Below, in pieces: positions 1 through 64,000 of a stretch of 64,000 nt of DNA. Location: NCBI GenBank assembly GCA_035629175.1, contig DASPIL010000107.1, positions 124,001 to 188,000 on the forward strand. The letters are read 5' to 3'. Both the position numbers and the translations under genes were made by a program. The DNA comes from Verrucomicrobiia bacterium. GTDB taxonomy: Bacteria > Verrucomicrobiota > Verrucomicrobiia > Limisphaerales > DASXHY01. Every line of letters begins with the position of its first letter. Within the stretch, counting starts at the first letter, position 1. The notes under the pieces are model-generated. The model was not told the origin of the DNA and did not search any database. It saw only the letters and a list, made by a program, of their open reading frames with translations.

Positions 1-1146
1 CCCGTGCATTTTGCTGTGATTGAAGCGGCGGACGTTTCCGAGCACGGTGAGATCACACTCACCTCTTCGGTTGGCGCAGCGCCGACCTACTGCCGCGTTG
101 CTGAGAAGATCATCATCGAGCTCAATGCGTTTCACCCCGCATCGTTGCGCGGATTCCACGACGTCTTCGAGCCCGAAGATCCGCCCTATCGAAACCCTAT
201 ACCGATCTTTCGTCCGTCGGATCGCATCGGCGCGCCGGTCGTGAAGGTCAACCCGAAGAAAATTGTCGGGATCGTGCAAACGGATGCAGCCGATGAATCG
301 GGTTCGTTCAGCGAGATTGGAGAAACAACAGCGAAGATAGGCCGCAACGTGGCGGAGTTTCTTGCAGCGGAATCGCGCCGCGGATTGATTCCCAAGTCAT
401 TTCTCCCAGTGCAGTCGGGTGTCGGCGACACGGCCAACGCGGTGTTGAAAGCCATGGGCGAAAACGCCGACATTCCGGTTTTCGAAATGTACACCGAGGT
501 GATCCAGGATTCCGTGGTGAACCTGATGAAGCAGGGGAAGATCCGTTTTGTAAGCGGCTGTTCGCTCACGGTGACCAATCCGACCTTGAAAGAGATTTAC
601 GCGAACCTCGATTTCTTCCGTCCTAGGATGCTGCTGCGCCCGCAGGAAATCAGCAACAGCCCCGAGATCGTCCGCCGCCTCGGAATTATTTCAGTGAACA
701 CAGCGATCGAGGTGGACATCGCGGGCAACGTGAACAGCACGCACGTTCTTGGCCGCAGCATGATGAATGGCATCGGCGGGTCGGGCGACTTCGCGCGCAA
801 TGCATTTCTCTCGATCTTCACGTGTCCCTCCACTGCGAAGGATGGAAAGATCAGCACGATTGTCCCGCTGGTGAGCCACCTGGACCACAGTGAACATTCA
901 GTGCAGATCATCATTACCGAACAGGGCGTTGCCGACCTGCGCGGAAAAAGCCCGATGCAACGGGCGGAGACAATCATTCAGAACTGCGCGCATCCCGATT
1001 ATCGGGGGCTCCTGCGCGACTACGTGAAGATGGCAGGTTCAGTGCACTCACCTCAAACGCTCAGTGCGGCTTTCGGGCTTCACCAAACATTTGCGAAGGC
1101 GGGAGACATGAGAAAAATCGCCTGGGGCGATTTCATCCCGCGATAG
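1..1146 (+). CDS. Acetyl-CoA hydrolase/transferase family protein (C-terminal part)
   Basis: This is the C-terminal ~380 residues of a CoA-transferase of the acetyl-CoA hydrolase / succinyl-CoA:acetate CoA-transferase family, which moves CoA between short-chain acids in the cytoplasm. The reading frame is open from base 1 and family members are about 430-500 residues, so the 5' end lies outside the window; the GTG at base 4 is not the true start. The conserved active-site segment GVGDTANAV is followed by MYTEV, whose Glu (residue 165 counted from the GTG) matches the catalytic glutamate that forms the acyl-CoA intermediate. The glycine-rich loop NGIGGSGDF is also present. The exact donor and acceptor cannot be told from the sequence. 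A strong hairpin follows the stop codon. Confidence 0.85.
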   Translation, partial: PVHFAVIEAADVSEHGEITLTSSVGAAPTYCRVAEKIIIELNAFHPASLRGFHDVFEPEDPPYRNPIPIFRPSDRIGAPVVKVNPKKIVGIVQTDAADESGSFSEIGETTAKIGRNVAEFLAAESRRGLIPKSFLPVQSGVGDTANAVLKAMGENADIPVFEMYTEVIQDSVVNLMKQGKIRFVSGCSLTVTNPTLKEIYANLDFFRPRMLLRPQEISNSPEIVRRLGIISVNTAIEVDIAGNVNSTHVLGRSMMNGIGGSGDFARNAFLSIFTCPSTAKDGKISTIVPLVSHLDHSEHSVQIIITEQGVADLRGKSPMQRAETIIQNCAHPDYRGLLRDYVKMAGSVHSPQTLSAAFGLHQTFAKAGDMRKIAWGDFIPR

Positions 1147-1177
1147 TCGTCCCGCTCTCGTAGATACCGCGCGAACC

Positions 1178-1204
1178 ACGAGTGGAATGATTTGTTCCAC
1201 TCGT
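1178..1204 (+). terminator. Hairpin after the CoA-transferase gene
   Basis: A perfect 10-bp stem (ACGAGTGGAA with TTCCACTCGT) and a 7-base loop lie 32 bases after the stop codon. It has the position of a transcription terminator but lacks a T run, so it may be Rho-assisted or an mRNA-stabilising end. Confidence 0.45.
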
Positions 1205-1319
1205 TAAGCCATTCTGCTAGCCGGCCGCAGTCTTCACCGGGGAATCTTCCCGTAGTTTCCGATTCCTTGCCTCTTGGCACAGTCTCTGCCTCTCGGGCTC
1301 CTAAGAATTGAGAATAAGA

Positions 1320-2765
1320 ATGGGAAGAGACACGATCTATGATTTGGCGGGTGCGGTGCGGGAACCGCTCGCGCGTTTATTGGAAAAAATATTCGGCAGC
1401 GGCGTGCACCAGCCGATTGCCGGCGCGATAACTTGGGTGGACGCCGGCATCTCCTGTCTCGTGGTGCTGTTGCTCCTCACGATCCATGCGATCGCCGCGG
1501 GATGGCTTCGATGGCGGCGGTCGCGGGAAAGTTCTCAGGCAACCTGGCAGCACGATCTTCTTCAGTCCTTCGCCGGGCCGCTGTACCTCGCGATCTGGGT
1601 GGCTGGAATTTACATGGCTGTGGTTCCACTGCTGCAACGCGCAGAGACGCAGGACGAAACGTCTGCGGGGATGAATGCCTGGAACTGGTGCTTCGACGCG
1701 GGCATGGTGATCGCCCTGTTCTGGCTGTTCATTCGCGCGACGCGTGTTGCGGAAAAACGCCTCCTGCAATGGAGCGCGTTGTCGAAGACCAACATCGATG
1801 ACCTTCTCGTCCCACTCGGAGCCCGCGCGCTGCGAGTCGTCGCGCCCGCAGTCGCAGTGATTGTGACGGTCCCGCTGCTCGATTTGCCGCCCGACTACAA
1901 TGAACTCATTGGGAAACTCAGCGGCCTGCTGATTGTTGGCGTCGTGTCATGGATCCTCATCCAGCTCGTGAAGACGGGCGAAAAGGTGTTGCTCACGCGC
2001 TACGACATCACGGTGGCGGACAACCTTGAGGCGCGGAAGGTCTACACGCAGGTCAAGGTCTTGGGAAAAGCCCTTTACGTGGTGATTGCCATCTTCTCAA
2101 TCGCGTCCGGGCTCATGCTGTTCGAGGAGGTGCGACGGTTCGGAACCAGCATTCTCGCCTCCGCCGGCGTGTTCGGAATCATCGTCGGATTCGCGGCGCA
2201 GAAAACCATTGCGAATCTGTTCGCCGGCTTTCAACTGGCCATGACGCAGCCGATCCGGCTCGACGACGTCGTGATCGTGGAAAACGAATGGGGTCGCGTG
2301 GAGGAAATCACGCTCACGTATGTGGTCATCAAGATCTGGGACGATCGCCGCCTGATTGCGCCGTTGAGTTACTTCATCGAAAAGCCCTTCCAGAACTGGA
2401 CCCGTGTATCGGCTGCGTTGCTGGGATCGGTTTTCGTCTGGACGGACTACAGCGTTCCCATCGCGGAACTGCGTCCCGCGATCAAGTCGATCGTGGAGAG
2501 TTGCGCCGACTGGGACAAACGATTCTGGAATTTGCAGGTGACGGATTCCACGGAGCGCGCTGTCCAGCTCCGGGTGCTGGCGACTGCGCGGGATTCGGGC
2601 AGCGCGTGGAATCTTCGATGTGAAATCAGGGAGAAGCTCGTCGAGTACATCCAGCAGCATCATCCCACCGCTTTGCCGCGATTTCGCGCCGAGGTCGATG
2701 CTCCCGCTCGTAATGATGACGCGGCGCTCACTTCCCAGTCCACCGTCGATGCGCCAGGAAGGTAG
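1320..2765 (+). CDS. MscS-family mechanosensitive ion channel
   Basis: A 481-residue inner-membrane channel of the MscS family, which opens under membrane tension and protects against osmotic downshock. Several hydrophobic segments (about residues 40-60, 85-105, 125-140, 165-185, 195-215 and 240-260) precede the pore-lining helix and beta domain, with signatures SAGVFGIIVGFAAQKTI and MTQPIRLDDVV followed by GRVEEI. The extra N-terminal helices make it larger than E. coli MscS and like YnaI/YbdG-type channels. The open frame begins with TTG at 1308, but ATG at 1320 is the more likely start; neither has a strong Shine-Dalgarno. The last ~25 residues are polar and unconserved. The gene stands alone between the CoA-transferase and the oppositely oriented LTD gene. 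Confidence 0.9.
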   Translation: MGRDTIYDLAGAVREPLARLLEKIFGSGVHQPIAGAITWVDAGISCLVVLLLLTIHAIAAGWLRWRRSRESSQATWQHDLLQSFAGPLYLAIWVAGIYMAVVPLLQRAETQDETSAGMNAWNWCFDAGMVIALFWLFIRATRVAEKRLLQWSALSKTNIDDLLVPLGARALRVVAPAVAVIVTVPLLDLPPDYNELIGKLSGLLIVGVVSWILIQLVKTGEKVLLTRYDITVADNLEARKVYTQVKVLGKALYVVIAIFSIASGLMLFEEVRRFGTSILASAGVFGIIVGFAAQKTIANLFAGFQLAMTQPIRLDDVVIVENEWGRVEEITLTYVVIKIWDDRRLIAPLSYFIEKPFQNWTRVSAALLGSVFVWTDYSVPIAELRPAIKSIVESCADWDKRFWNLQVTDSTERAVQLRVLATARDSGSAWNLRCEIREKLVEYIQQHHPTALPRFRAEVDAPARNDDAALTSQSTVDAPGR

Positions 2766-2869
2766 GGATGGCGCGCTTGGCCGTCAGCATGCAGGGGCGC
2801 AGAACGAACCGTGTAATTTCCGGTTGTGTTCTCCTTGCCCGACGCGTTTCACATCTGCGATGGGAACGG

Positions 2870-5800
2870 CTACGGTGAGAGCCGCACGATGCGATAGAAT
2901 CTCTGGCTGTCTCCCGCGATATCGTTGAACGAAAGCGAAGCGCCCGAAGCAACCTGATCCGTTCCCAGTTGCTGCCACTCGGAATCGGCCAGGTCGTTTT
3001 TGTATTCGACCCTGTAGCGATGACCCGGCGACGCATGAAATGTTACGGCAAGCGTTTGGTCGGAATGGGCAATCAGTTCGGTGATGGAAAGCGTTCCGCT
3101 CGCAGGTGGGGGAATGTTGGACGCGCCGGGCGTTGGCGATGGCGTGAGCAATCGCAGCAAACCGGAATCGGGAAGACGCGCTTCACTGACATTCGCGGAT
3201 TGTGCGCCAAACGTCACGGCGTCGATCGGAACCCCGTCAGGGGTGAACAAGCCGAGCGCTTCGCCGTCCTTGGACAATTTGAATGACACGTGCAGGCTGG
3301 ATTGATTGGTGTTCGCTGCCGTGAGTTCATCCGCCCAGACGAGCAGGAACCCGCCAGCCGGAACCTGGAATCCTGCTGGGATTCGAAACTTGAACGGATT
3401 CGCAAGTGAATCCGAAACGTAGTAGCCAGCGAGATCTGCAACAGCTTCGGATGGATTATGCAGTTCGAACCAGTCCTCGTATTTGTTGTTGGCTGGGTTA
3501 AGAAAGCCTCCGTCATTCTCTGCCATCCACTCGTTGATTCTAACGCTGATTGGGGCGAGGGCAGGATTATTCGTCGCCCCGGGTGTCGCATGGAACATCG
3601 CGGTGCGGTGGAACGGCTGCGCGTCGGGGACATTGCCGTACGATTGGTTCGCCGGAAGGGTTTTGAACGTGAGGTAATCGATGACCTGAGGTTGTCCATT
3701 TACCATCCGGGAGAGAGCGATGGACCCGGTTTCCGGTCGGAACGACGCGTGCAAGTGGCCGCCGCTTTCTTCGCCAGTTTCTCCGTCCAGCCAGACCTGC
3801 AGGAATTGTCCGGGTGCCACGCTTGAACCGGCTGGGAACGGCCATTCGGCCGGAGTGCTGTAATTCCTCCCCAGATACAATCCAGCCAGCGGAACGCTGT
3901 TGGATCCTGGGTTGTAAAGTTCCACCCACGGTTCGCGTTCGCCGAAATTATCCATCGGCCCCGTGACATTCTCAGCCTGGATTTCGTTAAGCCAAATGTT
4001 TGGGAACTCAGAGAACAGGCCCGACACAGAATTGGCCCGTCCGGGCGTTCTGACGCCACTGCCGGCGCCCACCGCCCAGTTGCCAACACGGCTGTTGTCG
4101 AACTGCGAACTGATGAGCTGCAGGGAAGTTTCAGATGGCGTGAGCGGCCACGGCGGGGTCGATTCATAGCGCACGCGATCCACGACGACGTCGGCTTCGG
4201 CCGTCAGGCCCGGTTGAATCAGCGAAAGGATTTCGCCGTCGGCCTGGAGCGAACCCTCGAATGTTCCGAAAACGGGAATCAATGCGCCATGGTGCGCGGC
4301 AAAGGCGATGCCACTCCTTGCGAGAACCAGATATTGGCCGGGCGCAATGATCGATCCTTGCGGGAAGGTGTAGCCAATGCCATTCACCGTCCAGCCTGAG
4401 AGGTCGAACGCTGTCGCGGCGCGATTGAACAGTTCTATGTATTCGGCTTCGGGAGCCGCTGTGTTGAAAAGGATTTCGTTGAATACAACATTTCCGATCG
4501 TCGGCTCGGGCGTATGCGAGTTTTGCACGGTCACGCCGATGGCGCCTGCCATGGCATTTCCGGCGCGATCCCTTGCTTCGATGCTCCATGCATTTGTTCC
4601 GGCCGGCGCGGGCAGGGCGAGGCTCCAGTTTGTCGTGCTGGTCCAGCGGGGCTTGTAGTCGACGCCATTGATGCGAACGCTCTCCAATTCCAGTGGTGCC
4701 GTGCCCTGGATGACGACCGCATCGTTTGCTGCGATGAATCGTGTTCCGCTAACCTGGAACGTGAGCGGATCAAACGGCGTCAGTAGCATCAGGATATTGC
4801 TGCGGCGATTCGCGATTGACGATTTCGTGGAGGACGGCGAACCCGCAGCGATGCCGGCAGCAAGAAATGCGGAGTGCTTCGCATCCAGGATTGGCTGAAT
4901 CTCGGCCGGGTTCATTGGACCGTGGGCGAGTTCCTTGAGCGCCCGCAAATACATTCGGAGATATTTCGGCGTGCCCAGCATGCGCGACCAGGGCGTTTCG
5001 CTTGTTTGGAACAACCCGCCGTACGCGAGGGAGTTATCGAGGCAGATGCTCAGGTCGATGGTCGACAGCGTCCACTTGCTTTCGGCACTCACCCATGCAT
5101 CCACGTTCTGGCCGCTGCCTGCGCCAAACGCATCCCAGTTGCCGACAGTGTTGTTCGCCGCCAGCATTCGCATCCAGTTTTCCACGTCCACCACGTTCTC
5201 GAGAATGGCTTCGTAATTTAAATCGTTGTAGGCGCCCGCGGCTTCGATCAGCCGAAAAACGTTTGTATAATCGCTGAGCGACGTTTGGGTTTCCTTGATG
5301 CTCCAGTTGGGCCGGTATCGTGCAACTCGATAGGAACCATCGGGAAATGTGTAACGGCTCATCCGGGCTTCTGAAATGAGACTGGTTGTTTGCCCGGCAT
5401 ACCAGCGTTGAAGTTTTATCAGCTGAACACCCGTGTGATCGGGAAGATATTGATCCTTCACGAGGCCTCCGGTTGGCCGGAGCGCGTCCTCCATCAGCTT
5501 GCCGCGGCGGGTGCCGTTCACATACACCGCGACGAAGCGCCGATAACTCCACGGCAGTCCGAGCCTGCGCATCAGGTAATAAGCGGCCTGCTCGCGTTGC
5601 AGCGTTGCGTCGTTGTTGTTGCTGGTGATGTTGTCCTGTTGAATGTCGTTGCCCGGCCAATGAATCTTGTTGAACGAAGTTGCGCCGAGCAGCAGGTCAT
5701 CCTTCGGCATGCTCCACACGTAATGGCAGGCATTAAACCCAGCGGGTGAACTGTAGCTTTGATGCCAGGGACTTCCCGAATATCGCCCGCCCATGTTGTA

Positions 5801-8281
5801 GATGATGCGGTTGTTGTAAACGATTGTGCCATCGATGTCCTCGTTGCTCATGACAGGCAATCGGACCCATCGCGTGACGTTCGTTTGCGTGAGCCAGAGG
5901 TGATACGTTCCAAACCCGTTGGTTGGATCCGGCTCGCCATAGAAGATGACGCATTCGCGAACCGGTGCGTTGTCCGCAACGAGCTCCGGGAAACGGCTGG
6001 TGGCTCCCGCCGTGTCTGCGCCGTGAAGGACAAAGGCAATCGCCCCAGCGGAACGTCCGGGGATTGTGCCGCTGAAAACGCCATCCCCCGCAACCTTGTC
6101 TCCATTCCAGCCGGAATCGTTCATGACAACGTTCGACTCCGAAATTGCAGGGTCAACGCGGTAAGCCAATGTTAATGAATTCAACCCGTCTGGATCCGAA
6201 ACTCTGGCGCTGACGACAACAGACTGGAAGGCGACAGGAACAGCGGGATCGTGCCGCACGTTGTAGATCGCGGGTCCTGCATTGGTGCGAAGCTGGCTGT
6301 TGGGCGATCCGGGCGTGCCGAGATTAGAAGGAATCGTCAGGCGTCCAGTGGCTTCAAGCTGGCAGCCTGTGAAACGCACAATGGCTTCCGGACATCCCCG
6401 CAGCCAGCGAGCTTTGAAACGGATCGTTGTGTTTTGCTGCGGAGAAAACGTCCCGTTGTTGAGGTTCATCTGCACGCTGTTGGGTCCAACCATCAATCCG
6501 TCTCCCGTCCGCACGTGCAGCGCGACGCCTCCATCTGGAAACCCCGCATTCGTTGCCAGGATTGAACGGGAATGGCTGCCCACGAAGCTCAGGGACGACA
6601 TTCCGTTTTCAAATCCCGAATTGGCAGCGACGTTGCCGCCGATGTTCGCGAGTACTTCCACATTGTCAAAAAGACATTCGCCCGGATCCAGCAACCCGAT
6701 CTGGATCGAACCGCCAGCGCCGCTTTCGGGGCGCGCCGTGGTTTGAATACTCGTCCAGGGCGCTTTCATGGTTTCATCGCTGTCGGCCCAGCTCGAAGCG
6801 AGACGCTTGTCCGCGCGCGCATCAATCAATTCCAGGCTGCTTCCGCCACCGTCCGACCACCGCCCCCAGCGCCCGCCCGTCCCGTAAGTCACGTCATCGA
6901 CGACGATATCGATGTGGTTGGTCGTAGCCTGGCCAGGCGCTTGTCCATCGATTAGCAGATCAGGCTGGCTGAGCGTGATGCGTTCGCCGGAACCGGAAAG
7001 CCGGCCATTGAAATTACCCACCGTGTTCCCTGAATGGAGTTCTGGATAATTGGCAATCAAACGCGCGGCGTTTCTGGCAACGACGAGGTAACCCCCAGGC
7101 GCAAGCTCCTGTCCGGGCGAAAAGGTGAAGCTGACTCCGCCGCCGAGTTTCCACCCAGCAAGGTCAACGGTGTTCGTTCCCTGGTTGAACAACTCGATGA
7201 ACTGGTCATCGTCGTTCCCCGAAATGGGATGATACATGATCTCATTGAAGCCAACGGAACTCACGAGGGGTGGGCTGTTGCTCGCGCCAAAGGAGGTGGC
7301 GGCGAGTCGATACCAATCGGCGCCGTTTGGATAGCGGCCAAGTGAAATTCCATTTTCCTGCGGCCCAAACTTCAAGGCATCGACGATGTTTGTGCCGCCC
7401 GCATCCTTGAAGTAAATCATTTCGCCCGCTGCATTCAGCGCGAATCCAAGCTGTCGCTCGGTGAAGCTGAGAAAGCCGCGGGCGGGGATGATGGTTCCAG
7501 CAGGAATGACAAACTTGTTGTTGGCGGGATGGTCGCTGAGTGTGCATCCGCCGAGATTCGCCGCGGAATTGCCGTGGTTGTAAAGCTCCAGGCCATCCAC
7601 CTGCGGAAGATCCGTATGGGCCAGCACTTCGTTCAGGACAACGTTGCGCAGCGGCGACGGGTTGGTGGCTTCCGCGGAACCTGGCGAGCCCTCCGCACGA
7701 AAACTCCGTTGCCATGCACGGGGATTTGCTTCGCCGTAAGACGCACGCGCCAGCACGATCGAATGGCCGGAGCCGTCGGCACCCATTGGCCAGGGGCCCG
7801 AATCATCGTATGCAAACCGCAGCAGAACGGAATTCTGCTCGTCATGCAATCGGAGTTCGCCGCTGGTTTTTAGTGTGTTCGTGTAAGGACCAAATACCCC
7901 GCCCAATCCATGCACGGCTTGCACGTCGGCCGGAACAGCAGCCACGATGATGTAACCCTGCGCAGGGATTTTTGTTCCCGTTGGAAATGCATATTGAACC
8001 TGCCCCTCGATTCGATAACGGCCAATGTCCTCGGGCCAGGGATTTGAATTGTAGAGTTCGACGAACTCCAGATTCCGCCCATCCGTGCGATCGGCGGGTT
8101 TATACATGACCTCGGTGATGGCGATCGGCGTTCGACGGCTGGACGGTCCTGGACGTTCGCTATGGTCCTGCGAGATGGCACTTGTCACTGACGCCGTGCA
8201 TATCAACAAAGTGATGATGACAGATGATATCCACGGGTTTAAGTCTCGGGGATGGACCTCCGACGCCTGCGCTTTTTTCAC
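2870..8281 (-). CDS. Giant secreted lamin-tail-domain / CotH-like protein
   Basis: An 1803-residue exported protein. An N-terminal signal peptide (hydrophobic core IITLLICTASVTSA) starts from GTG at 8281. At least six lamin-tail domains (LTD, small beta sandwiches) are recognisable by their openings: ITEVMYKP (~55), LNEVLAHTD (~214), FNEIMYHP (~345), FNEILFNT (~1265), LNEIQAEN (~1432) and INEWMAEN (~1579), each followed by a phrase such as FVELYN, FIELFN or WFELHN. The centre (~810-1130) is CotH-like, with FVAVYVNGTRRGKLMED and ENWMRMLAANN; CotH proteins are spore-coat kinase-like folds, but activity here is unproven. A final ~70-residue beta domain ends FYRIVRLSP and resembles the end of the propeller protein at 15308-16888. 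The architecture is common in Verrucomicrobiota and Planctomycetes; the role (surface display, adhesion or polymer processing) is unknown. Confidence 0.85.
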   Translation of the reverse strand: MKKAQASEVHPRDLNPWISSVIITLLICTASVTSAISQDHSERPGPSSRRTPIAITEVMYKPADRTDGRNLEFVELYNSNPWPEDIGRYRIEGQVQYAFPTGTKIPAQGYIIVAAVPADVQAVHGLGGVFGPYTNTLKTSGELRLHDEQNSVLLRFAYDDSGPWPMGADGSGHSIVLARASYGEANPRAWQRSFRAEGSPGSAEATNPSPLRNVVLNEVLAHTDLPQVDGLELYNHGNSAANLGGCTLSDHPANNKFVIPAGTIIPARGFLSFTERQLGFALNAAGEMIYFKDAGGTNIVDALKFGPQENGISLGRYPNGADWYRLAATSFGASNSPPLVSSVGFNEIMYHPISGNDDDQFIELFNQGTNTVDLAGWKLGGGVSFTFSPGQELAPGGYLVVARNAARLIANYPELHSGNTVGNFNGRLSGSGERITLSQPDLLIDGQAPGQATTNHIDIVVDDVTYGTGGRWGRWSDGGGSSLELIDARADKRLASSWADSDETMKAPWTSIQTTARPESGAGGSIQIGLLDPGECLFDNVEVLANIGGNVAANSGFENGMSSLSFVGSHSRSILATNAGFPDGGVALHVRTGDGLMVGPNSVQMNLNNGTFSPQQNTTIRFKARWLRGCPEAIVRFTGCQLEATGRLTIPSNLGTPGSPNSQLRTNAGPAIYNVRHDPAVPVAFQSVVVSARVSDPDGLNSLTLAYRVDPAISESNVVMNDSGWNGDKVAGDGVFSGTIPGRSAGAIAFVLHGADTAGATSRFPELVADNAPVRECVIFYGEPDPTNGFGTYHLWLTQTNVTRWVRLPVMSNEDIDGTIVYNNRIIYNMGGRYSGSPWHQSYSSPAGFNACHYVWSMPKDDLLLGATSFNKIHWPGNDIQQDNITSNNNDATLQREQAAYYLMRRLGLPWSYRRFVAVYVNGTRRGKLMEDALRPTGGLVKDQYLPDHTGVQLIKLQRWYAGQTTSLISEARMSRYTFPDGSYRVARYRPNWSIKETQTSLSDYTNVFRLIEAAGAYNDLNYEAILENVVDVENWMRMLAANNTVGNWDAFGAGSGQNVDAWVSAESKWTLSTIDLSICLDNSLAYGGLFQTSETPWSRMLGTPKYLRMYLRALKELAHGPMNPAEIQPILDAKHSAFLAAGIAAGSPSSTKSSIANRRSNILMLLTPFDPLTFQVSGTRFIAANDAVVIQGTAPLELESVRINGVDYKPRWTSTTNWSLALPAPAGTNAWSIEARDRAGNAMAGAIGVTVQNSHTPEPTIGNVVFNEILFNTAAPEAEYIELFNRAATAFDLSGWTVNGIGYTFPQGSIIAPGQYLVLARSGIAFAAHHGALIPVFGTFEGSLQADGEILSLIQPGLTAEADVVVDRVRYESTPPWPLTPSETSLQLISSQFDNSRVGNWAVGAGSGVRTPGRANSVSGLFSEFPNIWLNEIQAENVTGPMDNFGEREPWVELYNPGSNSVPLAGLYLGRNYSTPAEWPFPAGSSVAPGQFLQVWLDGETGEESGGHLHASFRPETGSIALSRMVNGQPQVIDYLTFKTLPANQSYGNVPDAQPFHRTAMFHATPGATNNPALAPISVRINEWMAENDGGFLNPANNKYEDWFELHNPSEAVADLAGYYVSDSLANPFKFRIPAGFQVPAGGFLLVWADELTAANTNQSSLHVSFKLSKDGEALGLFTPDGVPIDAVTFGAQSANVSEARLPDSGLLRLLTPSPTPGASNIPPPASGTLSITELIAHSDQTLAVTFHASPGHRYRVEYKNDLADSEWQQLGTDQVASGASLSFNDIAGDSQRFYRIVRLSP

Positions 8282-8287
8282 GCGGTG

Positions 8288-8316
8288 ACTCTATCGGCAG
8301 CCCGAAAAAGAAGCAA
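8288..8316 (-). promoter_or_regulatory. Candidate sigma70-like promoter directly at the LTD gene start
   Basis: On the minus strand TTGCTT (8316-8311), a 17-base spacer and TAGAGT (8293-8288) form a -35/-10 pair whose -10 ends six bases before the GTG start at 8281. Transcription would begin at or next to the start codon, giving a leaderless mRNA. The -35 match is only moderate (TTG plus mismatches). Confidence 0.4.
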
Positions 8317-8690
8317 CGCCGGTCCAGGGCTGGTTTCCGTCCAGTGAGCAATCCGTGCTGCCGTCCGCCCTGGAGAAGTTTGTGTTGGCCACTCCCGCCT
8401 GAAACTCGCGCGCAACATGACAACGACCGCAATAGGTGGCAGGCAAAACGTGTTGGGGAAAGGCCGCGCAGGGATCCCCGCACGAAGGTCAGTTTTACGC
8501 GCCGCGATCGGAGCATCTACAGGATCCAGATTGTGGGATCCACCCAGACGGCGCCCTTTGCAAAAGGCCGGCGCCGTTCGCAATCCCAGAGGCAATCCTT
8601 CGCTCACTTGGAAGCGCGGAGGAAAACGAACTGCCATGAAGCACACAGCGCGTGGAGCCGCAAACAAACGGAAGGGGATTTTAGAAGGGG

Positions 8691-8718
8691 TTTAACCACG
8701 GATGAACGGGGATTTGTG
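8691..8718 (+). repeat. Dispersed intergenic repeat, copy A (short)
   Basis: TTTAACCACGGATGAACG followed by GGGATTTGT is the shortest copy of a repeat family also found near 12766, 13120, 15132 and 26275. Only the first half-element is clear here; the CTCTGCTACCTCTGC half is absent. Confidence 0.6.
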
Positions 8719-8905
8719 AAGCAGGAGCCGGGTCAGGGCAGAGCTCACGCCAGGGTTTTCAAACCTGCCTTGCGGATTTCCGCCTTCCGACAGGGAAGTT
8801 AGCGATACGCTGCAATTTTCCACTTCTCTTCTTCGCGACTTTCGAGCCCTTCCCACATTGATTCGAACAATGCCTTTGAGGGTGAGAACCGGTTGGCCGG
8901 GAGAA

Positions 8906-11815
8906 TCAACGTGGCGTGCGCAACTCGCGGATAAAGTGGCTCTCGCTCCGCAGCTCGTCGGCGCGCAGCCGCTTCGCAAAATTCCGCATGCCAGGATGCT
9001 TTTCGGCGTTGGTTTTGAACTGAACCTCCATGAACCCTGCCGCAATCAAACTGTTGTGAGCCGCGCGCATCAACAGAACGTAGACCCAGCTGTTTCGGTA
9101 TGCAGGGTCAATGGCCATCCACGGCGCCTGTGGAGTTCCGTTGGTGAGGATCATCAGCGTCGCGCCGACCACTCTGGAACCCTCCATCACAATCCACGAA
9201 TGGCGCTGTGAGAAAGTCTCTTCAAATTGCTCAATGGCGACGGACCCGCCCACCTCGCTCGCAATCAGGGAACGAACCGCGATCGCCGGCGCCTCAACAA
9301 GCGGTACGACTCGCGCCGCGCGGGGGATTTTTCCACTTCGCACGAGTTGTTGCTGAGCACGGTCAAACAGGCGTGCGCCGGCAGAAAGGTCTGTTTCATA
9401 CCACTGGTAAACATTCGACACGGAGAATCTGGCCTGCAGCAGCGCCGCGGCTTCCGCGGATCCCGCTTCAAATGCGCGCGCCGTGATGACGCGAGTCGCG
9501 CCGCATCGCTGCGCTTCGTCACACAGCTTCCGCAGCAGGATGATCAGGAGGTGATCGCCGGAAATTTCTCGTGTAAACGCCCATTCGACATACGCCTGTC
9601 CTCCGTCCGCAAACACCAGCGAACCACAGCCAGCCATGGGCATCGCGCGTCCCGTTTCAACAACTTCGATCAAGCTGTGCGACGGCTTGCGAATCGCGCC
9701 GGGCAACAGGGCGACAACGGCGGCTATGTCCCTCGGCTGCGCCGGACGCAGCACAACGCTGTCTGGCGATTCATCCGAATTCTCCGTGCCGGTCTGAAGA
9801 ACACGTTCAGCGGCTCGCGCCTTCATCTCACGATGCGTCTCCTGACTCAGTTTTCGCCTTCGCGCCCCTGCCAGCAACTGCTGCTTCATCAATGCTTGAA
9901 GCCGGAGAACATCTGCCTCGAATCCTTCCCGGGCTGAATACAGGTCGAGCAGAAACTTAATCGTGACCGGCCTGTGGGGATTGAACCTGAGACTTGTTTC
10001 CAGCGCTGAAATCGCCCCCTCCGGATTTCGCAATCGCACGAGGCAAATTCCCAGCACGAGGTGCGCTTCTGCGAGCGCGTATTCACGGCCCAGCGCCTCA
10101 AGGGCTGCTGCCGTGCCGTTCTCGTAATCTCCCACTTTAAGGCAGCATCGGGCTTTTCCCAACCATGCCACGGCACTGTCGGGCTCCAGTTCCACCGCGC
10201 GCTCGTAGCAGCGCATCGCCTCGACCGGCCGATCCAGCCGTTGATACACCAATCCCAACAGGTTGCAGAAGTCCGGTGACGCGTTTGCCAACGACACTTC
10301 GATTGCCAGCAGAAGGTTTAGCGCTTCCTTGAAGTGGCCGCGGGCATTGTGAATGGTGGCGAGAAGCATCTTCGCCCGCACATCGCGGGGAATCGCCGCG
10401 GCAATGTGTTGAACGATGGTTGAGCCTTCGTCGATCAGGCCAACGCGGAGATAGCACTCCGCCAGCATCAGCCCGAAATCGAAACGCAAAGGAAACGCTT
10501 GATAGATCTGTTCCAACAGCGGAACGGCTTTTCGCACCCGGCCGGAAAAAAGAAATACCATCGCAAGAGCCCAGTCGTTCTCTGCCTGCACAGCAGCGGC
10601 ATAAATGCTTCCTTTGAAAGCCGCTGGCGGAACTGAGGATTCTGAATCGGTGTCCTGTGATTCCGTTTCGCCAGCGCCGCGCTCATCAGGTGTGTCGGGG
10701 GTTTCAATGAAAACGGGTTGCCTTGGCATGTGAAAAATGCTCACGAGCGCCCGGCCATTCAAATCCCGCCCGATGGGCAACTCAGCCATCGTGAGAACAG
10801 TCGGAACAATGTCCAAAACGCCTGCCCCGTGCGCGAGGTTGTCCTGCCGGATTCCAGGGCCCTTGACGACCAGAATGCCCACGGGCCGGTGCTCCAGGGT
10901 TTGGGTTTGAACCTGCCCCGCACCATTCGAAAGCCGCAGCTTGCCTGATTGGTATCCACTGGCCGAGCACAGCACCACCGTGGCATCCGTGCCTGCCAAA
11001 TGAAGCAGCCGTCCCAATAGCAAGTCATGCAATCGATAAGCTCCGTCCACCACATCCCGATAAAACTGAAATTCCAACTCGCTGACCCGTTCCAGTCGGG
11101 GCGCGCGAAATCGCATGAACTCGCGCGAAATGTTGTTGAGGGTGGGATAAAACGCCGCCGTTAAATCCCAGGGTTCCGCTTCCATCAGGTGGGTCGTAAT
11201 TGCGTGGATGGTGAAGCACTCCGCAAGCATTCGCGCCAGTTGGATCAAATGCGGATCGCGTTCCTGGTCGATGTTTGCAAAATCCGGAACAAACAGCCGG
11301 ATTGTCGCGGCATCGATGTCTTGAGGTTGCACTGCGCATTGCGCGAGCGCGGCAGCATGGACGTCGGGGAAAACGCCTCGCGCCGGAAGCGATGGCGATA
11401 CATCACCCTCATGGAGGCGGCGAATGAATGCTTCCGAAACCGCGACGCCATTAATCTGTTCTGCAGGATGACTTGCAGGCCAGTTCACGACGTGGCATCG
11501 CCAACCCTGATCCGACAGGACGTTCCAGAGCGCTTTGACCCGCCTTGAACTGCTTGAGAACGGCTGGATCCGTTCGTCTGAGTCGACTTGGGAAACGCCG
11601 AGAATTCCGTGCTTGTCCGCCAGTCTGCCCGTTGCCAGCGAATTCCAAAGCAGCGGGGAAATGACTGGGCGCAAACTGGCGAGGTTTCCGGAAACGCCTG
11701 CCTCGACAAGTCGCAACAGGTTCGGAAGCGCGCCCGCTTCAAGAAGAGGCCGGATAATCTGCCAGTCAGCGGCATCCCATCCGACCAGCAGAATCCGTTT
11801 GTCCGGGCGACTCAT
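8906..11815 (-). CDS. Alkaline-phosphatase-superfamily phosphodiesterase fused to TPRs and two GNAT-like domains
   Basis: A 969-residue cytoplasmic protein without a signal peptide. Residues 1-~370 are a type I phosphodiesterase / nucleotide pyrophosphatase-like domain: it opens with LLVGWDAADW (metal-ligand Asp), has SPLLWNSLATG around the nucleophile position, YRDVVDGAYRL, and EHRPVGILVVKGPGI before DIVPTVLTMAELP. The usual SDHG metal-binding motif is replaced by CSASG, so the domain may be catalytically dead. Residues ~405-650 are tetratricopeptide repeats (for example SPDFCNLLGLVYQRLDRPVE). From ~690 the protein has two acetyltransferase-like segments: VVLRPAQPRDIAAVVALLP, and a second ending GFMEVQFKTNAEKHPGMRNF. 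The function is unknown; the TPRs suggest a scaffold. ATG at 11815 has no clear Shine-Dalgarno. Confidence 0.75.
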   Translation of the reverse strand: MSRPDKRILLVGWDAADWQIIRPLLEAGALPNLLRLVEAGVSGNLASLRPVISPLLWNSLATGRLADKHGILGVSQVDSDERIQPFSSSSRRVKALWNVLSDQGWRCHVVNWPASHPAEQINGVAVSEAFIRRLHEGDVSPSLPARGVFPDVHAAALAQCAVQPQDIDAATIRLFVPDFANIDQERDPHLIQLARMLAECFTIHAITTHLMEAEPWDLTAAFYPTLNNISREFMRFRAPRLERVSELEFQFYRDVVDGAYRLHDLLLGRLLHLAGTDATVVLCSASGYQSGKLRLSNGAGQVQTQTLEHRPVGILVVKGPGIRQDNLAHGAGVLDIVPTVLTMAELPIGRDLNGRALVSIFHMPRQPVFIETPDTPDERGAGETESQDTDSESSVPPAAFKGSIYAAAVQAENDWALAMVFLFSGRVRKAVPLLEQIYQAFPLRFDFGLMLAECYLRVGLIDEGSTIVQHIAAAIPRDVRAKMLLATIHNARGHFKEALNLLLAIEVSLANASPDFCNLLGLVYQRLDRPVEAMRCYERAVELEPDSAVAWLGKARCCLKVGDYENGTAAALEALGREYALAEAHLVLGICLVRLRNPEGAISALETSLRFNPHRPVTIKFLLDLYSAREGFEADVLRLQALMKQQLLAGARRRKLSQETHREMKARAAERVLQTGTENSDESPDSVVLRPAQPRDIAAVVALLPGAIRKPSHSLIEVVETGRAMPMAGCGSLVFADGGQAYVEWAFTREISGDHLLIILLRKLCDEAQRCGATRVITARAFEAGSAEAAALLQARFSVSNVYQWYETDLSAGARLFDRAQQQLVRSGKIPRAARVVPLVEAPAIAVRSLIASEVGGSVAIEQFEETFSQRHSWIVMEGSRVVGATLMILTNGTPQAPWMAIDPAYRNSWVYVLLMRAAHNSLIAAGFMEVQFKTNAEKHPGMRNFAKRLRADELRSESHFIRELRTPR

Positions 11816-11876
11816 GAGGAGCGTTCCGAAGCGCCAGCCGGATTGAAGTTCCCGTTCGGGTTAACGCAACGGACTT

Positions 11877-12533
11877 CTACCGCGAACTCGCGCGGCGTCG
11901 CAGTGCCGCAACGCCCGCAGCACCCAGGGCCAGCAGGGCAAACTGGGAAGGCTCGGGAACGGCTCCGGCCGTGATGGCTCCGCCGGAAGTTTCGTAAGCA
12001 AAGCCATGGAGCGTAACGGACTGGTAACTATTCAGCGTGATGTCCGCCCATCCGTAATTCGTCGTCCCACCGTTGTTGAATCGCAGCCCGAGATAGGCGC
12101 GCTGTCCCGCGGTCCAGGGCCCCTGGTCCGGAGTGCCGGCGGCGGGTTTGTTGCCGTCCAGGATCGATGACGCCTGTGCCGGATCGACTGTTTCCGCCGG
12201 ACCGATCAACGCGCCGAGTGACAGGGGCGTCGGGTCCGTCAAAGCCCCACCCAGGCCAACGATCTGCGCGTTGTCCTGATCCAGCGCGTCCCCGTCGTCC
12301 TTAAGCTGGTTATCGAACCGGGCCTGGGCGTTCGCGACTTCGGCATTCGCGGCAACATCCCCCGCGAGATTGAAGCTAAGGATCACGCCGTTGCTCTGTG
12401 TTCCGGTAACATCCAGAACATCACGATGCACAATGTCGGCATTCGTGCCGTGCACGGCAGCCGCCAAAGCTGTGGATCCCAAAACGTAACTTTTCAGCCG
12501 GCCGGAAAGATTCTTCATTGTCATGGTCTGCAT
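11877..12533 (-). CDS. PEP-CTERM sorting-domain protein
   Basis: A 218-residue secreted protein. Its C terminus, VPEPSQFALLALGAAGVAALRRR, contains the Val-Pro-Glu-Pro motif, a hydrophobic helix and an arginine cluster that define PEP-CTERM proteins, which exosortases cleave and place at the surface or in the exopolysaccharide matrix. The N terminus has a signal-like segment (LGSTALAAAVHGTNA). The mid-section YLGLRFNNGGTTNYGWADI is typical of small PEP-CTERM beta-sandwich proteins of unknown ligand. Three Met codons occur in the first six residues; ATG 12533 is taken, but 12524 or 12518 is possible. No exosortase gene lies in the window. Confidence 0.85.
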   Translation of the reverse strand: MQTMTMKNLSGRLKSYVLGSTALAAAVHGTNADIVHRDVLDVTGTQSNGVILSFNLAGDVAANAEVANAQARFDNQLKDDGDALDQDNAQIVGLGGALTDPTPLSLGALIGPAETVDPAQASSILDGNKPAAGTPDQGPWTAGQRAYLGLRFNNGGTTNYGWADITLNSYQSVTLHGFAYETSGGAITAGAVPEPSQFALLALGAAGVAALRRRASSR

Positions 12534-12730
12534 TTAAAGTCGTCCGAAGCCCCTAGGGCTCGGAAGTACCTGGTGGCAACGTTTGACTACAAGCATTCCA
12601 GTGCAGCAGCAAGGCAAATGTGCCGCCCGCGCGCAGGTTGGGGCGCGGTTAAGAATGGGTGAGATACGCGCTCTTCGGTTCCCGTGATCGACAACTCGCG
12701 GCCGCAACCAAGCGGGAATGGAACAACGGC

Positions 12731-12898
12731 GTTTACGCTAATTTTCGCGAATTGAAGAGGGGAACTTTAACCACGAATCACACGAAGCACACGAAAACAG
12801 GGCAGCGGAAACCAAATCAAACGACGGATGGACATTGATTGGGAAACCGCCTTCTCTGCCTTTTCTCTGCTACCTCTGCGAGCCCCTGTTAAACGTCG
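12731..12898 (+). repeat. Dispersed intergenic repeat, copy B (composite)
   Basis: The copy begins GTTTACGCTAATTTTCGCG, continues with AATTGAAGAGGGGAAC, then TTTAACCACGAATCACACG (12766), and after ~65 unrelated bases carries the second half, TTTTCTCTGCTACCTCTGCG followed by AGCCCCTGTTAAACGTC (12861-12898). Both halves recur in the same order near 15132 and 26271. Confidence 0.7.
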
Positions 12899-13077
12899 TC
12901 TCTCGTCTCCTGCGGCGGAGAGTTACGCGAATTGCCGAAAAAAAGATGTGTTTAACCTGCCGGCAGGAAATCGAGAACAGTGTCAAGATGCGCCTATGCC
13001 AGAGCGGGAGGGCGGGATCGTTGACGGGCGTCTTGGTTCTCAAAGCGCGTCGGGGGGAACAACCGGAGGGGAAACGG

Positions 13078-13225
13078 GTTTACGCGAATTGCGCGAACTA
13101 TCGCGAATTGAAGAGGAAGTTTAACCAGGGATGAACACCGATCTGAGGAAAAATGCTGAAACGCTAAAAAGCTGAAAGCTGAAATCCGTTCGACCTCTTC
13201 TTCGCGACCTTCGCGTGAGGTTATT
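13078..13225 (+). repeat. Dispersed intergenic repeat, copy C
   Basis: GTTTACGCGAATTGCGCG, then TATCGCGAATTGAAGAGG and TTTAACCAGGGATGAACACC, repeats the opening of copy B 350 bases away. The second half is replaced by CTCTTCTTCGCGACCTTCGC (13195-13214), which resembles the end of copy E and a fragment near 8823. Confidence 0.6.
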
Positions 13226-13434
13226 TGTTTGGCCAGATCGGCAACGGAACGACGAACAGGCTTCGTCGAGGCGGAAAAGCCTGAGATTAATCCAAGACGT
13301 TTAGGTGGAATGGACGTGCCCCGGAATTTTTGTGGCGCCTTTGCCAGTCGATCTAGGGCGGAGATGCGTCGCCGCGGCGGTTGTACATAAAACTACTGGA
13401 AAGCGCGAACCGTCCGAGAAGAGATGCAGCATTG

Positions 13435-14013
13435 ATGAAGAGCACCGTCGAAACAACACTTGCCTGCAGGAGGGTTCACTGGGGGATCTTTGTTCTACCA
13501 ATCCTGCCGCTGGGTGCAACGATTCTCGCCATTGTCCCTGCAATGCTTGTTGTGAACCTGTTCAAGAACATGCTTCGCCCGATCGGTTCTGAAATAGCGA
13601 TTCCCTACATAAGCCACATCATCGCGTTGCTGGCGCTACCGGGAGTTACGGTCTGCATCGCGTTGTTGGTAATCGTCTTCATTGCGTATAACCGCTCAAG
13701 TGTCACGTTGACAGACCGCCGGCTCCATTATCGTATAGGTTTGGTATCATGCACGTCCGGTGAATTGCCTCTCTCGAACGTGGATGCGATCTTCCTTTCA
13801 GATTCCCTGCTGGGTCGGTTGCTCGGGTATGGGACCATCACCGTCACGACCGTCGGAGGCTTGATTATTCCGTTTTATTACGTGCCGGACATCGTCGAGT
13901 TTCACAGGATCCTTCAAAAGGCCATCGACAACTCGAGACATCTGTCGCAACCGGAAAGCAAACCAGCGCAGGCGTCCGCCCCCGACGCCGCTCGCTATAT
14001 GCCGAAGGCTTGA
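13435..14013 (+). CDS. Membrane protein with a bacterial PH-like (bPH2) domain
   Basis: A 192-residue protein with two hydrophobic helices (VLPILPLGATILAIVPAML and the stretch ending LALPGVTVCIALLVIVF) followed by a bPH2/YdbS-type domain: SVTLTDRRLHYRIGLVSC and then LLGRLLGYGTITVTTVGG, the characteristic RLLGYGT turn. Such proteins are inner-membrane proteins of uncertain function. The frame extends back to a TTG at 13381, but ATG 13435 is preceded by AGAGA and puts the first membrane helix in a normal place. The last ~25 residues are polar and Ala/Pro-rich. No functional partner is visible nearby. Confidence 0.7.
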   Translation: MKSTVETTLACRRVHWGIFVLPILPLGATILAIVPAMLVVNLFKNMLRPIGSEIAIPYISHIIALLALPGVTVCIALLVIVFIAYNRSSVTLTDRRLHYRIGLVSCTSGELPLSNVDAIFLSDSLLGRLLGYGTITVTTVGGLIIPFYYVPDIVEFHRILQKAIDNSRHLSQPESKPAQASAPDAARYMPKA

Positions 14014-14302
14014 CCGAAACAGCTCCGCCACGCGGTGTAGCGAGAACACACGGCAACACGTTCGACGAAAACGGCAACTCGCAACACCTGCGAATCCGAC
14101 TCGAGCCATTGGGCCCCGGTTGCTAGCCAATTGTGATGGACGCAGCTGAGGAGGAAAAACCTCCGGGTCGTCGGCGAGTTTGGCGCTGTGGTTGGCGCTT
14201 ATTCCGCCTGAGCTAAATACGATTGCGATCCTAATCGAACCTGGATTCCCCTATATCGATCAGGAGCTCTGACTAAGAATCTAGATTCCGACACATTCGC
14301 CG

Positions 14303-14330
14303 TTGACGGACCTGGATGCAAAAGTAAGCT
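14303..14330 (+). promoter_or_regulatory. Candidate promoter of the toxin-antitoxin pair
   Basis: TTGACG (14303-14308), a 16-base spacer and TAAGCT (14325-14330) lie so that the -10 ends six bases before the antitoxin ATG, predicting a leaderless message. The rest of the 323-base gap 14014-14336 shows only a small GGAGG/CCTCC hairpin near 14150. Confidence 0.45.
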
Positions 14331-14336
14331 TCGAAT

Positions 14337-14612
14337 ATGAGCGCTGCAATCAAGACCGGGGCTGTTTGGTTCACAACGAAAGGTCAGGTGGTTATTCCCG
14401 CATGGCTGCGCAAGCAATTTCACATCGAGGACGGCACGAAAGCCGTGGTGCAAGCGACGCCAGAGGGAATTTTGCTGAAGCCGATAACCGCGGCGCTCAT
14501 CAAGCAAGGCAGGGGCATCCTTAAACGCAAGCCAACTGACAAGCCATTCGCCGAAGATTGGGCGGAGCACAAGAAGCGAGAACGGGACATCGAGGAGCGC
14601 CATGCCCGGTAA
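14337..14612 (+). CDS. AbrB/SpoVT-type antitoxin of a VapBC-like pair
   Basis: A 91-residue protein whose first half is a SpoVT-AbrB swapped-hairpin DNA-binding domain: AVWFTTKGQVVIPAWLRKQ followed by an acidic turn and VVQATPEGILLKPI. The charged C-terminal tail (KRKPTDKPFAEDWAEHKKR) is what such antitoxins use to wrap and block the toxin. It overlaps the PIN-domain gene by 11 bases, the normal arrangement for a co-translated antitoxin-toxin pair. It is expected to repress its own promoter, which abuts the start codon. Confidence 0.85.
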   Translation: MSAAIKTGAVWFTTKGQVVIPAWLRKQFHIEDGTKAVVQATPEGILLKPITAALIKQGRGILKRKPTDKPFAEDWAEHKKRERDIEERHAR

Positions 14613-15003
14613 GGTGCTCGACAGTTTTGCGCTCATCGCCTACTTCCGCGACGAACCGGGCGCCGAGACGATGGAAAATCTACTCGTGGCCGCGGGCAAG
14701 AAGGATACGCCGCTTCACATGACCGATGTGAATTATGCTGAGGTCAAATACTCCATTGTGAAGAAGGACGGCGCAGCAGCTTGGGAGGAGGCCGCAAAGG
14801 TCCTTGAGGGCCTGCCGATCGACTTTCACTCCACGACCCGCGCGATGGCTGACAATGCAGCCGATTTCAAAGCGCGATTTAAAATCAGCCTCGCCGACGC
14901 GTTCGCCGCCGCGCTCGCGAAAGAAAAGAAAGCCGAACTCGTCACCGGTGACTCGGAATTCAAGACGCTGGAAAAGGAAATCAAAATCAACTGGCTGAAA
15001 TAA
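14602..15003 (+). CDS. PIN-domain ribonuclease toxin (VapC-like)
   Basis: A 133-residue PIN-domain protein, a metal-dependent RNase that inhibits growth when its antitoxin is degraded. The acidic residues expected of the active site are present: Asp7 (VLDSFALIAYF), Glu47 (NYAEVKY), Asp99 (SLADAFAAALA) and Asp117 (LVTGDSEFK). It starts inside the antitoxin gene. The pair looks intact. Which RNA it cuts cannot be predicted. Confidence 0.88.
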   Translation: MPGKVLDSFALIAYFRDEPGAETMENLLVAAGKKDTPLHMTDVNYAEVKYSIVKKDGAAAWEEAAKVLEGLPIDFHSTTRAMADNAADFKARFKISLADAFAAALAKEKKAELVTGDSEFKTLEKEIKINWLK

Positions 15004-15131
15004 AGATGCGCCCACAAGCCTTGCGATCAGGATTCCCGTTCGCGTTCGTCCAATATTCCATGCCGGGCAGGAGGAAATGTCGTTCGATCGTCAGACCCTG
15101 CAACCGCGAGAACGGCATCGATGCGAAGTGG

Positions 15132-15240
15132 TTTAACCACGGATGATCGCGGATTCGGAAATAGCTTCCTGGGTCTTTTCTCTGCTACCTCTGCGTGCTC
15201 CTATTAAACGTCTTTTCTTAGCGCCCTGGGTGGCATTCGC
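15132..15240 (+). repeat. Dispersed intergenic repeat, copy D (composite)
   Basis: TTTAACCACGGATGATCGCG (15132) is followed after ~20 bases by TTTTCTCTGCTACCTCTGCG, TGCTCCTATTAAACGTC and TTTTCTTAGCGCCCTGGG. Both half-elements are in the same order and orientation as in copies B and E. It sits in the 304-base gap between the convergent PIN toxin and propeller genes; nothing else is seen there. Confidence 0.75.
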
Positions 15241-15307
15241 TGTGAGGCAACACTTGTCACTCCTGGCTATTTTGTTGGCTGGTGTTGATTCCGGTTGACT
15301 GCGAACA

Positions 15308-16888
15308 CTACTTTCGCAAGCGAAAGAACTGGAGACCGGAAGTGGCATTCGTACTGAATACCATCTTTCCATTCACAAAGCTGACATTGGGAACAGAAGT
15401 CCAGCCGCCCCCCGAAAGATCCGTCGCTTCCAACCCGAAACCCACTCCCTCAACGGCCGGCCACGAGAGCACCAAATCTGACCCGTCCCTTGTCACCTCC
15501 AGCTTCGGCCCGGCGGCAATCCAGCCGACGAACAGGTCCGCCGGCCCGTTGTTCGTCAATCCGCGCGTTTCCAATGAAAAAGTTCCCGTGAAACTGCCGC
15601 CGACAAATGTCAGGATGGGCATGCCATTAAACGGATGATAGGTGTTCCCCAGCGCGAACGCCTCAGACGTGCCGCTACCCAACTGAGCCGCATCCGCCCG
15701 GAGTTCTCCAGAAGGATCAAGACAAACCAATGCCGCCACTGGATTCGTCACTTCGCCGTTCGGGCCGGGCGACGCAAACCGCCCCGCAATCCAGCAGTTC
15801 GTTCGCGAATCAAAAGCAATGTCATTCGCCGCATCTTTCCCTTGCCCAGGCAATTGCCGGGCCCATGCCAGATCGCCATCGCTGTCGTACTTCGCCACAA
15901 AAATGGTCGAACTGTTCGCATTGGAAAGTGTGACAGAACCGAAGTGGATCACATTGCTGAAGGATCCCGCCGTAAAAAGATTGCCACCCGCATCGATCTT
16001 GATCTTGTTGCCCAATACCATGTCGCCTCTCACCCACTGCACCATTCCCGCAGAGTTATACTTCACCAGAACGTTGGACGTGGTCTGGCTCGCCGGAGAA
16101 ATCCCGTCAAAGGACGTCTCGCCCAATGAACTTGCGGCCACATAGCAGTTGTTCGCCGCGTCGAGCGTGAGCGCAAAGGTCGAAGCAAACGTCCCTTGCC
16201 GAACCCAGGCGACATTTCCCTGTGGATCAAGCTTCACCGTGAAACAGTTTGGTTCCGTTCCAATCTTCGTGAGCGTGGAATCGCCGAAGGTAAAACTTGC
16301 CGATTCAAAGGTTCCTGCGAGATAAAACGCTCCGCCTCCAAAAGACCGTTCTGCGCCGATGTCAGCGAAGGATTCCTTTGCGCTTCCACCTGCGCGCTGG
16401 AGCCACGCGACATTTCCAAGCGTATCGATTCCCGCCACGAAAATATCTGCATCCCCGGCATTGGTCACGGCCGCAGAACCGTATCCGAGGCTGCTTCCCG
16501 AGAAGCTTCCGGCGACCGCGTTCATTCCATTTGGCAGCGCGGCGTGCCGGGCTTCGACTATTGGTTGTTCGATCGTTGGAGCGACGGACCACAATGGTGC
16601 GTCCGAGGACTGATAGCGGAACTTGGTGAGAAAGACGTTTGTGACACCTTCTGTGGTGCTCAGACTGTGGGTGCCAATGGTTGTGTTCATGGCGAAACGT
16701 CCAAGAACGAAGATGTTCGTGTTGAAATCAGTCGCCAGGCTGATCCCAGAAACAGGCGCCGTGCTGCCGGCGCGCGTGAGCCACTGTGCATGGACGCCCT
16801 GGGCGACGGCTGGCTGCTGGCTGCCAAACTGCAGGGCGGTGAATACTGTCATGGTGGCCGTGAACAATGGAAAATCTTGAATCCTCAT
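15308..16888 (-). CDS. Secreted SBBP-like beta-propeller protein
   Basis: A 526-residue exported protein. ATG 16888 is chosen over the upstream TTG at 16930 because AGAAGG lies seven bases before it and a signal peptide (MTVFTALQFGSQQPAVAQG) follows. The body consists of repeats of ~45-60 residues of the form 'D..GNVAWLQRAGG', 'DPQGNVAWVRQG', 'NSAGMVQWVRGD' and 'DSDGDLAWARQLPG', which are SBBP/propeller blades. The final ~75 residues (LVLSWPAVEGVGFGLEAT to QFFRLRK) form a separate beta domain also found, in diverged form, at the end of the 1803-residue LTD protein. No enzyme motif is seen; a surface or binding role is likely. Confidence 0.75.
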   Translation of the reverse strand: MRIQDFPLFTATMTVFTALQFGSQQPAVAQGVHAQWLTRAGSTAPVSGISLATDFNTNIFVLGRFAMNTTIGTHSLSTTEGVTNVFLTKFRYQSSDAPLWSVAPTIEQPIVEARHAALPNGMNAVAGSFSGSSLGYGSAAVTNAGDADIFVAGIDTLGNVAWLQRAGGSAKESFADIGAERSFGGGAFYLAGTFESASFTFGDSTLTKIGTEPNCFTVKLDPQGNVAWVRQGTFASTFALTLDAANNCYVAASSLGETSFDGISPASQTTSNVLVKYNSAGMVQWVRGDMVLGNKIKIDAGGNLFTAGSFSNVIHFGSVTLSNANSSTIFVAKYDSDGDLAWARQLPGQGKDAANDIAFDSRTNCWIAGRFASPGPNGEVTNPVAALVCLDPSGELRADAAQLGSGTSEAFALGNTYHPFNGMPILTFVGGSFTGTFSLETRGLTNNGPADLFVGWIAAGPKLEVTRDGSDLVLSWPAVEGVGFGLEATDLSGGGWTSVPNVSFVNGKMVFSTNATSGLQFFRLRK

Positions 16889-16963
16889 TGCCAACCTTCT
16901 ACCGAACCAAGCTTCGCGCTGCAACTTCAATTGGTGGTTGCAAAGAACGCTGAAGCAGCCTCT

Positions 16964-18016
16964 TCAGGCCCGGAAACACGGCCGTAACCGCTCGTCGTTC
17001 CGGAGAATTGTCTCGACCTCGGCGACACAATCGCGTTCGGACAAAATTGTGTAAAAGTTGGGTTTGATCGATGGCGCAAGCCGAACCGCCTCAAGCCATT
17101 CGGAACGCGAGAAAGGCGCCGCGGCGATCGCACGCCAAAATCCCGTCGCATCGAACAGGTGCGTAATTGTTTCCGTGTGGCGTCCCTGCAAACGGCTCGC
17201 GATGTAGCTTGCAATGCCCACCTGCAGTCCGTGCAAAGCCGGATGCGCGCTTACTCGGTCCAACGCATGCGAAATCAAATGCTCGCTTCCGCTCGCGGGA
17301 CGCGACGAGCTGCAAATAGCCATGGCGATGCCATTCAACATCAACGCCGTTCCCAGCAGCGAAACGCCTTCCAAATCGCGAATTGGCCGCGCAATGAACT
17401 GAAACACGCTCGCATCGGATAACAGCGCGGCGAAATCATCGAGCGCAGTTGCGCGCGCGTGGAAGGCCAGTTTCCAATCGGTTACCGCCGTGAATTTTGC
17501 GACCAGGTCGCCCACCCCCGATTGCCACAAGACTTCCGGCGCGTTCAGGCAAACCTCAGTGTCGAGCACCACGCCAAATGGCATGGCGGACGGAAGCGAT
17601 CGGCGCTGCCCTTCGACAGTCAAACTCGATTGCGGGCTGCAGAACCCATCGTTCGAAAGTGACGTCGGCGTCGCGATGTAATAAATGCGCGCCAGGAACG
17701 ACACATATTTCGCGACGTCGAGCGCCTTGCCGCCGCCGAACCCGACGATCGCATCAACGCCTGTGGGTAATCGTTTAAACAGCGCTTCGGCTTGCTCAAA
17801 GCTGGGGCTGCTGACCGGGACCACCTCGGCGGCCTCGACGTGCTCGCGCTGAAATCCCGCGCAGAGCCGGTGCAGGAGATCAGGATTCAGATCCTGGCTG
17901 TGAAGGACGAGAACGCGCTGGAAGTTGTGGCGTCGCGCGTAAATCCCCAGGCGATCAAGCGCCCCGCGCTTTAATCGGACGAGCGAGGGAATCGCAACTT
18001 GCTTGTGCGTTAACAT
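16964..18016 (-). CDS. sn-Glycerol-1-phosphate dehydrogenase-like enzyme (AraM/EgsA family)
   Basis: A 350-residue NAD(P)-dependent dehydrogenase of the iron-containing alcohol dehydrogenase / dehydroquinate synthase fold, closest in motifs to bacterial glycerol-1-phosphate dehydrogenases that reduce dihydroxyacetone phosphate. It has the nucleotide loop GFGGGKALDVAKY (92-104) and the metal ligands Asp170 (SGVGDLVAKFTA), His246 (GSEHLISH) and His262 (ALHGLQVG). ATG 18016 is chosen because the longer open frame (to 18400) only adds residues that read antisense to the next gene. Its start overlaps the HAD phosphatase stop by seven bases, so the two are probably translationally coupled. Metal type and true substrate are unproven. 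Confidence 0.8.
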   Translation of the reverse strand: MLTHKQVAIPSLVRLKRGALDRLGIYARRHNFQRVLVLHSQDLNPDLLHRLCAGFQREHVEAAEVVPVSSPSFEQAEALFKRLPTGVDAIVGFGGGKALDVAKYVSFLARIYYIATPTSLSNDGFCSPQSSLTVEGQRRSLPSAMPFGVVLDTEVCLNAPEVLWQSGVGDLVAKFTAVTDWKLAFHARATALDDFAALLSDASVFQFIARPIRDLEGVSLLGTALMLNGIAMAICSSSRPASGSEHLISHALDRVSAHPALHGLQVGIASYIASRLQGRHTETITHLFDATGFWRAIAAAPFSRSEWLEAVRLAPSIKPNFYTILSERDCVAEVETILRNDERLRPCFRA

Positions 18017-18693
18017 GGAGTTTTGAGAAGAACGCCAGCGATTTCGGACCAGCGATGGAATGGATGAAATGATTCGCCACGGCGCTTGAGTTCCACCGCA
18101 AGCCATCCCCGTGCAAACCGAAGCTCCGGCCTGACGGCGAGCGCCGATGCCAGGTCCGGCCGGCCATCCCCGGCGAACGCGGCGCAACGGCTTCGTTGCA
18201 TCGCATCCGTCACCACCGCGAGTTTGTCGATGCCATTCTGCTGGCTGAAGAATCGCGATTCCACGGGCAACGATATTTCCAGGCCGCGTTGAGGGGAGAA
18301 CCTTCCGGGATTTGCATGCACAAGGAGGCTTGTGCGCGCCGCGCGAAGGAGATGCTGGATGTACCATTCGCAGCCTGCGGATGCGACGATGATTTCCCAA
18401 CCGTCTCGGCGAAGCTGTTCAACCGACTTCGCCAATTCCGGATCGATTTGCATTCGGCTCACGAGGTCGAAGAGCGTTTTCTCGTCCGTTCGAATGCGGG
18501 AGAAAATTGCAGCGAGCGCTTCAAAATGCGTCAGCTTGCCAGCGACATACTGTTCCCAGGGATCGTCATCGGCACAGACCGGCCACTGCGCCCGCACAAG
18601 GTCGTAGAAATCGTGAAGCGTGATTGTCCCGTCGAAATCTGTGACCAGGATTTTTTGACGGGATTCGGAGTTTTGCCGGGATGCGGTGCTCAC
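18010..18693 (-). CDS. HAD-superfamily phosphatase (MtnX/SerB-like)
   Basis: A 227-residue HAD phosphatase with motif I TDFDGTIT (nucleophile Asp19, acid/base Asp21), motif II IIVASAG and motif IV FAGDGRPDLASA. The small helical cap after motif I (DFYDLVRAQW) resembles the MtnX and phosphoserine-phosphatase subgroup. It starts with GTG (18693) and overlaps the downstream dehydrogenase gene. A phosphatase coupled to a glycerol-1-phosphate dehydrogenase could release the alcohol or act on a downstream phosphorylated product; this is inference. The upstream end overlaps the open frame of a prepilin-like remnant. Confidence 0.8.
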   Translation of the reverse strand: MSTASRQNSESRQKILVTDFDGTITLHDFYDLVRAQWPVCADDDPWEQYVAGKLTHFEALAAIFSRIRTDEKTLFDLVSRMQIDPELAKSVEQLRRDGWEIIVASAGCEWYIQHLLRAARTSLLVHANPGRFSPQRGLEISLPVESRFFSQQNGIDKLAVVTDAMQRSRCAAFAGDGRPDLASALAVRPELRFARGWLAVELKRRGESFHPFHRWSEIAGVLLKTPC

Positions 18694-18765
18694 GCGCCCT
18701 CACAGTGTACGGAGGTATCGAGGGAAGACAATCCTGCCTGAGACCGTTCAGTTGAATCGCGCGCA

Positions 18766-19096
18766 CCTTGACGCTGTTCTTCGCCACGGATAGTTCATTT
18801 GACATCACGCGATAAGAAGAAACCGCATCTCCCAACGCGGCGAGTTCGAGGGAACCCCCGAGGTTTGTTGAGACCTGCATGGGAAAGAGATCGCCGTTGT
18901 CGCCCGACCAAACCAAATAGGCAAGGCCGACTTGCTTGAGCGAGTTGACGCAGCTTATGCGAGAAGACTTTGCCTTCGCTTTTCCAAGAGAGGCGACTGC
19001 CAAGGCTCCGAGGACGATAGCGATGGCGGCAATGACGAGGAGGTCAGCGCGTGAAAAGGCGCGTTGTCGTTTAGGGTCTCGGTTGCTGCGGATCAC
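18766..19096 (-). pseudogene. Prepilin-like (pseudopilin) gene remnant
   Basis: The N terminus (AFSRADLLVIAAIAIVLGAL) is a type IV prepilin/pseudopilin leader and helix of the verrucomicrobial kind, with Asp in place of the usual Glu5. It is followed by the typical SCVNSLKQVGLAYLVWSGDN and then VMSNELS. Intact relatives continue with a cysteine/proline segment (about PKILVCPAD) that is lost here. The frame runs on to 18566, but its last ~65 residues read out of register through the HAD gene start and look random. It begins at GTG 19096, overlapping the aminotransferase stop (GTGA), so it once belonged to this operon. A short functional variant cannot be excluded. Confidence 0.6.
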
Positions 19097-20205
19097 GCCC
19101 CGCGAAAGAACTCGTGGATCACTTGCGATACACGCTGAATCGGAGCGTCGGTCAGTTCAGGATAGATCGGCAGGCTGAGGCATTCGCGAGCGGCTTTTTC
19201 GGTGATCGGAAAGGCGCCTTCCTTGTAGCCCAGCGAGGCGTAGCACTTCTGCATGTGGAGCGGCAGGGGATAATGCAGCGCGCAGCCGATCTTGTTTCCT
19301 TCGAGATGCTTCTTCAGTTCGTCGCGTCGCGGATGCCGCACGACGTAAAGGTGATATGCGCTTTCCGCGTAGTCCGCTTCGCGGGGCAGTTGCAGCGGTG
19401 TGTCAGCGAGGAGTTCGTGATATCGATGCGCGACGCGACGGCGTTCAGCGGTCCACTTGGGCAGATGCGGCAGCTTTACTCCGAGAACGGCACCCTGAAT
19501 TCCTTCCATGCGGTAATTGAAACCGACTTCATCGTGGTAGTAGCGGACGGTCGAGCCATGTTCGCGCAATGACCGCGCACGCGCCGCGAACGCCGCGTTG
19601 TTGGTGACGAGCGCGCCGCCTTCGCCAGCCGCGCCCAGATTTTTTCCCGGATAAAAGCTGAAGCAGGAAATCTCTCCGAAGGTGCCAACCATCTTGCCGT
19701 TGTATTTCGCACCATGCGCCTGCGCGGTGTCTTCCACGACGGGCAGCTTGTGCTTGCGCGCAACGGCGAGCACCGGGTCGAGATCGAAGGGATGGCCGTA
19801 AAGATGCACAGGCATGATCGCCTTGGTGCGCGGCGTGATGGCAGCTTCGATGCGCGCGGGATCGAGATTGAACGTGGCGTCCTCGATATCGACATAAACC
19901 GGCTTTGCGCCCACATACGAGATGGCCCAGCTCGTGGCCACGAACGTCATGGGCGTGGTGATCACTTCATCGCCCGCGCCGACGTCGAGGAGCATGAGAG
20001 CGATGTGCAACGCCGACGTTCCGCTGTTGAAAGCGACGCAATGCTCGGCGCCGACGTATTTGGCGAAGTCCTTTTCAAACTGGACCACGTCGGGTCCGAG
20101 GCAGAAGGAGCAGTTGTCGAGGGTGCGCGCGATTGCGGCGTCGAGTTCCTTGCGAATCCCGCGGATCTGCGCGGGTAAATCCAGGTAAGCGATAGGTTCA
20201 GCCAT
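19093..20205 (-). CDS. DegT/DnrJ/EryC1-family PLP aminotransferase
   Basis: A 370-residue sugar aminotransferase-type enzyme. Diagnostic segments are FNSGTSALHIALMLL (PLP phosphate loop), VEDTAQAHGAKYNGK and FSFYPGKNLGAAGEGG, in which the Lys forms the PLP Schiff base. Family members transaminate keto-sugars for surface polysaccharides or antibiotics; the sugar is not predictable. The 5' leader contains GCACC/GGTGC as a small hairpin at 20211-20225, just ahead of the ATG. It is the first gene of a minus-strand set with the prepilin remnant, HAD phosphatase and glycerol-1-phosphate dehydrogenase, which hints at an envelope glycolipid or glycan role. Confidence 0.85.
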   Translation of the reverse strand: MAEPIAYLDLPAQIRGIRKELDAAIARTLDNCSFCLGPDVVQFEKDFAKYVGAEHCVAFNSGTSALHIALMLLDVGAGDEVITTPMTFVATSWAISYVGAKPVYVDIEDATFNLDPARIEAAITPRTKAIMPVHLYGHPFDLDPVLAVARKHKLPVVEDTAQAHGAKYNGKMVGTFGEISCFSFYPGKNLGAAGEGGALVTNNAAFAARARSLREHGSTVRYYHDEVGFNYRMEGIQGAVLGVKLPHLPKWTAERRRVAHRYHELLADTPLQLPREADYAESAYHLYVVRHPRRDELKKHLEGNKIGCALHYPLPLHMQKCYASLGYKEGAFPITEKAARECLSLPIYPELTDAPIQRVSQVIHEFFRGA

Positions 20206-20322
20206 GTTAAAGCACCATTTTGGTGCGGGCGGAACATATACAACCGGCTCGCGTTTGGAAACAGAATCTCGGCTGAGTTGATCCTCCTCTCAGGGCGCGC
20301 ATCTTGACAAGTTCTTGGTTTC

Positions 20323-20462
20323 TCTCCTCGCCTGCGACGCAGGCGGGAGAAGGGTTGGGAAGAGGGTGCTCTGATGCGTTCTCCAGCGTGGCGTCGTTTC
20401 CAAGGTCAAACGCTCCTCCTCTCCCCGGCCCTCTCCTCCGCTCCGCGCGGAAGAGAAGGAGG
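20323..20462. repeat. Palindromic intergenic repeat
   Basis: The element starts with a strong hairpin (TCTCC-T-CGCCTGC, loop GAC, GCAGGCGGGAGA; 20323-20350). It ends with CCTCTCCCCGGCCCTCTCC and a second hairpin of CCGC/GCGG type. The two arms are inverted, imperfect copies of each other, about 60 bases apart. This is the look of a REP-like palindromic unit. It lies between two minus-strand genes and could also act as a terminator for the upstream 228-residue protein gene. Confidence 0.5.
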
Positions 20463-20494
20463 TAAGAATGGAGCTGCACAGGTAAGCGTTAAGG

Positions 20495-21181
20495 CTAATC
20501 CGGATTTTCCTTCAACCATTCTTCGGTTTTCTTCTGCCAGGTGGCGCGGTCGGTGCCGTAGTTTTCCTCGAGGTAGAGCTCGAGCAGGTCCCGCGCTTCT
20601 TCGGCTTTCGGATGGTTGGGGGTGAAGGCGATGTCCAGAAACGCAGGCAACTTGGTGGCGTTGGGGCGGTTCAGCAGGTCTGCGAGCAGGGTGTCCAGGA
20701 CTTCCTCGGGCAGGGTGGCGTCGACCGCGAGCCGCAGCAACGGCGCATAATTTTCATCTTCGACCAGATTCGATAAATGCTGCGCCACCTCATCCTGTCC
20801 TTCGGCGGGGAGACGCGGAAACATAGTCAGGAGTTGCGTGACCTTGTCGGTGTCTTCGTCGTCGGAGGCGAGGACCTCCTCAAGGCTATCCTCCCAGTTG
20901 GTCACGACCTTTTCGGGCTGTGCGAGAGGAACGGCGACAACCTCGGGCTCGGCCACAGGCTGCGGGTCCGCTGGGCGCGATGGAGGTGCGGGAGCCGGGC
21001 GCGCGGGATTCGGCCGCGTGGCGGGCCTGGGTACGGTTGTGGAGTTCACCGCCTCAGGTTGCGGCGGTTCAACCGGTGGAACAGTTGCAACATCCCGCGT
21101 CGCGAGCCAGCCGATCCCCAGACCGAGGCCGACAACTGCCACCAACACGCCCAAAACCGTTCCGATTTTCGCTCTTGCCAT
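20495..21181 (-). CDS. Membrane-anchored proline-rich protein of unknown function
   Basis: A 228-residue protein: an N-terminal membrane anchor (VLGVLVAVVGLGLGIGWLA), a ~70-residue Pro/Ala-rich linker (PRPATRPNPARPAPAPPSRP), then an acidic helical domain (VTNWEDSLEEVLASDDED onward) with HEAT/TPR-like helices ending ATWQKKTEEWLKENPD. No enzyme motif is seen. The anchor and flexible linker suggest the helical domain works in the periplasm. It begins three bases after the ABC exporter stop codon, so the two are surely co-transcribed, and it may be an accessory to that exporter. Confidence 0.6.
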   Translation of the reverse strand: MARAKIGTVLGVLVAVVGLGLGIGWLATRDVATVPPVEPPQPEAVNSTTVPRPATRPNPARPAPAPPSRPADPQPVAEPEVVAVPLAQPEKVVTNWEDSLEEVLASDDEDTDKVTQLLTMFPRLPAEGQDEVAQHLSNLVEDENYAPLLRLAVDATLPEEVLDTLLADLLNRPNATKLPAFLDIAFTPNHPKAEEARDLLELYLEENYGTDRATWQKKTEEWLKENPD

Positions 21182-21184
21182 AAT

Positions 21185-23017
21185 TTACGTGGTAACGACC
21201 GCATCGAACTGCAAGTCGTGCAATCTCTTGTAAACCCCGTTGCGCTTCAGAAGTTCCGCGTGCGTCCCTTTCTCCGCAATCCTGCCTTCCTGCATAACAA
21301 CGATGAGGTCCGCCTTCTGCACGGTGGAAAGCCGATGCGCGATGCAGAGGGTCGTGCGGCCTTCCATCAATTTCTCAAGTTCGTTCTGCACCAGCCGCTC
21401 GGACTCTGTATCGAGCGCGCTCGTCGCCTCGTCCAGAATCAGGATGGGCGCGTCCTTGAGGATCGCGCGGCCGATGGCGATGCGCTGGCGTTGTCCGCCC
21501 GAAATGTTGATTCCCTTTTCGCCCACGACTGTTTCGTAGCCGTGCGGTTTCTGCACAATGAATTCATGCGCGTTGGCCGCGCGTGCAGCGGCTTCGACTT
21601 CCGCGTCGGTGGCGTTCGGCCGCCCCATGGCGATGTTTCGGCGAATTGTTTCGTGGAACAAAATGGTTTCCTGGGTGACGAGGGCGATCTGGCTTCGAAG
21701 GTCGCGCGTGGTGACCTCCTTCAGGTCCACCCCGCCGATTCGGATCGAACCCTCTTGTGGATCATAAAAACGGAGGAGCAGATTGGTGACGGTTGTCTTT
21801 CCCGATCCACTGCTGCCCACCAGCGCCACGAGCTGGCCCGCTTTCACGGTCAAACTGAAATCCCGCAGAACGGGCTTTTCGCCGTAGTCGAAACCCACGT
21901 GCGAAAATTCGATATCCGCATTCCGTGCGTTCAACGGAACGGGGTGGGCGGGCTCGCGAATGTCATTGTGCGTATCCAGCAATTCAAAGATGCGTTCGCT
22001 GGCTGCGCGCGCGTGGTGGATGGAGTTGTTCAGCCGTGTCAGCGACTTGATCGGCTGATACATCACGACGATTGCCAGGATGAATCCAACGAAGTCGCCG
22101 ATGTCCGGTTTGTTGATTGTAACGGCTGTGGCGTAGATGAGAACCAATGCCACGCCGACGCCGCCGAGAAATTCCGTGAACTGGCTGGGCAGTTCGTTTG
22201 CCCGCACGACGCGCATCGCCTGGCCGACGAACTTGCGGGTGGTCACGCGAAATTGCTCCGCCACGGTGTCCTCGAGATTGTACGCTTTCACGATGCGGTT
22301 TCCCGTGAAGGATTCGTGCATCAAGGTCGCCATTTCGGAAATGTGCGTCTGCATCGCCTTCGCCGATTTTCGGACGCGGCGTGCGTAGATGGAAATCGGA
22401 ATAAGGCAGATGGGAAGGACGATGATTGAAATCAGTGTCAAAACACGCTGCTCCCGGGGAATGAGCAGGACGCAGAGCATGGCGACGATTGTAACGGGAT
22501 CGCGGACCATGGATGTGACAGCGGTTCCCATGATGCCGTAGAGCGTGTGGGTGTCGCTGCTGATGCGCGAGATGAGGTCACCTGTGCGGGCGCGGCTGAA
22601 AAACGTGAGGGAAAGGTTCTGCAGGTGCGAAAACAATTTCAGGCGCAGGTCGGCGACCGACCGCGATGCGGCCCAGCTGGTCATATAGACGCTGAGATAG
22701 CCGAAGATCGCGCGCACGAACATCGTTGCGGGAATGAGGCAGATGATGAGCACCATCGCGACGCGCGACTGCGGGGCTTTGATGGTGGGGATCCAGGTGC
22801 CGAGTTGATTCAGAATCCAGTGTTTGAGCCCGGTAGCATTTGCAATTTCCTTGCTGAAGCTGAACTCTTCGCCGAACGCGAGATTGACCACGAAGTTGAT
22901 GAAAAAAACAAGGAGCGCCTGGGTGAGCGCAAAGATCATGCTGCAGATCAGCCCCAGGAGGAGCCGGCTGCTGTGGGGCCGCATGAAGGGCCAGAGCTTT
23001 CGGAAGAATCCGATCAT
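21185..23017 (-). CDS. MsbA-like ABC exporter (fused membrane and ATPase domains)
   Basis: A 610-residue half-transporter that would dimerise to export lipids or other hydrophobic substrates. Six membrane helices (~residues 10-310) precede the ATPase domain with Walker A GSSGSGKTT (~402), Q-loop VTQETILF, signature ISGGQRQR (~503), Walker B ILILDEATS (~525) and the switch His in CIAHRLST. The length and first helix (MIGFFRKLWPFMRPHSSRL) fit MsbA. The open frame extends to 23254, but the extra residues would overlap the divergent DUF2752 gene and look unlike an exporter, so ATG 23017 is preferred; CATACT seven bases upstream could be a -10 box. LPS precursor export is the default guess. Confidence 0.88.
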   Translation of the reverse strand: MIGFFRKLWPFMRPHSSRLLLGLICSMIFALTQALLVFFINFVVNLAFGEEFSFSKEIANATGLKHWILNQLGTWIPTIKAPQSRVAMVLIICLIPATMFVRAIFGYLSVYMTSWAASRSVADLRLKLFSHLQNLSLTFFSRARTGDLISRISSDTHTLYGIMGTAVTSMVRDPVTIVAMLCVLLIPREQRVLTLISIIVLPICLIPISIYARRVRKSAKAMQTHISEMATLMHESFTGNRIVKAYNLEDTVAEQFRVTTRKFVGQAMRVVRANELPSQFTEFLGGVGVALVLIYATAVTINKPDIGDFVGFILAIVVMYQPIKSLTRLNNSIHHARAASERIFELLDTHNDIREPAHPVPLNARNADIEFSHVGFDYGEKPVLRDFSLTVKAGQLVALVGSSGSGKTTVTNLLLRFYDPQEGSIRIGGVDLKEVTTRDLRSQIALVTQETILFHETIRRNIAMGRPNATDAEVEAAARAANAHEFIVQKPHGYETVVGEKGINISGGQRQRIAIGRAILKDAPILILDEATSALDTESERLVQNELEKLMEGRTTLCIAHRLSTVQKADLIVVMQEGRIAEKGTHAELLKRNGVYKRLHDLQFDAVVTT

Positions 23018-23125
23018 CCAATGCAGTATGGGATTGTGCCGCGATTCCGCTAGTTTTTCCTGAAGCTGGCGGTGTGAGAACAAGGATGGACGAATTCCGG
23101 CGATTGCGTAAATTCTTGCAAACAA

Positions 23126-23530
23126 ATGGGGATCCAAAACAAATCGCTGCCCGTCAGTTGGACGATGGCGCTGGTGGCGTTGGGAGTTGGCCTGGTGCTC
23201 TATGCATTCAATCCGGCCACCGTGCCGATCTTTCCCGTATGCCTTTTTCATCAATGGACTGGGTTGAATTGTCCTGGCTGCGGATCATTACGCGCGATGC
23301 ATCAGTTGCTTCACGGAAACGTGGTGGAGGCGTTTCGATTGAATGCGCTCCTTGTCATTTCGATTCCGATTGGCGTGTGGTTTGGCATTCGCCTCCTGCG
23401 GCAGCACCTGCGCAATGAACCTGGCCCCATCGTGCGCCCCCTCTGGATTTGGATTTACGCGCTGGTGTGGCTGGTGTTTGGAATTGTCAGGGAACTTCCA
23501 GTGCAATCATTCGCGGTGTGGCCGCCCTAA
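23126..23530 (+). CDS. DUF2752 small membrane protein
   Basis: A 134-residue protein with the DUF2752 signature: FPVCLFHQWTGLNCPGCGSL followed by RAMHQLLHG and then the conserved Asn of FRLNALL. It has three or four membrane helices and two conserved Cys in the CPGC box. The biochemical role is unknown. It is divergent from the ABC exporter (108-base gap) and is followed by two GYF_2-domain membrane proteins on the same strand, a recurrent kind of neighbourhood for this family. Confidence 0.85.
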   Translation: MGIQNKSLPVSWTMALVALGVGLVLYAFNPATVPIFPVCLFHQWTGLNCPGCGSLRAMHQLLHGNVVEAFRLNALLVISIPIGVWFGIRLLRQHLRNEPGPIVRPLWIWIYALVWLVFGIVRELPVQSFAVWPP

Positions 23531-23570
23531 ACCGTTCGCTCCAACTAAACCAAGGAATCAGGAATAAGTT

Positions 23571-24197
23571 ATGTATAGAATCATCGGCGCAGATGGCAAA
23601 GCCTACGGTCCGGTCAGCGAAGAACAGATTCGTTTCTGGATCGCTGAGAGCCGCGTGAACGCGCAGACGCAGGTGCAGGCGGAGGGAACGGCTGAATGGA
23701 AACCGCTTGCGCATTTCCCGGAATTTTCGGCGTCATTCGCCGGGCCCGAAGCTCCAATCGCGCCATCCATCCCGGCAGCGCAACTGGCCAGCAACCGCGA
23801 AGCCGCGAAACGCAGCGTCAAGGCTCCGGCAATCGCGCTCAAGGTGTACGCCGGACTTTTGCTGGTCGTCAGCCTGCTCTCACTGCTGCTCGTCGTCCTG
23901 GTCATGACTGGCTCAAACCCTTTCACGAACGTCGAGAACGCTGAAATCTCAAAATCGCTGACGCAGCAGTTTGGCAGCGCGACCGCGTTCATCGGTCCGA
24001 TTCTCAACCTCGTTTTCGTCGGCCTCATCTTCGTGGGAGCATCGAAGTTTGAACGGTTCGAAAGCTTTGGAATGGCGCTGACGGCGTGCATCCTCGCGAT
24101 GCTTCCATGCTCGCTGTGTTGCGTGATTGGCCTCCCCATTGGGATTTGGGGAATCGTGGTGTTGAACCAGTCGCAGGTGAAATCGCAGTTCAAGTAA
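23571..24197 (+). CDS. GYF_2-domain membrane protein (DUF4190-like)
   Basis: A 208-residue protein. The first ~50 residues are a GYF_2 domain (MYRIIGADGKAYGPVSEEQI and the Trp of EWKPLAHFPEF), a proline-peptide-binding fold. After a linker come one hydrophobic helix (VYAGLLLVVSLLSLLLVVLV), a polar stretch, and two more helices ending LPCSLCCVIGLPIGIWGIVV, typical of DUF4190-type proteins. AGGAATAAGTT precedes the ATG as a usable Shine-Dalgarno. Its N-terminal half is paralogous to the next gene. Confidence 0.8.
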   Translation: MYRIIGADGKAYGPVSEEQIRFWIAESRVNAQTQVQAEGTAEWKPLAHFPEFSASFAGPEAPIAPSIPAAQLASNREAAKRSVKAPAIALKVYAGLLLVVSLLSLLLVVLVMTGSNPFTNVENAEISKSLTQQFGSATAFIGPILNLVFVGLIFVGASKFERFESFGMALTACILAMLPCSLCCVIGLPIGIWGIVVLNQSQVKSQFK

Positions 24198-24203
24198 GAC
24201 GCC

Positions 24204-25031
24204 ATGTATCGAATCATTGGAGCCGACGGGCAACCCTACGGTCCAGTGGATGCGGCGCAGGTGCGCCGTTGGTTCGCGGAGAACCGCGTTCGCCGCGACA
24301 CAATGATGGAACGTGAGGGATCATCCGAGTGGAAGCCGCTTGCGGATTTCGAAGAATTCTCAGACTTGTTCCAATCAGCTGCGCCGGATCCGGGGCCGGC
24401 GAGTTCAGGAACCGGCGGCAGTCGCAGTATGGAATTGGAAGCGTCGATCGCCGTTGCGAACTCGCGTCCCGGCTTCAGCGCGACGGAGTGCCTGGGGCGT
24501 GGCTGGGATTTGGTGATGGGCCGTTTTTGGTTGTCGGTCGGAGTCAGTGCCGTCTGTGTGGTCATTACAAGCGTTCCGCTGCTTTACGGCCCCGTCATGA
24601 CGGGATTGTTCTGGTTTTTCCTGCAACAGATCCGCACTCGAAACGCGAGGCTTGAAGACGCCTTTGAGCCATTCAAACACGTACTGCTGCAATCGTTTCT
24701 CGCCGGACTTGTCGTCTCCGTGCTCGTGTCCATCGGCACGATGCTGTGTTTCGTGCCCGGAATAATCCTGACTTGCCTATGGATGTTCACGTGGCCTTTG
24801 TTAATGGACAAACGTTTGGATTTCTGGCCGGCAATGGAGGTTAGTCGCAAAGTTTTGTGGCTGCGCATCTGGAGCATTCTAGGCCTTTGGTGCCTGTCGC
24901 TCTTGCTGCTCCTTGCGGGATTGTTGCTATGCTACGTGGGGTTGTTTGTTGCGGTTCCTGTCGTCATCGCTGCCCATGCCTGCGCGTACGAGGAGCTGTT
25001 CGGGACGCCGCGGACGGAGCCCCTTCCGTGA
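24204..25031 (+). CDS. GYF_2-domain membrane protein, paralogue of the preceding gene at the N terminus
   Basis: A 275-residue protein. The N terminus (MYRIIGADGQPYGPVDAAQV, EWKPLADFEEF) is nearly the same as in the preceding gene, six bases upstream, which points to duplication of the GYF_2 module. The C-terminal part differs: four to five membrane helices around the motifs GRGWDLVMGRFWLSVGVS and LEDAFEPFKH, like the DUF975/YciC-type integral membrane domains. Function is unknown; the shared GYF_2 suggests both bind the same proline-rich partner. Confidence 0.8.
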   Translation: MYRIIGADGQPYGPVDAAQVRRWFAENRVRRDTMMEREGSSEWKPLADFEEFSDLFQSAAPDPGPASSGTGGSRSMELEASIAVANSRPGFSATECLGRGWDLVMGRFWLSVGVSAVCVVITSVPLLYGPVMTGLFWFFLQQIRTRNARLEDAFEPFKHVLLQSFLAGLVVSVLVSIGTMLCFVPGIILTCLWMFTWPLLMDKRLDFWPAMEVSRKVLWLRIWSILGLWCLSLLLLLAGLLLCYVGLFVAVPVVIAAHACAYEELFGTPRTEPLP

Positions 25032-25090
25032 ACGTCGCATCCGCGAAGGTATTTGACGCCATTTTTCCGTAAACGCATTCTGCGTCATTC

Positions 25091-26203
25091 ATGAAAACTT
25101 CATTCCGCCTTCTCTTCGGCTGCATCCTCGCTGCGACAGTGAACTGCGGTGTTGCCGCAACAAACCCGGCAGACCTGGCGCCCGCAGCAGTGCTGTCGAT
25201 CATGGAACGTGTTGCCGACTGGCAGCTGGCGAACCCGAGCCGGCATCGTCAGACGGATTGGACCCAGGGAGCGGGCGATGCGGGGTTCATGGCGCTTGCC
25301 CGTCTCTCGAGCAGCCCTCGATTCGAGGAGGCAATGATCCGCAAGGGCGAGACGAATGAATGGCAGCTTGGGCCGCGCATTTACCACGCGGACGACCACG
25401 TAGTGGGGCAGGCGTATTGCGAACTGTTTTTCAAGTCGAAGGAGGATCGAATGATTGCGCCGCTGCGAACGCGGTTTGATTACATCCTGGAAAATCCGCG
25501 GCACTTCGAGACTCTCGATTTCACGCAGCGGCGCATTGGGGATCTATGGTCCTGGTGCGACGCGCTGTTCATGGCGCCGCCGACGTGGGTGCGCCTTTGG
25601 AAGGCGACAGGCAAGGAACAATACCTTGAGTTTGCAATCACCAACTGGTGGCGGACCTCTGACTATCTTTATGACAAGGAGGAACATTTGTACTTCCGCG
25701 ACAGCACGTATTTCAACAAGCGCGAAGCCAATGGACGCAAAGTGTTTTGGAGTCGCGGCAACGGCTGGGTGATGGGCGGTCTCGTGCGCGTGATGGAACA
25801 TCTGACGCCGGGCCATGCAGCGCGGGGGCGGTTCGAACAACAGTTCAAGGAGATGGCTGATGCGATTCTTCGATGCCAGCAGCCGGATGGCTTGTGGCGA
25901 TCCAGCCTGCTTGATCCCGAGAGCTATCCGTTGAAGGAAACGAGCGGCTCGGGCTTCCACACGTATGCGCTGGCGTGGGGAATTAACAACGGATTGCTTG
26001 AGCGGCAGCGATTCGAACGCGCAGTGCGCAAGGCCTGGAGCGCTTTGGCTGCGTGCGTGAATGAAGATGGAAAGCTGACACACGTGCAGCCGATTGGTGC
26101 GGACCCGAAGAAGTTCGATCCGGAATCGACGGAGATTTATGGCGTTGGGGCGTTCCTTCTGGCGGGGAGCGAAATGCATCGATTGCTTTCGTCGCGGCCT
26201 TAG
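25091..26203 (+). CDS. Secreted GH105 unsaturated rhamnogalacturonyl hydrolase
   Basis: A 370-residue glycoside hydrolase of family GH105 (GH88 clan), which removes the unsaturated uronic acid left by pectin or other lyases. A signal peptide (FRLLFGCILAATVNCGVAA) sends it to the periplasm or outside. The alpha/alpha-barrel signature DLWSWCDALFMAPPTWVRL contains the catalytic Asp157. VFWSRGNGWVMGGLVRVME and FHTYALAWGINNG are other family hallmarks. The length matches YteR-like enzymes. A PL10 pectate lyase 8.6 kb downstream would supply its substrate. Confidence 0.9.
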   Translation: MKTSFRLLFGCILAATVNCGVAATNPADLAPAAVLSIMERVADWQLANPSRHRQTDWTQGAGDAGFMALARLSSSPRFEEAMIRKGETNEWQLGPRIYHADDHVVGQAYCELFFKSKEDRMIAPLRTRFDYILENPRHFETLDFTQRRIGDLWSWCDALFMAPPTWVRLWKATGKEQYLEFAITNWWRTSDYLYDKEEHLYFRDSTYFNKREANGRKVFWSRGNGWVMGGLVRVMEHLTPGHAARGRFEQQFKEMADAILRCQQPDGLWRSSLLDPESYPLKETSGSGFHTYALAWGINNGLLERQRFERAVRKAWSALAACVNEDGKLTHVQPIGADPKKFDPESTEIYGVGAFLLAGSEMHRLLSSRP

Positions 26204-26270
26204 CGGGCGTGCATTCAAGGACTTGGGTGTCGGCCTCGCGCACGGCACGCCGCGAAGCCCCCGGCTCCGA

Positions 26271-26376
26271 ATTTTTGACCACGGATGACCACGGATCAGC
26301 AGGACAAAATCCGCCGCTCCTCTCTCTGCTACCTCTGCTTGCTCCTGTTAAACGTCTTCTCTTCGTGGCCTTCGCT
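26271..26376 (+). repeat. Dispersed intergenic repeat, copy E (composite)
   Basis: TTTTTGACCACGGATGACC, then ACGGATCAGC, is followed ~25 bases later by CTCTCTGCTACCTCTGCTTG, CTCCTGTTAAACGTC and TTCTCTTCGTGGCCTTCGC. It has the same order of half-elements as copies B and D. It occupies the 328-base gap between the GH105 and mrp genes. Confidence 0.75.
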
Positions 26377-26426
26377 GCAGCAACTTCTTTTCAATCTTGT
26401 GAACACGCTTAGGTGCGACCATTGAA

Positions 26427-26485
26427 GCGACCTGAAGGTCGCTCGGCAGGGCAGTGTCGGGATGCACCCGGCGGGCTGACGGGTG
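26427..26485 (+). other. Two adjacent hairpins upstream of mrp
   Basis: GCGACC-TGAA-GGTCGC (26427-26442) is a perfect 6-bp hairpin. Next, CACCCG (26465-26470) pairs with CGGGTG (26480-26485). They end ~47 bases before the mrp start. They could be mRNA leader structure or palindromic repeats; no known riboswitch is recognised. Confidence 0.4.
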
Positions 26486-26531
26486 ATGCTTGCTTGCCTT
26501 CAACTGGCGCTTGGGTGAACGTGTCGGCTCT

Positions 26532-27584
26532 ATGCTTACGGAAAACGACGTCCGCAACGCTTTGGCCGCGGTAAAGTATCCTGGTTATTCGCGAGATATT
26601 GTTTCCTTCGGCCTCGTGAAGGAAATTGCGGTGAACAATGGCGCTGTGTCGGTGGGGATGCAGTTGACGACAAACAACCCTGAAGCCGCGCAACAGATCA
26701 AGGTGGAAAGCGAACGCGCCCTGAAGGCGTTGCCAGGGATTCAAGCCGTTCACGTCGATGTCCGTCAGCAAGCAGGAGCGGCGCCCGCCACTGGCCAGGG
26801 CCCGTGGTCGCAGCAAGGCCGGGTTCCGGGCTTGCGCCACATCGTTGCCGTGGCCAGCGGCAAAGGCGGTGTCGGCAAGTCAACGACCGCGGTGAATCTC
26901 GCCTGCGCCCTGCACCATCTGGGCGCAAGCGTCGGACTGCTTGATTGCGACATTTATGGTCCAAGCATTCCGCTCATGATGGGCACGCGGGACAAACCCA
27001 CACTTGCGCCTGACGAACGCATGATCCCACCAATGAGTCATGGCGTGAAGCTGATGAGCATCGGTTTTCTGGTGGACGACGATCAACCCGTGATCTGGCG
27101 TGGGCCGATGATCAACAAAACCATTCAACAGTTCTTCTCGTCGGTGGCATGGGGCGATCTTGATTTCCTCATCGTTGATCTTCCTCCGGGAACGGGCGAC
27201 GCCCAGCTTTCGCTTTGCCAGACAGTTCCATTGGACGGCGGCGTCATTGTCACCACACCCCAGGAGGCGTCACTCGGAGTCGTCCGCAAAGGCGTGGGGA
27301 TGTTTGAGAAAGTGAACGTGCCGATTCTTGGGATTGTGGAAAATATGAGCTATTTCACGGCACCTAACGGGGATCGTGTTGAGATCTTTGGCCACGGCGG
27401 CGGCAGGGCGGAGGCGGAGCGCAAGGGAGTGACGTTCCTGGGGGAAGTCCCCATCTTCACGGAGATCCGCGAGGGCGGCGATTGCGGCGTTCCGGTTGTG
27501 GTGGCATCGCCGGAAGCCCCTCCGGCTCAGGCGTTTCTGAGAATAGCCGCAGCCCTGCAGCAGCGTCTTGGCCAGAGCGTGTAG
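26532..27584 (+). CDS. mrp: Mrp/NBP35-type iron-sulfur carrier ATPase
   Basis: A 350-residue P-loop ATPase of the Mrp/ApbC family, which carries Fe-S clusters to target proteins. Residues 1-~90 are a DUF59/MIP18-like domain (LTENDVRNALAAVKYPGY). The deviant Walker A is ASGKGGVGKSTTAVNLA (~108-124), followed by DCDIYGPSIPLMMG and VDLPPGTGDAQLSL. The usual CxxC cluster-binding pair after ENMSYF is missing: it reads ENMSYFTAPNGDRVEIFGHG. A few other Mrp proteins also lack it. ATG 26532 is chosen, because the frame upstream of it is not conserved. Confidence 0.9.
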   Translation: MLTENDVRNALAAVKYPGYSRDIVSFGLVKEIAVNNGAVSVGMQLTTNNPEAAQQIKVESERALKALPGIQAVHVDVRQQAGAAPATGQGPWSQQGRVPGLRHIVAVASGKGGVGKSTTAVNLACALHHLGASVGLLDCDIYGPSIPLMMGTRDKPTLAPDERMIPPMSHGVKLMSIGFLVDDDQPVIWRGPMINKTIQQFFSSVAWGDLDFLIVDLPPGTGDAQLSLCQTVPLDGGVIVTTPQEASLGVVRKGVGMFEKVNVPILGIVENMSYFTAPNGDRVEIFGHGGGRAEAERKGVTFLGEVPIFTEIREGGDCGVPVVVASPEAPPAQAFLRIAAALQQRLGQSV

Positions 27585-27599
27585 TGCGAACGGGTGATT

Positions 27600-27681
27600 T
27601 GCAAAGGCGGCGGATGCCTATAGATTCAGTCAGCCTGAGCTGGTAATACATACAGGCACGTCCGGGACCGCCAGTTTTGCA
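27600..27681 (+). ncRNA. Candidate structured RNA between mrp and a small gene
   Basis: An 82-base segment folds into one long nested structure by eye. TGCAAA (27600-27605) pairs with TTTGCA (27676-27681), GGCGG (27606-27610) with CCGCC (27668-27672), and CGGA (27611-27614) with TCCG (27661-27664). TGCCT (27615-27619) pairs with AGGCA (27654-27658), and an apical CAGC-CTGA-GCTG hairpin lies at 27631-27642. That is about 24 base pairs with small bulges. There is no T run, so it is not a plain terminator. It could be a small RNA or the leader of the gene at 27736. It matches no family I recognise. Confidence 0.4.
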
Positions 27682-27735
27682 TTGTCAGTCTTGGGACTGC
27701 CTCATAGAGTTGCGCGGCAAAGGCACCCTTTGTAT

Positions 27736-27951
27736 ATGTCGGACCAAACTAACGAGCCCGCCCAGGCAAGTGACCTCCTGAGGAACTCCTCGCTTTACCG
27801 CGAATTTCAGGCCGAGCGCGAAGAGATCCTCAAGCACAAGTGGATCGAGTCAGAAAAGGCTGGACGGGATATTGGTTTCGAGCGTGCGCTGACGGATTGG
27901 ATTATCAAGCACCGATCCAAATGGCGAAAAGCGCGCCTCGGCACCAACTGA
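27736..27951 (+). CDS. Small conserved-looking basic protein of unknown function
   Basis: A 71-residue protein from ATG 27736. After a polar start comes a helical, charged segment (LYREFQAEREEILKHKWIES, EKAGRDIGFERALTDWIIKH) and a basic end (RSKWRKARLGTN). The pattern of aromatic and charged residues looks like a real conserved domain rather than noise, but I cannot name the family. It lies 54 bases after the candidate structured RNA and ends just before the pyr leader. Confidence 0.55.
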   Translation: MSDQTNEPAQASDLLRNSSLYREFQAEREEILKHKWIESEKAGRDIGFERALTDWIIKHRSKWRKARLGTN

Positions 27952-27963
27952 TCAAAACTGCGG

Positions 27964-27998
27964 TTCCTTTAAGGCGGCCCTGCGAGGCGGCCAAGGAT
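27964..27998 (+). promoter_or_regulatory. PyrR-binding RNA element (anti-antiterminator) of the pyr operon
   Basis: The text TTCCTTTAAGGCGG, CCCTGCGAGG, CGGCCAAGGAT fits, from memory, the RNA that PyrR binds in Bacillus-type pyr leaders: a lower stem TCCTT/AAGGA (27965-27969 with 27993-27997), the conserved TTTAA-like bulge, and a terminal loop close to GTCCNGNGAGGC (here GCCCTGCGAGGC). It lies 25 bases before a terminator and 59 before pyrR itself. With UMP bound, PyrR would stabilise this hairpin and let the terminator form. The single mismatch and the absence of a recognised antiterminator keep this below certainty. Confidence 0.75.
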
Positions 27999-28022
27999 CG
28001 ATGACCCATCATTTTCAATGCG

Positions 28023-28056
28023 ACGAACAACCCTGCCCGGGTGTGTTCGTTTTTTT
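28023..28056 (+). terminator. Intrinsic terminator immediately before pyrR (attenuator)
   Basis: CGAACAACCC (28024-28033) pairs with GGGTGTGTTCG (28039-28049) with a small internal mismatch. Seven T residues (28050-28056) follow, and the pyrR ATG comes directly after the T run. Terminators normally end genes. This one sits ahead of the biosynthetic gene behind a PyrR-type element, so it is read as a conditional attenuator. Confidence 0.75.
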
Positions 28057-28605
28057 ATGTCCGAATCCTGCGTCATCCTGAACGCCGCTGCCGTTCAGCG
28101 CGCCATCATCCGCATCGGCCACGAGATCGCCGAGCGCAACGAGAACAGCCATGAGGTGGTTCTGGTTGGAGTCCCCATCGGCGGCGATGACCTTGCGCGC
28201 AGGCTGACCTCGGTTCTCACGGGGATTTGGCAGCATCCCGTGCCTGTCGGGGTGCTCGACGTCTCGATGCACCGGGACGACCTGAATCACCGAGCGGCGC
28301 CGCAGGTGTTTCCGACGGTGATTCCCTTTGATGTTACAGGGAAGACAGTCGTGCTTGTGGATGACGTTTTATTCAGCGGACGCACGACACGTGCGGCGAT
28401 GGATGCGTTGAACGATTTCGGGCGGCCAAAAAAAATCCAACTTGCGGTGCTCATCGATCGCGGCCATCGCGAGTTGCCGATCAAGGCGGACTTTGTCGGA
28501 AAGAACGTTCCCACTTCCATTTCCGAGAAGGTGGTGGTGCGGCTTGTTGAAGGCGGGGCAGCCCACGACGAGGTGGTTCTGCAGAAGCGATCTGAATCCG
28601 CATGA
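28057..28605 (+). CDS. pyrR: Bifunctional pyr operon attenuator / uracil phosphoribosyltransferase
   Basis: A 182-residue PyrR: a UMP-responsive RNA-binding regulator with uracil phosphoribosyltransferase activity. It has the PRPP-binding motif [19 protein letters not shown] and the PyrR-type segments [21 protein letters not shown] and [17 protein letters not shown] 28057 follows the terminator T run with no Shine-Dalgarno; the upstream in-frame ATG at 28018 would add 13 unconserved residues encoded inside the terminator. The stop overlaps the pyrB start (ATGA). Its binding element is in its own leader, so it should autoregulate the operon. Confidence 0.93.
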
Positions 28606-29546
28606 GCTGGAATCGAAAGCATTTGCTCGATATCGAGTCGCTGACCGCGGAGGAACTCAATACGGTTCTCGACACCGCGAAAGCGTTCAAAGCCGTGGGC
28701 ACGCGCGTCATCAAGAAAGTTCCGGCCCTTCGCGGAAAAACAGTGGTGAACCTGTTCGTTGAACCTTCCACGCGCACGCGCATCAGCTTCGAACTCGCCG
28801 AGCAGCGTCTTTCGGCCGATATCATCAACTTCACCGCGGAAGCGTCATCGCTCAAGAAGGGTGAGACGCTGAAGGACACTGCAAAGAACCTGGAGGCGTT
28901 GAATGCGGACTTCATTGTGATCCGCCATAGCGCGTCCGGCGCCGCGACTTTTCTCTCCCGCGTGTGCAACGCCAGCGTCATCAATGCGGGTGACGGCGCG
29001 CATGAGCATCCCACGCAGGCGCTCCTGGACGCGTTTACGATCCGTGAACGCAAGGGGAATCTGGCCGGGTTGAATGTCACGATCCTGGGAGACATCCTCT
29101 ACTCCCGGGTTGCGCGCTCGAACATCTGGGCGCTGACGAAGCTTGGGGCGAACGTCACGCTGTGCGGACCCGCGACTCTTGTGCCCCGCGTGTTTGAACA
29201 GATGGGCTGCCGGGTCACTTACAACGTCGACGAGGCGATAGAAGACGCGGACATCATCAATCTTCTCCGCATTCAACATGAGAGGCAGCGCAAGACCATG
29301 TTCCCGAGCATAGGCGAGTACACCACGTTGTTCGGCCTCAATAAAACACGGCTTTCGCGCGCGCGGCCCGACGCTCTCATCATGCATCCCGGTCCGATCA
29401 ACCGCGGCGTGGAAATCGATAGCGAAATTGCCGATGGCGATCGCTCACTGATTCTCGAGCAGGTGACCAATGGTCTGGCTGTGCGCATGGCGGTGCTGTT
29501 CCTGGTCGCGGGCGGGAAGAGTCCCCAGGAAGTCAGCGCTTCATGA
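28602..29546 (+). CDS. pyrB: Aspartate carbamoyltransferase catalytic subunit
   Basis: A 314-residue enzyme that joins carbamoyl phosphate to aspartate, the first committed step of pyrimidine synthesis. The carbamoyl-phosphate loop [13 protein letters not shown], the aspartate-side segments [18 protein letters not shown] and the C-terminal MHPGPINRG are all intact. No pyrI regulatory chain is nearby, as in Bacillus-type unregulated enzymes. It overlaps pyrR by four bases at its start and the lytic transglycosylase gene by four at its end. Confidence 0.95.
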
Positions 29547-30520
29547 GACATTCTTGGTCTGGGCGGTGCAGGAGCCGTTCGACGAAACAGTTCGGTTTCC
29601 TGGTGATTGCGGCGGCATTTGTAGCGGTTGCTTCGGCACAGGAGGAAAGCTTCACCATTGATGCTGACGCCTTGCAAGCGGTCCAGCAATGGGCGGAAGA
29701 GAACATTGATGAAGACGTGCTGCGCTCGCTCGGAGCTGCGGACCAGAAGCAGGTTGAAACATTCTTCAAGGAGATCCAGAAGCGATTTCACGGAGAATAC
29801 GTTGTTGATGTGGCCGAACTTCGCGACATTGCCAAAGGCATTCTGCCATTGCTGGAGGCGAACGCAGACACCCAGGCGTATGCGATCTGGCTGAAGAGCC
29901 GGCTCGATTACCTCGAGGTGGCGGAGCAGTTGCAGTTTCGAATTACGGCGCCGCGGGGTGCAACTAATTCAGTCCCTCGCTCGCAACCCATCCCGAGCCC
30001 GCAACTGGAGCGCGAAGTTTGGATCGAGAAAGTTTCAGCCCGTCCTGTTCCTGCCGCAGCTGCCCCTTACGTGAAACGGTTGAAGCCGGTGTTTGAACGG
30101 CATCGGCTGCCGCCTGAGCTGGTGTGGATTGCTGAAGTGGAATCCTCGTTTGACCCGCGTGCGAAAAGCCCGGCTGGCGCGGCTGGTTTGTTTCAGTTGA
30201 TGCCGGCTACGGCGAAGCAATACGGGCTCAAGACCTGGCCGTTGGATCAGCGGTACCGGCCCGAGGAGAGCGCGGATGCGGCGGCGCGCCACCTTGCGTA
30301 TCTTTATCGCCGATTCAAAGACTGGCGCCTTGCGGTGGCGGCTTATAATGCAGGGGAGGGGACTGTAGGCCGGGCGCTGGAGCGAAGCCGCGGCAAGACC
30401 TTCGATGCCATTGCAAATCGATTGCCGGCTGAAACGCGGCTTTACGTGCCGAAAGTGGAAGCCGTGTTGAAGCGTCGCGAGGGGGTTCAACTCGTGGCGC
30501 TTCATGGACCGGGACGGTAG
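29543..30520 (+). CDS. Lytic transglycosylase, SLT/MltD-like
   Basis: A 325-residue exported murein lyase. A basic N terminus and hydrophobic stretch ([17 protein letters not shown]) form a signal peptide. The C-terminal ~150 residues are an SLT domain: the catalytic Glu of [16 protein letters not shown], then [16 protein letters not shown] and [16 protein letters not shown]. It cleaves peptidoglycan to 1,6-anhydro products. There are no LysM repeats. It is translationally coupled to pyrB (ATGA overlap), so a cell-wall enzyme would be made with the pyrimidine enzymes. Confidence 0.88.
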
Positions 30521-30767
30521 CTCGGGTTCTCAAGGGAGTGCTTTCAGGCCGCTTCAGCTTGAAAGGGTGCGGATGGCACGCGAAACCAAGCGTCACGGCT
30601 TGCGAACAACAGATCAGTCCCGGCCATGGGATCATGCCCCGGGCTTCAAGGCGTGCCGCCGTTTCCAGTTCAAACGCTCATCCTCCCCCCAGCCCTTGTC
30701 GACATGCACCCCTGGCTTCATTGCTTCCGGATTTTCACTTGCGCCGAGGTTGTTCACTGATAAAGTC

Positions 30768-30808
30768 CCGGTCGCTTTACCACCGGCAGCGGTGGATTTT
30801 TTGTTTTT
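30768..30808 (+). promoter_or_regulatory. Terminator with competing hairpin just before prs (possible attenuator)
   Basis: CCACCG-GCAG-CGGTGG (30780-30795) followed by ATTTTTTGTTTTT is a clean intrinsic terminator ending ~15 bases before the prs GTG. Upstream CCGGT (30768-30772) can pair with ACCGG (30782-30786), and this excludes the terminator stem. It may be the terminator of the lytic transglycosylase transcript or a conditional switch for prs. The rest of the 303-base gap 30521-30823 shows no gene. Confidence 0.6.
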
Positions 30809-30823
30809 GCATCAAGTTACATT

Positions 30824-31768
30824 GTGAAAATCTTCAGCGGTACGGCCAATGAACCTCTGACCCGTGCGATCTGCAATTCGATCGGCTCGCAGGCAGGCCA
30901 ATGCACGATCAAGCCATTCCCGGACGGCGAAACGTTTGTAAAGATCGAGGAGAATGTCCGGGGCGAAGATGTCTTCGTTGTCCAGCCCACGTCGCCTCCC
31001 AGCAATCATAATCTGATGGAGTTGTTCATCATGATTGACGCGCTGCGACGCGCCAGCGCGAATCGCATCACGGCGGTGCTGCCCTTCTACGGTTACGCCC
31101 GCCAGGATCGCAAGGATCAGCCGCGCGTTCCCATCACGGCAAAGTTGATTGCGAACCTGCTCGTGGCTGCGGGGGTGAATCGCATTCTCACGATGGATCT
31201 GCACGCACAGCAGATCCAGGGGTTCTTTGACATCCCGGTGGATCATCTCTACGCGGCGCCTGTGATGTATGAGTATCTCAAAACGAAGAAGTTGAAGGAT
31301 TTGGTTGTGGTGAGCCCCGATGTTGGCGGCTTGAAGATGGCGCATGCGTATTCGCAGACCCTCGAGGCCAGCCTTGCCATCGTGGCCAAAAGGCGGAAGA
31401 GCGCGACCGAGGTGGAGTCGATGGCGGTGATTGGCGAAATCAAGGGCAAGAACGTCCTGCTGGTTGACGACCTGACCGAGACGGCGGGCACCTTGACACA
31501 GGCGGCGAGCCTGTTGAAGGAGGCTGGGGCGCAGCAGATTCTTGCATGCGTTTCGCATGCGATTCTCAATGACATGGGCATCGAACGCCTCCGAAAATCG
31601 GTCATTGACGAACTGATAACAACTGATACTGTCCTTCGCCCCGCTATAGACGGGGTAAGAATTACCACGTTGTCGGTGGCGGGGCTTTTAGGCGAAGCGA
31701 TCAAACGGATTCACAGCAATTCGTCGGTCAATTCGCTGTTTGAATTTAAGGGCGGGCGCACCAGTTGA
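30824..31768 (+). CDS. prs: Ribose-phosphate pyrophosphokinase (PRPP synthetase)
   Basis: A 314-residue enzyme making PRPP from ribose 5-phosphate and ATP, the shared precursor of purines, pyrimidines, His and Trp. Signatures are FPDGETFVKIEENVRGEDVF, YARQDRKDQPRVPITAKLIA, VVSPDVGGLKMA and the PRPP loop VLLVDDLTETAGTL (a variant of the common DDxxDTGGT). It starts with GTG at 30824 and heads a plus-strand run with rplY and pth, the arrangement prs-ctc-pth known from many bacteria. Confidence 0.95.
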   Translation: MKIFSGTANEPLTRAICNSIGSQAGQCTIKPFPDGETFVKIEENVRGEDVFVVQPTSPPSNHNLMELFIMIDALRRASANRITAVLPFYGYARQDRKDQPRVPITAKLIANLLVAAGVNRILTMDLHAQQIQGFFDIPVDHLYAAPVMYEYLKTKKLKDLVVVSPDVGGLKMAHAYSQTLEASLAIVAKRRKSATEVESMAVIGEIKGKNVLLVDDLTETAGTLTQAASLLKEAGAQQILACVSHAILNDMGIERLRKSVIDELITTDTVLRPAIDGVRITTLSVAGLLGEAIKRIHSNSSVNSLFEFKGGRTS

Positions 31769-31803
31769 CTCTGGGCGGCGTTGCCGGGAATAGATTTAAG
31801 AAA

Positions 31804-32523
31804 ATGAAAACTGTACCTTTGAATGCATTCGCCCGTTCGCTCGGTCGCCGGGCCGGGGCCAAGAAACTGCGCAGCAACGGGCGCATCCCTGCCGTGATTT
31901 ACGGCGGTCCCGACAAGCCCCAGAGCCTCGAGGTCAATGCCCGCGAGATCGGCGATCTCATCCATCGTTCCGCGTCCGAGAATTTGCTGGTGGACCTTGC
32001 GTTGAAGGACGATGCCCGGCCGAAACGGCTGGCGCTGGTGCAGGAAATCCAACATCACCCGCTGCACGGCCACATCCTCCACGTTGATTTTCACGAAGTC
32101 TCCGAGACCGAGAAGGTCACCATCATGGTGCCTGTGGAAACGACTGGCGAACCCACGGGCGTGAAGAACAGCGGCGGGGTCCTTGAACACGTGCTGTTCA
32201 AGATCAAGGTTCGCGCGCTGCCGAAGGATTTGCCCGAGCAGGTGGTCATTGATGTCAGTGCGCTCGAACTGAACAAGACGATTCACATTGGAGAGATTCC
32301 AGCGCCCGAAGGCGTGGAGATCTTGGGTGACAAGAACATTCCTGTTGTCTCCGTTGCGGCACCGCGCACCGAGGCTGAAGAGACCGCCACAGCAGACGCA
32401 GCGGCTGGAGCGGGCGAAGTCGAGATGATCAAGGAGAAGAAGGAAGGCGAAGAAGGCGGCAAGGCTCCTGCCGGTGGCGACAAGAAGGCGGGTGCGGAGA
32501 AGCCTGCGGAAAAGAAGAAGTAA
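31804..32523 (+). CDS. rplY: 50S ribosomal protein bL25, long CTC form
   Basis: A 239-residue bL25 of the CTC (general stress) type, which binds 5S rRNA. The N-terminal domain (MKTVPLNAFARSLGRRAGAK, GRIPAVIYGG, LVQEIQHHPLHGHILHVDFH) and the C-terminal TL5-like beta domain (VPVETTGEPTGVKNSGG, ELNKTIHIGEIP) are both present. The last ~45 residues are a low-complexity Lys/Glu/Ala/Gly tail (for example KEKKEGEEGGKAPAGG). Start at ATG 31804, inside a longer open frame. Confidence 0.95.
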   Translation: MKTVPLNAFARSLGRRAGAKKLRSNGRIPAVIYGGPDKPQSLEVNAREIGDLIHRSASENLLVDLALKDDARPKRLALVQEIQHHPLHGHILHVDFHEVSETEKVTIMVPVETTGEPTGVKNSGGVLEHVLFKIKVRALPKDLPEQVVIDVSALELNKTIHIGEIPAPEGVEILGDKNIPVVSVAAPRTEAEETATADAAAGAGEVEMIKEKKEGEEGGKAPAGGDKKAGAEKPAEKKK

Positions 32524-32568
32524 TCTGGAAGAACGAGCCGGAAGGTCCGGTTCCCGCGAAATCCGCGC

Positions 32569-33156
32569 ATGGAGAACATGCACCTTATCGTGGGATTGGG
32601 AAATCCCGGCGCGGAGTATGCAAGAACCCGGCACAATGCGGGGTTCCTGCTGGTTCAAAAACTGGTCGAACGTTGGGGTGCCAGTTGGAGTTTTGAGAAG
32701 AGGTTCAGCGCGAGGATCGCCCGCGCGGAGTTGAGCGGACAGCGGGTTGTGCTTTGCGAGCCGCAAACGTTCATGAACGCAAGTGGCGACTCAGTCGGAC
32801 CATTGGCTCTGTTTTATCGGGTTGCGCTGAGCCGGATTCTGGTGGTCGTGGATGACGCGGACCTGCCGTTTGGCGAGATCAGGTTGCGACCGCGTGGAAG
32901 CAGCGGCGGGCATCATGGGCTCGAGTCGATCGAGCGACGGCTAGGCAGCCGTGAGTATGCGCGGCTTCGAATTGGGATAGGGCGGCGCGACAATGCGCGT
33001 GAGATCGCGAATTATGTTCTTGGCCGTTTTTCGCCCGACGAATGGACGGTGGCGGAGAAAGTTCTGACGGCGGCCGCCGACCAGGCAGAATGCTGGCTGA
33101 AGGCCGGAATAGAGAAAGCAATGAATCAATTTAACGGTGTCGTGACGGCGCCGTGA
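32569..33156 (+). CDS. pth: Peptidyl-tRNA hydrolase
   Basis: A 195-residue enzyme that frees tRNA from prematurely released peptidyl-tRNA. It has the family motifs LIVGLGNPGAEYARTRHNAG (catalytic His22), QTFMNASGDSV and VVVDDADLPFGEIRLRPRGS followed by GGHHGLESI. Length matches the family. It is followed 16 bases later by rpsF. Confidence 0.95.
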   Translation: MENMHLIVGLGNPGAEYARTRHNAGFLLVQKLVERWGASWSFEKRFSARIARAELSGQRVVLCEPQTFMNASGDSVGPLALFYRVALSRILVVVDDADLPFGEIRLRPRGSSGGHHGLESIERRLGSREYARLRIGIGRRDNAREIANYVLGRFSPDEWTVAEKVLTAAADQAECWLKAGIEKAMNQFNGVVTAP

Positions 33157-33172
33157 ACGAAAGACCAGAGCA

Positions 33173-33478
33173 GTGAAACGATACGAAGGCTTGTTCATAT
33201 TGGAAACCGCGGGGAAAGAAGAAGGCGTCAAGGACGTCATCGACCAGATTTCCGCTGAGATCACCAACCAGGGCGGAAAAATTGAAACGGTCCAGAAGAT
33301 GGACAAGCGCAATTTCAGCCGCATCGCCGACAAGAAGCACACCGCAGGGTTCTATGTGAACGTCATTTTCGAGAGCGAACCCAAAACGGTCCAGCAGCTC
33401 CGCACCCGTTTCGCACTGAATGAAGACGTGTTTCGCGTCCTCTTCACTGCTGCGCCTGCGGTGACAGTTGCTCCCTGA
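33173..33478 (+). CDS. rpsF: 30S ribosomal protein bS6
   Basis: A 101-residue bS6 from GTG 33173: MKRYEGLFILETAGKEEGVK, the KMDKRNFSRIADKKHTAG segment and YVNVIFESEPKTV are typical. It is part of rpsF-ssb-rplI, the usual cluster, but without rpsR. Confidence 0.93.
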   Translation: MKRYEGLFILETAGKEEGVKDVIDQISAEITNQGGKIETVQKMDKRNFSRIADKKHTAGFYVNVIFESEPKTVQQLRTRFALNEDVFRVLFTAAPAVTVAP

Positions 33479-33490
33479 TCCAGGCTCGTT

Positions 33491-33952
33491 ATGGCCAGCT
33501 TCAATAAAGTCATCCTGGTGGGGAACCTCACGCGCGATCCGGAATTGCGCTATACGCCCAAGGGGACGGCCATTGCGAAGATCGGCCTCGCGGTGAATCG
33601 CACCTGGAAGAATGAAGCTGGAGAGAGCAAGGAAGAGGTCACGTTCGTGGACGTTGACGCCTTTGGACGCCAGGCCGAAACGATTGGCCAATATATGAAG
33701 AAGGGCAGTCCGATCCTGGTGGAAGGACGATTGCGGCTTGATCAATGGGATGACAAGCAGACGGGACAAAAGCGCAGCAAGCTGGGTGTGGTCGTTGAAG
33801 CGTTTCAATTCCTTGGCGGGGGGAATCGCGGCGCCGAGGGCGGCGGTTCAGATGCACCGCGGCGCGCTCCAGCTCCGGCGGGCCCGTCATCGGCACCTGC
33901 AGCAGCCGAACCCGACATGGCGCCTCCAGAGGAAGACGACGTTCCATTTTGA
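33491..33952 (+). CDS. ssb: Single-stranded DNA-binding protein
   Basis: A 153-residue SSB. The OB fold opens MASFNKVILVGNLTRDPELR and includes FVDVDAFGRQAETIGQYMKK and PILVEGRLRLDQWDDKQTG. A Gly/Pro/Ala-rich linker ends in the acidic tip PPEEDDVPF, which docks SSB-interacting repair and replication proteins. It lies between rpsF and rplI. Confidence 0.95.
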   Translation: MASFNKVILVGNLTRDPELRYTPKGTAIAKIGLAVNRTWKNEAGESKEEVTFVDVDAFGRQAETIGQYMKKGSPILVEGRLRLDQWDDKQTGQKRSKLGVVVEAFQFLGGGNRGAEGGGSDAPRRAPAPAGPSSAPAAAEPDMAPPEEDDVPF

Positions 33953-34018
33953 TTCACGGGTTTCAGGAGGTTGAGCCCAATTGCGATCAACCTTCAACCA
34001 TCAACAGCACAATTTCGT

Positions 34019-34639
34019 ATGGCAAAGACTGAAGTTATTCTCACCAGCAACATTGTTGGCCTTGGCGGCGAGTCCGACCAGGTCAAGGTCGCCGCAGGCT
34101 ACGCCCGCAATTACCTTTTCCCCCAACGCCTCGCCATCCCGCTCACGCAGGCAAACAAGCGCCACCTGGAAGCGCTGAAAAAGAAGCGCGCCGAGCGCGA
34201 AGCGCATGAGTTTAATTCGATGAGCGAGCTCGCCAAGGGCGTCTCCAAGCTGATCTGCGTCATCAAGGTGAAAACCGGCGAAGATGGCAAGATGTTCGGC
34301 ACAGTGACGACAGGGATGATCGCCGACGAGCTGAAGCACCAGTTCGACATCACGCTCGACAAGCGCAAGATCCATCTGGAGCAGCCGATTCGCGCGCTGG
34401 GCGAACAGGAAGTTGAACTCCGCCTGCATCATGACGTGAATGCCAAGCTGAAGCTGCGCATCGAGAGCACCACGCCTCCGCCAGAACCTGCCGCAGGAGC
34501 CGGGGAAGGAAAGCGGGAAGAGCCCCGCACCGAAAAGCGTGGCCGCCGCGGTGAAGCGGAAGCCGCCGCGCCAGAAGCAGCGCCTCGCGGAGCGAAGGCT
34601 GAAAAGGGCGCCAAAGCAGACAAGGGCGCTCGCAAGTAA
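34019..34639 (+). CDS. rplI: 50S ribosomal protein bL9 with extended basic tail
   Basis: A 206-residue bL9. The N-terminal domain (ILTSNIVGLGGESDQVKVAA, YARNYLFPQRLAIPLTQAN) and connecting helix are standard. The C-terminal domain ends near RLHHDVNAKLKLRIES, at about the normal family length of 150. A further ~50 residues of Glu/Arg/Lys/Ala-rich low complexity (EPRTEKRGRRGEAEAAAPEA and on) follow. ATG 34019 is chosen over the longer frame from 33971. Confidence 0.93.
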   Translation: MAKTEVILTSNIVGLGGESDQVKVAAGYARNYLFPQRLAIPLTQANKRHLEALKKKRAEREAHEFNSMSELAKGVSKLICVIKVKTGEDGKMFGTVTTGMIADELKHQFDITLDKRKIHLEQPIRALGEQEVELRLHHDVNAKLKLRIESTTPPPEPAAGAGEGKREEPRTEKRGRRGEAEAAAPEAAPRGAKAEKGAKADKGARK

Positions 34640-34665
34640 ACGCGCCAAAATAATCTTCATTCAGC

Positions 34666-34691
34666 AAAAGGCAGGCTCACGCCTGCCTTTT
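34666..34691 (+). terminator. Intrinsic terminator after rplI
   Basis: AAAAGGCAGGC-TCAC-GCCTGCCTTTT is a perfect 11-bp stem with a 4-base loop and T-rich tail, 26 bases after the rplI stop. It closes the prs-to-rplI gene run. Confidence 0.85.
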
Positions 34692-34776
34692 CCTTTTCCC
34701 GCACGGTTCCGAATTCGATTGGCGGTATGCAGAAATCCGTAACTGAATTCGACGGAGCGCACTCTAAATTGGCACT

Positions 34777-36114
34777 GTGCATCCACTGCCTTCACTTCGT
34801 TTGCGAACCTTGGGATGGGTTGTCGCGATTCTAGCCTCGGTGGCAGGTTTTGCTTTTGAAGGCCATTGCGCGGTGATCGGCACCAACACACCTGCGCTCC
34901 CGCTTTCTCCAAGCCGGATCGCTGCGCTTCCCGAGCCCGACCGGGGTCGCTGGACGGAATACATGCAACGCTCGGCGCGGCAATTGGTCCGCGATCGGGC
35001 ATTTTTGCAACGCGAACTCCGGACGCAGCAGGTGACCAATCTGACATCGCCGCAGGAGGCGCGATCCAAAGCGTGGATGTCCCCTGATCGTTCGGCGGAT
35101 TATTACCGTCAGGCTGAGGCGCGGCGTGTTGCTGAGGCAATCGTCACCTTCCAAACCCCGGCGGGCGGCTGGAGCAAGAACATCGACATGACCCGCCCGC
35201 GCCATCCTGGAATGTTGTTTGGCGTGGCAAACCTTTCCCGTTTTCAAGGCACCGAGGATTTTGATTTGTCCGATGCCAGCTGGAATTACATTGGAACGTT
35301 CGACAATGACGCGACCGTGATGCAACTCCGGTTTCTGGCGCGGGTGATCGATGCGTACGCCACCGATGCGCCGAGCGAGGCAGGGCTGACGAAGGCATTC
35401 CTGCAGGGCATTCAATACATCCTCGATGCGCAGTATCCCAACGGCGGGTGGCCGCAGGTCTGGCCGTTGCAGGGTAACTATCACGACGCGATCACGTTCA
35501 ACGACAATGCCATCGTCAACGTCCTCGCTTTGTTGCGGAATGTGTCCATGGGAACCAATGAGTTCCGATTTGTGCCGGATGCGATCCGAAATCAGGCAGC
35601 TGAATCCTTCAAGAAGGGATTGGATTGTGTATTGAAGACGCAGGTGCGAACCAACGGGGGTTTGACGGTCTGGCCGCAACAGAGCGATCCTTTGACCCTG
35701 CAGCCGACTTCCGCGCGGAACTTCGAGATGGTGTCGCTCGCATCGGCCGAGAGTGCGAATCTCATGCTGTTCCTGATGCAATTGCCCAAACCTTCTCCTG
35801 AAATTGTGGAATCGGTGCACGCGGCGGCTGCATGGTTTGAAAAAACGGCCCTGCGCGATGTGGCTTATCGGCGGGCCAATGATCGTGGCCGCGTCCTGCT
35901 TCCCGCTGATGGCGAAGGTCCACTGTGGGCGCGCTATTACGAGATAGGGACCGATCGTCCAATCTTCGGCGATCGCGACAAAACCATCCATGACAAGGTC
36001 GATGCTGTCTCCGAGGAGCGGCGGATTGGATATAGTTGGTTTGGGGACGGGCCCGAGGATGCGCTCGAACGATTTGAAACGTGGCGCCAGCGGTTTCCGC
36101 TTCGGAAGAATTGA
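34777..36114 (+). CDS. Secreted pectate lyase, family PL10
   Basis: A 445-residue exported polysaccharide lyase that cleaves polygalacturonate by beta-elimination. From GTG 34777 a signal peptide (TLGWVVAILASVAGFAFEGH) is followed by ~75 extra residues and the PL10 catalytic domain: TPAGGWSKNIDM, TFDNDATVMQLRFLARVID, YPNGGWPQVWPLQGNYHDAI and TFNDNAIVNVLALL. RRIGYSWFGDGPEDALE closes the domain. It acts upstream of the GH105 hydrolase at 25.1 kb in pectin breakdown. No susC/susD-type or TonB gene is adjacent. Confidence 0.9.
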   Translation: MHPLPSLRLRTLGWVVAILASVAGFAFEGHCAVIGTNTPALPLSPSRIAALPEPDRGRWTEYMQRSARQLVRDRAFLQRELRTQQVTNLTSPQEARSKAWMSPDRSADYYRQAEARRVAEAIVTFQTPAGGWSKNIDMTRPRHPGMLFGVANLSRFQGTEDFDLSDASWNYIGTFDNDATVMQLRFLARVIDAYATDAPSEAGLTKAFLQGIQYILDAQYPNGGWPQVWPLQGNYHDAITFNDNAIVNVLALLRNVSMGTNEFRFVPDAIRNQAAESFKKGLDCVLKTQVRTNGGLTVWPQQSDPLTLQPTSARNFEMVSLASAESANLMLFLMQLPKPSPEIVESVHAAAAWFEKTALRDVAYRRANDRGRVLLPADGEGPLWARYYEIGTDRPIFGDRDKTIHDKVDAVSEERRIGYSWFGDGPEDALERFETWRQRFPLRKN

Positions 36115-36328
36115 TCGTCCTCGATTCGGTTCTTTTACGCCACTGCGATGCGTGGGAATTTCTCGCTGCATTCGCAACGCTTCAACCTGAATTGGGCTGA
36201 AGGCACGCGCTCCTTGCGCGAGCAGTGCGGAGTCTCACCCCCTTTTGTTCACACGCTGCATAGCAAAAAGTCATTGGCCAAAACTCCCTTGCGTTTCAAC
36301 AGTTCGTCATGAAAGCTTTTCGCGCTTT

Positions 36329-37417
36329 ATGGCACACGTGAAACTGCATATTCCGGGACCGATCGAAGTCAGCGAGAAGACATTCAAGGCAATGTGTTCT
36401 CCAATGATTGGCCATCGCGGGCAGGGCTTCAAAGACCTGTACGCGAAGGTTCAGCCGCAACTTCAGCAACTGCTTTCCACCCGGCAGCTGGTTTATCTCT
36501 CCACATCCTCCGCGTGGGGTGTCATGGAGGGCGCGATTCGGAATCTCGTCACGAAGCGGGTGCTGAACTGCATGTGCGGCGCGTTCTCGGACAAATGGCT
36601 GGACGTTTCCAAACGATGCGGAAAAGACGCTGACGCGCTGCAGGTGCCTTGGGGTTCGCCGATCACCGCTACGGAGGTGGAGAAGAAACTGGCGACCGGG
36701 CAGTTCGATGCACTCACGCTGATTCATAACGAGACATCCACCGGCGTGATGAGCCCGCTCACTGAGATTGCCGCGCTGAAGCGCAAGTTTCCGGACGTGA
36801 TGTTCATCGTGGACGCAGTCAGCTCCATGAGCGCGGTGCCTCTGAAGTTTGATGAACTTGGCATTGATGTCCTCCTCGCAGGAACGCAGAAGGCTTTCGC
36901 GCTGCCGCCTGGACTTGCCGTGTTCACCTGCTCTCCCGCGGCGCTTGCCAAGGCGGCGACAGTCAAGGATCGCGGATATTATTTCGACTTTGTCGAATTC
37001 CAGAAGAACGCAGAACAGAGCATGACACCCAGCACGCCCAGCATCAGCCACATCTCTGCGCTCTCTTCCAAGCTGGATGAATTCTTTGCAGAAGGTTTGG
37101 AGAACCGATATGCCAGGCATCAGAAGACCAACCAGCAGGTGCGCGGCTGGACTGCGAAGCACGGCTTCACGCTGTTTCCGGACGCGGGTTTTGAGTCGCT
37201 GACTCTGACCTGCGTGAACAACGGTGCAAAACCGGGCGGACGGACAGTGGACGTGGCGAAGCTGCAGAAGCTGGTGAAGGACCAGGGATTCCTGATCGAT
37301 GGCGGGTACGGAAAGATCAAGGGCACCACATTCCGCATCTCCAACATGGGCGATGAAACCGAAGCCTCGATGCAACCGCTGCTCACGGCGCTGGACAAGG
37401 CGATGCAACAACTTTAA
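36329..37417 (+). CDS. Class V PLP aminotransferase (alanine/serine-glyoxylate type)
   Basis: A 362-residue fold-type I aminotransferase from ATG 36329. IPGPIEVSEKTFKAMCSPMI and HRGQGFKDLY, then LSTSSAWGVMEGAIRNLVTK (cofactor loop), FIVDAVSSMSAVPLKFDELG and LLAGTQKAFALPPGLAVF (PLP lysine) match the alanine-glyoxylate / serine-pyruvate branch. It may also serve as a phosphoserine-type enzyme in serine synthesis; the substrate is uncertain. A clean terminator follows. The long frame on the opposite strand is a shadow. Confidence 0.85.
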   Translation: MAHVKLHIPGPIEVSEKTFKAMCSPMIGHRGQGFKDLYAKVQPQLQQLLSTRQLVYLSTSSAWGVMEGAIRNLVTKRVLNCMCGAFSDKWLDVSKRCGKDADALQVPWGSPITATEVEKKLATGQFDALTLIHNETSTGVMSPLTEIAALKRKFPDVMFIVDAVSSMSAVPLKFDELGIDVLLAGTQKAFALPPGLAVFTCSPAALAKAATVKDRGYYFDFVEFQKNAEQSMTPSTPSISHISALSSKLDEFFAEGLENRYARHQKTNQQVRGWTAKHGFTLFPDAGFESLTLTCVNNGAKPGGRTVDVAKLQKLVKDQGFLIDGGYGKIKGTTFRISNMGDETEASMQPLLTALDKAMQQL

Positions 37418-37437
37418 TTCTGGCGCACTCGACAAGC

Positions 37438-37465
37438 GGCACTCACAGGGTGCCGCCTTTTTTAT
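37438..37465 (+). terminator. Intrinsic terminator after the class V aminotransferase
   Basis: GCGGCAC (37438-37444) pairs with GTGCCGC (37452-37458) and is followed by six T residues. It sits 21 bases after the stop codon. Confidence 0.85.
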
Positions 37466-37577
37466 GAGTGAATCACGCGTTGGCGCGTTATAGTCTTTAA
37501 ACCTATGAGGAACGCTGGCCGCCCGTGAATGTTCGGGCTGTGATCCTCAGACCGGTGTTGCCTCTTTGATGTAATTC

Positions 37578-38465
37578 ATGGCCGAAGGCTACACGATTGT
37601 TCGCCTGGCGAATGGCACTTTCTCCGTTCGATCCCTGGCTGAATCCGAGACCTTTCATCCGGGAATCGGTCCTGTTGCTGAGGCGGAAGCGTTGTATGCG
37701 GTGCAGTTGGAACTGGGGCATCGCGCAGTTGCCGCGGAAGGCGGTTTTGTGATCTGGGACGTTGGACTTGGAGCCGCCGCAAACGCGGTGACGTCAATCC
37801 GTCACATTGCCGGGCATGTTGCAAAAGCGGCCCGTGAATTCATTACTGAAGTTCGGCTCGCCAGCTTCGATCGAACCACCCGCGCGCTGGAGTTTGCTCT
37901 GGGTCATCGGGAAGAGTTGTCATATCTGTGCGGGTTTGAATCCGCTCTCAAAGAATTGATCGCCTGTGGAACGGCGACAATCGAAGCCGGAAAGCTGCGG
38001 GTGGTGTGGACCTTGCATCGCGGCGAGTTTCCATTGCTACTTGCGGAAGCCTCAACGCGTGATGTTCCGGCACCGCAAGCCATTCTCTTTGATCCTCATT
38101 CTCCGCGGAAGAATCCCGAGATGTGGACGGTAGCGTTGTTTGAGAATCTTCTGGCACGCGTGGATGACCTGCACCCGTGCGTGCTGGCGAACTTCACCCG
38201 AAGCACGATGGCGCGAACGGCAATGTTGCTGGGCGGGTGGTTTGTGGGAGCTGGGCGTTCTTCCGGGATGAAGGAGGAAACCACGATCGCGGCAAGTCAT
38301 CGCGGGTTGCTCAAGGAACCGTTGGACCAACGATGGCTGGAGCGGGCGCGGCGATCCGACAGCGCAGAACCATTGCGAGAAGCGGTTTATTCGCAGTCAC
38401 GTTTGTCCGAGGAAAATTGGCAGCGCCTTTGCGCGCATCCGCAGTTCGCGCCGCTTGGGACGTAG
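37578..38465 (+). CDS. MnmC-like SAM-dependent methyltransferase
   Basis: A 295-residue protein resembling the methyltransferase half of MnmC (DUF752), which finishes the mnm5s2U modification of wobble uridine in tRNA. The SAM loop is FVIWDVGLGAAANAV (counterpart of the LDVGFGTGLN-type motif). The catalytic segment AILFDPHSPRKNPEMW corresponds to DxFxPxKNPxMW. It lacks the FAD oxidase half, as in many bacteria with a stand-alone MnmD. It is followed 53 bases later by a tRNA-dihydrouridine synthase, which fits a tRNA-modification role. Confidence 0.75.
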   Translation: MAEGYTIVRLANGTFSVRSLAESETFHPGIGPVAEAEALYAVQLELGHRAVAAEGGFVIWDVGLGAAANAVTSIRHIAGHVAKAAREFITEVRLASFDRTTRALEFALGHREELSYLCGFESALKELIACGTATIEAGKLRVVWTLHRGEFPLLLAEASTRDVPAPQAILFDPHSPRKNPEMWTVALFENLLARVDDLHPCVLANFTRSTMARTAMLLGGWFVGAGRSSGMKEETTIAASHRGLLKEPLDQRWLERARRSDSAEPLREAVYSQSRLSEENWQRLCAHPQFAPLGT

Positions 38466-38518
38466 TCCTGGCCCATGCAGCGATTGCGGCATGTTCATTC
38501 GGCTTCGACTGTGATTAA

Positions 38519-39577
38519 TTGTTCCAAGTGAATCCTCACCAAACATTCGACGCCTTGCTGAAGGGTCCCGAACCTATGCTGGCGCTTGCGCCGATGCAGG
38601 ACGTGACGGATCTGCCCTTCTGGGGGCTGATGGCGAAGTATGGCGGGCCTGACGTTTATTGGACGGAATACTTTCGTGTGCATCCGACTTCGACGATTGA
38701 GAAATACATTCTTCGATCCATCACGGAGAATCCGACGGGGAAGCCCGCGATTGCTCAGATGATCGGAAACGACATTCCCTCCCTGGTTCGAACCGCCCGC
38801 GAATTGCAGCAGCATGCGATTGTGGCGGTGGACCTGAACCTTGGCTGTCCCGCTCCGATCGTTTACAAGAAGTGCGCAGGCGGCGGGTTGTTGCGCGAAC
38901 CCAAGAAAGTGGATGCGATCCTCGGGGCATTACGCGACGCGGTGCAGGTGAAGTTCACCGTGAAAACACGGCTGGGATTCGATTCGCCGGACGTGTTTGA
39001 CGAACTCCTGCCGATCTTCTGCAAGCACAGCATCGATTTGCTGACCGTTCACGGTCGAACGGTCACTGAAGGCTACCGCAGCGAAGTTCATTACGATTTT
39101 ATTACGCGGGCTGTGGCGGAGATGCATTGTCCCGTGCTTGCGAATGGCAATATTTATTCCGCGGAAAAAGCCTCTTCCGTGCTGGCAAGCACTGGCGCGC
39201 GGGGCTTGATGATTGGACGCGGCGCCATTCGAAACCCCTGGCTGTTCGAGCAGGTGCGGCAGCATCGGCGCGGCGAGCCTATCGCGCGGCCAACCGGCCG
39301 CGATGTGTTCGATTATGTTGAGGCGCTTTACGAAGCCGTTTGTTCCCCCGAAGTCGCGGAGTTCCAGCAGGTCGAGCGAATGAAACGCTATATGAATTTT
39401 CTGGGCCTGGGTGTCGAGCCAAGCGGCGCCTTCCTGCATCAGATCCGCCGCGTCACAAACAGGCACGATTTTTTCCGCGTTTGTTCCGAATTCCTGGATC
39501 ATGGCCGGTCCATGCCCCTGGAGCCATTGGCTCTCGAATTGAAGCGAACGGACGTGATGGCGGGCGCCCAGGGATAG
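38519..39577 (+). CDS. dus: tRNA-dihydrouridine synthase
   Basis: A flavin enzyme reducing uridines in tRNA loops, 352 residues from TTG 38519. Motifs are LALAPMQDVTDLPFWGLM, VDLNLGCPAPIVYKKCAGGG (catalytic Cys in KKCAGGG), TVKTRLGF, LLTVHGRTVTEGYRSEVHYD and LMIGRGAIRNPWLF. The start is uncertain: GTG 38528 would lose only three residues, and no Shine-Dalgarno favours either. Which Dus subfamily (A, B or C) is not clear. Confidence 0.9.
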   Translation: MFQVNPHQTFDALLKGPEPMLALAPMQDVTDLPFWGLMAKYGGPDVYWTEYFRVHPTSTIEKYILRSITENPTGKPAIAQMIGNDIPSLVRTARELQQHAIVAVDLNLGCPAPIVYKKCAGGGLLREPKKVDAILGALRDAVQVKFTVKTRLGFDSPDVFDELLPIFCKHSIDLLTVHGRTVTEGYRSEVHYDFITRAVAEMHCPVLANGNIYSAEKASSVLASTGARGLMIGRGAIRNPWLFEQVRQHRRGEPIARPTGRDVFDYVEALYEAVCSPEVAEFQQVERMKRYMNFLGLGVEPSGAFLHQIRRVTNRHDFFRVCSEFLDHGRSMPLEPLALELKRTDVMAGAQG

Positions 39578-39594
39578 GCCATCGATCTCGCCAA

Positions 39595-40023
39595 TCAGCC
39601 ATAGCGATACGGCTTCTCCATGACGAAGGTGTTCGGCAGGTGCCGAATCTCCTTAACGCCTGATGCACCGAGCAGCACTTCCACGATGTCGAATCGGATT
39701 TTTGCCCTGGGTTGGTGCAATAGCCGCAGGTAATCCAGGGCGGTCTGGCACAGGAGGCGCCGCTTTCGGGCATTCACGGCAGCTGCTGGACGCGTCCAAT
39801 CTTCCGAGGAACGCGTCTTGACCTCGACGAAGACGAGGCAGTCGTTGTCGCGAAAAATGAGGTCGATCTCTCCGCGCCTGGAGCGGAAGTTCGCGGTGAG
39901 AAATTTCATCCCTTTCTGGCGAAGGTGCAGGAGCGCCTCCCTTTCGCCGAGTTCGCCGCGCTGTAAATGGGCGGGCCGCGTATTGCCACCAAGCCACTGG
40001 CGAATGTGAAGAAATAGCCCCAT
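39595..40023 (-). CDS. yraN: YraN family (UPF0102) nuclease-like protein
   Basis: A 142-residue protein with the endonuclease-like fold of YraN: RGELGEREALLHL, ANFRSRRGEIDLIFRDNDCL and VFVEVKTRSS, that is, the (E)-GEIDLI-EVK signature. ATG 40023 is chosen over a GTG at 40041 because AGAAGGGG lies just upstream. It sits behind rnhB, a pairing seen in many bacterial genomes. It is convergent with the dus gene. Confidence 0.9.
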   Translation of the reverse strand: MGLFLHIRQWLGGNTRPAHLQRGELGEREALLHLRQKGMKFLTANFRSRRGEIDLIFRDNDCLVFVEVKTRSSEDWTRPAAAVNARKRRLLCQTALDYLRLLHQPRAKIRFDIVEVLLGASGVKEIRHLPNTFVMEKPYRYG

Positions 40024-40044
40024 GCACCCCTTCTGCCACACAGG

Positions 40045-40737
40045 TTATCCCGAAGCTTCAGCAGCTGCGTCCGCAGACTCGAACAATTCCATCGGGCTCG
40101 CCACCGGCCGGAAGGGCGCGAAGCTCCTTCGATGAATGGCGCACGCGCCAAGACGCTGAATGGCCTCGTAGTGCCGGGGAGTGGCGTATCCCTTGTGCTC
40201 GCTGAATCCGTAGCCGGGAAAGACCGCGTCGAGCTCAAACATCTTGCGATCCCGCGTCACCTTGGCAATGACGCTGGCGGCTGCAATTGAATAGCTGCGG
40301 GCGTCGCCTTGAACGAGCGCTGTCTGCGCGTACGGAAGCCACTTGATTTTCAGGCCGTCTACGAGAACGTGGTCAGGCCTGGGCTGAACCTGATCCAATG
40401 CGTGGTTCATTGCGCGCCACGCCGCCTGTCGAATGTTGATCCGATCAATCATCTCAACATCAACGATGGAAACGGCGTACCGGATCTCCGGATGAGTGGT
40501 GAGGACCTGGAAAAATTTGTTGCGCTGTTCCTCGTCCAGTTGCTTGGAGTCATTCAAGCCGCGCAGTTTTGTGCAGAGTCCGGATTCGAGCCAGGAAATC
40601 GGAAATACCACGGCCGCGGCAACGACGGGACCCGCGAGCGGTCCGCACCCAGCCTCGTCAACGCCCGCGACGAACTGCTTGCCCTGCTGCCAGAGTGCGC
40701 GCTCGTGCGAGAGTCGATTCCAGAATTTCGCGGCCAT
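40045..40737 (-). CDS. rnhB: Ribonuclease HII
   Basis: A 230-residue RNase HII, which nicks at ribonucleotides in DNA and degrades RNA in RNA:DNA hybrids. The active-site motifs are VDEAGCGPLAGPVVAAAV (first acidic pair), LNDSKQL, HVLVDGLKI and SIAAASVIAKVTRD. Length fits the family. It is followed 21 bases later by yraN. Confidence 0.95.
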   Translation of the reverse strand: MAAKFWNRLSHERALWQQGKQFVAGVDEAGCGPLAGPVVAAAVVFPISWLESGLCTKLRGLNDSKQLDEEQRNKFFQVLTTHPEIRYAVSIVDVEMIDRINIRQAAWRAMNHALDQVQPRPDHVLVDGLKIKWLPYAQTALVQGDARSYSIAAASVIAKVTRDRKMFELDAVFPGYGFSEHKGYATPRHYEAIQRLGACAIHRRSFAPFRPVASPMELFESADAAAEASG

Positions 40738-40782
40738 GTTTTTTACTTTTCCACGATGGCGGCCCTCCGCGACCGCCGCAAT

Positions 40783-42672
40783 CTATTTTGCCTGCGAAGA
40801 TGCAGCAGGCACCGCTTGCGTCTCGACCGGTCGATTCCACCGCGCCCAATCCATCAGGAGCATTTGTTCCGGCAAAAAATTCGGCGCAACGCTTCGGAGC
40901 GGGAATGATGCAGGAACCATGGGACGTCCCTGCGGATCCTTGGTCAGCAGCGTGGACACGACCAGCGCGCCCCAACTGCCGCTTCCCCCCTGGATGATGT
41001 CCGACTCGAAACGCATGTCCATCGTGCGCGGAGTAAGATACAGGCCATAGACAGGCTTCAGGCCGTCGTTGATTGCGAAGATGGTCTCATCGTTGTTGAC
41101 GCTGTCGGGATTGCCTGTGCCATCGAGCGTCAGCCACACGCATTGCCTGTCCCCGTACCACGCCACGGCCCATGGAACGTCACTCATCACGAGTTCGTTA
41201 GGCTTGACCCAATCTGAAATCTGCTGGATCGCGGGCGGGAAGTACGGCGGATATTGAATGGGAATTCCGCGCGGCGGCAGGAGCAACAAGAGAAGCGGCA
41301 TGCCTGCGAGCGCGACGAAGATCGCCTTGATGGCGTGGCGCATTGCGGCAACGGGCACCTGGACGTTTTCCAGCAGCACCTGGAAAAAAGCGGCGCCATA
41401 AACCGTCACAAAAGGAAGCAGCAGCACGAGGTAATTCTCTGAATGGATTCCGGGATTCTCATCGGAAAGTGCGGTTCGGCCCAGCGCCTGTGTCAGGTAG
41501 CAAACGACGAGACTTCCAAAGACCCAATACCGCATGCGTGCGAGCAGGGGATTTCGGAATGCGACCATGAGTCCGGCAAAGAAGAGCATGATGACCCAGC
41601 CGCTGCCGAACGTGAAGAGCTCGGTGCGCAGCAGGATGGCGCTGTTGATGAGCAACTTCATCCAGATCGGACGCGCCGCAAACCGCAGGTCGGGATCCAG
41701 CGATCGATCCAGCGTGTATTCAGGGTACAAGCTCGCGCCTTTGAACAGGTCGTAAGTGACCGTGCCAAAAAACGTGCCGCTGACACTCACGTTGCGGGCC
41801 ACCCACGGAATCACGGCCGCGACGAACGCCGCCACCAGAATCAACGCCATCGGCACGCGGCGCGCGCCGCCAAAAACGATTACGAGAACCAGCGACGGCA
41901 GGAGCAGCCATCCCGCGCCGTATCGCGTCAAAGTAGCAAGCCCCAACAGCAGTCCCAGCAGGGCGGACATCCCCAGGAGCCATGTGGCGTTCCGCTTCGG
42001 CTCAATCAACTCGCGCTGGATTGCCGTCAGCGTCCAGCACACCGCCATGAGAACGAGGATCAACAGCATGGTTGAAAGTCCAGAGCTGCTGAACTTCCAC
42101 AGGACGTCCGAGACGAACAGGAGCACGGCGGAGGTGATCGCCACAGGCTGGTCAAAGAGCGAGCGAGCCCAGAAAAAGGTGAGAACCACGATGCCGAGGA
42201 ACAGCGCCTGGTTGAACCATGCGATGAGAAAATCAGGCTGGTATCGCCAGAACCGCCCGTTGCTGCTCCAGAAAGGCTTGGCCTTGGAGCCGCTGTGTTC
42301 GAACGGCAGGATCTTCATCAAGCCGGCCAGGACAATGGGATAAACGGGGGGATTCGAAATGTCGGGATGTCCTCCCTTCAGGCCTGTTGGATCGCGCGGC
42401 GCGTTGGTTTCGCCACTGGATTTGAGCGCTGCCTGCGAGACGAGATGAATGCTAAAAGGCCGCACATAGGATGTCGTGTACCCCCTGCCTTCGGAGATGT
42501 TCCGCGCCAGTTGGGCGGCGTCCATGGCTTCCGGAGAACCAATGTTTTTTGCAACGCGCAGGTTGTAGAGGAGGAGAAAGGCCAGGGCGGCCAGGACAAT
42601 CAGGGCATAACGTATGTACCGCGGCCCGACGCCGACTTCGATTTTATGAATGATGTCCTGCAGGAATGGCAT
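40783..42672 (-). CDS. Multi-pass GT-C-like glycosyltransferase or related membrane protein
   Basis: A 629-residue protein with an N-terminal membrane helix (YALIVLAALAFLLLYNL), an acidic loop with an AMDAAQLARNISEGRGYTT motif, about 9-10 further helices and a C-terminal periplasmic part. The layout and the Asp-containing first loop resemble family 39/83 (ArnT/PMT-like) lipid-linked sugar transferases, which glycosylate envelope molecules. No firm family signature is visible. It overlaps the response regulator gene (TAATG), so it is the last gene of a corA-kinase-regulator set. Confidence 0.6.
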   Translation of the reverse strand: MPFLQDIIHKIEVGVGPRYIRYALIVLAALAFLLLYNLRVAKNIGSPEAMDAAQLARNISEGRGYTTSYVRPFSIHLVSQAALKSSGETNAPRDPTGLKGGHPDISNPPVYPIVLAGLMKILPFEHSGSKAKPFWSSNGRFWRYQPDFLIAWFNQALFLGIVVLTFFWARSLFDQPVAITSAVLLFVSDVLWKFSSSGLSTMLLILVLMAVCWTLTAIQRELIEPKRNATWLLGMSALLGLLLGLATLTRYGAGWLLLPSLVLVIVFGGARRVPMALILVAAFVAAVIPWVARNVSVSGTFFGTVTYDLFKGASLYPEYTLDRSLDPDLRFAARPIWMKLLINSAILLRTELFTFGSGWVIMLFFAGLMVAFRNPLLARMRYWVFGSLVVCYLTQALGRTALSDENPGIHSENYLVLLLPFVTVYGAAFFQVLLENVQVPVAAMRHAIKAIFVALAGMPLLLLLLPPRGIPIQYPPYFPPAIQQISDWVKPNELVMSDVPWAVAWYGDRQCVWLTLDGTGNPDSVNNDETIFAINDGLKPVYGLYLTPRTMDMRFESDIIQGGSGSWGALVVSTLLTKDPQGRPMVPASFPLRSVAPNFLPEQMLLMDWARWNRPVETQAVPAASSQAK

Positions 42673-44039
42673 TAAAGATTCTCCAGATTGTAGGTATGCA
42701 GTTTTCGATGCAACGTTCTGCGGCTCATCCCGATCTTTTGGGCGGCCAGGGTTCGGTTTCCGTTGGTTTCCTTCAAAGCCCGGATCAGCAGCTGCTTTTC
42801 CGCTTCCTTAACGGTGATATCGTTCCGGGCGAGGACCCGCTGGGGATCGCTTCCGCCGTCGCCCGCCGCGCTGCGAACCGACGGGGGCAAGTCGCGAGCC
42901 GAGATCCGTTCTCCGCGGCACAGCACCACCGCATGTTCGATTGCAGTCCGCAACTCGCGAACATTTCCAGGCCAGTGATGAGAGAGCAATGCATCGATGG
43001 CGTCGGCCGTAAAGTCATTGATCGATTTCTTGTTTTCCTTCGCAAATTCCCGAAGGAAGGCTTGCGCGAGCAGCGGGATGTCGCTCGTTCTTTGGCGCAG
43101 CGGAGGCAGGACGATTTCGAACACCTTGAGACGGAAATATAGATCTTCCCGGAACTGCTTGGTCTTGACGAGTTCGGCGAGGTCCTGGTTCGTTGCGGCA
43201 ATGATGCGCACGTCGGCGGTGATCGTTTTGCTCGAACCGACACGCTCAAAGGTCCGCTCGCCGAGGAAGCGCAGCAGTTTGACCTGCAGCATGGCGTCAA
43301 TTTCCCCAATCTCATCGAGGAACAACGTCCCGCCTTGCGCCTGCTCAAAGCGTCCGATGCGCCGCTCGTGTGCGCCAGTGAAGGCGCCCTTTTCGTGGCC
43401 GAACAGTTCACTTTCCAGCAACGTGGGCGGAAGCGCCGCGCAATTGACCGTCACGAGCGGCTGCCGCGCGCGGGGGCTGAGCTGATGAATGGCCTTTGCA
43501 ATCAGCTCCTTTCCCGTGCCGCTTTCGCCGAGCAGCAGGATGGAGGTCCGCGCGGGTGCAACCTGCTTCACCATCTTGAACACCTCCTCCATGGCCTCCG
43601 ACTGGCCGATCACATGCTCCAGCCCAAATTTCGAATCGAGCTGTTTGCGCAGGGAGACGTTTTCAACTTCGAGATTCTGCTGGCGCAGCGCGCGGGCTAT
43701 GCGCACTTCCAGTTCGTCGATCTGCAGGCGCCCCTTTGCAATGTAATCGTCCGCGCCCCGCTTCAGCGCCTCGACCGCGATTTCCTCCGAGCCGTACGCG
43801 GTCATCAGAATGCAGATCGGAGGTTTGGAAAGTGATTTTGCGCGCACGATCAGGTTCATGCCGTCCTCATTGGGCAGGCGGAAGTCCGTGAGCAAAACAT
43901 CAAAGTTCTCACGTTCCAGGAGGTCCATTGCCGTGCGGGCGTCGTCGGCGAGGTAAACGTCGTAACGATCCTCCAGCGCCGCGCGGAGGCCTTCACGCGT
44001 TGTCTTTTCGTCGTCAACGATAAGCAGAGTTGGAGTCAT
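42672..44039 (-). CDS. Sigma54-dependent response regulator (NtrC family)
   Basis: A 455-residue regulator. The receiver domain (LLIVDDEKTTREGL, phosphoacceptor Asp in VLLTDFRLPNEDG) is followed by an AAA+ domain with LLGESGTGKELIAKAIH (Walker A), ELFGHEKGAFTGAHERRIG (GAFTGA loop contacting sigma54) and GGTLFLDEIGE (Walker B). It ends in a Fis-type helix-turn-helix (GNRTLAAQKIGMSRRTLHRK). It activates sigma54 promoters when phosphorylated by the neighbouring kinase. The stop overlaps the glycosyltransferase start. Confidence 0.95.
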   Translation of the reverse strand: MTPTLLIVDDEKTTREGLRAALEDRYDVYLADDARTAMDLLERENFDVLLTDFRLPNEDGMNLIVRAKSLSKPPICILMTAYGSEEIAVEALKRGADDYIAKGRLQIDELEVRIARALRQQNLEVENVSLRKQLDSKFGLEHVIGQSEAMEEVFKMVKQVAPARTSILLLGESGTGKELIAKAIHQLSPRARQPLVTVNCAALPPTLLESELFGHEKGAFTGAHERRIGRFEQAQGGTLFLDEIGEIDAMLQVKLLRFLGERTFERVGSSKTITADVRIIAATNQDLAELVKTKQFREDLYFRLKVFEIVLPPLRQRTSDIPLLAQAFLREFAKENKKSINDFTADAIDALLSHHWPGNVRELRTAIEHAVVLCRGERISARDLPPSVRSAAGDGGSDPQRVLARNDITVKEAEKQLLIRALKETNGNRTLAAQKIGMSRRTLHRKLHTYNLENL

Positions 44040-44136
44040 GGGCTGAACAGCGACGCGAGTCTGCGAGTTGAGTGATTACTTCCTGTTCGCTGACGGACGC
44101 CGGGCGAATCGTAAATTGTATCGGCCGTTTCGCAAT

Positions 44137-45375
44137 TCAATCCTGCGGCGCCTCGAGAAGCCGGGGTTTGCGTTCGTGCAACGGAAGCCAGATTCGAAAC
44201 GTGGTGCCGCGTCCCGCCTGACTTTCCAGATCAATGCGCCCGCCATGTGCGCGGACGATGCGCTGGACGATCATCAATCCGAGACCCGAGCCCTTTTTCT
44301 TCGTCGTGTAGAAGGGTTCGAAGATTCGATTCAACTGCTCTTGCGGAATTCCCGCGCCTGTATCGGCGACGCTGACCCAGACGCCGTCGGATCCTTCGCC
44401 GGTTTGCAGCGTGATCGAACCACCGCGGCTCGTCGATTGCATCGCATTCTTCACCAGGTTGACCAGCACCTGCTGCATCTGCAACACGTCGACCGGTGCG
44501 CGGGGCAGGTGGGGTGCCGGCCGGGAAAGAACCTTCAGCCCGCGGTTTTCCAGTTCGGGCCCGAGAAGGTCGAGAGTCTTGGCGACGGCTTCGTTAAGCG
44601 ACGCCATCTTCAACTGTGGCGGGGCAGGACGAATGGCGTGAAGAAATTGGGTGACGATGTAGTCGAGCCGGTTGATTTCTCCTTTTGCAACACCGAGATA
44701 TTGTTCCAGGCGGGCGATGGAATCCGGGGTTGCGTTTTGCGGCGGGCTTTTCGACAGGCGCGATTTGACGGGGCGGGCCGTTTCGTTCGCCACTGACGAC
44801 ATGCGTTTCAGTTCCCGTTCGATCAATTGCAGGTGAATGTGCAGCGCGTTCAGCGGGTTGCCGATTTCGTGCGCGACGCTTGCGGCCAGAAGGGTGAGCG
44901 CCTGGATGCGTTCGCTTTCGATTGCCTCGAACGTTTTCTGACGCGCTTCAGTGGCATCGTGAACGATCAAGGCAACGCCTGAACTGCCTGCCGCTTCGCC
45001 GTCGAGGGGCGCGGCGTAGAGCCGCAGGAACCGGGGGCGCGGATAATGCACTTCGAACTCGTGCCTCACCACGCGCTGCCCGCCGTCGGAATCGAGTTTC
45101 AGCACCTCTTTCCAGTCGAGTTCGGGAATGAACCGTCCGATGGGCTCGCCCTCGGTATTCGGCTGAAGCCCGACGAGGCGCGTGACAGCGTGATTGAAGT
45201 AGAGCACCCGGCCCTCTTCATCGACCACAAGAACGCCATCCTCGATCGTGTTAAAGAGCGTTTCCAGAAAACTGCGTTCGCGCGCGAGTCGTTGGACAAC
45301 CGTTTGCAGACCTTCCGCGTCGAGCCGTCCGATGCGGCCCAGGACCTTGTCGAGAAAGCTGGATTTCGGTGCCAT
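44137..45375 (-). CDS. PAS-domain sensor histidine kinase
   Basis: A 412-residue soluble kinase without clear membrane helices. A PAS domain (~35-150; DGVLVVDEEGRVLYFNHA) is followed by the HisKA phosphoacceptor LAASVAHEIGNPLNALHIHL and a HATPase domain (QQVLVNLVKNAMQSTSRGG, DTGAGIPQEQLNRIFEPFYT, GSGLGLMIVQRIV). The start is set at ATG 45375, overlapping the corA stop (TAATG), rather than GTG 45384. Its partner is the NtrC-type regulator 97 bases downstream. The input signal is unknown. Confidence 0.93.
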   Translation of the reverse strand: MAPKSSFLDKVLGRIGRLDAEGLQTVVQRLARERSFLETLFNTIEDGVLVVDEEGRVLYFNHAVTRLVGLQPNTEGEPIGRFIPELDWKEVLKLDSDGGQRVVRHEFEVHYPRPRFLRLYAAPLDGEAAGSSGVALIVHDATEARQKTFEAIESERIQALTLLAASVAHEIGNPLNALHIHLQLIERELKRMSSVANETARPVKSRLSKSPPQNATPDSIARLEQYLGVAKGEINRLDYIVTQFLHAIRPAPPQLKMASLNEAVAKTLDLLGPELENRGLKVLSRPAPHLPRAPVDVLQMQQVLVNLVKNAMQSTSRGGSITLQTGEGSDGVWVSVADTGAGIPQEQLNRIFEPFYTTKKKGSGLGLMIVQRIVRAHGGRIDLESQAGRGTTFRIWLPLHERKPRLLEAPQD

Positions 45376-46373
45376 TAAAACCACTTCCGTTTTCGAAAGT
45401 ACCAGTATGTCGCTGCTGTGGAAACCAGTGTCACGGTGCCGGCCACCCAGTATCCGTGTTTCCAGTGGGTTTCGGGCATTCCCTCGAAGTTCATCCCATA
45501 CCAGGTGCCGATCATCATCAAGGGTGTTGTGATCACGGTAATCAGCGTGAGCAGCTTCACCACTTCGCCGGTCTGGTTCGATGACAGGTTCAGGTAGACC
45601 TGCAGAATCCCCGTGAGCGAGTCAGTGTAATTCTGCGCAAGTTCCGAGATTTGAAACAACGAGTCGTAGACATTGCGGTAGTAGGGAACCATGTGGGCGC
45701 GAATCAGCTTGAATTCGCCGCGCGCAAACCGCGCCAGCACTTCGCGTTGCGGACCGATGATCCGCCGCAGATGCAGCACCTCGCGCTTGATCTGGATCAG
45801 CTTGTTCAACGTTTCACGAGTGGGGCATTCAAGCACCTGCTGCTCGAGTTCAGCGATCTCGAACGACAGCTCGTCCAGCGCGGGCTTGTAGTTGTCCACG
45901 ATCGAGTCCAGCAGCGTGTAGGCGACGCGATCCGGCGCGCGGCCGATGTTGATTGTGCTGCGAAGTGCCTGCTCCTCCGTGGCTGACACGCTCTTCATGG
46001 GCGTGTCGTGGTAGGTGATCAGGAAGTTTTTCCCGAGGAAAAAATTCAGCTCCCGGGTTGCGAAGACACCATCCTTCCGGCTGTAGTCGACGGCATGGAT
46101 TACCATGAAAAGGTAGGAGGCGAATCGGTCGTCCTCCTTCGGCTGGTACTCGACGACTTTCGGCGAAGGGCTGACCATGACGCAGTCCTCAACAGACAGC
46201 GGATGAAAGTGAAACAGGTCCTCGAGAACGTATTTGGCCTCCTCAGGTGTTGGGTTTTCGAGGTCGACCCACAGGAACAGGTTCGTGTCGCTTAACAGGG
46301 TTGGCATGAGGAACAGCTCGATATCCTTGCTGTGCAATCGGCCCTGCGTTGTAAATACCAGCGATCGAATCAT
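45375..46373 (-). CDS. corA: CorA-family magnesium/cobalt transporter
   Basis: A 332-residue CorA: a cytoplasmic alpha/beta domain, a long helix (NKLIQIKREVLHLRRIIG) and two C-terminal membrane helices with the selectivity motif GMN in WYGMNFEGMPE. It takes up Mg2+ (also Co2+ or Ni2+). ATG 46373 follows a strong hairpin in its leader. It leads the kinase-regulator-glycosyltransferase run, joined to the kinase by a TAATG overlap. Confidence 0.93.
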   Translation of the reverse strand: MIRSLVFTTQGRLHSKDIELFLMPTLLSDTNLFLWVDLENPTPEEAKYVLEDLFHFHPLSVEDCVMVSPSPKVVEYQPKEDDRFASYLFMVIHAVDYSRKDGVFATRELNFFLGKNFLITYHDTPMKSVSATEEQALRSTINIGRAPDRVAYTLLDSIVDNYKPALDELSFEIAELEQQVLECPTRETLNKLIQIKREVLHLRRIIGPQREVLARFARGEFKLIRAHMVPYYRNVYDSLFQISELAQNYTDSLTGILQVYLNLSSNQTGEVVKLLTLITVITTPLMMIGTWYGMNFEGMPETHWKHGYWVAGTVTLVSTAATYWYFRKRKWF

Positions 46374-46379
46374 TCGGTT

Positions 46380-46418
46380 CCTGAATTCCAGCGCCCCTGC
46401 GGGGGTTCACAATTCAGG
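46380..46418 (-). promoter_or_regulatory. Hairpin in the corA leader
   Basis: CCTGAATT (46418-46411 on the mRNA) pairs perfectly with AATTCAGG (46387-46380), enclosing a CCCC-GCA-GGGG hairpin. The structure ends seven bases before the corA ATG and would cover the ribosome-binding region. It may control translation or be a DNA palindrome. The remaining gap to 46573 has no gene. Confidence 0.45.
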
Positions 46419-46573
46419 TCATGTTAGGCGGGGAGGAAGTCAACGCAAGCGTTTGGTGGAATTGCGGCCGATGCACCAAGCGGCTTATGCAATGCAGGAT
46501 CTGAGCGGCGTTGGAAGAGGGGGACAAACCGCGGTGGACGATCGTGCCTCGTCGCTGCACGAGGTTTGCAGTG

Positions 46574-47059
46574 CTAAGGCTTCGCCGGAATTGAGTTCGT
46601 CACGGCGATCGCAACGGCATTTGTTGAGGCGGGCGTCTTGTGCTTTGGCTTCAACAATTCCTCGAATTTCTCGAGTTGCTCGGGGGTGAGTTCCGCGCGG
46701 ATCTTGTCCTTGGTTTCCACCATGGTGTGATAGATGTCGGGTTCCACTTCGAGCCAGATGAGCCGCGTGGTTTCCTGTCCATCAATGATGAGCCGCTCAA
46801 TCCGTTCCCGCTGCGCCTGGTCCATTTTCAATTCCCGTTGCAGGCGATCGACGAAATCTTTTCGGAGGGGCCCCATCAATGGCGCGGGGAGTTTGATGCC
46901 GCGGTTGGAATTGGTTTGGGAGCCATTCACCGCGTTGCCGTTTTCCGGCCGGGGCGACTCAGCCTGGAGGAACTGGGAGTGGCGAACGAGCAAACCCCCG
47001 GTTAACGCACCGGCGGCGAAAATAATCACCGTCGCCAGTATGACTTTCCACGTGTTCAC
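46574..47059 (-). CDS. Membrane-anchored CpxP/Spy-like (heavy-metal resistor) periplasmic protein
   Basis: A 161-residue protein with an N-terminal membrane helix (VILATVIIFAAGALTGGLLV), a polar linker and a helical domain of the Spy/CpxP/CnrX kind: RKDFVDRLQRELKMDQAQRE, then RIRAELTPEQLEKFEELL. The start GTG 47059 overlaps the stop of the preceding small gene (GTGA). Behind an ECF sigma gene it could be a periplasmic sensor that controls the anti-sigma factor, as CnrX does in CnrYXH; this is inference from layout. Confidence 0.65.
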   Translation of the reverse strand: MNTWKVILATVIIFAAGALTGGLLVRHSQFLQAESPRPENGNAVNGSQTNSNRGIKLPAPLMGPLRKDFVDRLQRELKMDQAQRERIERLIIDGQETTRLIWLEVEPDIYHTMVETKDKIRAELTPEQLEKFEELLKPKHKTPASTNAVAIAVTNSIPAKP

Positions 47060-47358
47060 CGCGGATATTCGGAGTCCAGCGCCGCCAGCATTGTCTTTTC
47101 GAAATCGACGGCGAGATTCGGAGCCGGCTTCTCCTTGGAATGATCGCTAAACAACGCGACTGCGCCCATCACGGCGACGATCGCCAGGCAGGCACCCGCG
47201 GAGCGCCAGAGTGCTTCCGCCCAGAGGGCAGCGGTTGAAATCGGGCGGGCGATTAAATGGGAGAGGACGCGCTTTTCAAACGCGTAGGGCACGCGGTCAC
47301 TCGGAGTTTCGAGACGTCCGGCAGCGATCAATTTCTTTTCGAGATCCAACAGGTTCAT
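47056..47358 (-). CDS. Small single-helix membrane protein, probable anti-sigma factor
   Basis: A 100-residue protein from ATG 47358: a short cytoplasmic part (MNLLDLEKKLIAAGRLETP), one membrane helix (AGACLAIVAVMGAVALF) and a short acidic periplasmic tail. The topology and position, 37 bases after the ECF sigma gene, fit a CnrY-like minimal anti-sigma factor. No zinc-type (ZAS) motif is present. The longer frame to 47448 reads into the intergenic gap. Confidence 0.55.
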   Translation of the reverse strand: MNLLDLEKKLIAAGRLETPSDRVPYAFEKRVLSHLIARPISTAALWAEALWRSAGACLAIVAVMGAVALFSDHSKEKPAPNLAVDFEKTMLAALDSEYPR

Positions 47359-47395
47359 ACCGACATTTTTTTCAGACGCGCAAAAGTTGCACGGG

Positions 47396-47971
47396 TTACA
47401 GATACTTGTCTTTAGCCATCTTGGCGAGGAGCTTTCGCATTTCCGCACGGGCTCGGAATGCCCGTACTTTTACGAGCGGGATCGACCAGCCTGTCAGGCG
47501 CGAGATCTCCTTCACCGACCGATCCTCGATCTCCAGCAGCGTGATGATGAGACGCGCAGGGGGAGAAAGTTGATCCATGATCCGATGGATCAGCAGTTTT
47601 GCCGCGTCAGCGTGCTCGCTCGCCGTCTCCGGCTGCGTCACGAATCGATCCAGCCAATCCTCCTCAGGCTCTGTGAGCTCGGAAAACATCGATTCCCGGT
47701 TGCGCTGGTGTCCCCGCAGGAAATCGTAGCAGGTCCGAACAGCCAGCCGCATGAGCCAATGCTCAAAGGGCGCGTCGCCGCGAAAACTTGCGAGCTTTTG
47801 ATAGGCTTTGAACCAGACTTCCTGAACGATGTCCTCGATCTCGCTTTCACGGCGGGCATAACGCCGCGCCGTTGCAAAAACCCTCGGAGAATATTTCTGG
47901 ATTAATGGCTCGAAGCTGGCGGGGTCGCCCCGCACTACGGCGGCTATCAGTTCCGCTTCAGTCCGTTCCAT
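47396..47971 (-). CDS. ECF-type RNA polymerase sigma factor
   Basis: A 191-residue sigma70 group 4 protein: region 2 (FEPLIQKYSPRVFATARRYA, IEDIVQEVWFKAYQKLASFR) binds the core and -10, and region 4 (LSPPARLIITLLEIEDRSVK, EISRLTGWSIPLVKVRAFRA) binds -35. Upstream, TTTTACC and CGTCTG separated by 16 bases vaguely resemble an ECF promoter, suggesting autoregulation, but the match is weak. It is followed by a likely anti-sigma gene and a Spy/CpxP-like gene. Confidence 0.93.
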   Translation of the reverse strand: MERTEAELIAAVVRGDPASFEPLIQKYSPRVFATARRYARRESEIEDIVQEVWFKAYQKLASFRGDAPFEHWLMRLAVRTCYDFLRGHQRNRESMFSELTEPEEDWLDRFVTQPETASEHADAAKLLIHRIMDQLSPPARLIITLLEIEDRSVKEISRLTGWSIPLVKVRAFRARAEMRKLLAKMAKDKYL

Positions 47972-48036
47972 TTGCGCGCACTATGGCAGACGCCCCGATG
48001 CGACTAAAGGTAAAAGCCGGACCCGAAGAGGTGAGT

Positions 48037-48564
48037 CTACCGTCGAGGCGGAAGATCGTTCGCGTCGCGCGGCGGTCCACCCTGCAGGATGCGCTGGCGT
48101 CCCGGGCGGTTTTCCGGCTGGCGCAGGACCGGCCGTTGATTGGGAATGGCGCGCTTCAGGCGCTCGACCTGCTCGGGGTTCAACGGCGGTTGCGCGTGGG
48201 CCAACGCTTGCATGCGGATGACGGCAACCTCGGCTTCAAGATTCCCAATTTCCCTGGCCTTCGAGCGCACTGCTGCTTCATCGAAACGCCCGCTCACGGT
48301 CATCGTCATCATTTCGGCGCGGGCTTCGCGAATTTTTCCGTGAATTTCGCGCAATTTGCCATCCTTTGCCGCCAGGCTTTCAGCAACGGATTGGCGTTGC
48401 GGTTCAGTGAGCACGCCTACGATGCCCGCATCCAGGCTTCTCAACGCGGTGGTGGCAGCAGGGTTGCGCGCGACCAGATTGGTGTGTGTGTTTTGAGCCT
48501 GGACGGAAATCGCACTGAGAATTCCAAACGCCAGGCTGAAGCCGAGGACCAGGAAAGATTTCAT
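48037..48564 (-). CDS. Secreted Spy/CpxP-like protein
   Basis: A 175-residue exported protein with signal peptide (LVLGFSLAFGILSAISVQAQ) and two amphipathic helical stretches (VGVLTEPQRQSVAESLAAKD, LNPEQVERLKRAIPNQRP) in the manner of LTxxQ/CpxP proteins, plus an Arg/Pro-rich tail. A periplasmic chaperone or sensor is likely. It lies 65 bases upstream of the ECF sigma gene on the same strand. Confidence 0.65.
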   Translation of the reverse strand: MKSFLVLGFSLAFGILSAISVQAQNTHTNLVARNPAATTALRSLDAGIVGVLTEPQRQSVAESLAAKDGKLREIHGKIREARAEMMTMTVSGRFDEAAVRSKAREIGNLEAEVAVIRMQALAHAQPPLNPEQVERLKRAIPNQRPVLRQPENRPGRQRILQGGPPRDANDLPPRR

Positions 48565-48605
48565 ACGAGTAGAAACACCGCGATCTGCCGGCTGTTGCTC
48601 ACGAT

Positions 48606-48866
48606 CTACTGCTGGCCGCGGGAAATACCCAGCGCCCTCTCGAACTCGTCAGAAAACTTCGCCATCGAGGCGCTGATCTTCATCGGCTGCTCGTTCATGG
48701 TCGCTAACATTTTGTCCGCCATCTCCGGCTTGCTGCGGATGAGTTCCAGGGCGGCGATAATCAACGTGAGGTTGTTGTTGATATCGTGCCGAAGCGTGGC
48801 GACCTTCTTGTTGAGTTCGGCGATCTGCTCCGGGCTGAGCGTCACGGGTTGGATTGATAGTCCCAT
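48606..48866 (-). CDS. Mini-protein resembling an isolated histidine-kinase phosphoacceptor helix
   Basis: An 86-residue protein that is nearly all helical. The segment VATLRHDINNNLTLIIAALE closely resembles the H-box of HisKA domains (compare AHDFNNLLTVI-type), with a His followed by Asp-Ile-Asn-Asn-Asn. There is no ATPase domain and no membrane helix. It could be a phosphotransfer or dimerisation partner of a kinase, or simply a helical protein. It starts at ATG 48866, divergent from the ilvB leader, and precedes the Spy-like gene by 41 bases. Confidence 0.5.
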   Translation of the reverse strand: MGLSIQPVTLSPEQIAELNKKVATLRHDINNNLTLIIAALELIRSKPEMADKMLATMNEQPMKISASMAKFSDEFERALGISRGQQ

Positions 48867-48924
48867 CGGCGCTGCAATTTGCTGATTTATGTCATGAAAG
48901 CAAGCTGCTTTCTTGGATGTTGTC

Positions 48925-48952
48925 TTGACAGAGTACGTTCAATCCGTAGGCT
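48925..48952 (+). promoter_or_regulatory. Sigma70-like promoter of the ilvB attenuator
   Basis: TTGACA (48925-48930), 16 bases, TAGGCT (48947-48952). The -35 is a perfect consensus and the -10 keeps TA...T. Transcription should start near 48959, one or two bases before the leader-peptide ATG at 48961. Confidence 0.6.
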
Positions 48953-48960
48953 TTGTGCCA

Positions 48961-49044
48961 ATGTTCGGCAATATCCGACAAGCAGTCCTGAGCGTAGTCG
49001 TCGTAGTAGTAGCGCACGACGCCGTTGGTGCTTGTCGGGAGTAG
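48961..49044 (+). CDS. ilvB leader peptide (valine-rich attenuator ORF)
   Basis: A 27-codon ORF from ATG 48961 to TAG 49044. Codons 12-17 are GTA GTC GTC GTA GTA GTA, six valines in a row, preceded by Val-Leu-Ser at 9-11. It ends 15 bases before a strong terminator and 83 bases before acetolactate synthase, the first enzyme of valine synthesis. Ribosome stalling at the valine codons when Val-tRNA is scarce would expose a competing hairpin (49027-49037 with 49054-49064) and prevent termination. A GTG at 48955 in frame is an alternative start. This is too short to be picked up by ordinary gene finding. Confidence 0.8.
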
Positions 49045-49058
49045 GAAAAATTTCGACA

Positions 49059-49092
49059 AAAACCCACGGCTGGAAACGGTCGTGGGTTTTTT
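49059..49092 (+). terminator. Attenuator terminator upstream of ilvB
   Basis: AAAACCCACGGCTG (49059-49072) pairs with CGGTCGTGGGTTTT (49077-49090) over 14 bp (two G-U pairs) with a GAAA tetraloop, and runs into TTTTTT (49087-49092). GGTGCTTGTCG at 49027-49037 can pair with CGACAAAAACC at 49054-49064, overlapping the 5' arm. This gives the mutually exclusive antiterminator of a classical amino-acid attenuator. GCAC (49014-49017) with GTGC (49028-49031) would be the protector hairpin. Confidence 0.88.
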
Positions 49093-49126
49093 GTTATCCC
49101 GCGCCGCAGCCAAAACCAGAAAAGCA

Positions 49127-51061
49127 ATGAGCAAGACATCCGAATCCGGGAAAAAAAGCGCCGCCGCAAAACCGGCGTCGCGCACCGCAAAATCTTCCGC
49201 CAAACCGCGCGCCGAGGTCGGCCCGCTGATGTTCGGCCGCGATATCCTCGTCGAGGCGCTGGAACGCGCCGGCGTGGAAGTCATTTTCGCCTATCCCGGC
49301 GGAGCGAGCATGGAAATCCACCAGTCGCTCACGAAATCCAAAATCCGCACCATCCTCCCGCGGCATGAGCAGGGAGGCAGCTTTGCCGCCGAAGGTTACG
49401 CGCGAGCGACTGGCAAGGCTGGCGTGTGCATGGGCACAAGCGGCCCCGGCGCCACCAACCTTGTTACCGCGATTGCCGACGCCTTCATGGATTCATGCCC
49501 CCTGGTGGCGATCACCGGGCAGGTGAACCAGAACATGATTGGCCGTGGTGCGTTCCAGGAAACGGACATCATCGGCGTCACGCTGCCAATCGTGAAGCAT
49601 TCCTACCTGGTGACCGATGTGAACGACATTCCGCGCGTGGTTGCCGAGGCATTTTACCTTGCCGAGTCGGGACGTCCTGGCCCTGTCGTGATTGATGTTC
49701 CGAAAAACATCCAGCAGGCCAAGACGCAACCCGTGTGGCCGACGCTGGAGCAGGTTAAAGCCGGATTGCGTGGATACAACCAGCCTGACCTCCGGGCGGA
49801 CGAACTCGCGTTGAACGAAATTGTGGGGCTGATCGAGAAAGCTGAGCGGCCCGTGTTGTATGTGGGTGGTGGAATCATCACGAGCGGCGCGGCGGCGGAA
49901 TTGAAGAAGTTCGCCGAGACAACGAATATTCCGGTGACCACGACTCTCATGGGAATTGGTGCGTTTCCGGAAACCCATCCGCTTTCGATGCGCTGGCTGG
50001 GAATGCACGGCGCTGCGTTCGCAAACTGGGCAGTGAACGGCGAATACAAGCAGCGCGCCAGCTTCGACGAACCGATGGTAAAGATCAAAGATGGGGCCGA
50101 TCTGCTGCTCGCGTTCGGCGTGCGCTTTGATGACCGCGTGACGGGCAAGTTCGAGGAGTTTTGCAAGCACGGCACCATTGTTCACCTGGACATCGACGCG
50201 TCGGAATTGAACAAGAACCGCAAGGCCCATCTGCCGATTGTTGGGGATATCAAGGACGCGTTGACACGTCTCAACGCAATGATTGCGAAGCGTCCCATGG
50301 AGAAGAAACACACGGCGTGGCTTGCCCAGATTGACGAGTGGAAGAAGAAAGGCCCCTTCACCTACAGCATCACGACAGAAATCGTGAATAGCGATCATAT
50401 GAAGGACCACCTGTGCGGCCATGAGGACCAGGTCATCCTGCAGCAGAGTGTGATTGCCGCGTTGTATGAGTTGACCAACGGCGATGCGATCATCACCACA
50501 GGCGTGGGCCAGCACCAGATGTGGGCGGGGCAGTGGTACAAGTTCAAGCACCCGCGCCAGTTCATCACGAGCGGCGGACTCGGCTCCATGGGTTATGGCT
50601 ATCCGGCGGCGCTAGGGGCAAAGGTCGCTTTTCCTGACCGGCAGGTGGTTGATATCGATGGGGATGGCTCATTCCTGATGAACATCCAGGAACTGGCCAC
50701 GGCACACGTGGAACACATTGGCGCAAAGGCGATCATCCTCAATAACCAGCATCTGGGAATGGTGGTGCAGTGGGAGGATAAGTTTTACGCGGGGAATCGC
50801 GGCCACACATATCTCGGCAACCCGGAAAATCGTGCGCAGATTTATCCCGATTACGTGCGCGTCTGCAACAGCTTCAACGTTCCCTGCGAACGCGTGATGT
50901 ACAAGCGCGATCTCAAGCCCGCCATCCAGCGAATGCTCGATTCAGACGGACCCTACGTCCTGGATGTGGTGGTGCCTTACAGCGAGCACGTGCTGCCATT
51001 CATCCCCGCGGGACGAACGGTGGCCGACATGATCTGGAAGGCATCGGATCCGCGCATTTGA
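49127..51061 (+). CDS. ilvB: Acetolactate synthase, large (catalytic) subunit
   Basis: A 644-residue ThDP enzyme condensing pyruvate (or with 2-oxobutyrate) in valine, leucine and isoleucine synthesis. It has [15 protein letters not shown], the catalytic Glu of [19 protein letters not shown], the FAD-region [20 protein letters not shown] and the ThDP motif [19 protein letters not shown] with [15 protein letters not shown] 49127 gives a ~30-residue Ala/Lys/Ser-rich N-terminal tail before the enzyme proper ([15 protein letters not shown]). An ~18-residue insert ([19 protein letters not shown]) lies ahead of ADLLLAFG. No ilvN regulatory subunit follows. Expression should be set by the valine attenuator. 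Confidence 0.95.
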
Positions 51062-51099
51062 TTCGCGGCTCGTCCGAATCCGCGGATGTCGGTTCTTAA

Positions 51100-51135
51100 A
51101 ACACTCGGGGTGGGCTGAACGCTTGCCCCGGTGTT
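51100..51135 (+). terminator. Hairpin after ilvB
   Basis: AACAC-T-CGGGG (51100-51110) pairs with CCCCGGTGTT (51126-51135) over 10 bp with one bulge. The T run is short, so it is a likely but not textbook terminator. A second GAGCC/GGCTC structure lies near 51205-51235. Confidence 0.5.
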
Positions 51136-51302
51136 TGACGTCAGTTGAAGCGCCGCTACGCAACGACGCACTCACGTTACTTGGATAAGGGGGCGTCACT
51201 CCGTGAATGAGCCCCGGTGAAACCGTGCTGCGGCTCTTGCCCGGGAAATATTAGGGTGATAGTTTTTCGCCGCACCATGTTCACCCAGCAAACGACGTTT
51301 TT

Positions 51303-52010
51303 ATGAAAATGACTTCTCTCCTGGTTTTGGCGGCGGGTTTGGCTGCAGGCGTTGCAACGGCCGCAGAAATTTCCGGCACGGTCACGTTGAATGGCAATCC
51401 TCCGGCAGAAAAAGCGATCACCCCGTTGAAGGATGATCCGAACTGCGGAAAGCTCCATTCCAGTGTGCCGACGACGAAGTTCTACGTCGTGGGTGCAGAC
51501 AAGGGACTGGCGGATGTGGTCGTGATGCTGAAGAACGTCAGCGGCAAGTCGACGGGCGCATCGGCGAAGCCAGTTGTGCTGGATCAAAAAGGCTGCATCT
51601 ACACGCCACAGATTCTGGCGGTACAAACTGGCCAGAAGCTTTTGGTCAAGAATTCCGATCCCGCATTGCACAACGTCCATACGAAGCCCGGAGCCGGCAG
51701 CGCCAACAAGGAAGAGAATCGCGCGCAAATGCAAGGTGGCCCCGATCTTCCATTCACTTTTGCAGCCTCGGAAAACTTCCTGAAATTCCAATGCGACGTG
51801 CATCCCTGGATGTTCGCCTGGGTAACTGTCGTCGATCACCCGTACTTTGCGGTGACGGACAAGGATGGCAAGTTCGCCATCAAAGATGTGCCCGCAGGCA
51901 AATACACAGTTACAGCACTCCATCGCAAGGCAGCTCCCACCGGGCTCGACAAGGAAGTCGAAGTAAGCGACGCGGCGGCGAAAGTGGATTTTGTTCTAGA
52001 GGTCAAATAA
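51303..52010 (+). CDS. Periplasmic cupredoxin-like protein with carboxypeptidase-regulatory-like domain
   Basis: A 235-residue exported protein (signal MKMTSLLVLAAGLAAGVATA). The middle part has blue-copper-type ligands: His in DPALHNVHTKPG, then Cys, His and Met in KFQCDVHPWMFAWV. The C-terminal ~65 residues (FAVTDKDGKFAIKDVPAGKY and on) are a carboxypeptidase-regulatory-like beta sandwich. It precedes heme A synthase and the cytochrome oxidase genes on the same strand, so it may carry electrons or copper for the oxidase; this is inferred from position and ligands. Confidence 0.75.
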   Translation: MKMTSLLVLAAGLAAGVATAAEISGTVTLNGNPPAEKAITPLKDDPNCGKLHSSVPTTKFYVVGADKGLADVVVMLKNVSGKSTGASAKPVVLDQKGCIYTPQILAVQTGQKLLVKNSDPALHNVHTKPGAGSANKEENRAQMQGGPDLPFTFAASENFLKFQCDVHPWMFAWVTVVDHPYFAVTDKDGKFAIKDVPAGKYTVTALHRKAAPTGLDKEVEVSDAAAKVDFVLEVK

Positions 52011-52073
52011 TCATAACCTTTCTTAAGACCGCTGTGGGCGCAGGCTCGCAGCGGTTTATTTTTTCAAGAACTG

Positions 52074-53345
52074 ATGTCTCACGCTTCTTCAACATCCCGC
52101 GGTGTTCATGCCTTTGCGGTCGCCACCGCCATCGCGACCCTGCTGTTGATTGCAGTTGGCGGGCTCGTGACAAGCAAGGGCGCCGGCATGGCAGTGCCGG
52201 ACTGGCCGACCAGTTACGGCTACAACATGTTCGCGCTGCCGATTCACCTCTGGACGGGTGGTGCGTTGTACGAGCACACGCATCGGCTCTGGGCGTCGGT
52301 TGTCGGCCTGATGGTGGTAGCCCTGACGCGGTGGTTGGGTGGCCGCGCTTCCCGCAAGCCGCTCGCGTGGATTGGCGCGGCGGAACTGCTCGCGGGTCTT
52401 TTGATGGTCACTCTCTGGCCGAGCCTTAGGGGAACAGGCTTTTTCCTTTCTGGCATCGGCGGCGTGGTGTTGCTCGCGGCGCTGGTGTGGATCAGGAACG
52501 ACGCCGCGTCCCACGGGCTCGTGCGGCTTGGTTGGATCGTGTTTGTGCTCGTGCAGGTTCAGGGGTTGCTGGGCGGCTTGAGGGTCGTGCTGTTTAAGGA
52601 TCAATTGGGCATCTTCCACGCCGCGCTAGCCCAAGTTTTCTTTGTCCTGCTGTGCATCATCGCTCTGTTCACCAGCCGCACGTGGCGGCGTCATGTGTCG
52701 CATCAATCGTCCCCCCTTGAACAGGGCGCGGTGGGGATGCCAGTGCGTGCAGGGTCCCGGGCCTCGCGATTCGCGATTCTCGCGACGACGGTGCTGATCT
52801 TTATTCAGTTGCTGATTGGGGCCACCATGCGGCACCAGCATGCGGGGTTGGCGATATGGGATTTTCCGCTCGCGCATGGGGAGCTTTGGCCGGCAACCGA
52901 CCCGGAATCCGTTCTTCGGTACAACCAGCAGCGTGTGGAGATCTCGTCGGCGAATCCAATCACCCCATTTCAAATTCATCTTCACATGGCGCACCGTTTT
53001 ATGGCGGTGGTGATCCTGGCCGCGGTGGTTTATTGCGCTGGAACCTTGTGGCGCTCACGACGGCTTGGGGAATCGAGCCATTTCGCGGCACGATGCTCCG
53101 CCGTGTGGCTGGGTCTGATTCTGGCGCAGGTCGGATTGGGAATTGCAACCGTGTTGACCCATAAGGCGGCTGACGTGGCGACTGCGCATGTGGTGGTGGG
53201 TGTACTTTCTCTGGCCACGGGTGCACTGCTGTGTATATTCACTTTTCGCAGCCTTGCCTTTTCAATGCGCGCGCCCTTTTTGCCAGGTGACGCGCGCCGC
53301 TTCACTGGCAGAAGCGGAGTCACGGCAGGCGCATCACAGAGATGA
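52074..53345 (+). CDS. ctaA: Heme A synthase (COX15/CtaA family)
   Basis: A 423-residue integral membrane protein with about eight helices, converting heme O to heme A. Typical are IAVGGLVTSKGAGMAVPDWP and the conserved His-containing EHTHRLWASVVGLMV. The second half repeats the pattern with MRHQHAGLAIWDFPL and HLHMAHRFMAVVIL. It overlaps ctaB by four bases (ATGA). Confidence 0.9.
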   Translation: MSHASSTSRGVHAFAVATAIATLLLIAVGGLVTSKGAGMAVPDWPTSYGYNMFALPIHLWTGGALYEHTHRLWASVVGLMVVALTRWLGGRASRKPLAWIGAAELLAGLLMVTLWPSLRGTGFFLSGIGGVVLLAALVWIRNDAASHGLVRLGWIVFVLVQVQGLLGGLRVVLFKDQLGIFHAALAQVFFVLLCIIALFTSRTWRRHVSHQSSPLEQGAVGMPVRAGSRASRFAILATTVLIFIQLLIGATMRHQHAGLAIWDFPLAHGELWPATDPESVLRYNQQRVEISSANPITPFQIHLHMAHRFMAVVILAAVVYCAGTLWRSRRLGESSHFAARCSAVWLGLILAQVGLGIATVLTHKAADVATAHVVVGVLSLATGALLCIFTFRSLAFSMRAPFLPGDARRFTGRSGVTAGASQR

Positions 53346-54244
53346 AAGCAACTGCACCAACATTGATCGACGCTGTTCCCGACGAGAAGAGCTGGTTCGC
53401 CGTCTATGCTGATCTCACCAAGGCGCGGCTGACTTTCCTTGTCGTTTTGACGACGCTGGTTGGGTTTTACATCGGGTTTGAGGGGCCGGTGAATTACGCG
53501 CTGATGTTTCACGCTGTGTTTGGAACGGCCATGGTCGCAAGCGGCGCGGCGGCGCTGAATCAGCTTCTCGAGCGCGAGCACGATGCGAAGATGCGACGCA
53601 CGCGCAACCGGCCGTTGCCTTCAGGGCGGCTGCAGCCCACGACCGTAATGATTTTCGGCGGGGTGTGCGGCTGCGCCGGATTGTTGTATCTGGCGCTGGC
53701 TGTGAATCTCACCACGAGCGTTATCGGCGCGATTTCATTGCTGAGCTATCTGTTCATCTACACGCCTTTGAAACGCGTGACCTGGTTGAACACAGCGATC
53801 GGCGCCATTCCGGGAGCACTTCCGCCTTTGATGGGATGGACCGCGGCGCGCGGCGAACTCACGACAGAAGGATGGGTGCTGTTTGCAATCCTTGCATTCT
53901 GGCAATTGCCGCATTTCCTCGCGATCGCGTGGATATATCGCGAAGAATACGAGAAGGCGGGATTCAAGATGCTTCCAGTGATCGATCCGGAAGGGCATCG
54001 CACGGCGCGCCAGGCGGTGAGCCACACGCTGGGTTTGTTGCCCATCAGCATCTGCCCATTCCTGTTCAAACTGACGGGGCCGATATACCTCGTGGGCGCG
54101 CTGGTGCTGGGAGTGGCGTTCCTCTGGTTTGCGGTTCAATTCGCCCGCCAGTTGACCATCGCGCGCGCGCGCCAGCTTTTTTATGCATCCATTCTATACC
54201 TCCCACTGCTGCTCACGGTGATGGTTCTGGACAAGTGGAAATGA
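53342..54244 (+). CDS. ctaB: Protoheme IX farnesyltransferase (heme O synthase)
   Basis: A 300-residue UbiA-family prenyltransferase that adds the farnesyl chain to heme B. Both Asp-rich regions are present: LEREHDAKMRRTRNRPLPSG and the later AFWQLPHFLAIAWIYREEYE, with YTPLKRVTWLNTAIGAIPGA between them. Nine or so membrane helices follow. Coupled to ctaA by overlapping start and stop. Confidence 0.95.
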   Translation: MKATAPTLIDAVPDEKSWFAVYADLTKARLTFLVVLTTLVGFYIGFEGPVNYALMFHAVFGTAMVASGAAALNQLLEREHDAKMRRTRNRPLPSGRLQPTTVMIFGGVCGCAGLLYLALAVNLTTSVIGAISLLSYLFIYTPLKRVTWLNTAIGAIPGALPPLMGWTAARGELTTEGWVLFAILAFWQLPHFLAIAWIYREEYEKAGFKMLPVIDPEGHRTARQAVSHTLGLLPISICPFLFKLTGPIYLVGALVLGVAFLWFAVQFARQLTIARARQLFYASILYLPLLLTVMVLDKWK

Positions 54245-54270
54245 TAGTTAAGATCAGCTGACTCTGCCGT

Positions 54271-54286
54271 TGACACTGAAATGTCA
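54271..54286 (+). promoter_or_regulatory. Inverted repeat upstream of coxA
   Basis: TGACA-CTGAAA-TGTCA is a perfect 5-bp inverted repeat with a 6-base spacer in the 129-base gap before coxA; TTGAC recurs 10 bases on. It may be an operator or coincide with a -35 region. No clear -10 was found. Confidence 0.3.
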
Positions 54287-54373
54287 CTGAAGTTGACTAA
54301 CGCGGATTTTACTCCTGTTCGACGACAAGACGCGCTGTCTTTTTGTCCAACAGCTTTTTAGGAACGAACGAAC

Positions 54374-56203
54374 ATGCAGGCGACGCACGCAGTTTCACAC
54401 GCAGACGTCCACCACGACGCCCACGACCTGGGCTTCTGGCGGAAGTACGTCTTCACGGTTGACCACAAGGTCATTGGCATTCAGTACGGCTTGACCGCGC
54501 TGGCCTTCCTGCTGCTCGGTTTCTTCCTCATGCTGATGATGCGGTGGCAGATTGCGCATCCAGGCCAGCCCATCCCAATCGTTGGAACTTTGCTTGAGAT
54601 GGTGCTGGGTCAACCCGCGGCCAAGGGGATCATGTCGGCAGACCTCTACAATTCCTTTGGTGCCATGCATGGAACCATCATGGTGTTCCTTGCGATTGTG
54701 CCACTGGCGACGGGCGCGTTCGGAAATTACCTGGTGCCGCTGCAAGTCGGGGCTGGCGATATGGCCTTCCCCCGTCTGAACATGGCGAGTTACCAGTTTT
54801 ACTTTTTCGGCGGCATCATCATGTTCGCCAGCTTCTTCATCCCCGGCGGAGCCGCGCAGGCGGGGTGGACGTCGTATCCGCCACTCGCCGTAGCCATCGC
54901 CACCAACGGCCAGACCATGTGGCTTCTCGGCATGGTCTTCCTGATCACCTCTTCGCTTTTGGGTTCGGCCAACATCATCGTGACCATTGTGCAATTGCGG
55001 GCGCCCGGCCTGACGTGGATGCGGCTGCCGTTCTTTGTGTGGTCGCAATTTGTCGCGGCGTTCCTCCTGCTGCTTGCGTTTCCTCCCCTGGAAGCCGCAG
55101 GCATCATGCAGTTGATGGACAAGGTGTTTGGCACCAGCCTGTTTCTTCCCACGGGACTGGCGGTTGGCGGAAACATGGCAGACATCAGCGGTGGTGGCAG
55201 TCCGCTCCTGTGGCAGCATCTGTTCTGGTTCCTTGCGCATCCCGAGGTCTATGTGCTCATCCTGCCGGCGATGGGAATCATTGCGGAGGTGATTGCCAAC
55301 AACACGCGCAAGCCGCTGTGGGGCTATCGTTCAATGGTATTCGCTTCGCTCGGCCTCGGGTTCATGTCGTTCATCGTCTGGGCGCATCACATGTATCTGA
55401 CCGGCATGGGAACAGTCATTGCGACATTCTTTCAGACGACCACGATGATCATTTCCATTCCGTCCGTGATCATCCTGACGTGCCTCCTGATATCGCTTTG
55501 GGGTGGGTCGATTCGATTCAACACGCCGATGCTGTTCTCGCTGGCATTCCTTCCGATGTTCGGAATTGGTGGTTTGACAGGCCTGCCTCTCGGATTCAGT
55601 GCGAGCGATATTCATTTGCACGACACCTATTACGTCATCGCCCATTTCCATTACGTGGTGGCGCCGGGGACGATCTTCGCATTGTTTGCGGGCATTTATT
55701 TTTGGTTCCCGAAATTGACCGGCCGGATGATGAACGAGTTCTGGGGCAAGGTGCATTTCTGGCTTTCGCTGGTGTTCATGAACCTGATTTTCCAGCCGAT
55801 GTTCGCCCAAGGCATGTCAGGCATGTTGCGGCGCATGTCTGATGGGGGTGCGAATTATTCCGCGTCGGTGCTGGAGAAATCCGGCGCTGCGGTGATCGGC
55901 GGCCTCAGTGACATGGTCATGCACCTCAATGTGTACATCCTCTGGGCGGCAGTGGGTCTCGCCGTCGCGCAGATTCCATTCATCATCAACCTGTTCTGGA
56001 GCATCAAGAACGGCCGGAAGGTGACATCGGATAATCCCTGGGATTCCACCACGCTGGAGTGGCAGACGCCAACGCCGCCGCCGCACGGCAACTTCACCCA
56101 CGACATCACGGTTTATCGCGGCCCTTATGAATACAGCCCCATTGGCAAAGTGGGCGACGATTTCCTGTCGCAGGCTGATTCAGGCGCACCAACCAAACAC
56201 TGA
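54374..56203 (+). CDS. coxA: Cytochrome c oxidase subunit I (aa3 type)
   Basis: A 609-residue heme-copper oxidase subunit I with twelve helices. Proton and redox residues are intact: the heme a ligand in GAMHGTIMVF, WFLAHPEVYVLILPAMGII (CuB His, the His-Tyr pair and the Glu of A1-type oxidases), VWAHHMYLTG (CuB His pair) and DTYYVIAHFHYV (heme a3 and a ligands). AGGAACG upstream of ATG 54374 is a fair Shine-Dalgarno. The enzyme reduces oxygen to water while pumping protons. Confidence 0.97.
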   Translation: MQATHAVSHADVHHDAHDLGFWRKYVFTVDHKVIGIQYGLTALAFLLLGFFLMLMMRWQIAHPGQPIPIVGTLLEMVLGQPAAKGIMSADLYNSFGAMHGTIMVFLAIVPLATGAFGNYLVPLQVGAGDMAFPRLNMASYQFYFFGGIIMFASFFIPGGAAQAGWTSYPPLAVAIATNGQTMWLLGMVFLITSSLLGSANIIVTIVQLRAPGLTWMRLPFFVWSQFVAAFLLLLAFPPLEAAGIMQLMDKVFGTSLFLPTGLAVGGNMADISGGGSPLLWQHLFWFLAHPEVYVLILPAMGIIAEVIANNTRKPLWGYRSMVFASLGLGFMSFIVWAHHMYLTGMGTVIATFFQTTTMIISIPSVIILTCLLISLWGGSIRFNTPMLFSLAFLPMFGIGGLTGLPLGFSASDIHLHDTYYVIAHFHYVVAPGTIFALFAGIYFWFPKLTGRMMNEFWGKVHFWLSLVFMNLIFQPMFAQGMSGMLRRMSDGGANYSASVLEKSGAAVIGGLSDMVMHLNVYILWAAVGLAVAQIPFIINLFWSIKNGRKVTSDNPWDSTTLEWQTPTPPPHGNFTHDITVYRGPYEYSPIGKVGDDFLSQADSGAPTKH

Positions 56204-56214
56204 TTCATCAGCAC

Positions 56215-57075
56215 ATGGAAATTCCTTACGCAGTCAAACCCCGTCCGGACACCGGCGTTTACAATGCCAAGCTCGGCATGTGGTTGTTTCTCGCGTCCGA
56301 AGTCATGCTGTTCGGCGGCTTCTTTTCCGCCTACATCCTGCTGCGCGTTGGCGCCCCGGACGGAACCTGGACTCGAGGTTTGCTGAGCGTCCCGCTCGGA
56401 ACCCTCAACACGTGCATCCTTGCTTTATCCGCCGTGACCACCCTGCTGGCATGGGCCGCGTGCAAGGTTCGGGATCTTGGCAAATTCAAGTTTTACCATG
56501 CGTGCACCATCCTCCTGGCGCTCACGTTTCTTGGAATCAAAGCCTACGAATACAGCGATAAGTTTCACCATTACCAGGTGTTGAAAACCGACGGAACCTA
56601 TGTGGACGGTCATTTTGTGGACGCGCGCTACGTCGACGCAACCGACCCGCAGCAGGAACGCGTGCTGCATGGCTTCAAGGGCAAGTCATTCAAGGAGGGC
56701 GGTAAACAGTTCAATTTGGCGTCCGTGACGTTGAATGGGTTTGAAGCGGAAACGTTGAAGGAGATCAACGAACCGATGCGAGGCCACAAGCACGAGCACA
56801 AGGACGTGGCGGTCCCAGCCGCGGATATTCGAAAGATCGGCAACTACGGCCCGGCGCATAACACGTTCACGGCGATTTACTTCACGATGACGGGTTTGCA
56901 CGCGTTGCACATTCTCGGCGGCGTTCTGGTGATCGCCTATTTTTGGGGGCCAGGCAGCCGCATGTGGCACACCGAGCCGGAACGCTTCACGAACCGCATT
57001 GAGGTCTCGGGATTGTTTTGGCATTTCGTCGACCTCGTGTGGATTTTCCTTTTTCCGCTCCTTTACCTGACCTGA
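56215..57075 (+). CDS. coxC: Cytochrome c oxidase subunit III with a large central insertion
   Basis: A 286-residue subunit III. The N-terminal half (KLGMWLFLASEVMLFGGFFS, LNTCILALSAVTTLLAW, FYHACTILLALTFLGIKAYE) and C-terminal half (HNTFTAIYFTMTGLHALHIL, SGLFWHFVDLVWIFLFPLLY) are standard. Between them lie ~110 hydrophilic residues (from YSDKFHHYQVLKTDGTYVDG to DIRKIGNYGP). This insert is absent from ordinary bacterial subunit III and probably faces one side of the membrane. It is 11 bases after coxA. Confidence 0.9.
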   Translation: MEIPYAVKPRPDTGVYNAKLGMWLFLASEVMLFGGFFSAYILLRVGAPDGTWTRGLLSVPLGTLNTCILALSAVTTLLAWAACKVRDLGKFKFYHACTILLALTFLGIKAYEYSDKFHHYQVLKTDGTYVDGHFVDARYVDATDPQQERVLHGFKGKSFKEGGKQFNLASVTLNGFEAETLKEINEPMRGHKHEHKDVAVPAADIRKIGNYGPAHNTFTAIYFTMTGLHALHILGGVLVIAYFWGPGSRMWHTEPERFTNRIEVSGLFWHFVDLVWIFLFPLLYLT

Positions 57076-57078
57076 TTT

Positions 57079-57396
57079 ATGGATGACCTGACGCCTTCCA
57101 ATATAAGCGCCTACACGAAGCGCTGCTTTCTAGTCCTGCTGGGCGTGCTGTGCGGCACCCTTGCCATGGTCGCAGCCTCCTTCGCCCCGCTTAACAGCCA
57201 CGGCTTGAAGATTGCGCTGATTCTGGCGGTCGCGGCTGTGAATGCAACACTCGTTGCAACGTTCCTGATGCACATCGTCACCGAGCGGAAGTTTGTGCTG
57301 ATTGTTCTCGGGTTCACTGTGATTTTCTTTGTCGCGTTACTTGGGTTAAGTTCGCTGGGGCAATTCGACCATCCCAGGATCGTTGCCCCCAAATAA
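57079..57396 (+). CDS. coxD: Cytochrome c oxidase subunit IV-type protein
   Basis: A 105-residue protein with three membrane helices (LVLLGVLCGTLAMVAASFA, LILAVAAVNATLVATFLMHI, VLIVLGFTVIFFVALLGL), matching bacterial subunit IV (CyoD/CtaF-like). It begins three bases after the coxC stop. It probably stabilises the oxidase. Confidence 0.8.
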   Translation: MDDLTPSNISAYTKRCFLVLLGVLCGTLAMVAASFAPLNSHGLKIALILAVAAVNATLVATFLMHIVTERKFVLIVLGFTVIFFVALLGLSSLGQFDHPRIVAPK

Positions 57397-57400
57397 AGTT

Positions 57401-57607
57401 ATGTCGCTCAAAGCTTTTCATCTCATCTTCGTTACAGCCCTGAGTTCGCTGGCGTTTGGCTGTGCCGCGTGGAAGTTCAAAACCTACGCCGCAGAACGCG
57501 CAAGCGGCGACCTGCTCTGGGCGATTGCTGGTGTCCTCGGCGGGATCGCGGTGCTCGTCTACGGAAAATATTTCCTGAAGAAACTGAAAAACGTGAGCTT
57601 TCTGTGA
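57401..57607 (+). CDS. Small membrane protein in the oxidase operon
   Basis: A 68-residue protein with two hydrophobic helices (LIFVTALSSLAFGCAAWKF, LLWAIAGVLGGIAVLVYGKY) and a basic end. I do not recognise a named family; position between coxD and coxB suggests an oxidase accessory or assembly role. Start ATG 57401; the stop overlaps the next start. Confidence 0.65.
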   Translation: MSLKAFHLIFVTALSSLAFGCAAWKFKTYAAERASGDLLWAIAGVLGGIAVLVYGKYFLKKLKNVSFL

Positions 57608-57858
57608 AAACCTGCGCTTCCCGCATTCTCATCGTTCTTCTCCTGCTGGCCGGGATGAATTCTCCCATGCAAGCCCTCGCTTGTGCCGTGTGTTACGGGG
57701 AATCCGATGCGCCGATGGCAAAAGGCGCCGCGTTCGCAATCCTTGCGCTGGGCATCGTCGTAGCCGGGGTGCTTGGCGGAATAGTCGCTTTCTTCGTGCA
57801 CATCAAACGCAAGGCCGCCGCGCAGGCGGCCACGATTGCGTCGCCTGATTCGGTTTAA
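57604..57858 (+). CDS. Small membrane protein with CAVCYG motif
   Basis: An 84-residue protein read from GTG 57604 (overlapping the preceding stop, GTGA). A signal-like helix (ILIVLLLLAGMNSPMQALA) is followed by ACAVCYGESDAPMAKG and a second helix (FAILALGIVVAGVLGGIVAF). The Cys-x-x-Cys pair just outside the membrane could bind copper or heme, or be redox-active. It precedes coxB by 13 bases. The family is not identified. Confidence 0.65.
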   Translation: MKTCASRILIVLLLLAGMNSPMQALACAVCYGESDAPMAKGAAFAILALGIVVAGVLGGIVAFFVHIKRKAAAQAATIASPDSV

Positions 57859-57871
57859 TGCAACGTCTCAT

Positions 57872-58636
57872 ATGATGGAGTCCTTTTACAATCTGCTCGG
57901 TCTGCCGCAGCTCGCATCTGAAAGCGGGCGGGGCGTGGATGACCTGATCGTTTATATCCACTTCCTCATGATCGCGCTCTTCGTCGGGTGGCTGTGCTAC
58001 TTTGCCTACGCGCTCTTTCGCTTCCATCAATCCCGGTCACCAAAAGCCGATCCCGTCGGTGTGCGCAGCCATGTCACCAATTACATCGAGCTTCTCGTGG
58101 CTGGCGTAGAGGCCGGCCTGCTCGTGCTTGTCGCCGTTCCTGTCTGGGCAAAGGCGGTCAAACAATTTCCCAGCACAGAAGACTCAACCGTCATCCAGGT
58201 GGTTGGACAACAGTTTGCATGGAACGCGAGGTACCCCGGTCCTGACGGCGTGATCGGAAGACAGGATATGAGTTTCGTCGCAGGCGACAATGCCTTCGGC
58301 ATTGATCCCAATGATCCCGCGGGCAAGGACGATGTGCAGGTGTTGAATGAGATGCACGTGCCAGTGAACCGGCCCGTTATCGCTTACGTCAGCTCCAAGG
58401 ATGTCATCCACTCATTCAAGATTCCCGCCATGCGTGCTGCGCAGGACGCGAACCCGGGGATGCGTGTTCCGATGTGGTTCAAGCCGGTGCAGGTCGGACG
58501 TTTCCAGGTTTATTGCGCCCAATTGTGCGGCAACGGCCATGCCAGCATGGCTCAAGGGTTTATTGTCGTGGACACCCAGGAAGACTATGACAAGTGGCTC
58601 GCCTCCAAGGTCGGCGCTGCCACCAGTTTTGAGTAA
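57872..58636 (+). CDS. coxB: Cytochrome c oxidase subunit II
   Basis: A 254-residue subunit II with two N-terminal membrane helices (LIVYIHFLMIALFVGWLCYF; ELLVAGVEAGLLVLVAVPVW) and a periplasmic cupredoxin domain. The CuA site is complete: His in VIHSFKIP and CAQLCGNGHASM with both Cys, His and Met. QQFAWNARYPGPDG is the usual electron-entry aromatic strand. No cytochrome c is fused. Two Met codons open the gene; 57875 is an alternative. It comes after subunits I, III and IV, an unusual order. Confidence 0.95.
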   Translation: MMESFYNLLGLPQLASESGRGVDDLIVYIHFLMIALFVGWLCYFAYALFRFHQSRSPKADPVGVRSHVTNYIELLVAGVEAGLLVLVAVPVWAKAVKQFPSTEDSTVIQVVGQQFAWNARYPGPDGVIGRQDMSFVAGDNAFGIDPNDPAGKDDVQVLNEMHVPVNRPVIAYVSSKDVIHSFKIPAMRAAQDANPGMRVPMWFKPVQVGRFQVYCAQLCGNGHASMAQGFIVVDTQEDYDKWLASKVGAATSFE

Positions 58637-58645
58637 CCGCTTGTT

Positions 58646-59287
58646 GTGACATCTCCATCGCGTCGATTTTCAACGGCAGCCATTGTCGGGCTCCTGCTGG
58701 TTGCATTGACGGTGACGTTGATCGTGTTCCTTCAGTTGCGATTGCGTGCAGGCCCACCGCTTCCGAAGATTGCGCAGGTTGTTAATTTCACCCTCACAAA
58801 CCAGTTTGGCTCCGCAGTATCGCTCGCGGACCTCCGAGGCGAAGTTTGGGTTGCCGACATCATTTTCACCCGTTGTCCGGGGCCCTGTGCGCGCATGACG
58901 CGGCAGATGAAGGAACTCGAAACTGCGCTGCCAAGGGGGAGCGGAACACGGCTGGTTTCGCTGACGACCGATCCCGATTTTGATTCTCCTGAAATCCTCA
59001 GGCAATACGCGGAGCGCTTTGGGGCTGATTCGAACCGCTGGATGTTTCTGACGGGCAGCAAGACTGAGATTGCCCGGGCTGCAATTGATGGATTGAAGCT
59101 GACCGCCATCGAGAAAGCGCCGGAGGAGCGCGAGTCAGTGGATGACCTCTTCATTCACAGCACCATCTTCGTGGTGGTCGATCGCCACGGAGTGTTGCGC
59201 GGTGTGTTTGAAACGGGGGATGTGGAATGGAGCGTTTCAAAGCAGAGGCTTCTCGATGCCGTGAGGAAGCTGGAGCGGGAGCGATGA
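58646..59287 (+). CDS. SCO1/SenC copper chaperone
   Basis: A 213-residue membrane-anchored thioredoxin-fold protein that loads copper into CuA of subunit II. It has an N-terminal anchor (AAIVGLLLVALTVTLIVFL), the copper-binding CPGPC in FTRCPGPCARMT, and the distal His in LFIHSTIFVVVDRHG. It starts with GTG 58646 right behind coxB and overlaps the next gene (ATGA). Confidence 0.92.
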   Translation: MTSPSRRFSTAAIVGLLLVALTVTLIVFLQLRLRAGPPLPKIAQVVNFTLTNQFGSAVSLADLRGEVWVADIIFTRCPGPCARMTRQMKELETALPRGSGTRLVSLTTDPDFDSPEILRQYAERFGADSNRWMFLTGSKTEIARAAIDGLKLTAIEKAPEERESVDDLFIHSTIFVVVDRHGVLRGVFETGDVEWSVSKQRLLDAVRKLERER

Positions 59288-59727
59288 ATCCCGCAGACCT
59301 TCCGGCGTTGAACGCGGTGTTGAACGGTTGTAGCGCAACCCTGCTGGTGATTGGATATCGGATGATACGGCAGGGAAAACAGGCGGCTCATCGAAACGTG
59401 ATGGTTGCCGCGTGCGTGTCGTCGCTGCTCTTTCTGGTTGGGTATGTGACGTACCACGTGTGGATGCAACAGACGCACGGCACGGCGCACACGAGCTTTA
59501 GGAATCCGGCATGGTTCCGGCCGTATTACCTATTCATCCTTTTCACGCACCTGGTGGCGGCAATGGTGATCGGACCGTTCGTTCTGCTCACGCTGTATCG
59601 GGCGTTCGCCGGACAATTCGAAAAGCATAAGAAAATCGCGCGCTGGACCTGGCCGCTGTGGATGTATGTTTCCGTGACGGGCGTCGTGATTTACCTGCTG
59701 CTCTATCAATTGTTCCCGCAGGGCTGA
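59284..59727 (+). CDS. DUF420 cytochrome oxidase assembly protein (CtaM/YozB-like)
   Basis: A 147-residue protein with four membrane helices: ALNAVLNGCSATLLVIGYRM, VAACVSSLLFLVGYVTYHVW, YYLFILFTHLVAAMVIGPFV and MYVSVTGVVIYLLLYQL. The spaced His residues (AAHRNVM, YHVW, FTHL) are those of the DUF420 family, linked to CuB insertion in aa3 oxidases. ATG 59284 overlaps the SCO stop. It is the last gene of the oxidase operon and is convergent with the UVR-domain gene 9 bases away. Confidence 0.85.
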   Translation: MNPADLPALNAVLNGCSATLLVIGYRMIRQGKQAAHRNVMVAACVSSLLFLVGYVTYHVWMQQTHGTAHTSFRNPAWFRPYYLFILFTHLVAAMVIGPFVLLTLYRAFAGQFEKHKKIARWTWPLWMYVSVTGVVIYLLLYQLFPQG

Positions 59728-59736
59728 CGACCGCGC

Positions 59737-60510
59737 TCAGGGGGAGGATTTTTCCTGTGACTCCAGCGTACGCAACGCGTCGCGATATTGCGCTGCCTGC
59801 TCGTAATCCTCCCGCTTCACTGCATCTCCAAGCGCCAGTTCCAGCTTTTCGCGCGCAGACAAGGGGCGATTATCCCGGATTTCCGCGAGCCACGCCTCCA
59901 AGGACTGAATCTCGCCGCTTTGTTCAATGAGTTCGGGACGCACCTGGTCGCGAAAGAAGGCGCGGATCCGTTCAACACCTTCTTCCACCTGGCTGATCGC
60001 CGTCGGATAATCTCCCGCCTCCAACGACTGCATCGCCTGGGCGCGGGTCTGGATCATGAGCAACTGGGGCTGGAATTGCTTGAGTGACCAGGCGACATCT
60101 TCGGATTCCGCGAACTTGCTGACGAATTCGAAAAGCGAAAGGTTGCGATCTGTGTCGCGCATGACGCTTTCGTAATCGCCGAGTTGGAGCATGCAGATGT
60201 AACGGTGATGATACTGCAGTGATTCCAATTGCAGCTTTGAACATTCTTCCGCCTTGAGCTTGAAGCCATCGGCGGAACCATCGTTTTCGGACACATGCTT
60301 TTCGAGTTTCGATTCATAAAACTCGAACAGTGAACCAAAGCCAAATGGCTGCTTACCGTCAGGGCGCCCCTCCGCGTTCATCTGCAGCAAACCGAGGTCG
60401 ACGCGCAGTTGAATCTTTTCAATTCCATCCCGGCCCTTGAACCTCCGAACAACCACTTGGCCCGGTTTGTAGTCCCAGTGCTCGAGAAGATGCGAGATAT
60501 CGAGGTCCAT
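59737..60510 (-). CDS. UVR-domain (UvrB/UvrC motif) protein
   Basis: A 257-residue cytoplasmic protein. The last ~40 residues carry a UVR motif (EKLELALGDAVKREDYEQAA, QYRDALRTLE) like that linking UvrB and UvrC and found in McsA and ClpC partners. The N terminus (MDLDISHLLEHWDYKPGQ, VVVRRFKGRDGIEKIQLRVD) looks like a conserved verrucomicrobial domain, followed by a long helical middle. There is no nuclease or helicase motif. ATG 60510 lies six bases after a promoter -10; the TTG at 60540 would place the start inside the promoter. Confidence 0.75.
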   Translation of the reverse strand: MDLDISHLLEHWDYKPGQVVVRRFKGRDGIEKIQLRVDLGLLQMNAEGRPDGKQPFGFGSLFEFYESKLEKHVSENDGSADGFKLKAEECSKLQLESLQYHHRYICMLQLGDYESVMRDTDRNLSLFEFVSKFAESEDVAWSLKQFQPQLLMIQTRAQAMQSLEAGDYPTAISQVEEGVERIRAFFRDQVRPELIEQSGEIQSLEAWLAEIRDNRPLSAREKLELALGDAVKREDYEQAAQYRDALRTLESQEKSSP

Positions 60511-60516
60511 GCCGCG

Positions 60517-60545
60517 AATATGACCGCCGCGTTTTATCAAGTCAA
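60517..60545 (-). promoter_or_regulatory. Sigma70-like promoter abutting the UVR-domain gene
   Basis: TTGACT (60545-60540), 17 bases, CATATT (60522-60517), then six bases to the ATG at 60510. The predicted transcript starts at the ATG itself. Confidence 0.5.
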
Positions 60546-60613
60546 CGCGTTGTAAACCCCAGTGTCTGTAGAAATAACGAGGGGTGGGAGAGACCCGGCC
60601 TCCTCTTCACTGC

Positions 60614-61597
60614 CTAATCGCGAACCACTAAAAAGACGCCTTCCTCTCCTGAATGCGCAACCCAGCGTTCACGCACAATGAGGCCGTGCTTTTGCAGTTC
60701 AGTTTCCAACAGGCCCGGCGTGTATCGATAGGAGAAAAACAAACGGAATGCATCACCGGGCGAGAACGAAAACGATTCACCTTCAACGCGGATCGAGCAT
60801 GCGCGTTGGAAAGAGAACGTTGCCTCAATGCGCTTCAATCCATTTCCGTCAGGTTCCACGACTGAGAAACGCAGTTCGCCGTCATGCGGTTCCACACCGT
60901 GGTCATACAGGAAACCGAAGAGCCATTCGCGCGTGGGAGCATTGTCATACTGCGGCAGCACCCGTCTGAGACCCTCCGCGTAATCAGGTCCCGGCGCCAG
61001 GTTCGCGCTGAAAAGCAGGAGATCGTCCCGCGACAGCATTGCCGCCAGCCGGGGCAGAATGACCGAGGGTTCGAAGTTGGGAATCATTCCGAAGAACGTC
61101 ACGAACCGCCGGGTTTCGCAACTGGAAGGTCGTGGAAACAGTTCCGCGGAATCCTGCACCGATGCAAGGTCGCACACAACAGGGGAGCAGTGGATGCTTG
61201 GAACGGCGTTCAGGATTGTCTCCCTTGCGGTCAAGACCATCGGTGTGCTGACGTCACAAGGAAAACAAGCGATGGCCTTGTTGGAACGTCGTAGCACTTG
61301 AAGGAACCGTGCGTCCTTATGCCCGCCGCCGCATCCCAGGGCGACCAATTCAACCTGGGATGCCAACAGCCGGGTTGCTGCGTATTCAAAGCCGCGATCG
61401 TAAACCGCTCGAATTTCCGGATCGTTATGCGCGGGAGAACACGCCTCGTGCACAGCCTGCCAGCGCGATGTCTGGCGGACGCTATCGTAGAGGAACTTGT
61501 GGTTAACTTTTTGGGTGCGAAACGATTCCAGCAACTCGGTTCGCAGGCGGCTCGGAAACTGGCTTTCGTGAATGAGAACCGAAACGGCGCGTGTCAT
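60614..61597 (-). CDS. EgtD-like (histidine-specific type) SAM methyltransferase
   Basis: A 327-residue protein with the length and layout of EgtD, the enzyme that trimethylates histidine for ergothioneine, and of the wider Methyltransf_33 family. The N-terminal part (FRTQKVNHKFLYDSVRQTSR) corresponds to the substrate lid. ELVALGCGGGHKDARFL is the SAM loop, and FVTFFGMIPNFEP fits the GxxxGN/F-type motif. No egtB-like sulfoxide synthase is nearby, so ergothioneine synthesis cannot be assumed. Confidence 0.7.
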   Translation of the reverse strand: MTRAVSVLIHESQFPSRLRTELLESFRTQKVNHKFLYDSVRQTSRWQAVHEACSPAHNDPEIRAVYDRGFEYAATRLLASQVELVALGCGGGHKDARFLQVLRRSNKAIACFPCDVSTPMVLTARETILNAVPSIHCSPVVCDLASVQDSAELFPRPSSCETRRFVTFFGMIPNFEPSVILPRLAAMLSRDDLLLFSANLAPGPDYAEGLRRVLPQYDNAPTREWLFGFLYDHGVEPHDGELRFSVVEPDGNGLKRIEATFSFQRACSIRVEGESFSFSPGDAFRLFFSYRYTPGLLETELQKHGLIVRERWVAHSGEEGVFLVVRD

Positions 61598-61654
61598 AGA
61601 AGCGTCAGGCGTCGATTCGGTGGCAGCCCAGCGACAGGTGAGTGCGGGATGAAC

Positions 61655-61924
61655 TTAATCATCTCTGCGAGTTGTCCGTGCGGCTGCAGCCGCCCGCTTC
61701 CACTTCACCTGGAACTCCAATTCCTCGGCGCCTTTCTCCCGCTCATGCTCAATGCTGAGAACGGCATCCTTGGGCAGGCGAATGCGTTCTCCTCCGACTT
61801 GAATGACGAATGGCTTGCCGGTTTCAAGCGCATCGGCCAGGCGGCGCAGTTTGAGAACGAACTCTTCGCGAGAAATGGATTTTTCAAGATCCCGATCCTT
61901 CCGGCTTTTAGGTTTCGCAGGCAT
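61655..61924 (-). CDS. Amphi-Trp domain protein
   Basis: An 89-residue protein. SREEFVLKLRRLADALETGK, PFVIQVGGERIRLPKD and EELEFQVKW form the amphi-Trp domain, a small beta/alpha fold of unknown function found in bacteria and archaea. A basic tail follows. ATG 61924 is preceded by a possible leaderless promoter. It overlaps the trailing frame of the alkC remnant. Confidence 0.8.
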   Translation of the reverse strand: MPAKPKSRKDRDLEKSISREEFVLKLRRLADALETGKPFVIQVGGERIRLPKDAVLSIEHEREKGAEELEFQVKWKRAAAAARTTRRDD

Positions 61925-61930
61925 GGCAAC

Positions 61931-61959
61931 GGTTTAGCCCAGTCCGACATGCGGCGCAA
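61931..61959 (-). promoter_or_regulatory. Possible promoter abutting the amphi-Trp gene
   Basis: TTGCGC (61959-61954), 17 bases, TAAACC (61936-61931), six bases, ATG (61924). It has the same spacing as the other candidate leaderless starts in this window, with a weaker match. Confidence 0.3.
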
Positions 61960-62013
61960 TGGCGAGATGACGTTCAGCAGGCTCTGTTGCGCAACTGCAA
62001 TGCTGCTTTCACT

Positions 62014-62346
62014 GTTATCTGGGTTCAAACCATACTTCCCAACAAATGCAACATGCGGCAAATAGAAGAACGTGTTCAAACCGAGGTCGGTGGTGCGAAT
62101 AACGGGCGGGGTCAGGGACGCAATGAGAATCTCCACCGCGGCTTCATACCTGGCCGGGAGATGGTTTCTCAATGCGCTGGCGAGATGTTGTCCGCGCTGC
62201 AGGATGCTCAGCGGTTCGAGTGCGTTCATCGCCGTACGCTGGAACGCAGAGCGATCGAACTTGCGGTGCACCAGGGAGATGTTGTGCGCCAGGCAGGCGA
62301 TCGCCTCGGGACCGAGCAACTCCTTGAGTGAACCGCCCTTCGACAT
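62014..62346 (-). pseudogene. Truncated AlkC-like DNA alkylation repair protein
   Basis: About 110 residues from ATG 62346 resemble the N terminus of AlkC/AlkD-type HEAT-repeat DNA glycosylases: SLKELLGPEAIACLAHNISL, FDRSAFQRTAMNALEPLSIL, FFYLPHVAFVGKYGLNPDN. The frame continues to 61705 but the downstream residues lose similarity and run antisense-like over the amphi-Trp gene. The catalytic C-terminal half is absent, so this is a decayed gene rather than a working glycosylase. Confidence 0.6.
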
Positions 62347-62445
62347 TGTGCATGTGGTGGACGGAAGGCTCGGATGCGGGCTCAGCTTCATGCACAGATT
62401 GAGCCGTTCGAACTCGCAGTTCGCAAGCCTGCATCGCGGGTCATC

Positions 62446-63120
62446 TCAACCCCGCGCCCGCGTCTTTGCTTCAAGCACCCCGCCGCCCGCCACCAGGATC
62501 ACCCGGTCATCCGGGGAGGGCGTCACCGTGTGGCCGCCGGTGAACCCACCAAACGCGGGCAATACACACTGATGCTTTTGGATCCAGAAACAGCGAAGCC
62601 GCAACCGCTGCCTTGCCATGCCGCGCGTCACCACGACGGGATGCACATGCCCGCAAAGCGCGTACCCTTCTGCGGGTTCATCGAGGGGATGATGATGCAG
62701 GAAAAACGGCGGCATTGCATGGCCCTCTTCAACCGTGTCGCAGCCCATCGTCCGCGCCACGCCGGCCGCGCGCCGATCGTGATTCCCCTTCACGAGAACG
62801 ACGCATGCGTCGAGCTGCGCGCGCCATTGCTGCAATTGTCGAAGGGTGTCTTCCTCACGCGCGTGTTCCGAGTGAAAGGTGTCTCCGAGAATGACGAGGC
62901 GTTCAGCGCCATACTCCGTCACCAACGCGCTCAGCCTGCTGATGTCGTCCGCCGTCGTTCCAGGCGGCACCCACCGAAGCGCATGGCGGAAGGTGGCGTC
63001 TTTTCCAAAGTGAACATCGGCCACGAACAGGGTGCGTGTGCGCGGCCAGAAGAGAGCGCGTTCCGCCAACGCCAGGACGTTTTCGCCTGCCACTTGAAAT
63101 TCCAGTTCCCGCTCAGGCAT
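62446..63120 (-). CDS. pdeM: PdeM-like metallophosphoesterase of the ligase-associated repair system
   Basis: A 224-residue calcineurin-like phosphoesterase. Metal ligands are visible in TLFVADVHFGKDATFR (Asp, His), LVILGDTFHSEH (Asp), LVKGNHDRRA (Asn-His), LHHHPL and LCGHVHPVV (His-x-His). Sequence and position directly behind an Lhr-type helicase match the ligase-associated DNA damage response endonuclease PdeM. ATG 63120 overlaps the helicase stop by eight bases, indicating coupled translation. Confidence 0.88.
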   Translation of the reverse strand: MPERELEFQVAGENVLALAERALFWPRTRTLFVADVHFGKDATFRHALRWVPPGTTADDISRLSALVTEYGAERLVILGDTFHSEHAREEDTLRQLQQWRAQLDACVVLVKGNHDRRAAGVARTMGCDTVEEGHAMPPFFLHHHPLDEPAEGYALCGHVHPVVVTRGMARQRLRLRCFWIQKHQCVLPAFGGFTGGHTVTPSPDDRVILVAGGGVLEAKTRARG

Positions 63121-64000
63121 GGGCGGGTTCCCGGCGCCTGCGCGGCCTTGTTTCACCCGCGCTCTCGATCACGAGCTCCATTCGCGCGACGCGATCGGCG
63201 AGCTCCTCAAGGCTGAGTTCCTGGCGAAAACGTTCGACGAAAATCGGGAACGCGAACGGCGACGGCGACTCAAGGTCAACGATTCGCATGCGGCTCGCGC
63301 TCATTTTCCGGAGCGCAGCCCGCAACCGGGTTTGTTCCAGTTGATTTTCCAGCACCTCGCGCGACGCCTGATGCAACAGGAGATTGGACGGTTCATACCG
63401 CTGAAAGACCTCATACAACAGGGATGAGGAGATCATCAGCTGCCGGGTGGATTTGCGCGAGCGCCCCACGCCTTCGTGCGTGAGCCCGGCGATTCGTGCA
63501 ATCTCCCTGAATTGTCGGCGGCTCATTTCGCCTGCATTGATGCTGGCGAGAATATCTTCGAGCAGGTTCTCATCACTCAACAATCCGTTTTCAAGGGAGC
63601 GCTCCAAATCCGCTTCGTCTGGCGAAAGCAGTTCCATCCCGTGATCGTTGAATGCCAGTGAAAAGGTGGTGGGATGCTGCCGTCCCAGGCGGTAGGCAAA
63701 CAACGCGCCCAGCCCCTCATGAACCAAACGTCCTTCGAATGGATAGATGAAGAGGTGATGTCCCTCGCGGCTCTTGAACTTCTCGATGAGCAGTTCGTCT
63801 GTGGCTGGAATGGCCGAGAGTTTCGACTGGATTTCCAGAACGCCCCGCAAGCGCTCCATCTCAGGCGTGTCGAAAATCCCGCGCCGCGCCGCGTCGAGCC
63901 GGGTTCGCATCCCTTCCGCGAGGCGCGTTGAGAGCGGCAGGCGCCCGCCCATCCATCGAGGCACGCCGCGCGGTCCCTTGCGGGCAAGCCGCACGTGGGC
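63113..64000 (-). CDS. Lhr-type ligase-associated DEAD/DEAH helicase (C-terminal part)
   Basis: The C-terminal ~295 residues of a large superfamily 2 helicase of the Lhr class; the frame is open at base 64000, so the N-terminal ATPase part lies outside. Recognisable are VRLARKGPRGVPRWMGGRLP, FKSREGHHLFIYPFEGRLVH, EGLGALFAYRLGR, NAGEMSRRQFREIARIAGL and SSSLLYEVFQRYEP, the last portion of ligase-associated Lhr proteins. Together with PdeM it usually accompanies a nuclease and an ATP-dependent DNA ligase; those would be sought just beyond this end. Confidence 0.88.
   Translation of the reverse strand, partial: AHVRLARKGPRGVPRWMGGRLPLSTRLAEGMRTRLDAARRGIFDTPEMERLRGVLEIQSKLSAIPATDELLIEKFKSREGHHLFIYPFEGRLVHEGLGALFAYRLGRQHPTTFSLAFNDHGMELLSPDEADLERSLENGLLSDENLLEDILASINAGEMSRRQFREIARIAGLTHEGVGRSRKSTRQLMISSSLLYEVFQRYEPSNLLLHQASREVLENQLEQTRLRAALRKMSASRMRIVDLESPSPFAFPIFVERFRQELSLEELADRVARMELVIESAGETRPRRRREPAHA

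Follow-up and report, generated by a model that had tools for sequence, protein, structure and literature searches.

The alkaline phosphatase (AP) fold, the TPR and the GNAT domain are each already known, as are pseudoenzymes as a kind. Among described enzymes, the closest to the protein analyzed here are the nucleotide pyrophosphatases/phosphodiesterases, represented by Xac NPP and the ENPP family (PF01663), whose six metal ligands we take to be arranged as D, DxxxH, DH and H, an assignment and numbering adopted after Xac NPP. A second point of reference is RaxST, a protein-tyrosine sulfotransferase encoded beside its secreted substrate RaxX, as described in PMC6637879. The likeness to our locus would lie in a modifying, or formerly modifying, protein being encoded beside a secreted one; it can serve only as an analogy for the sulfotransferase-bearing relatives described below, the protein studied here having no sulfotransferase. 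In the open-licence literature, we found no description of the domain combination reported here, of its repeated loss, or of the gene pairing.

Here, in a 64,000-nucleotide stretch of a Verrucomicrobiia genome (the whole of which is hereafter termed the window), a gene on the minus strand (8906..11815), with an ATG start and a frame intact over 969 codons, encodes a 969-residue PDE-TPR-GNAT fusion as judged from its open reading frame and Pfam matches. In its own genome, this ORF occurs once at full length, and the four other matches cover TPR residues only. The N-terminal AP/NPP-fold domain, which is putatively catalytically dead, spans residues 1-370 (10706..11815, minus strand) as delineated by Pfam, AlphaFold2 (AF2), VIA-align and the family alignment, and the Pfam family Phosphodiest (PF01663) matches residues 9-291 (E 6e-15, 56.1 bits, cut-off 23). 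A TPR array follows at residues 403-660 (9836..10609, minus strand), where several TPR families match from residue 424 onward (TPR_19 at 70.8 bits against a cut-off of 25) and the AF2 model displays helical hairpins at 403-659; the TPR proteins that this part resembles include OGT and SPINDLY, whose TPRs bind clients. The C-terminal part would comprise a first GNAT-like domain at residues 686-825 (9341..9760, minus strand), suggested by homology to the L144 ORF and by hhalign comparison of the two halves, and a second at residues 826-969 (8909..9340, minus strand), suggested by a below-cut-off match to Acetyltransf_6 and a Naa30 profile match. The original prediction of TPRs and two acetyltransferase-like domains was thus borne out for the TPRs, which score over cut-off, and in part for the GNATs, which are only weakly recognizable and score below cut-off. 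No signal peptide was seen on inspection by eye, and the protein is probably cytosolic.

Several other genes of the window were recorded. Downstream of the fusion gene lies a gene (2870-8281, minus strand) for an 1803-residue protein that combines a CotH-kinase domain with six stretches of Lamin Tail Domain. Elsewhere, we observed a bacterial PH-domain protein (bPH_2; 13381-14013, plus strand), a protein with SBBP beta-propeller repeats (15308-16930, minus strand), a glycerol-1-phosphate-dehydrogenase-like protein with about 130 extra N-terminal residues (16964-18400, minus strand; NF002022 at 216 bits against a cut-off of 413), and two adjacent genes with a GYF_2 domain in each (23571-25028, plus strand).

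Alignment with 84 family ORFs, combined with reading of the codons (all on the minus strand), revealed that the AP domain of the window lacks four of the six putative metal ligands. The first metal Asp, D14 (GAT, 11774..11776), and the last metal His, H309 (CAC, 10889..10891), are kept, as had been proposed from the sequence, and the nucleophile position is kept as Ser (S53, TCC, 11657..11659). The proposed replacement of SDHG by SASG was likewise confirmed from the DNA: at S284-A285-S286-G287 (10955..10966), A285 (GCC) and S286 (AGT) stand where relatives carry two of the putative ligands. Here the original prediction, correct about SDHG, had overlooked a second loss, since the DxxxH of relatives reads N227 (AAC) xxx R231 (CGC) in the window (11123..11137), removing two further putative ligands. 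By the Xac NPP assignment, both metal sites presumably retain one of their three ligands. The family profile sets its SDHG on the SDHG of Xac NPP, the segment taken alone being not significant (2.8 bits). Across the seven positions, the full signature D-S/T-D-H-D-H-H is found in 68 of the 84 aligned ORFs (DSDHDHH in 66 and DTDHDHH in 2), such that the nucleophile position of intact relatives is Ser in 66 cases, as in the window, and Thr in two. The possibility that SDHG is generally missing from the orthologues is thereby ruled out; the ligand loss in the window is derived, and its deviation lies far from chance.

Structure prediction and superposition on a nucleotide pyrophosphatase, the check that accompanied the original prediction, indicated that the AP domain keeps the NPP fold. 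The AF2 model of residues 1-660, built from 28 sequences, predicted both the AP and the TPR folds with a mean pLDDT of 87.9 and a pTM of 0.86; by block, the pLDDT was 91-95 for those containing positions 227, 231 and 285/286, and 59 for the one containing 309. With VIA-align, the modeled AP domain superposed on Xac NPP (7n1s) with a Z of 27.2 and an rmsd of 2.6 over 271 residues, tied with PafA (5too; Z 28.2, rmsd 3.2, 323 residues). The domain therefore resembles Xac NPP and the ENPPs in its predicted fold, in a Pfam score over cut-off, and in its first Asp, nucleophile-position Ser and last His. Unlike a type I phosphodiesterase/NPP, the protein of the window has lost both DxxxH and SDHG, carries TPR and GNAT parts, and displays no extracellular signal that we could see. 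With four of six putative ligands gone from a retained NPP fold, the earlier suggestion that this is not a working hydrolase is well supported.

The nearest large group of relatives consists of PDE-TPR-sulfotransferase proteins (L061, L141, L037 and others), which share the AP-TPR order of the window and are about 28-38% identical to it overall. These proteins retain the catalytic signature and many carry a sulfotransferase with a PAPS motif, whereas the protein of the window has neither. Besides the window, 11 further degenerate ORFs were identified among the 84 aligned. In five of them (L066, L133, L134, L135 and L136), the last five positions read GRAHK (four copies) or GAAHK (one copy); the others are L137, L139, L108, L109, L153 and L155. 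The other five rows were classed as neither intact nor degenerate, namely the fragments L057 and L058, the two pieces of the split gene L140, and the distant AP protein L067. L153 and L155 (genomes G478 and G566) resemble the window in their PDE-TPR-GNAT order and degenerate metal site; they differ from it in being only 23-25% identical and in their site residues.

In a careful tree of 42 rows, at least three state changes between intact and degenerate are needed, and a quick tree of 80 rows that includes L108 and L109 needs four. Degeneration of the kind found in the window gene has therefore occurred repeatedly, in at least three lineages. A starred branch (99/99) of the 42-row tree has the window, L153 and L155 together to one side; because the branch leading to the latter two is long (2.48), their grouping with the window calls for caution. 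The tree does not favor a common origin for the degenerate copies associated with GNATs, yet a clade uniting the window, L153 and L155 with the five copies L066 and L133-L136 is not rejected (AU p 0.091). The dN/dS ratios of the AP domains in degenerate pairs were 0.23 (L153/L155), 0.24 (L135/L136), 0.18 (L066/L133) and 0.47 (L137/L139), compared with 0.17 and 0.23 in two intact control pairs, although such ratios are rough where dS is high, as in some pairs (1.57 for the L066/L133 AP domains). Since the degenerate pairs are similar to the intact ones, the dead AP domains of the relatives appear to be maintained, with one partial exception (L137/L139). No second genome of the window's own family was present among the genomes searched. 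These results bear on a caveat of the original prediction, by which intact orthologues would point to a lineage-specific error: most relatives do have an intact site, yet comparable losses are found in further lineages, and in three of the four degenerate pairs the AP domain is as constrained as in the intact controls.

Some features of individual relatives are worth recording. The neighbor of L153 and L155, of dihydroxy-acid-dehydratase type, is 97% identical between the two, compared with 69% for the PDE-TPR-GNAT protein, and the fusion thus evolves fast. In L140 (6040-8329, genome G118), an otherwise intact PDE-TPR gene is divided between two frames, and the loci L031, L130 and L141 each hold two PDE-TPR genes. 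L038 carries a full-signature PDE-TPR gene on a contig titled Rubrivivax (Pseudomonadota) that groups with verrucomicrobial copies, reflecting either transfer or a misbinned contig.

The C-terminal region of the window protein is best read as two GNAT-like domains, a reading of residues 686-969 from sequence comparison that is unproven. When this region was scanned alone, Acetyltransf_6 matched at about residues 875-938 (E 0.0012); its 19.4 bits, below the cut-off of 22, are the best GNAT profile score of the protein. The first half has a single Pfam match, obtained through the stand-alone homologue L144, whose residues 10-115 match Acetyltransf_1 (E 0.0046; 17.7 bits against a cut-off of 20.7). 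A profile of the region and seven homologues matched Naa30 at E 0.0019 in the second half, and hhalign detects a resemblance between the two halves (E 0.0083), to which it assigns a probability of just 4.8. A phmmer comparison of the region with PDB sequences yielded no match up to E 5, and the AF2 model of the GNAT part, from a single sequence, was unusable (pLDDT 33.7). Each half is thus akin to GNAT acyltransferases (Acetyltransf_1, Acetyltransf_6 and Naa30) by weak profile matches obtained partly via homologues; unlike them, it scores below every curated cut-off and lacks the canonical CoA loop, [QR]xxGx[GA] being absent at both expected places. Among the eight GNAT rows, the loop occurs only in the second half of L163.

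In the window, the GNAT-like domains occupy the position of the sulfotransferase that ends most long relatives. Sulfotransfer_3 was detected at E up to 0.01 in 23 of the 39 family members scanned, and the PAPS-type motif GxPR[ST]GT[ST] in 32 of the 35 members longer than 850 residues; the exceptions are L153, L155 and L063, the last of which carries the variant GLPRAGTS. The protein of the window showed no Sulfotransfer Pfam match and contains neither GxPR[ST]GT[ST] nor PRxGT. Alignments of L153 (E 2e-46) and L155 (E 2e-55) cover its full length, and the GNAT pair is common to all three.

Elsewhere the GNAT pair occurs as a separate gene, directly upstream of a degenerate PDE-TPR gene in G234 and G149. 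In G237 and G268, the main GNAT-pair match lies on a different contig from the degenerate PDE, although G237 has a second, weaker match on the degenerate-PDE contig (C197:1514-2119, E 3e-5). In G485, the GNAT-pair gene forms a row with two others, one for a secreted protein and one for an intact PDE-TPR-sulfotransferase; this row (L144:4295-8891) continues with a class-III aminotransferase and an aldehyde dehydrogenase. Within the window's order, where at least 29 genomes carry a PDE gene (up to six candidates scored per genome), the GNAT pair co-occurs with degenerate copies: a profile of four rows, the window among them, found it, kinship ignored, in five of eight genomes with a degenerate copy and in none of the 21 others, whose observed copies were all intact, four of the five genomes falling into one tree clade and thus representing two lineages rather than five events. 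G129 was counted as intact from one copy, its partial PDE copy (G129:C368) being left out. The GNAT-pair gene was not found in G083, G316 and G318, which have a degenerate copy.

A gene for a secreted PEP-CTERM protein, the putative client, lies 61 bp upstream of the PDE gene on the same strand (11877..12533, minus strand), as identified by its tag match, the family profile and its neighborhood. The PEP-CTERM tag (PF07589) scored 29.2 bits against a cut-off of 20.7, and two exosortase matches over cut-off are located elsewhere in the genome. The interval that separates the genes yielded no terminator-like site, and a scan of 8600-13000 found no sigma-70 promoters. Apart from its sorting tag, the protein is a member of a family that adjoins PDE-TPR genes, and it is the sole match to this family in its own genome at E up to 0.001, all 37 candidates being scored. 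For 44 of 66 PDE-TPR genes, a family member is found at most 700 bp away, on the same strand in 37 cases; the profile was trained on the same ORFs as this count, and 44 of 66 is a low estimate, because the crude ORF caller missed at least one neighbor (L124/G132, found by six-frame search). To be among the 66, a gene needed either a hit or 1 kb of sequence to each side, a rule that removed L137 among others; the fragments L057 and L058 were left out, L140 was counted once, and L105-L109, used as 4-kb loci, stand outside the neighborhood counts.

Across the window's order, the secreted family was found in at least 25 of 29 PDE genomes and at least 50 of 291 others (Fisher p 5.8e-14, kinship ignored), or in at least 19 of 23 and 50 of 291 when the six profile-building genomes were removed (p 1.6e-10, kinship ignored), these counts being lower bounds with the first nine candidates scored per genome. 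As in the window, a sorted secreted protein adjoins many PDE-TPR-sulfotransferase genes of Verrucomicrobiota, Planctomycetota and Bacteroidota. The sorting tags vary, with PEP-CTERM over cut-off at the verrucomicrobial loci L041 and L141, weak tag-like matches at the planctomycete loci L042 and L053, and a T9SS tail at L037 and L040 of Bacteroidota; NCBIfam models matched the tag regions of the secreted proteins, and its family models were all below cut-off. Among degenerate copies, two of nine adjoin the family (the window and L135), and none of its genes was found near the two remaining GNAT fusions, L153 and L155. In two genomes with a degenerate PDE, the secreted-protein domain was seen within frames of 1035-2473 residues (G083:C76:73593-74135; G237:C26, C164, C222 and C327).

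Taken together, the findings suggest that what was once an enzyme now assists the adjacent exported surface protein; a role as scaffold or sensor is plausible. Since the protein has lost its AP site as well as the standard CoA loop, binding is a likelier function for it than catalysis. We lean, at somewhat less than an even chance, toward a maintained pseudoenzyme binding partner that probably acts in the maturation of the upstream surface protein. The NPP-fold domain would no longer hold its two metals or hydrolyze, its fold being retained for binding; the TPR superhelix would hold a client before export, most likely the upstream PEP-CTERM protein; and the GNAT-like pair, in the sulfotransferase's place, may act as a further binding module or as an unorthodox acyl-transfer module. 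What recurs most across the family is the combination of an AP-TPR core and a sorted surface protein, the sulfotransferase or GNAT pair being optional, and the simplest account is that the family's TPRs hold the surface protein prior to export. Against this reading, degenerate copies adjoin the surface gene in only the two cases of nine noted above, no such gene was found close to L153 and L155, and G485 combines the GNAT pair with an intact PDE-TPR-sulfotransferase.

Among the competing explanations, the GNAT pair might be an active acyltransferase whose substrate is the surface protein or some precursor at the cell surface, with the dead AP domain merely positioning that substrate. We give this a modest chance: the pair stands in for another group-transfer domain, the PAPS-motif sulfotransferase; the GNAT part of L153/L155 has a dN/dS of 0.14; weak Naa30 and Acetyltransf_6 matches are present; and tandem GNATs lacking the usual loop, such as FemABX and NMT, can be enzymes, all of which has to be set against the missing CoA loop in the window and in every GNAT row apart from L163. 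A somewhat less probable, yet serious, alternative places the function in the AP pocket, where basic residues such as R231 would replace the metals and bind phosphate, sulfate or a PAP-like nucleotide uncut, switching TPR binding. R231 occurs in the window and in four of the five copies of the largest degenerate clade, all five of which have K at 309; L153 and L155 have K at 286, although their alignment at the site positions is based on 27-29% identity. The retention of S53 and H309 in the window would also suit an anion-binding pocket.

A hydrolase that still works through substitute ligands, or by a single-metal or metal-free mechanism, would be in keeping with the retained fold, first Asp, nucleophile-position Ser and last His, but with one of three ligands left per putative metal site, with A285 and S286 being unusual as zinc ligands and with R231 bringing in charge, we consider it improbable. 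Marginally less credence still goes to an assembly error or a decaying gene. The sequence does come from one draft genome of 108 contigs, and no close orthologue was found that confirms the substitutions; against this stand the intact 969-codon frame, a GC3 of 0.64, 0.66 and 0.68 in the AP, TPR and GNAT parts, a confident AF2 model, four separately altered ligand codons and the parallel losses elsewhere. On the intact frame, confident fold, parallel losses and dN/dS in relatives, we rejected this explanation.

Returning to the favored reading of a maintained, client-binding pseudoenzyme, its extension to the family is more tentative, and we hold it at well below even confidence. In Verrucomicrobiota, Planctomycetota and Bacteroidota, a maturation module may exist in which the adjacent exosortase- or T9SS-sorted protein is modified by an AP-fold PDE-TPR protein, in many cases one equipped with a sulfotransferase, and some branches of which would have turned to a dead hydrolase, a non-canonical GNAT pair and a client-binding pseudoenzyme. 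Within this one family, apparently functional members are numerous and several others have degenerated separately, which makes the evolution of pseudoenzymes directly testable, since the comparison offers substitutions at known ligand positions together with a changed C-terminal partner. The pairing with the gene of a sorted surface protein, in turn, points to a candidate system for surface-protein modification in three phyla.
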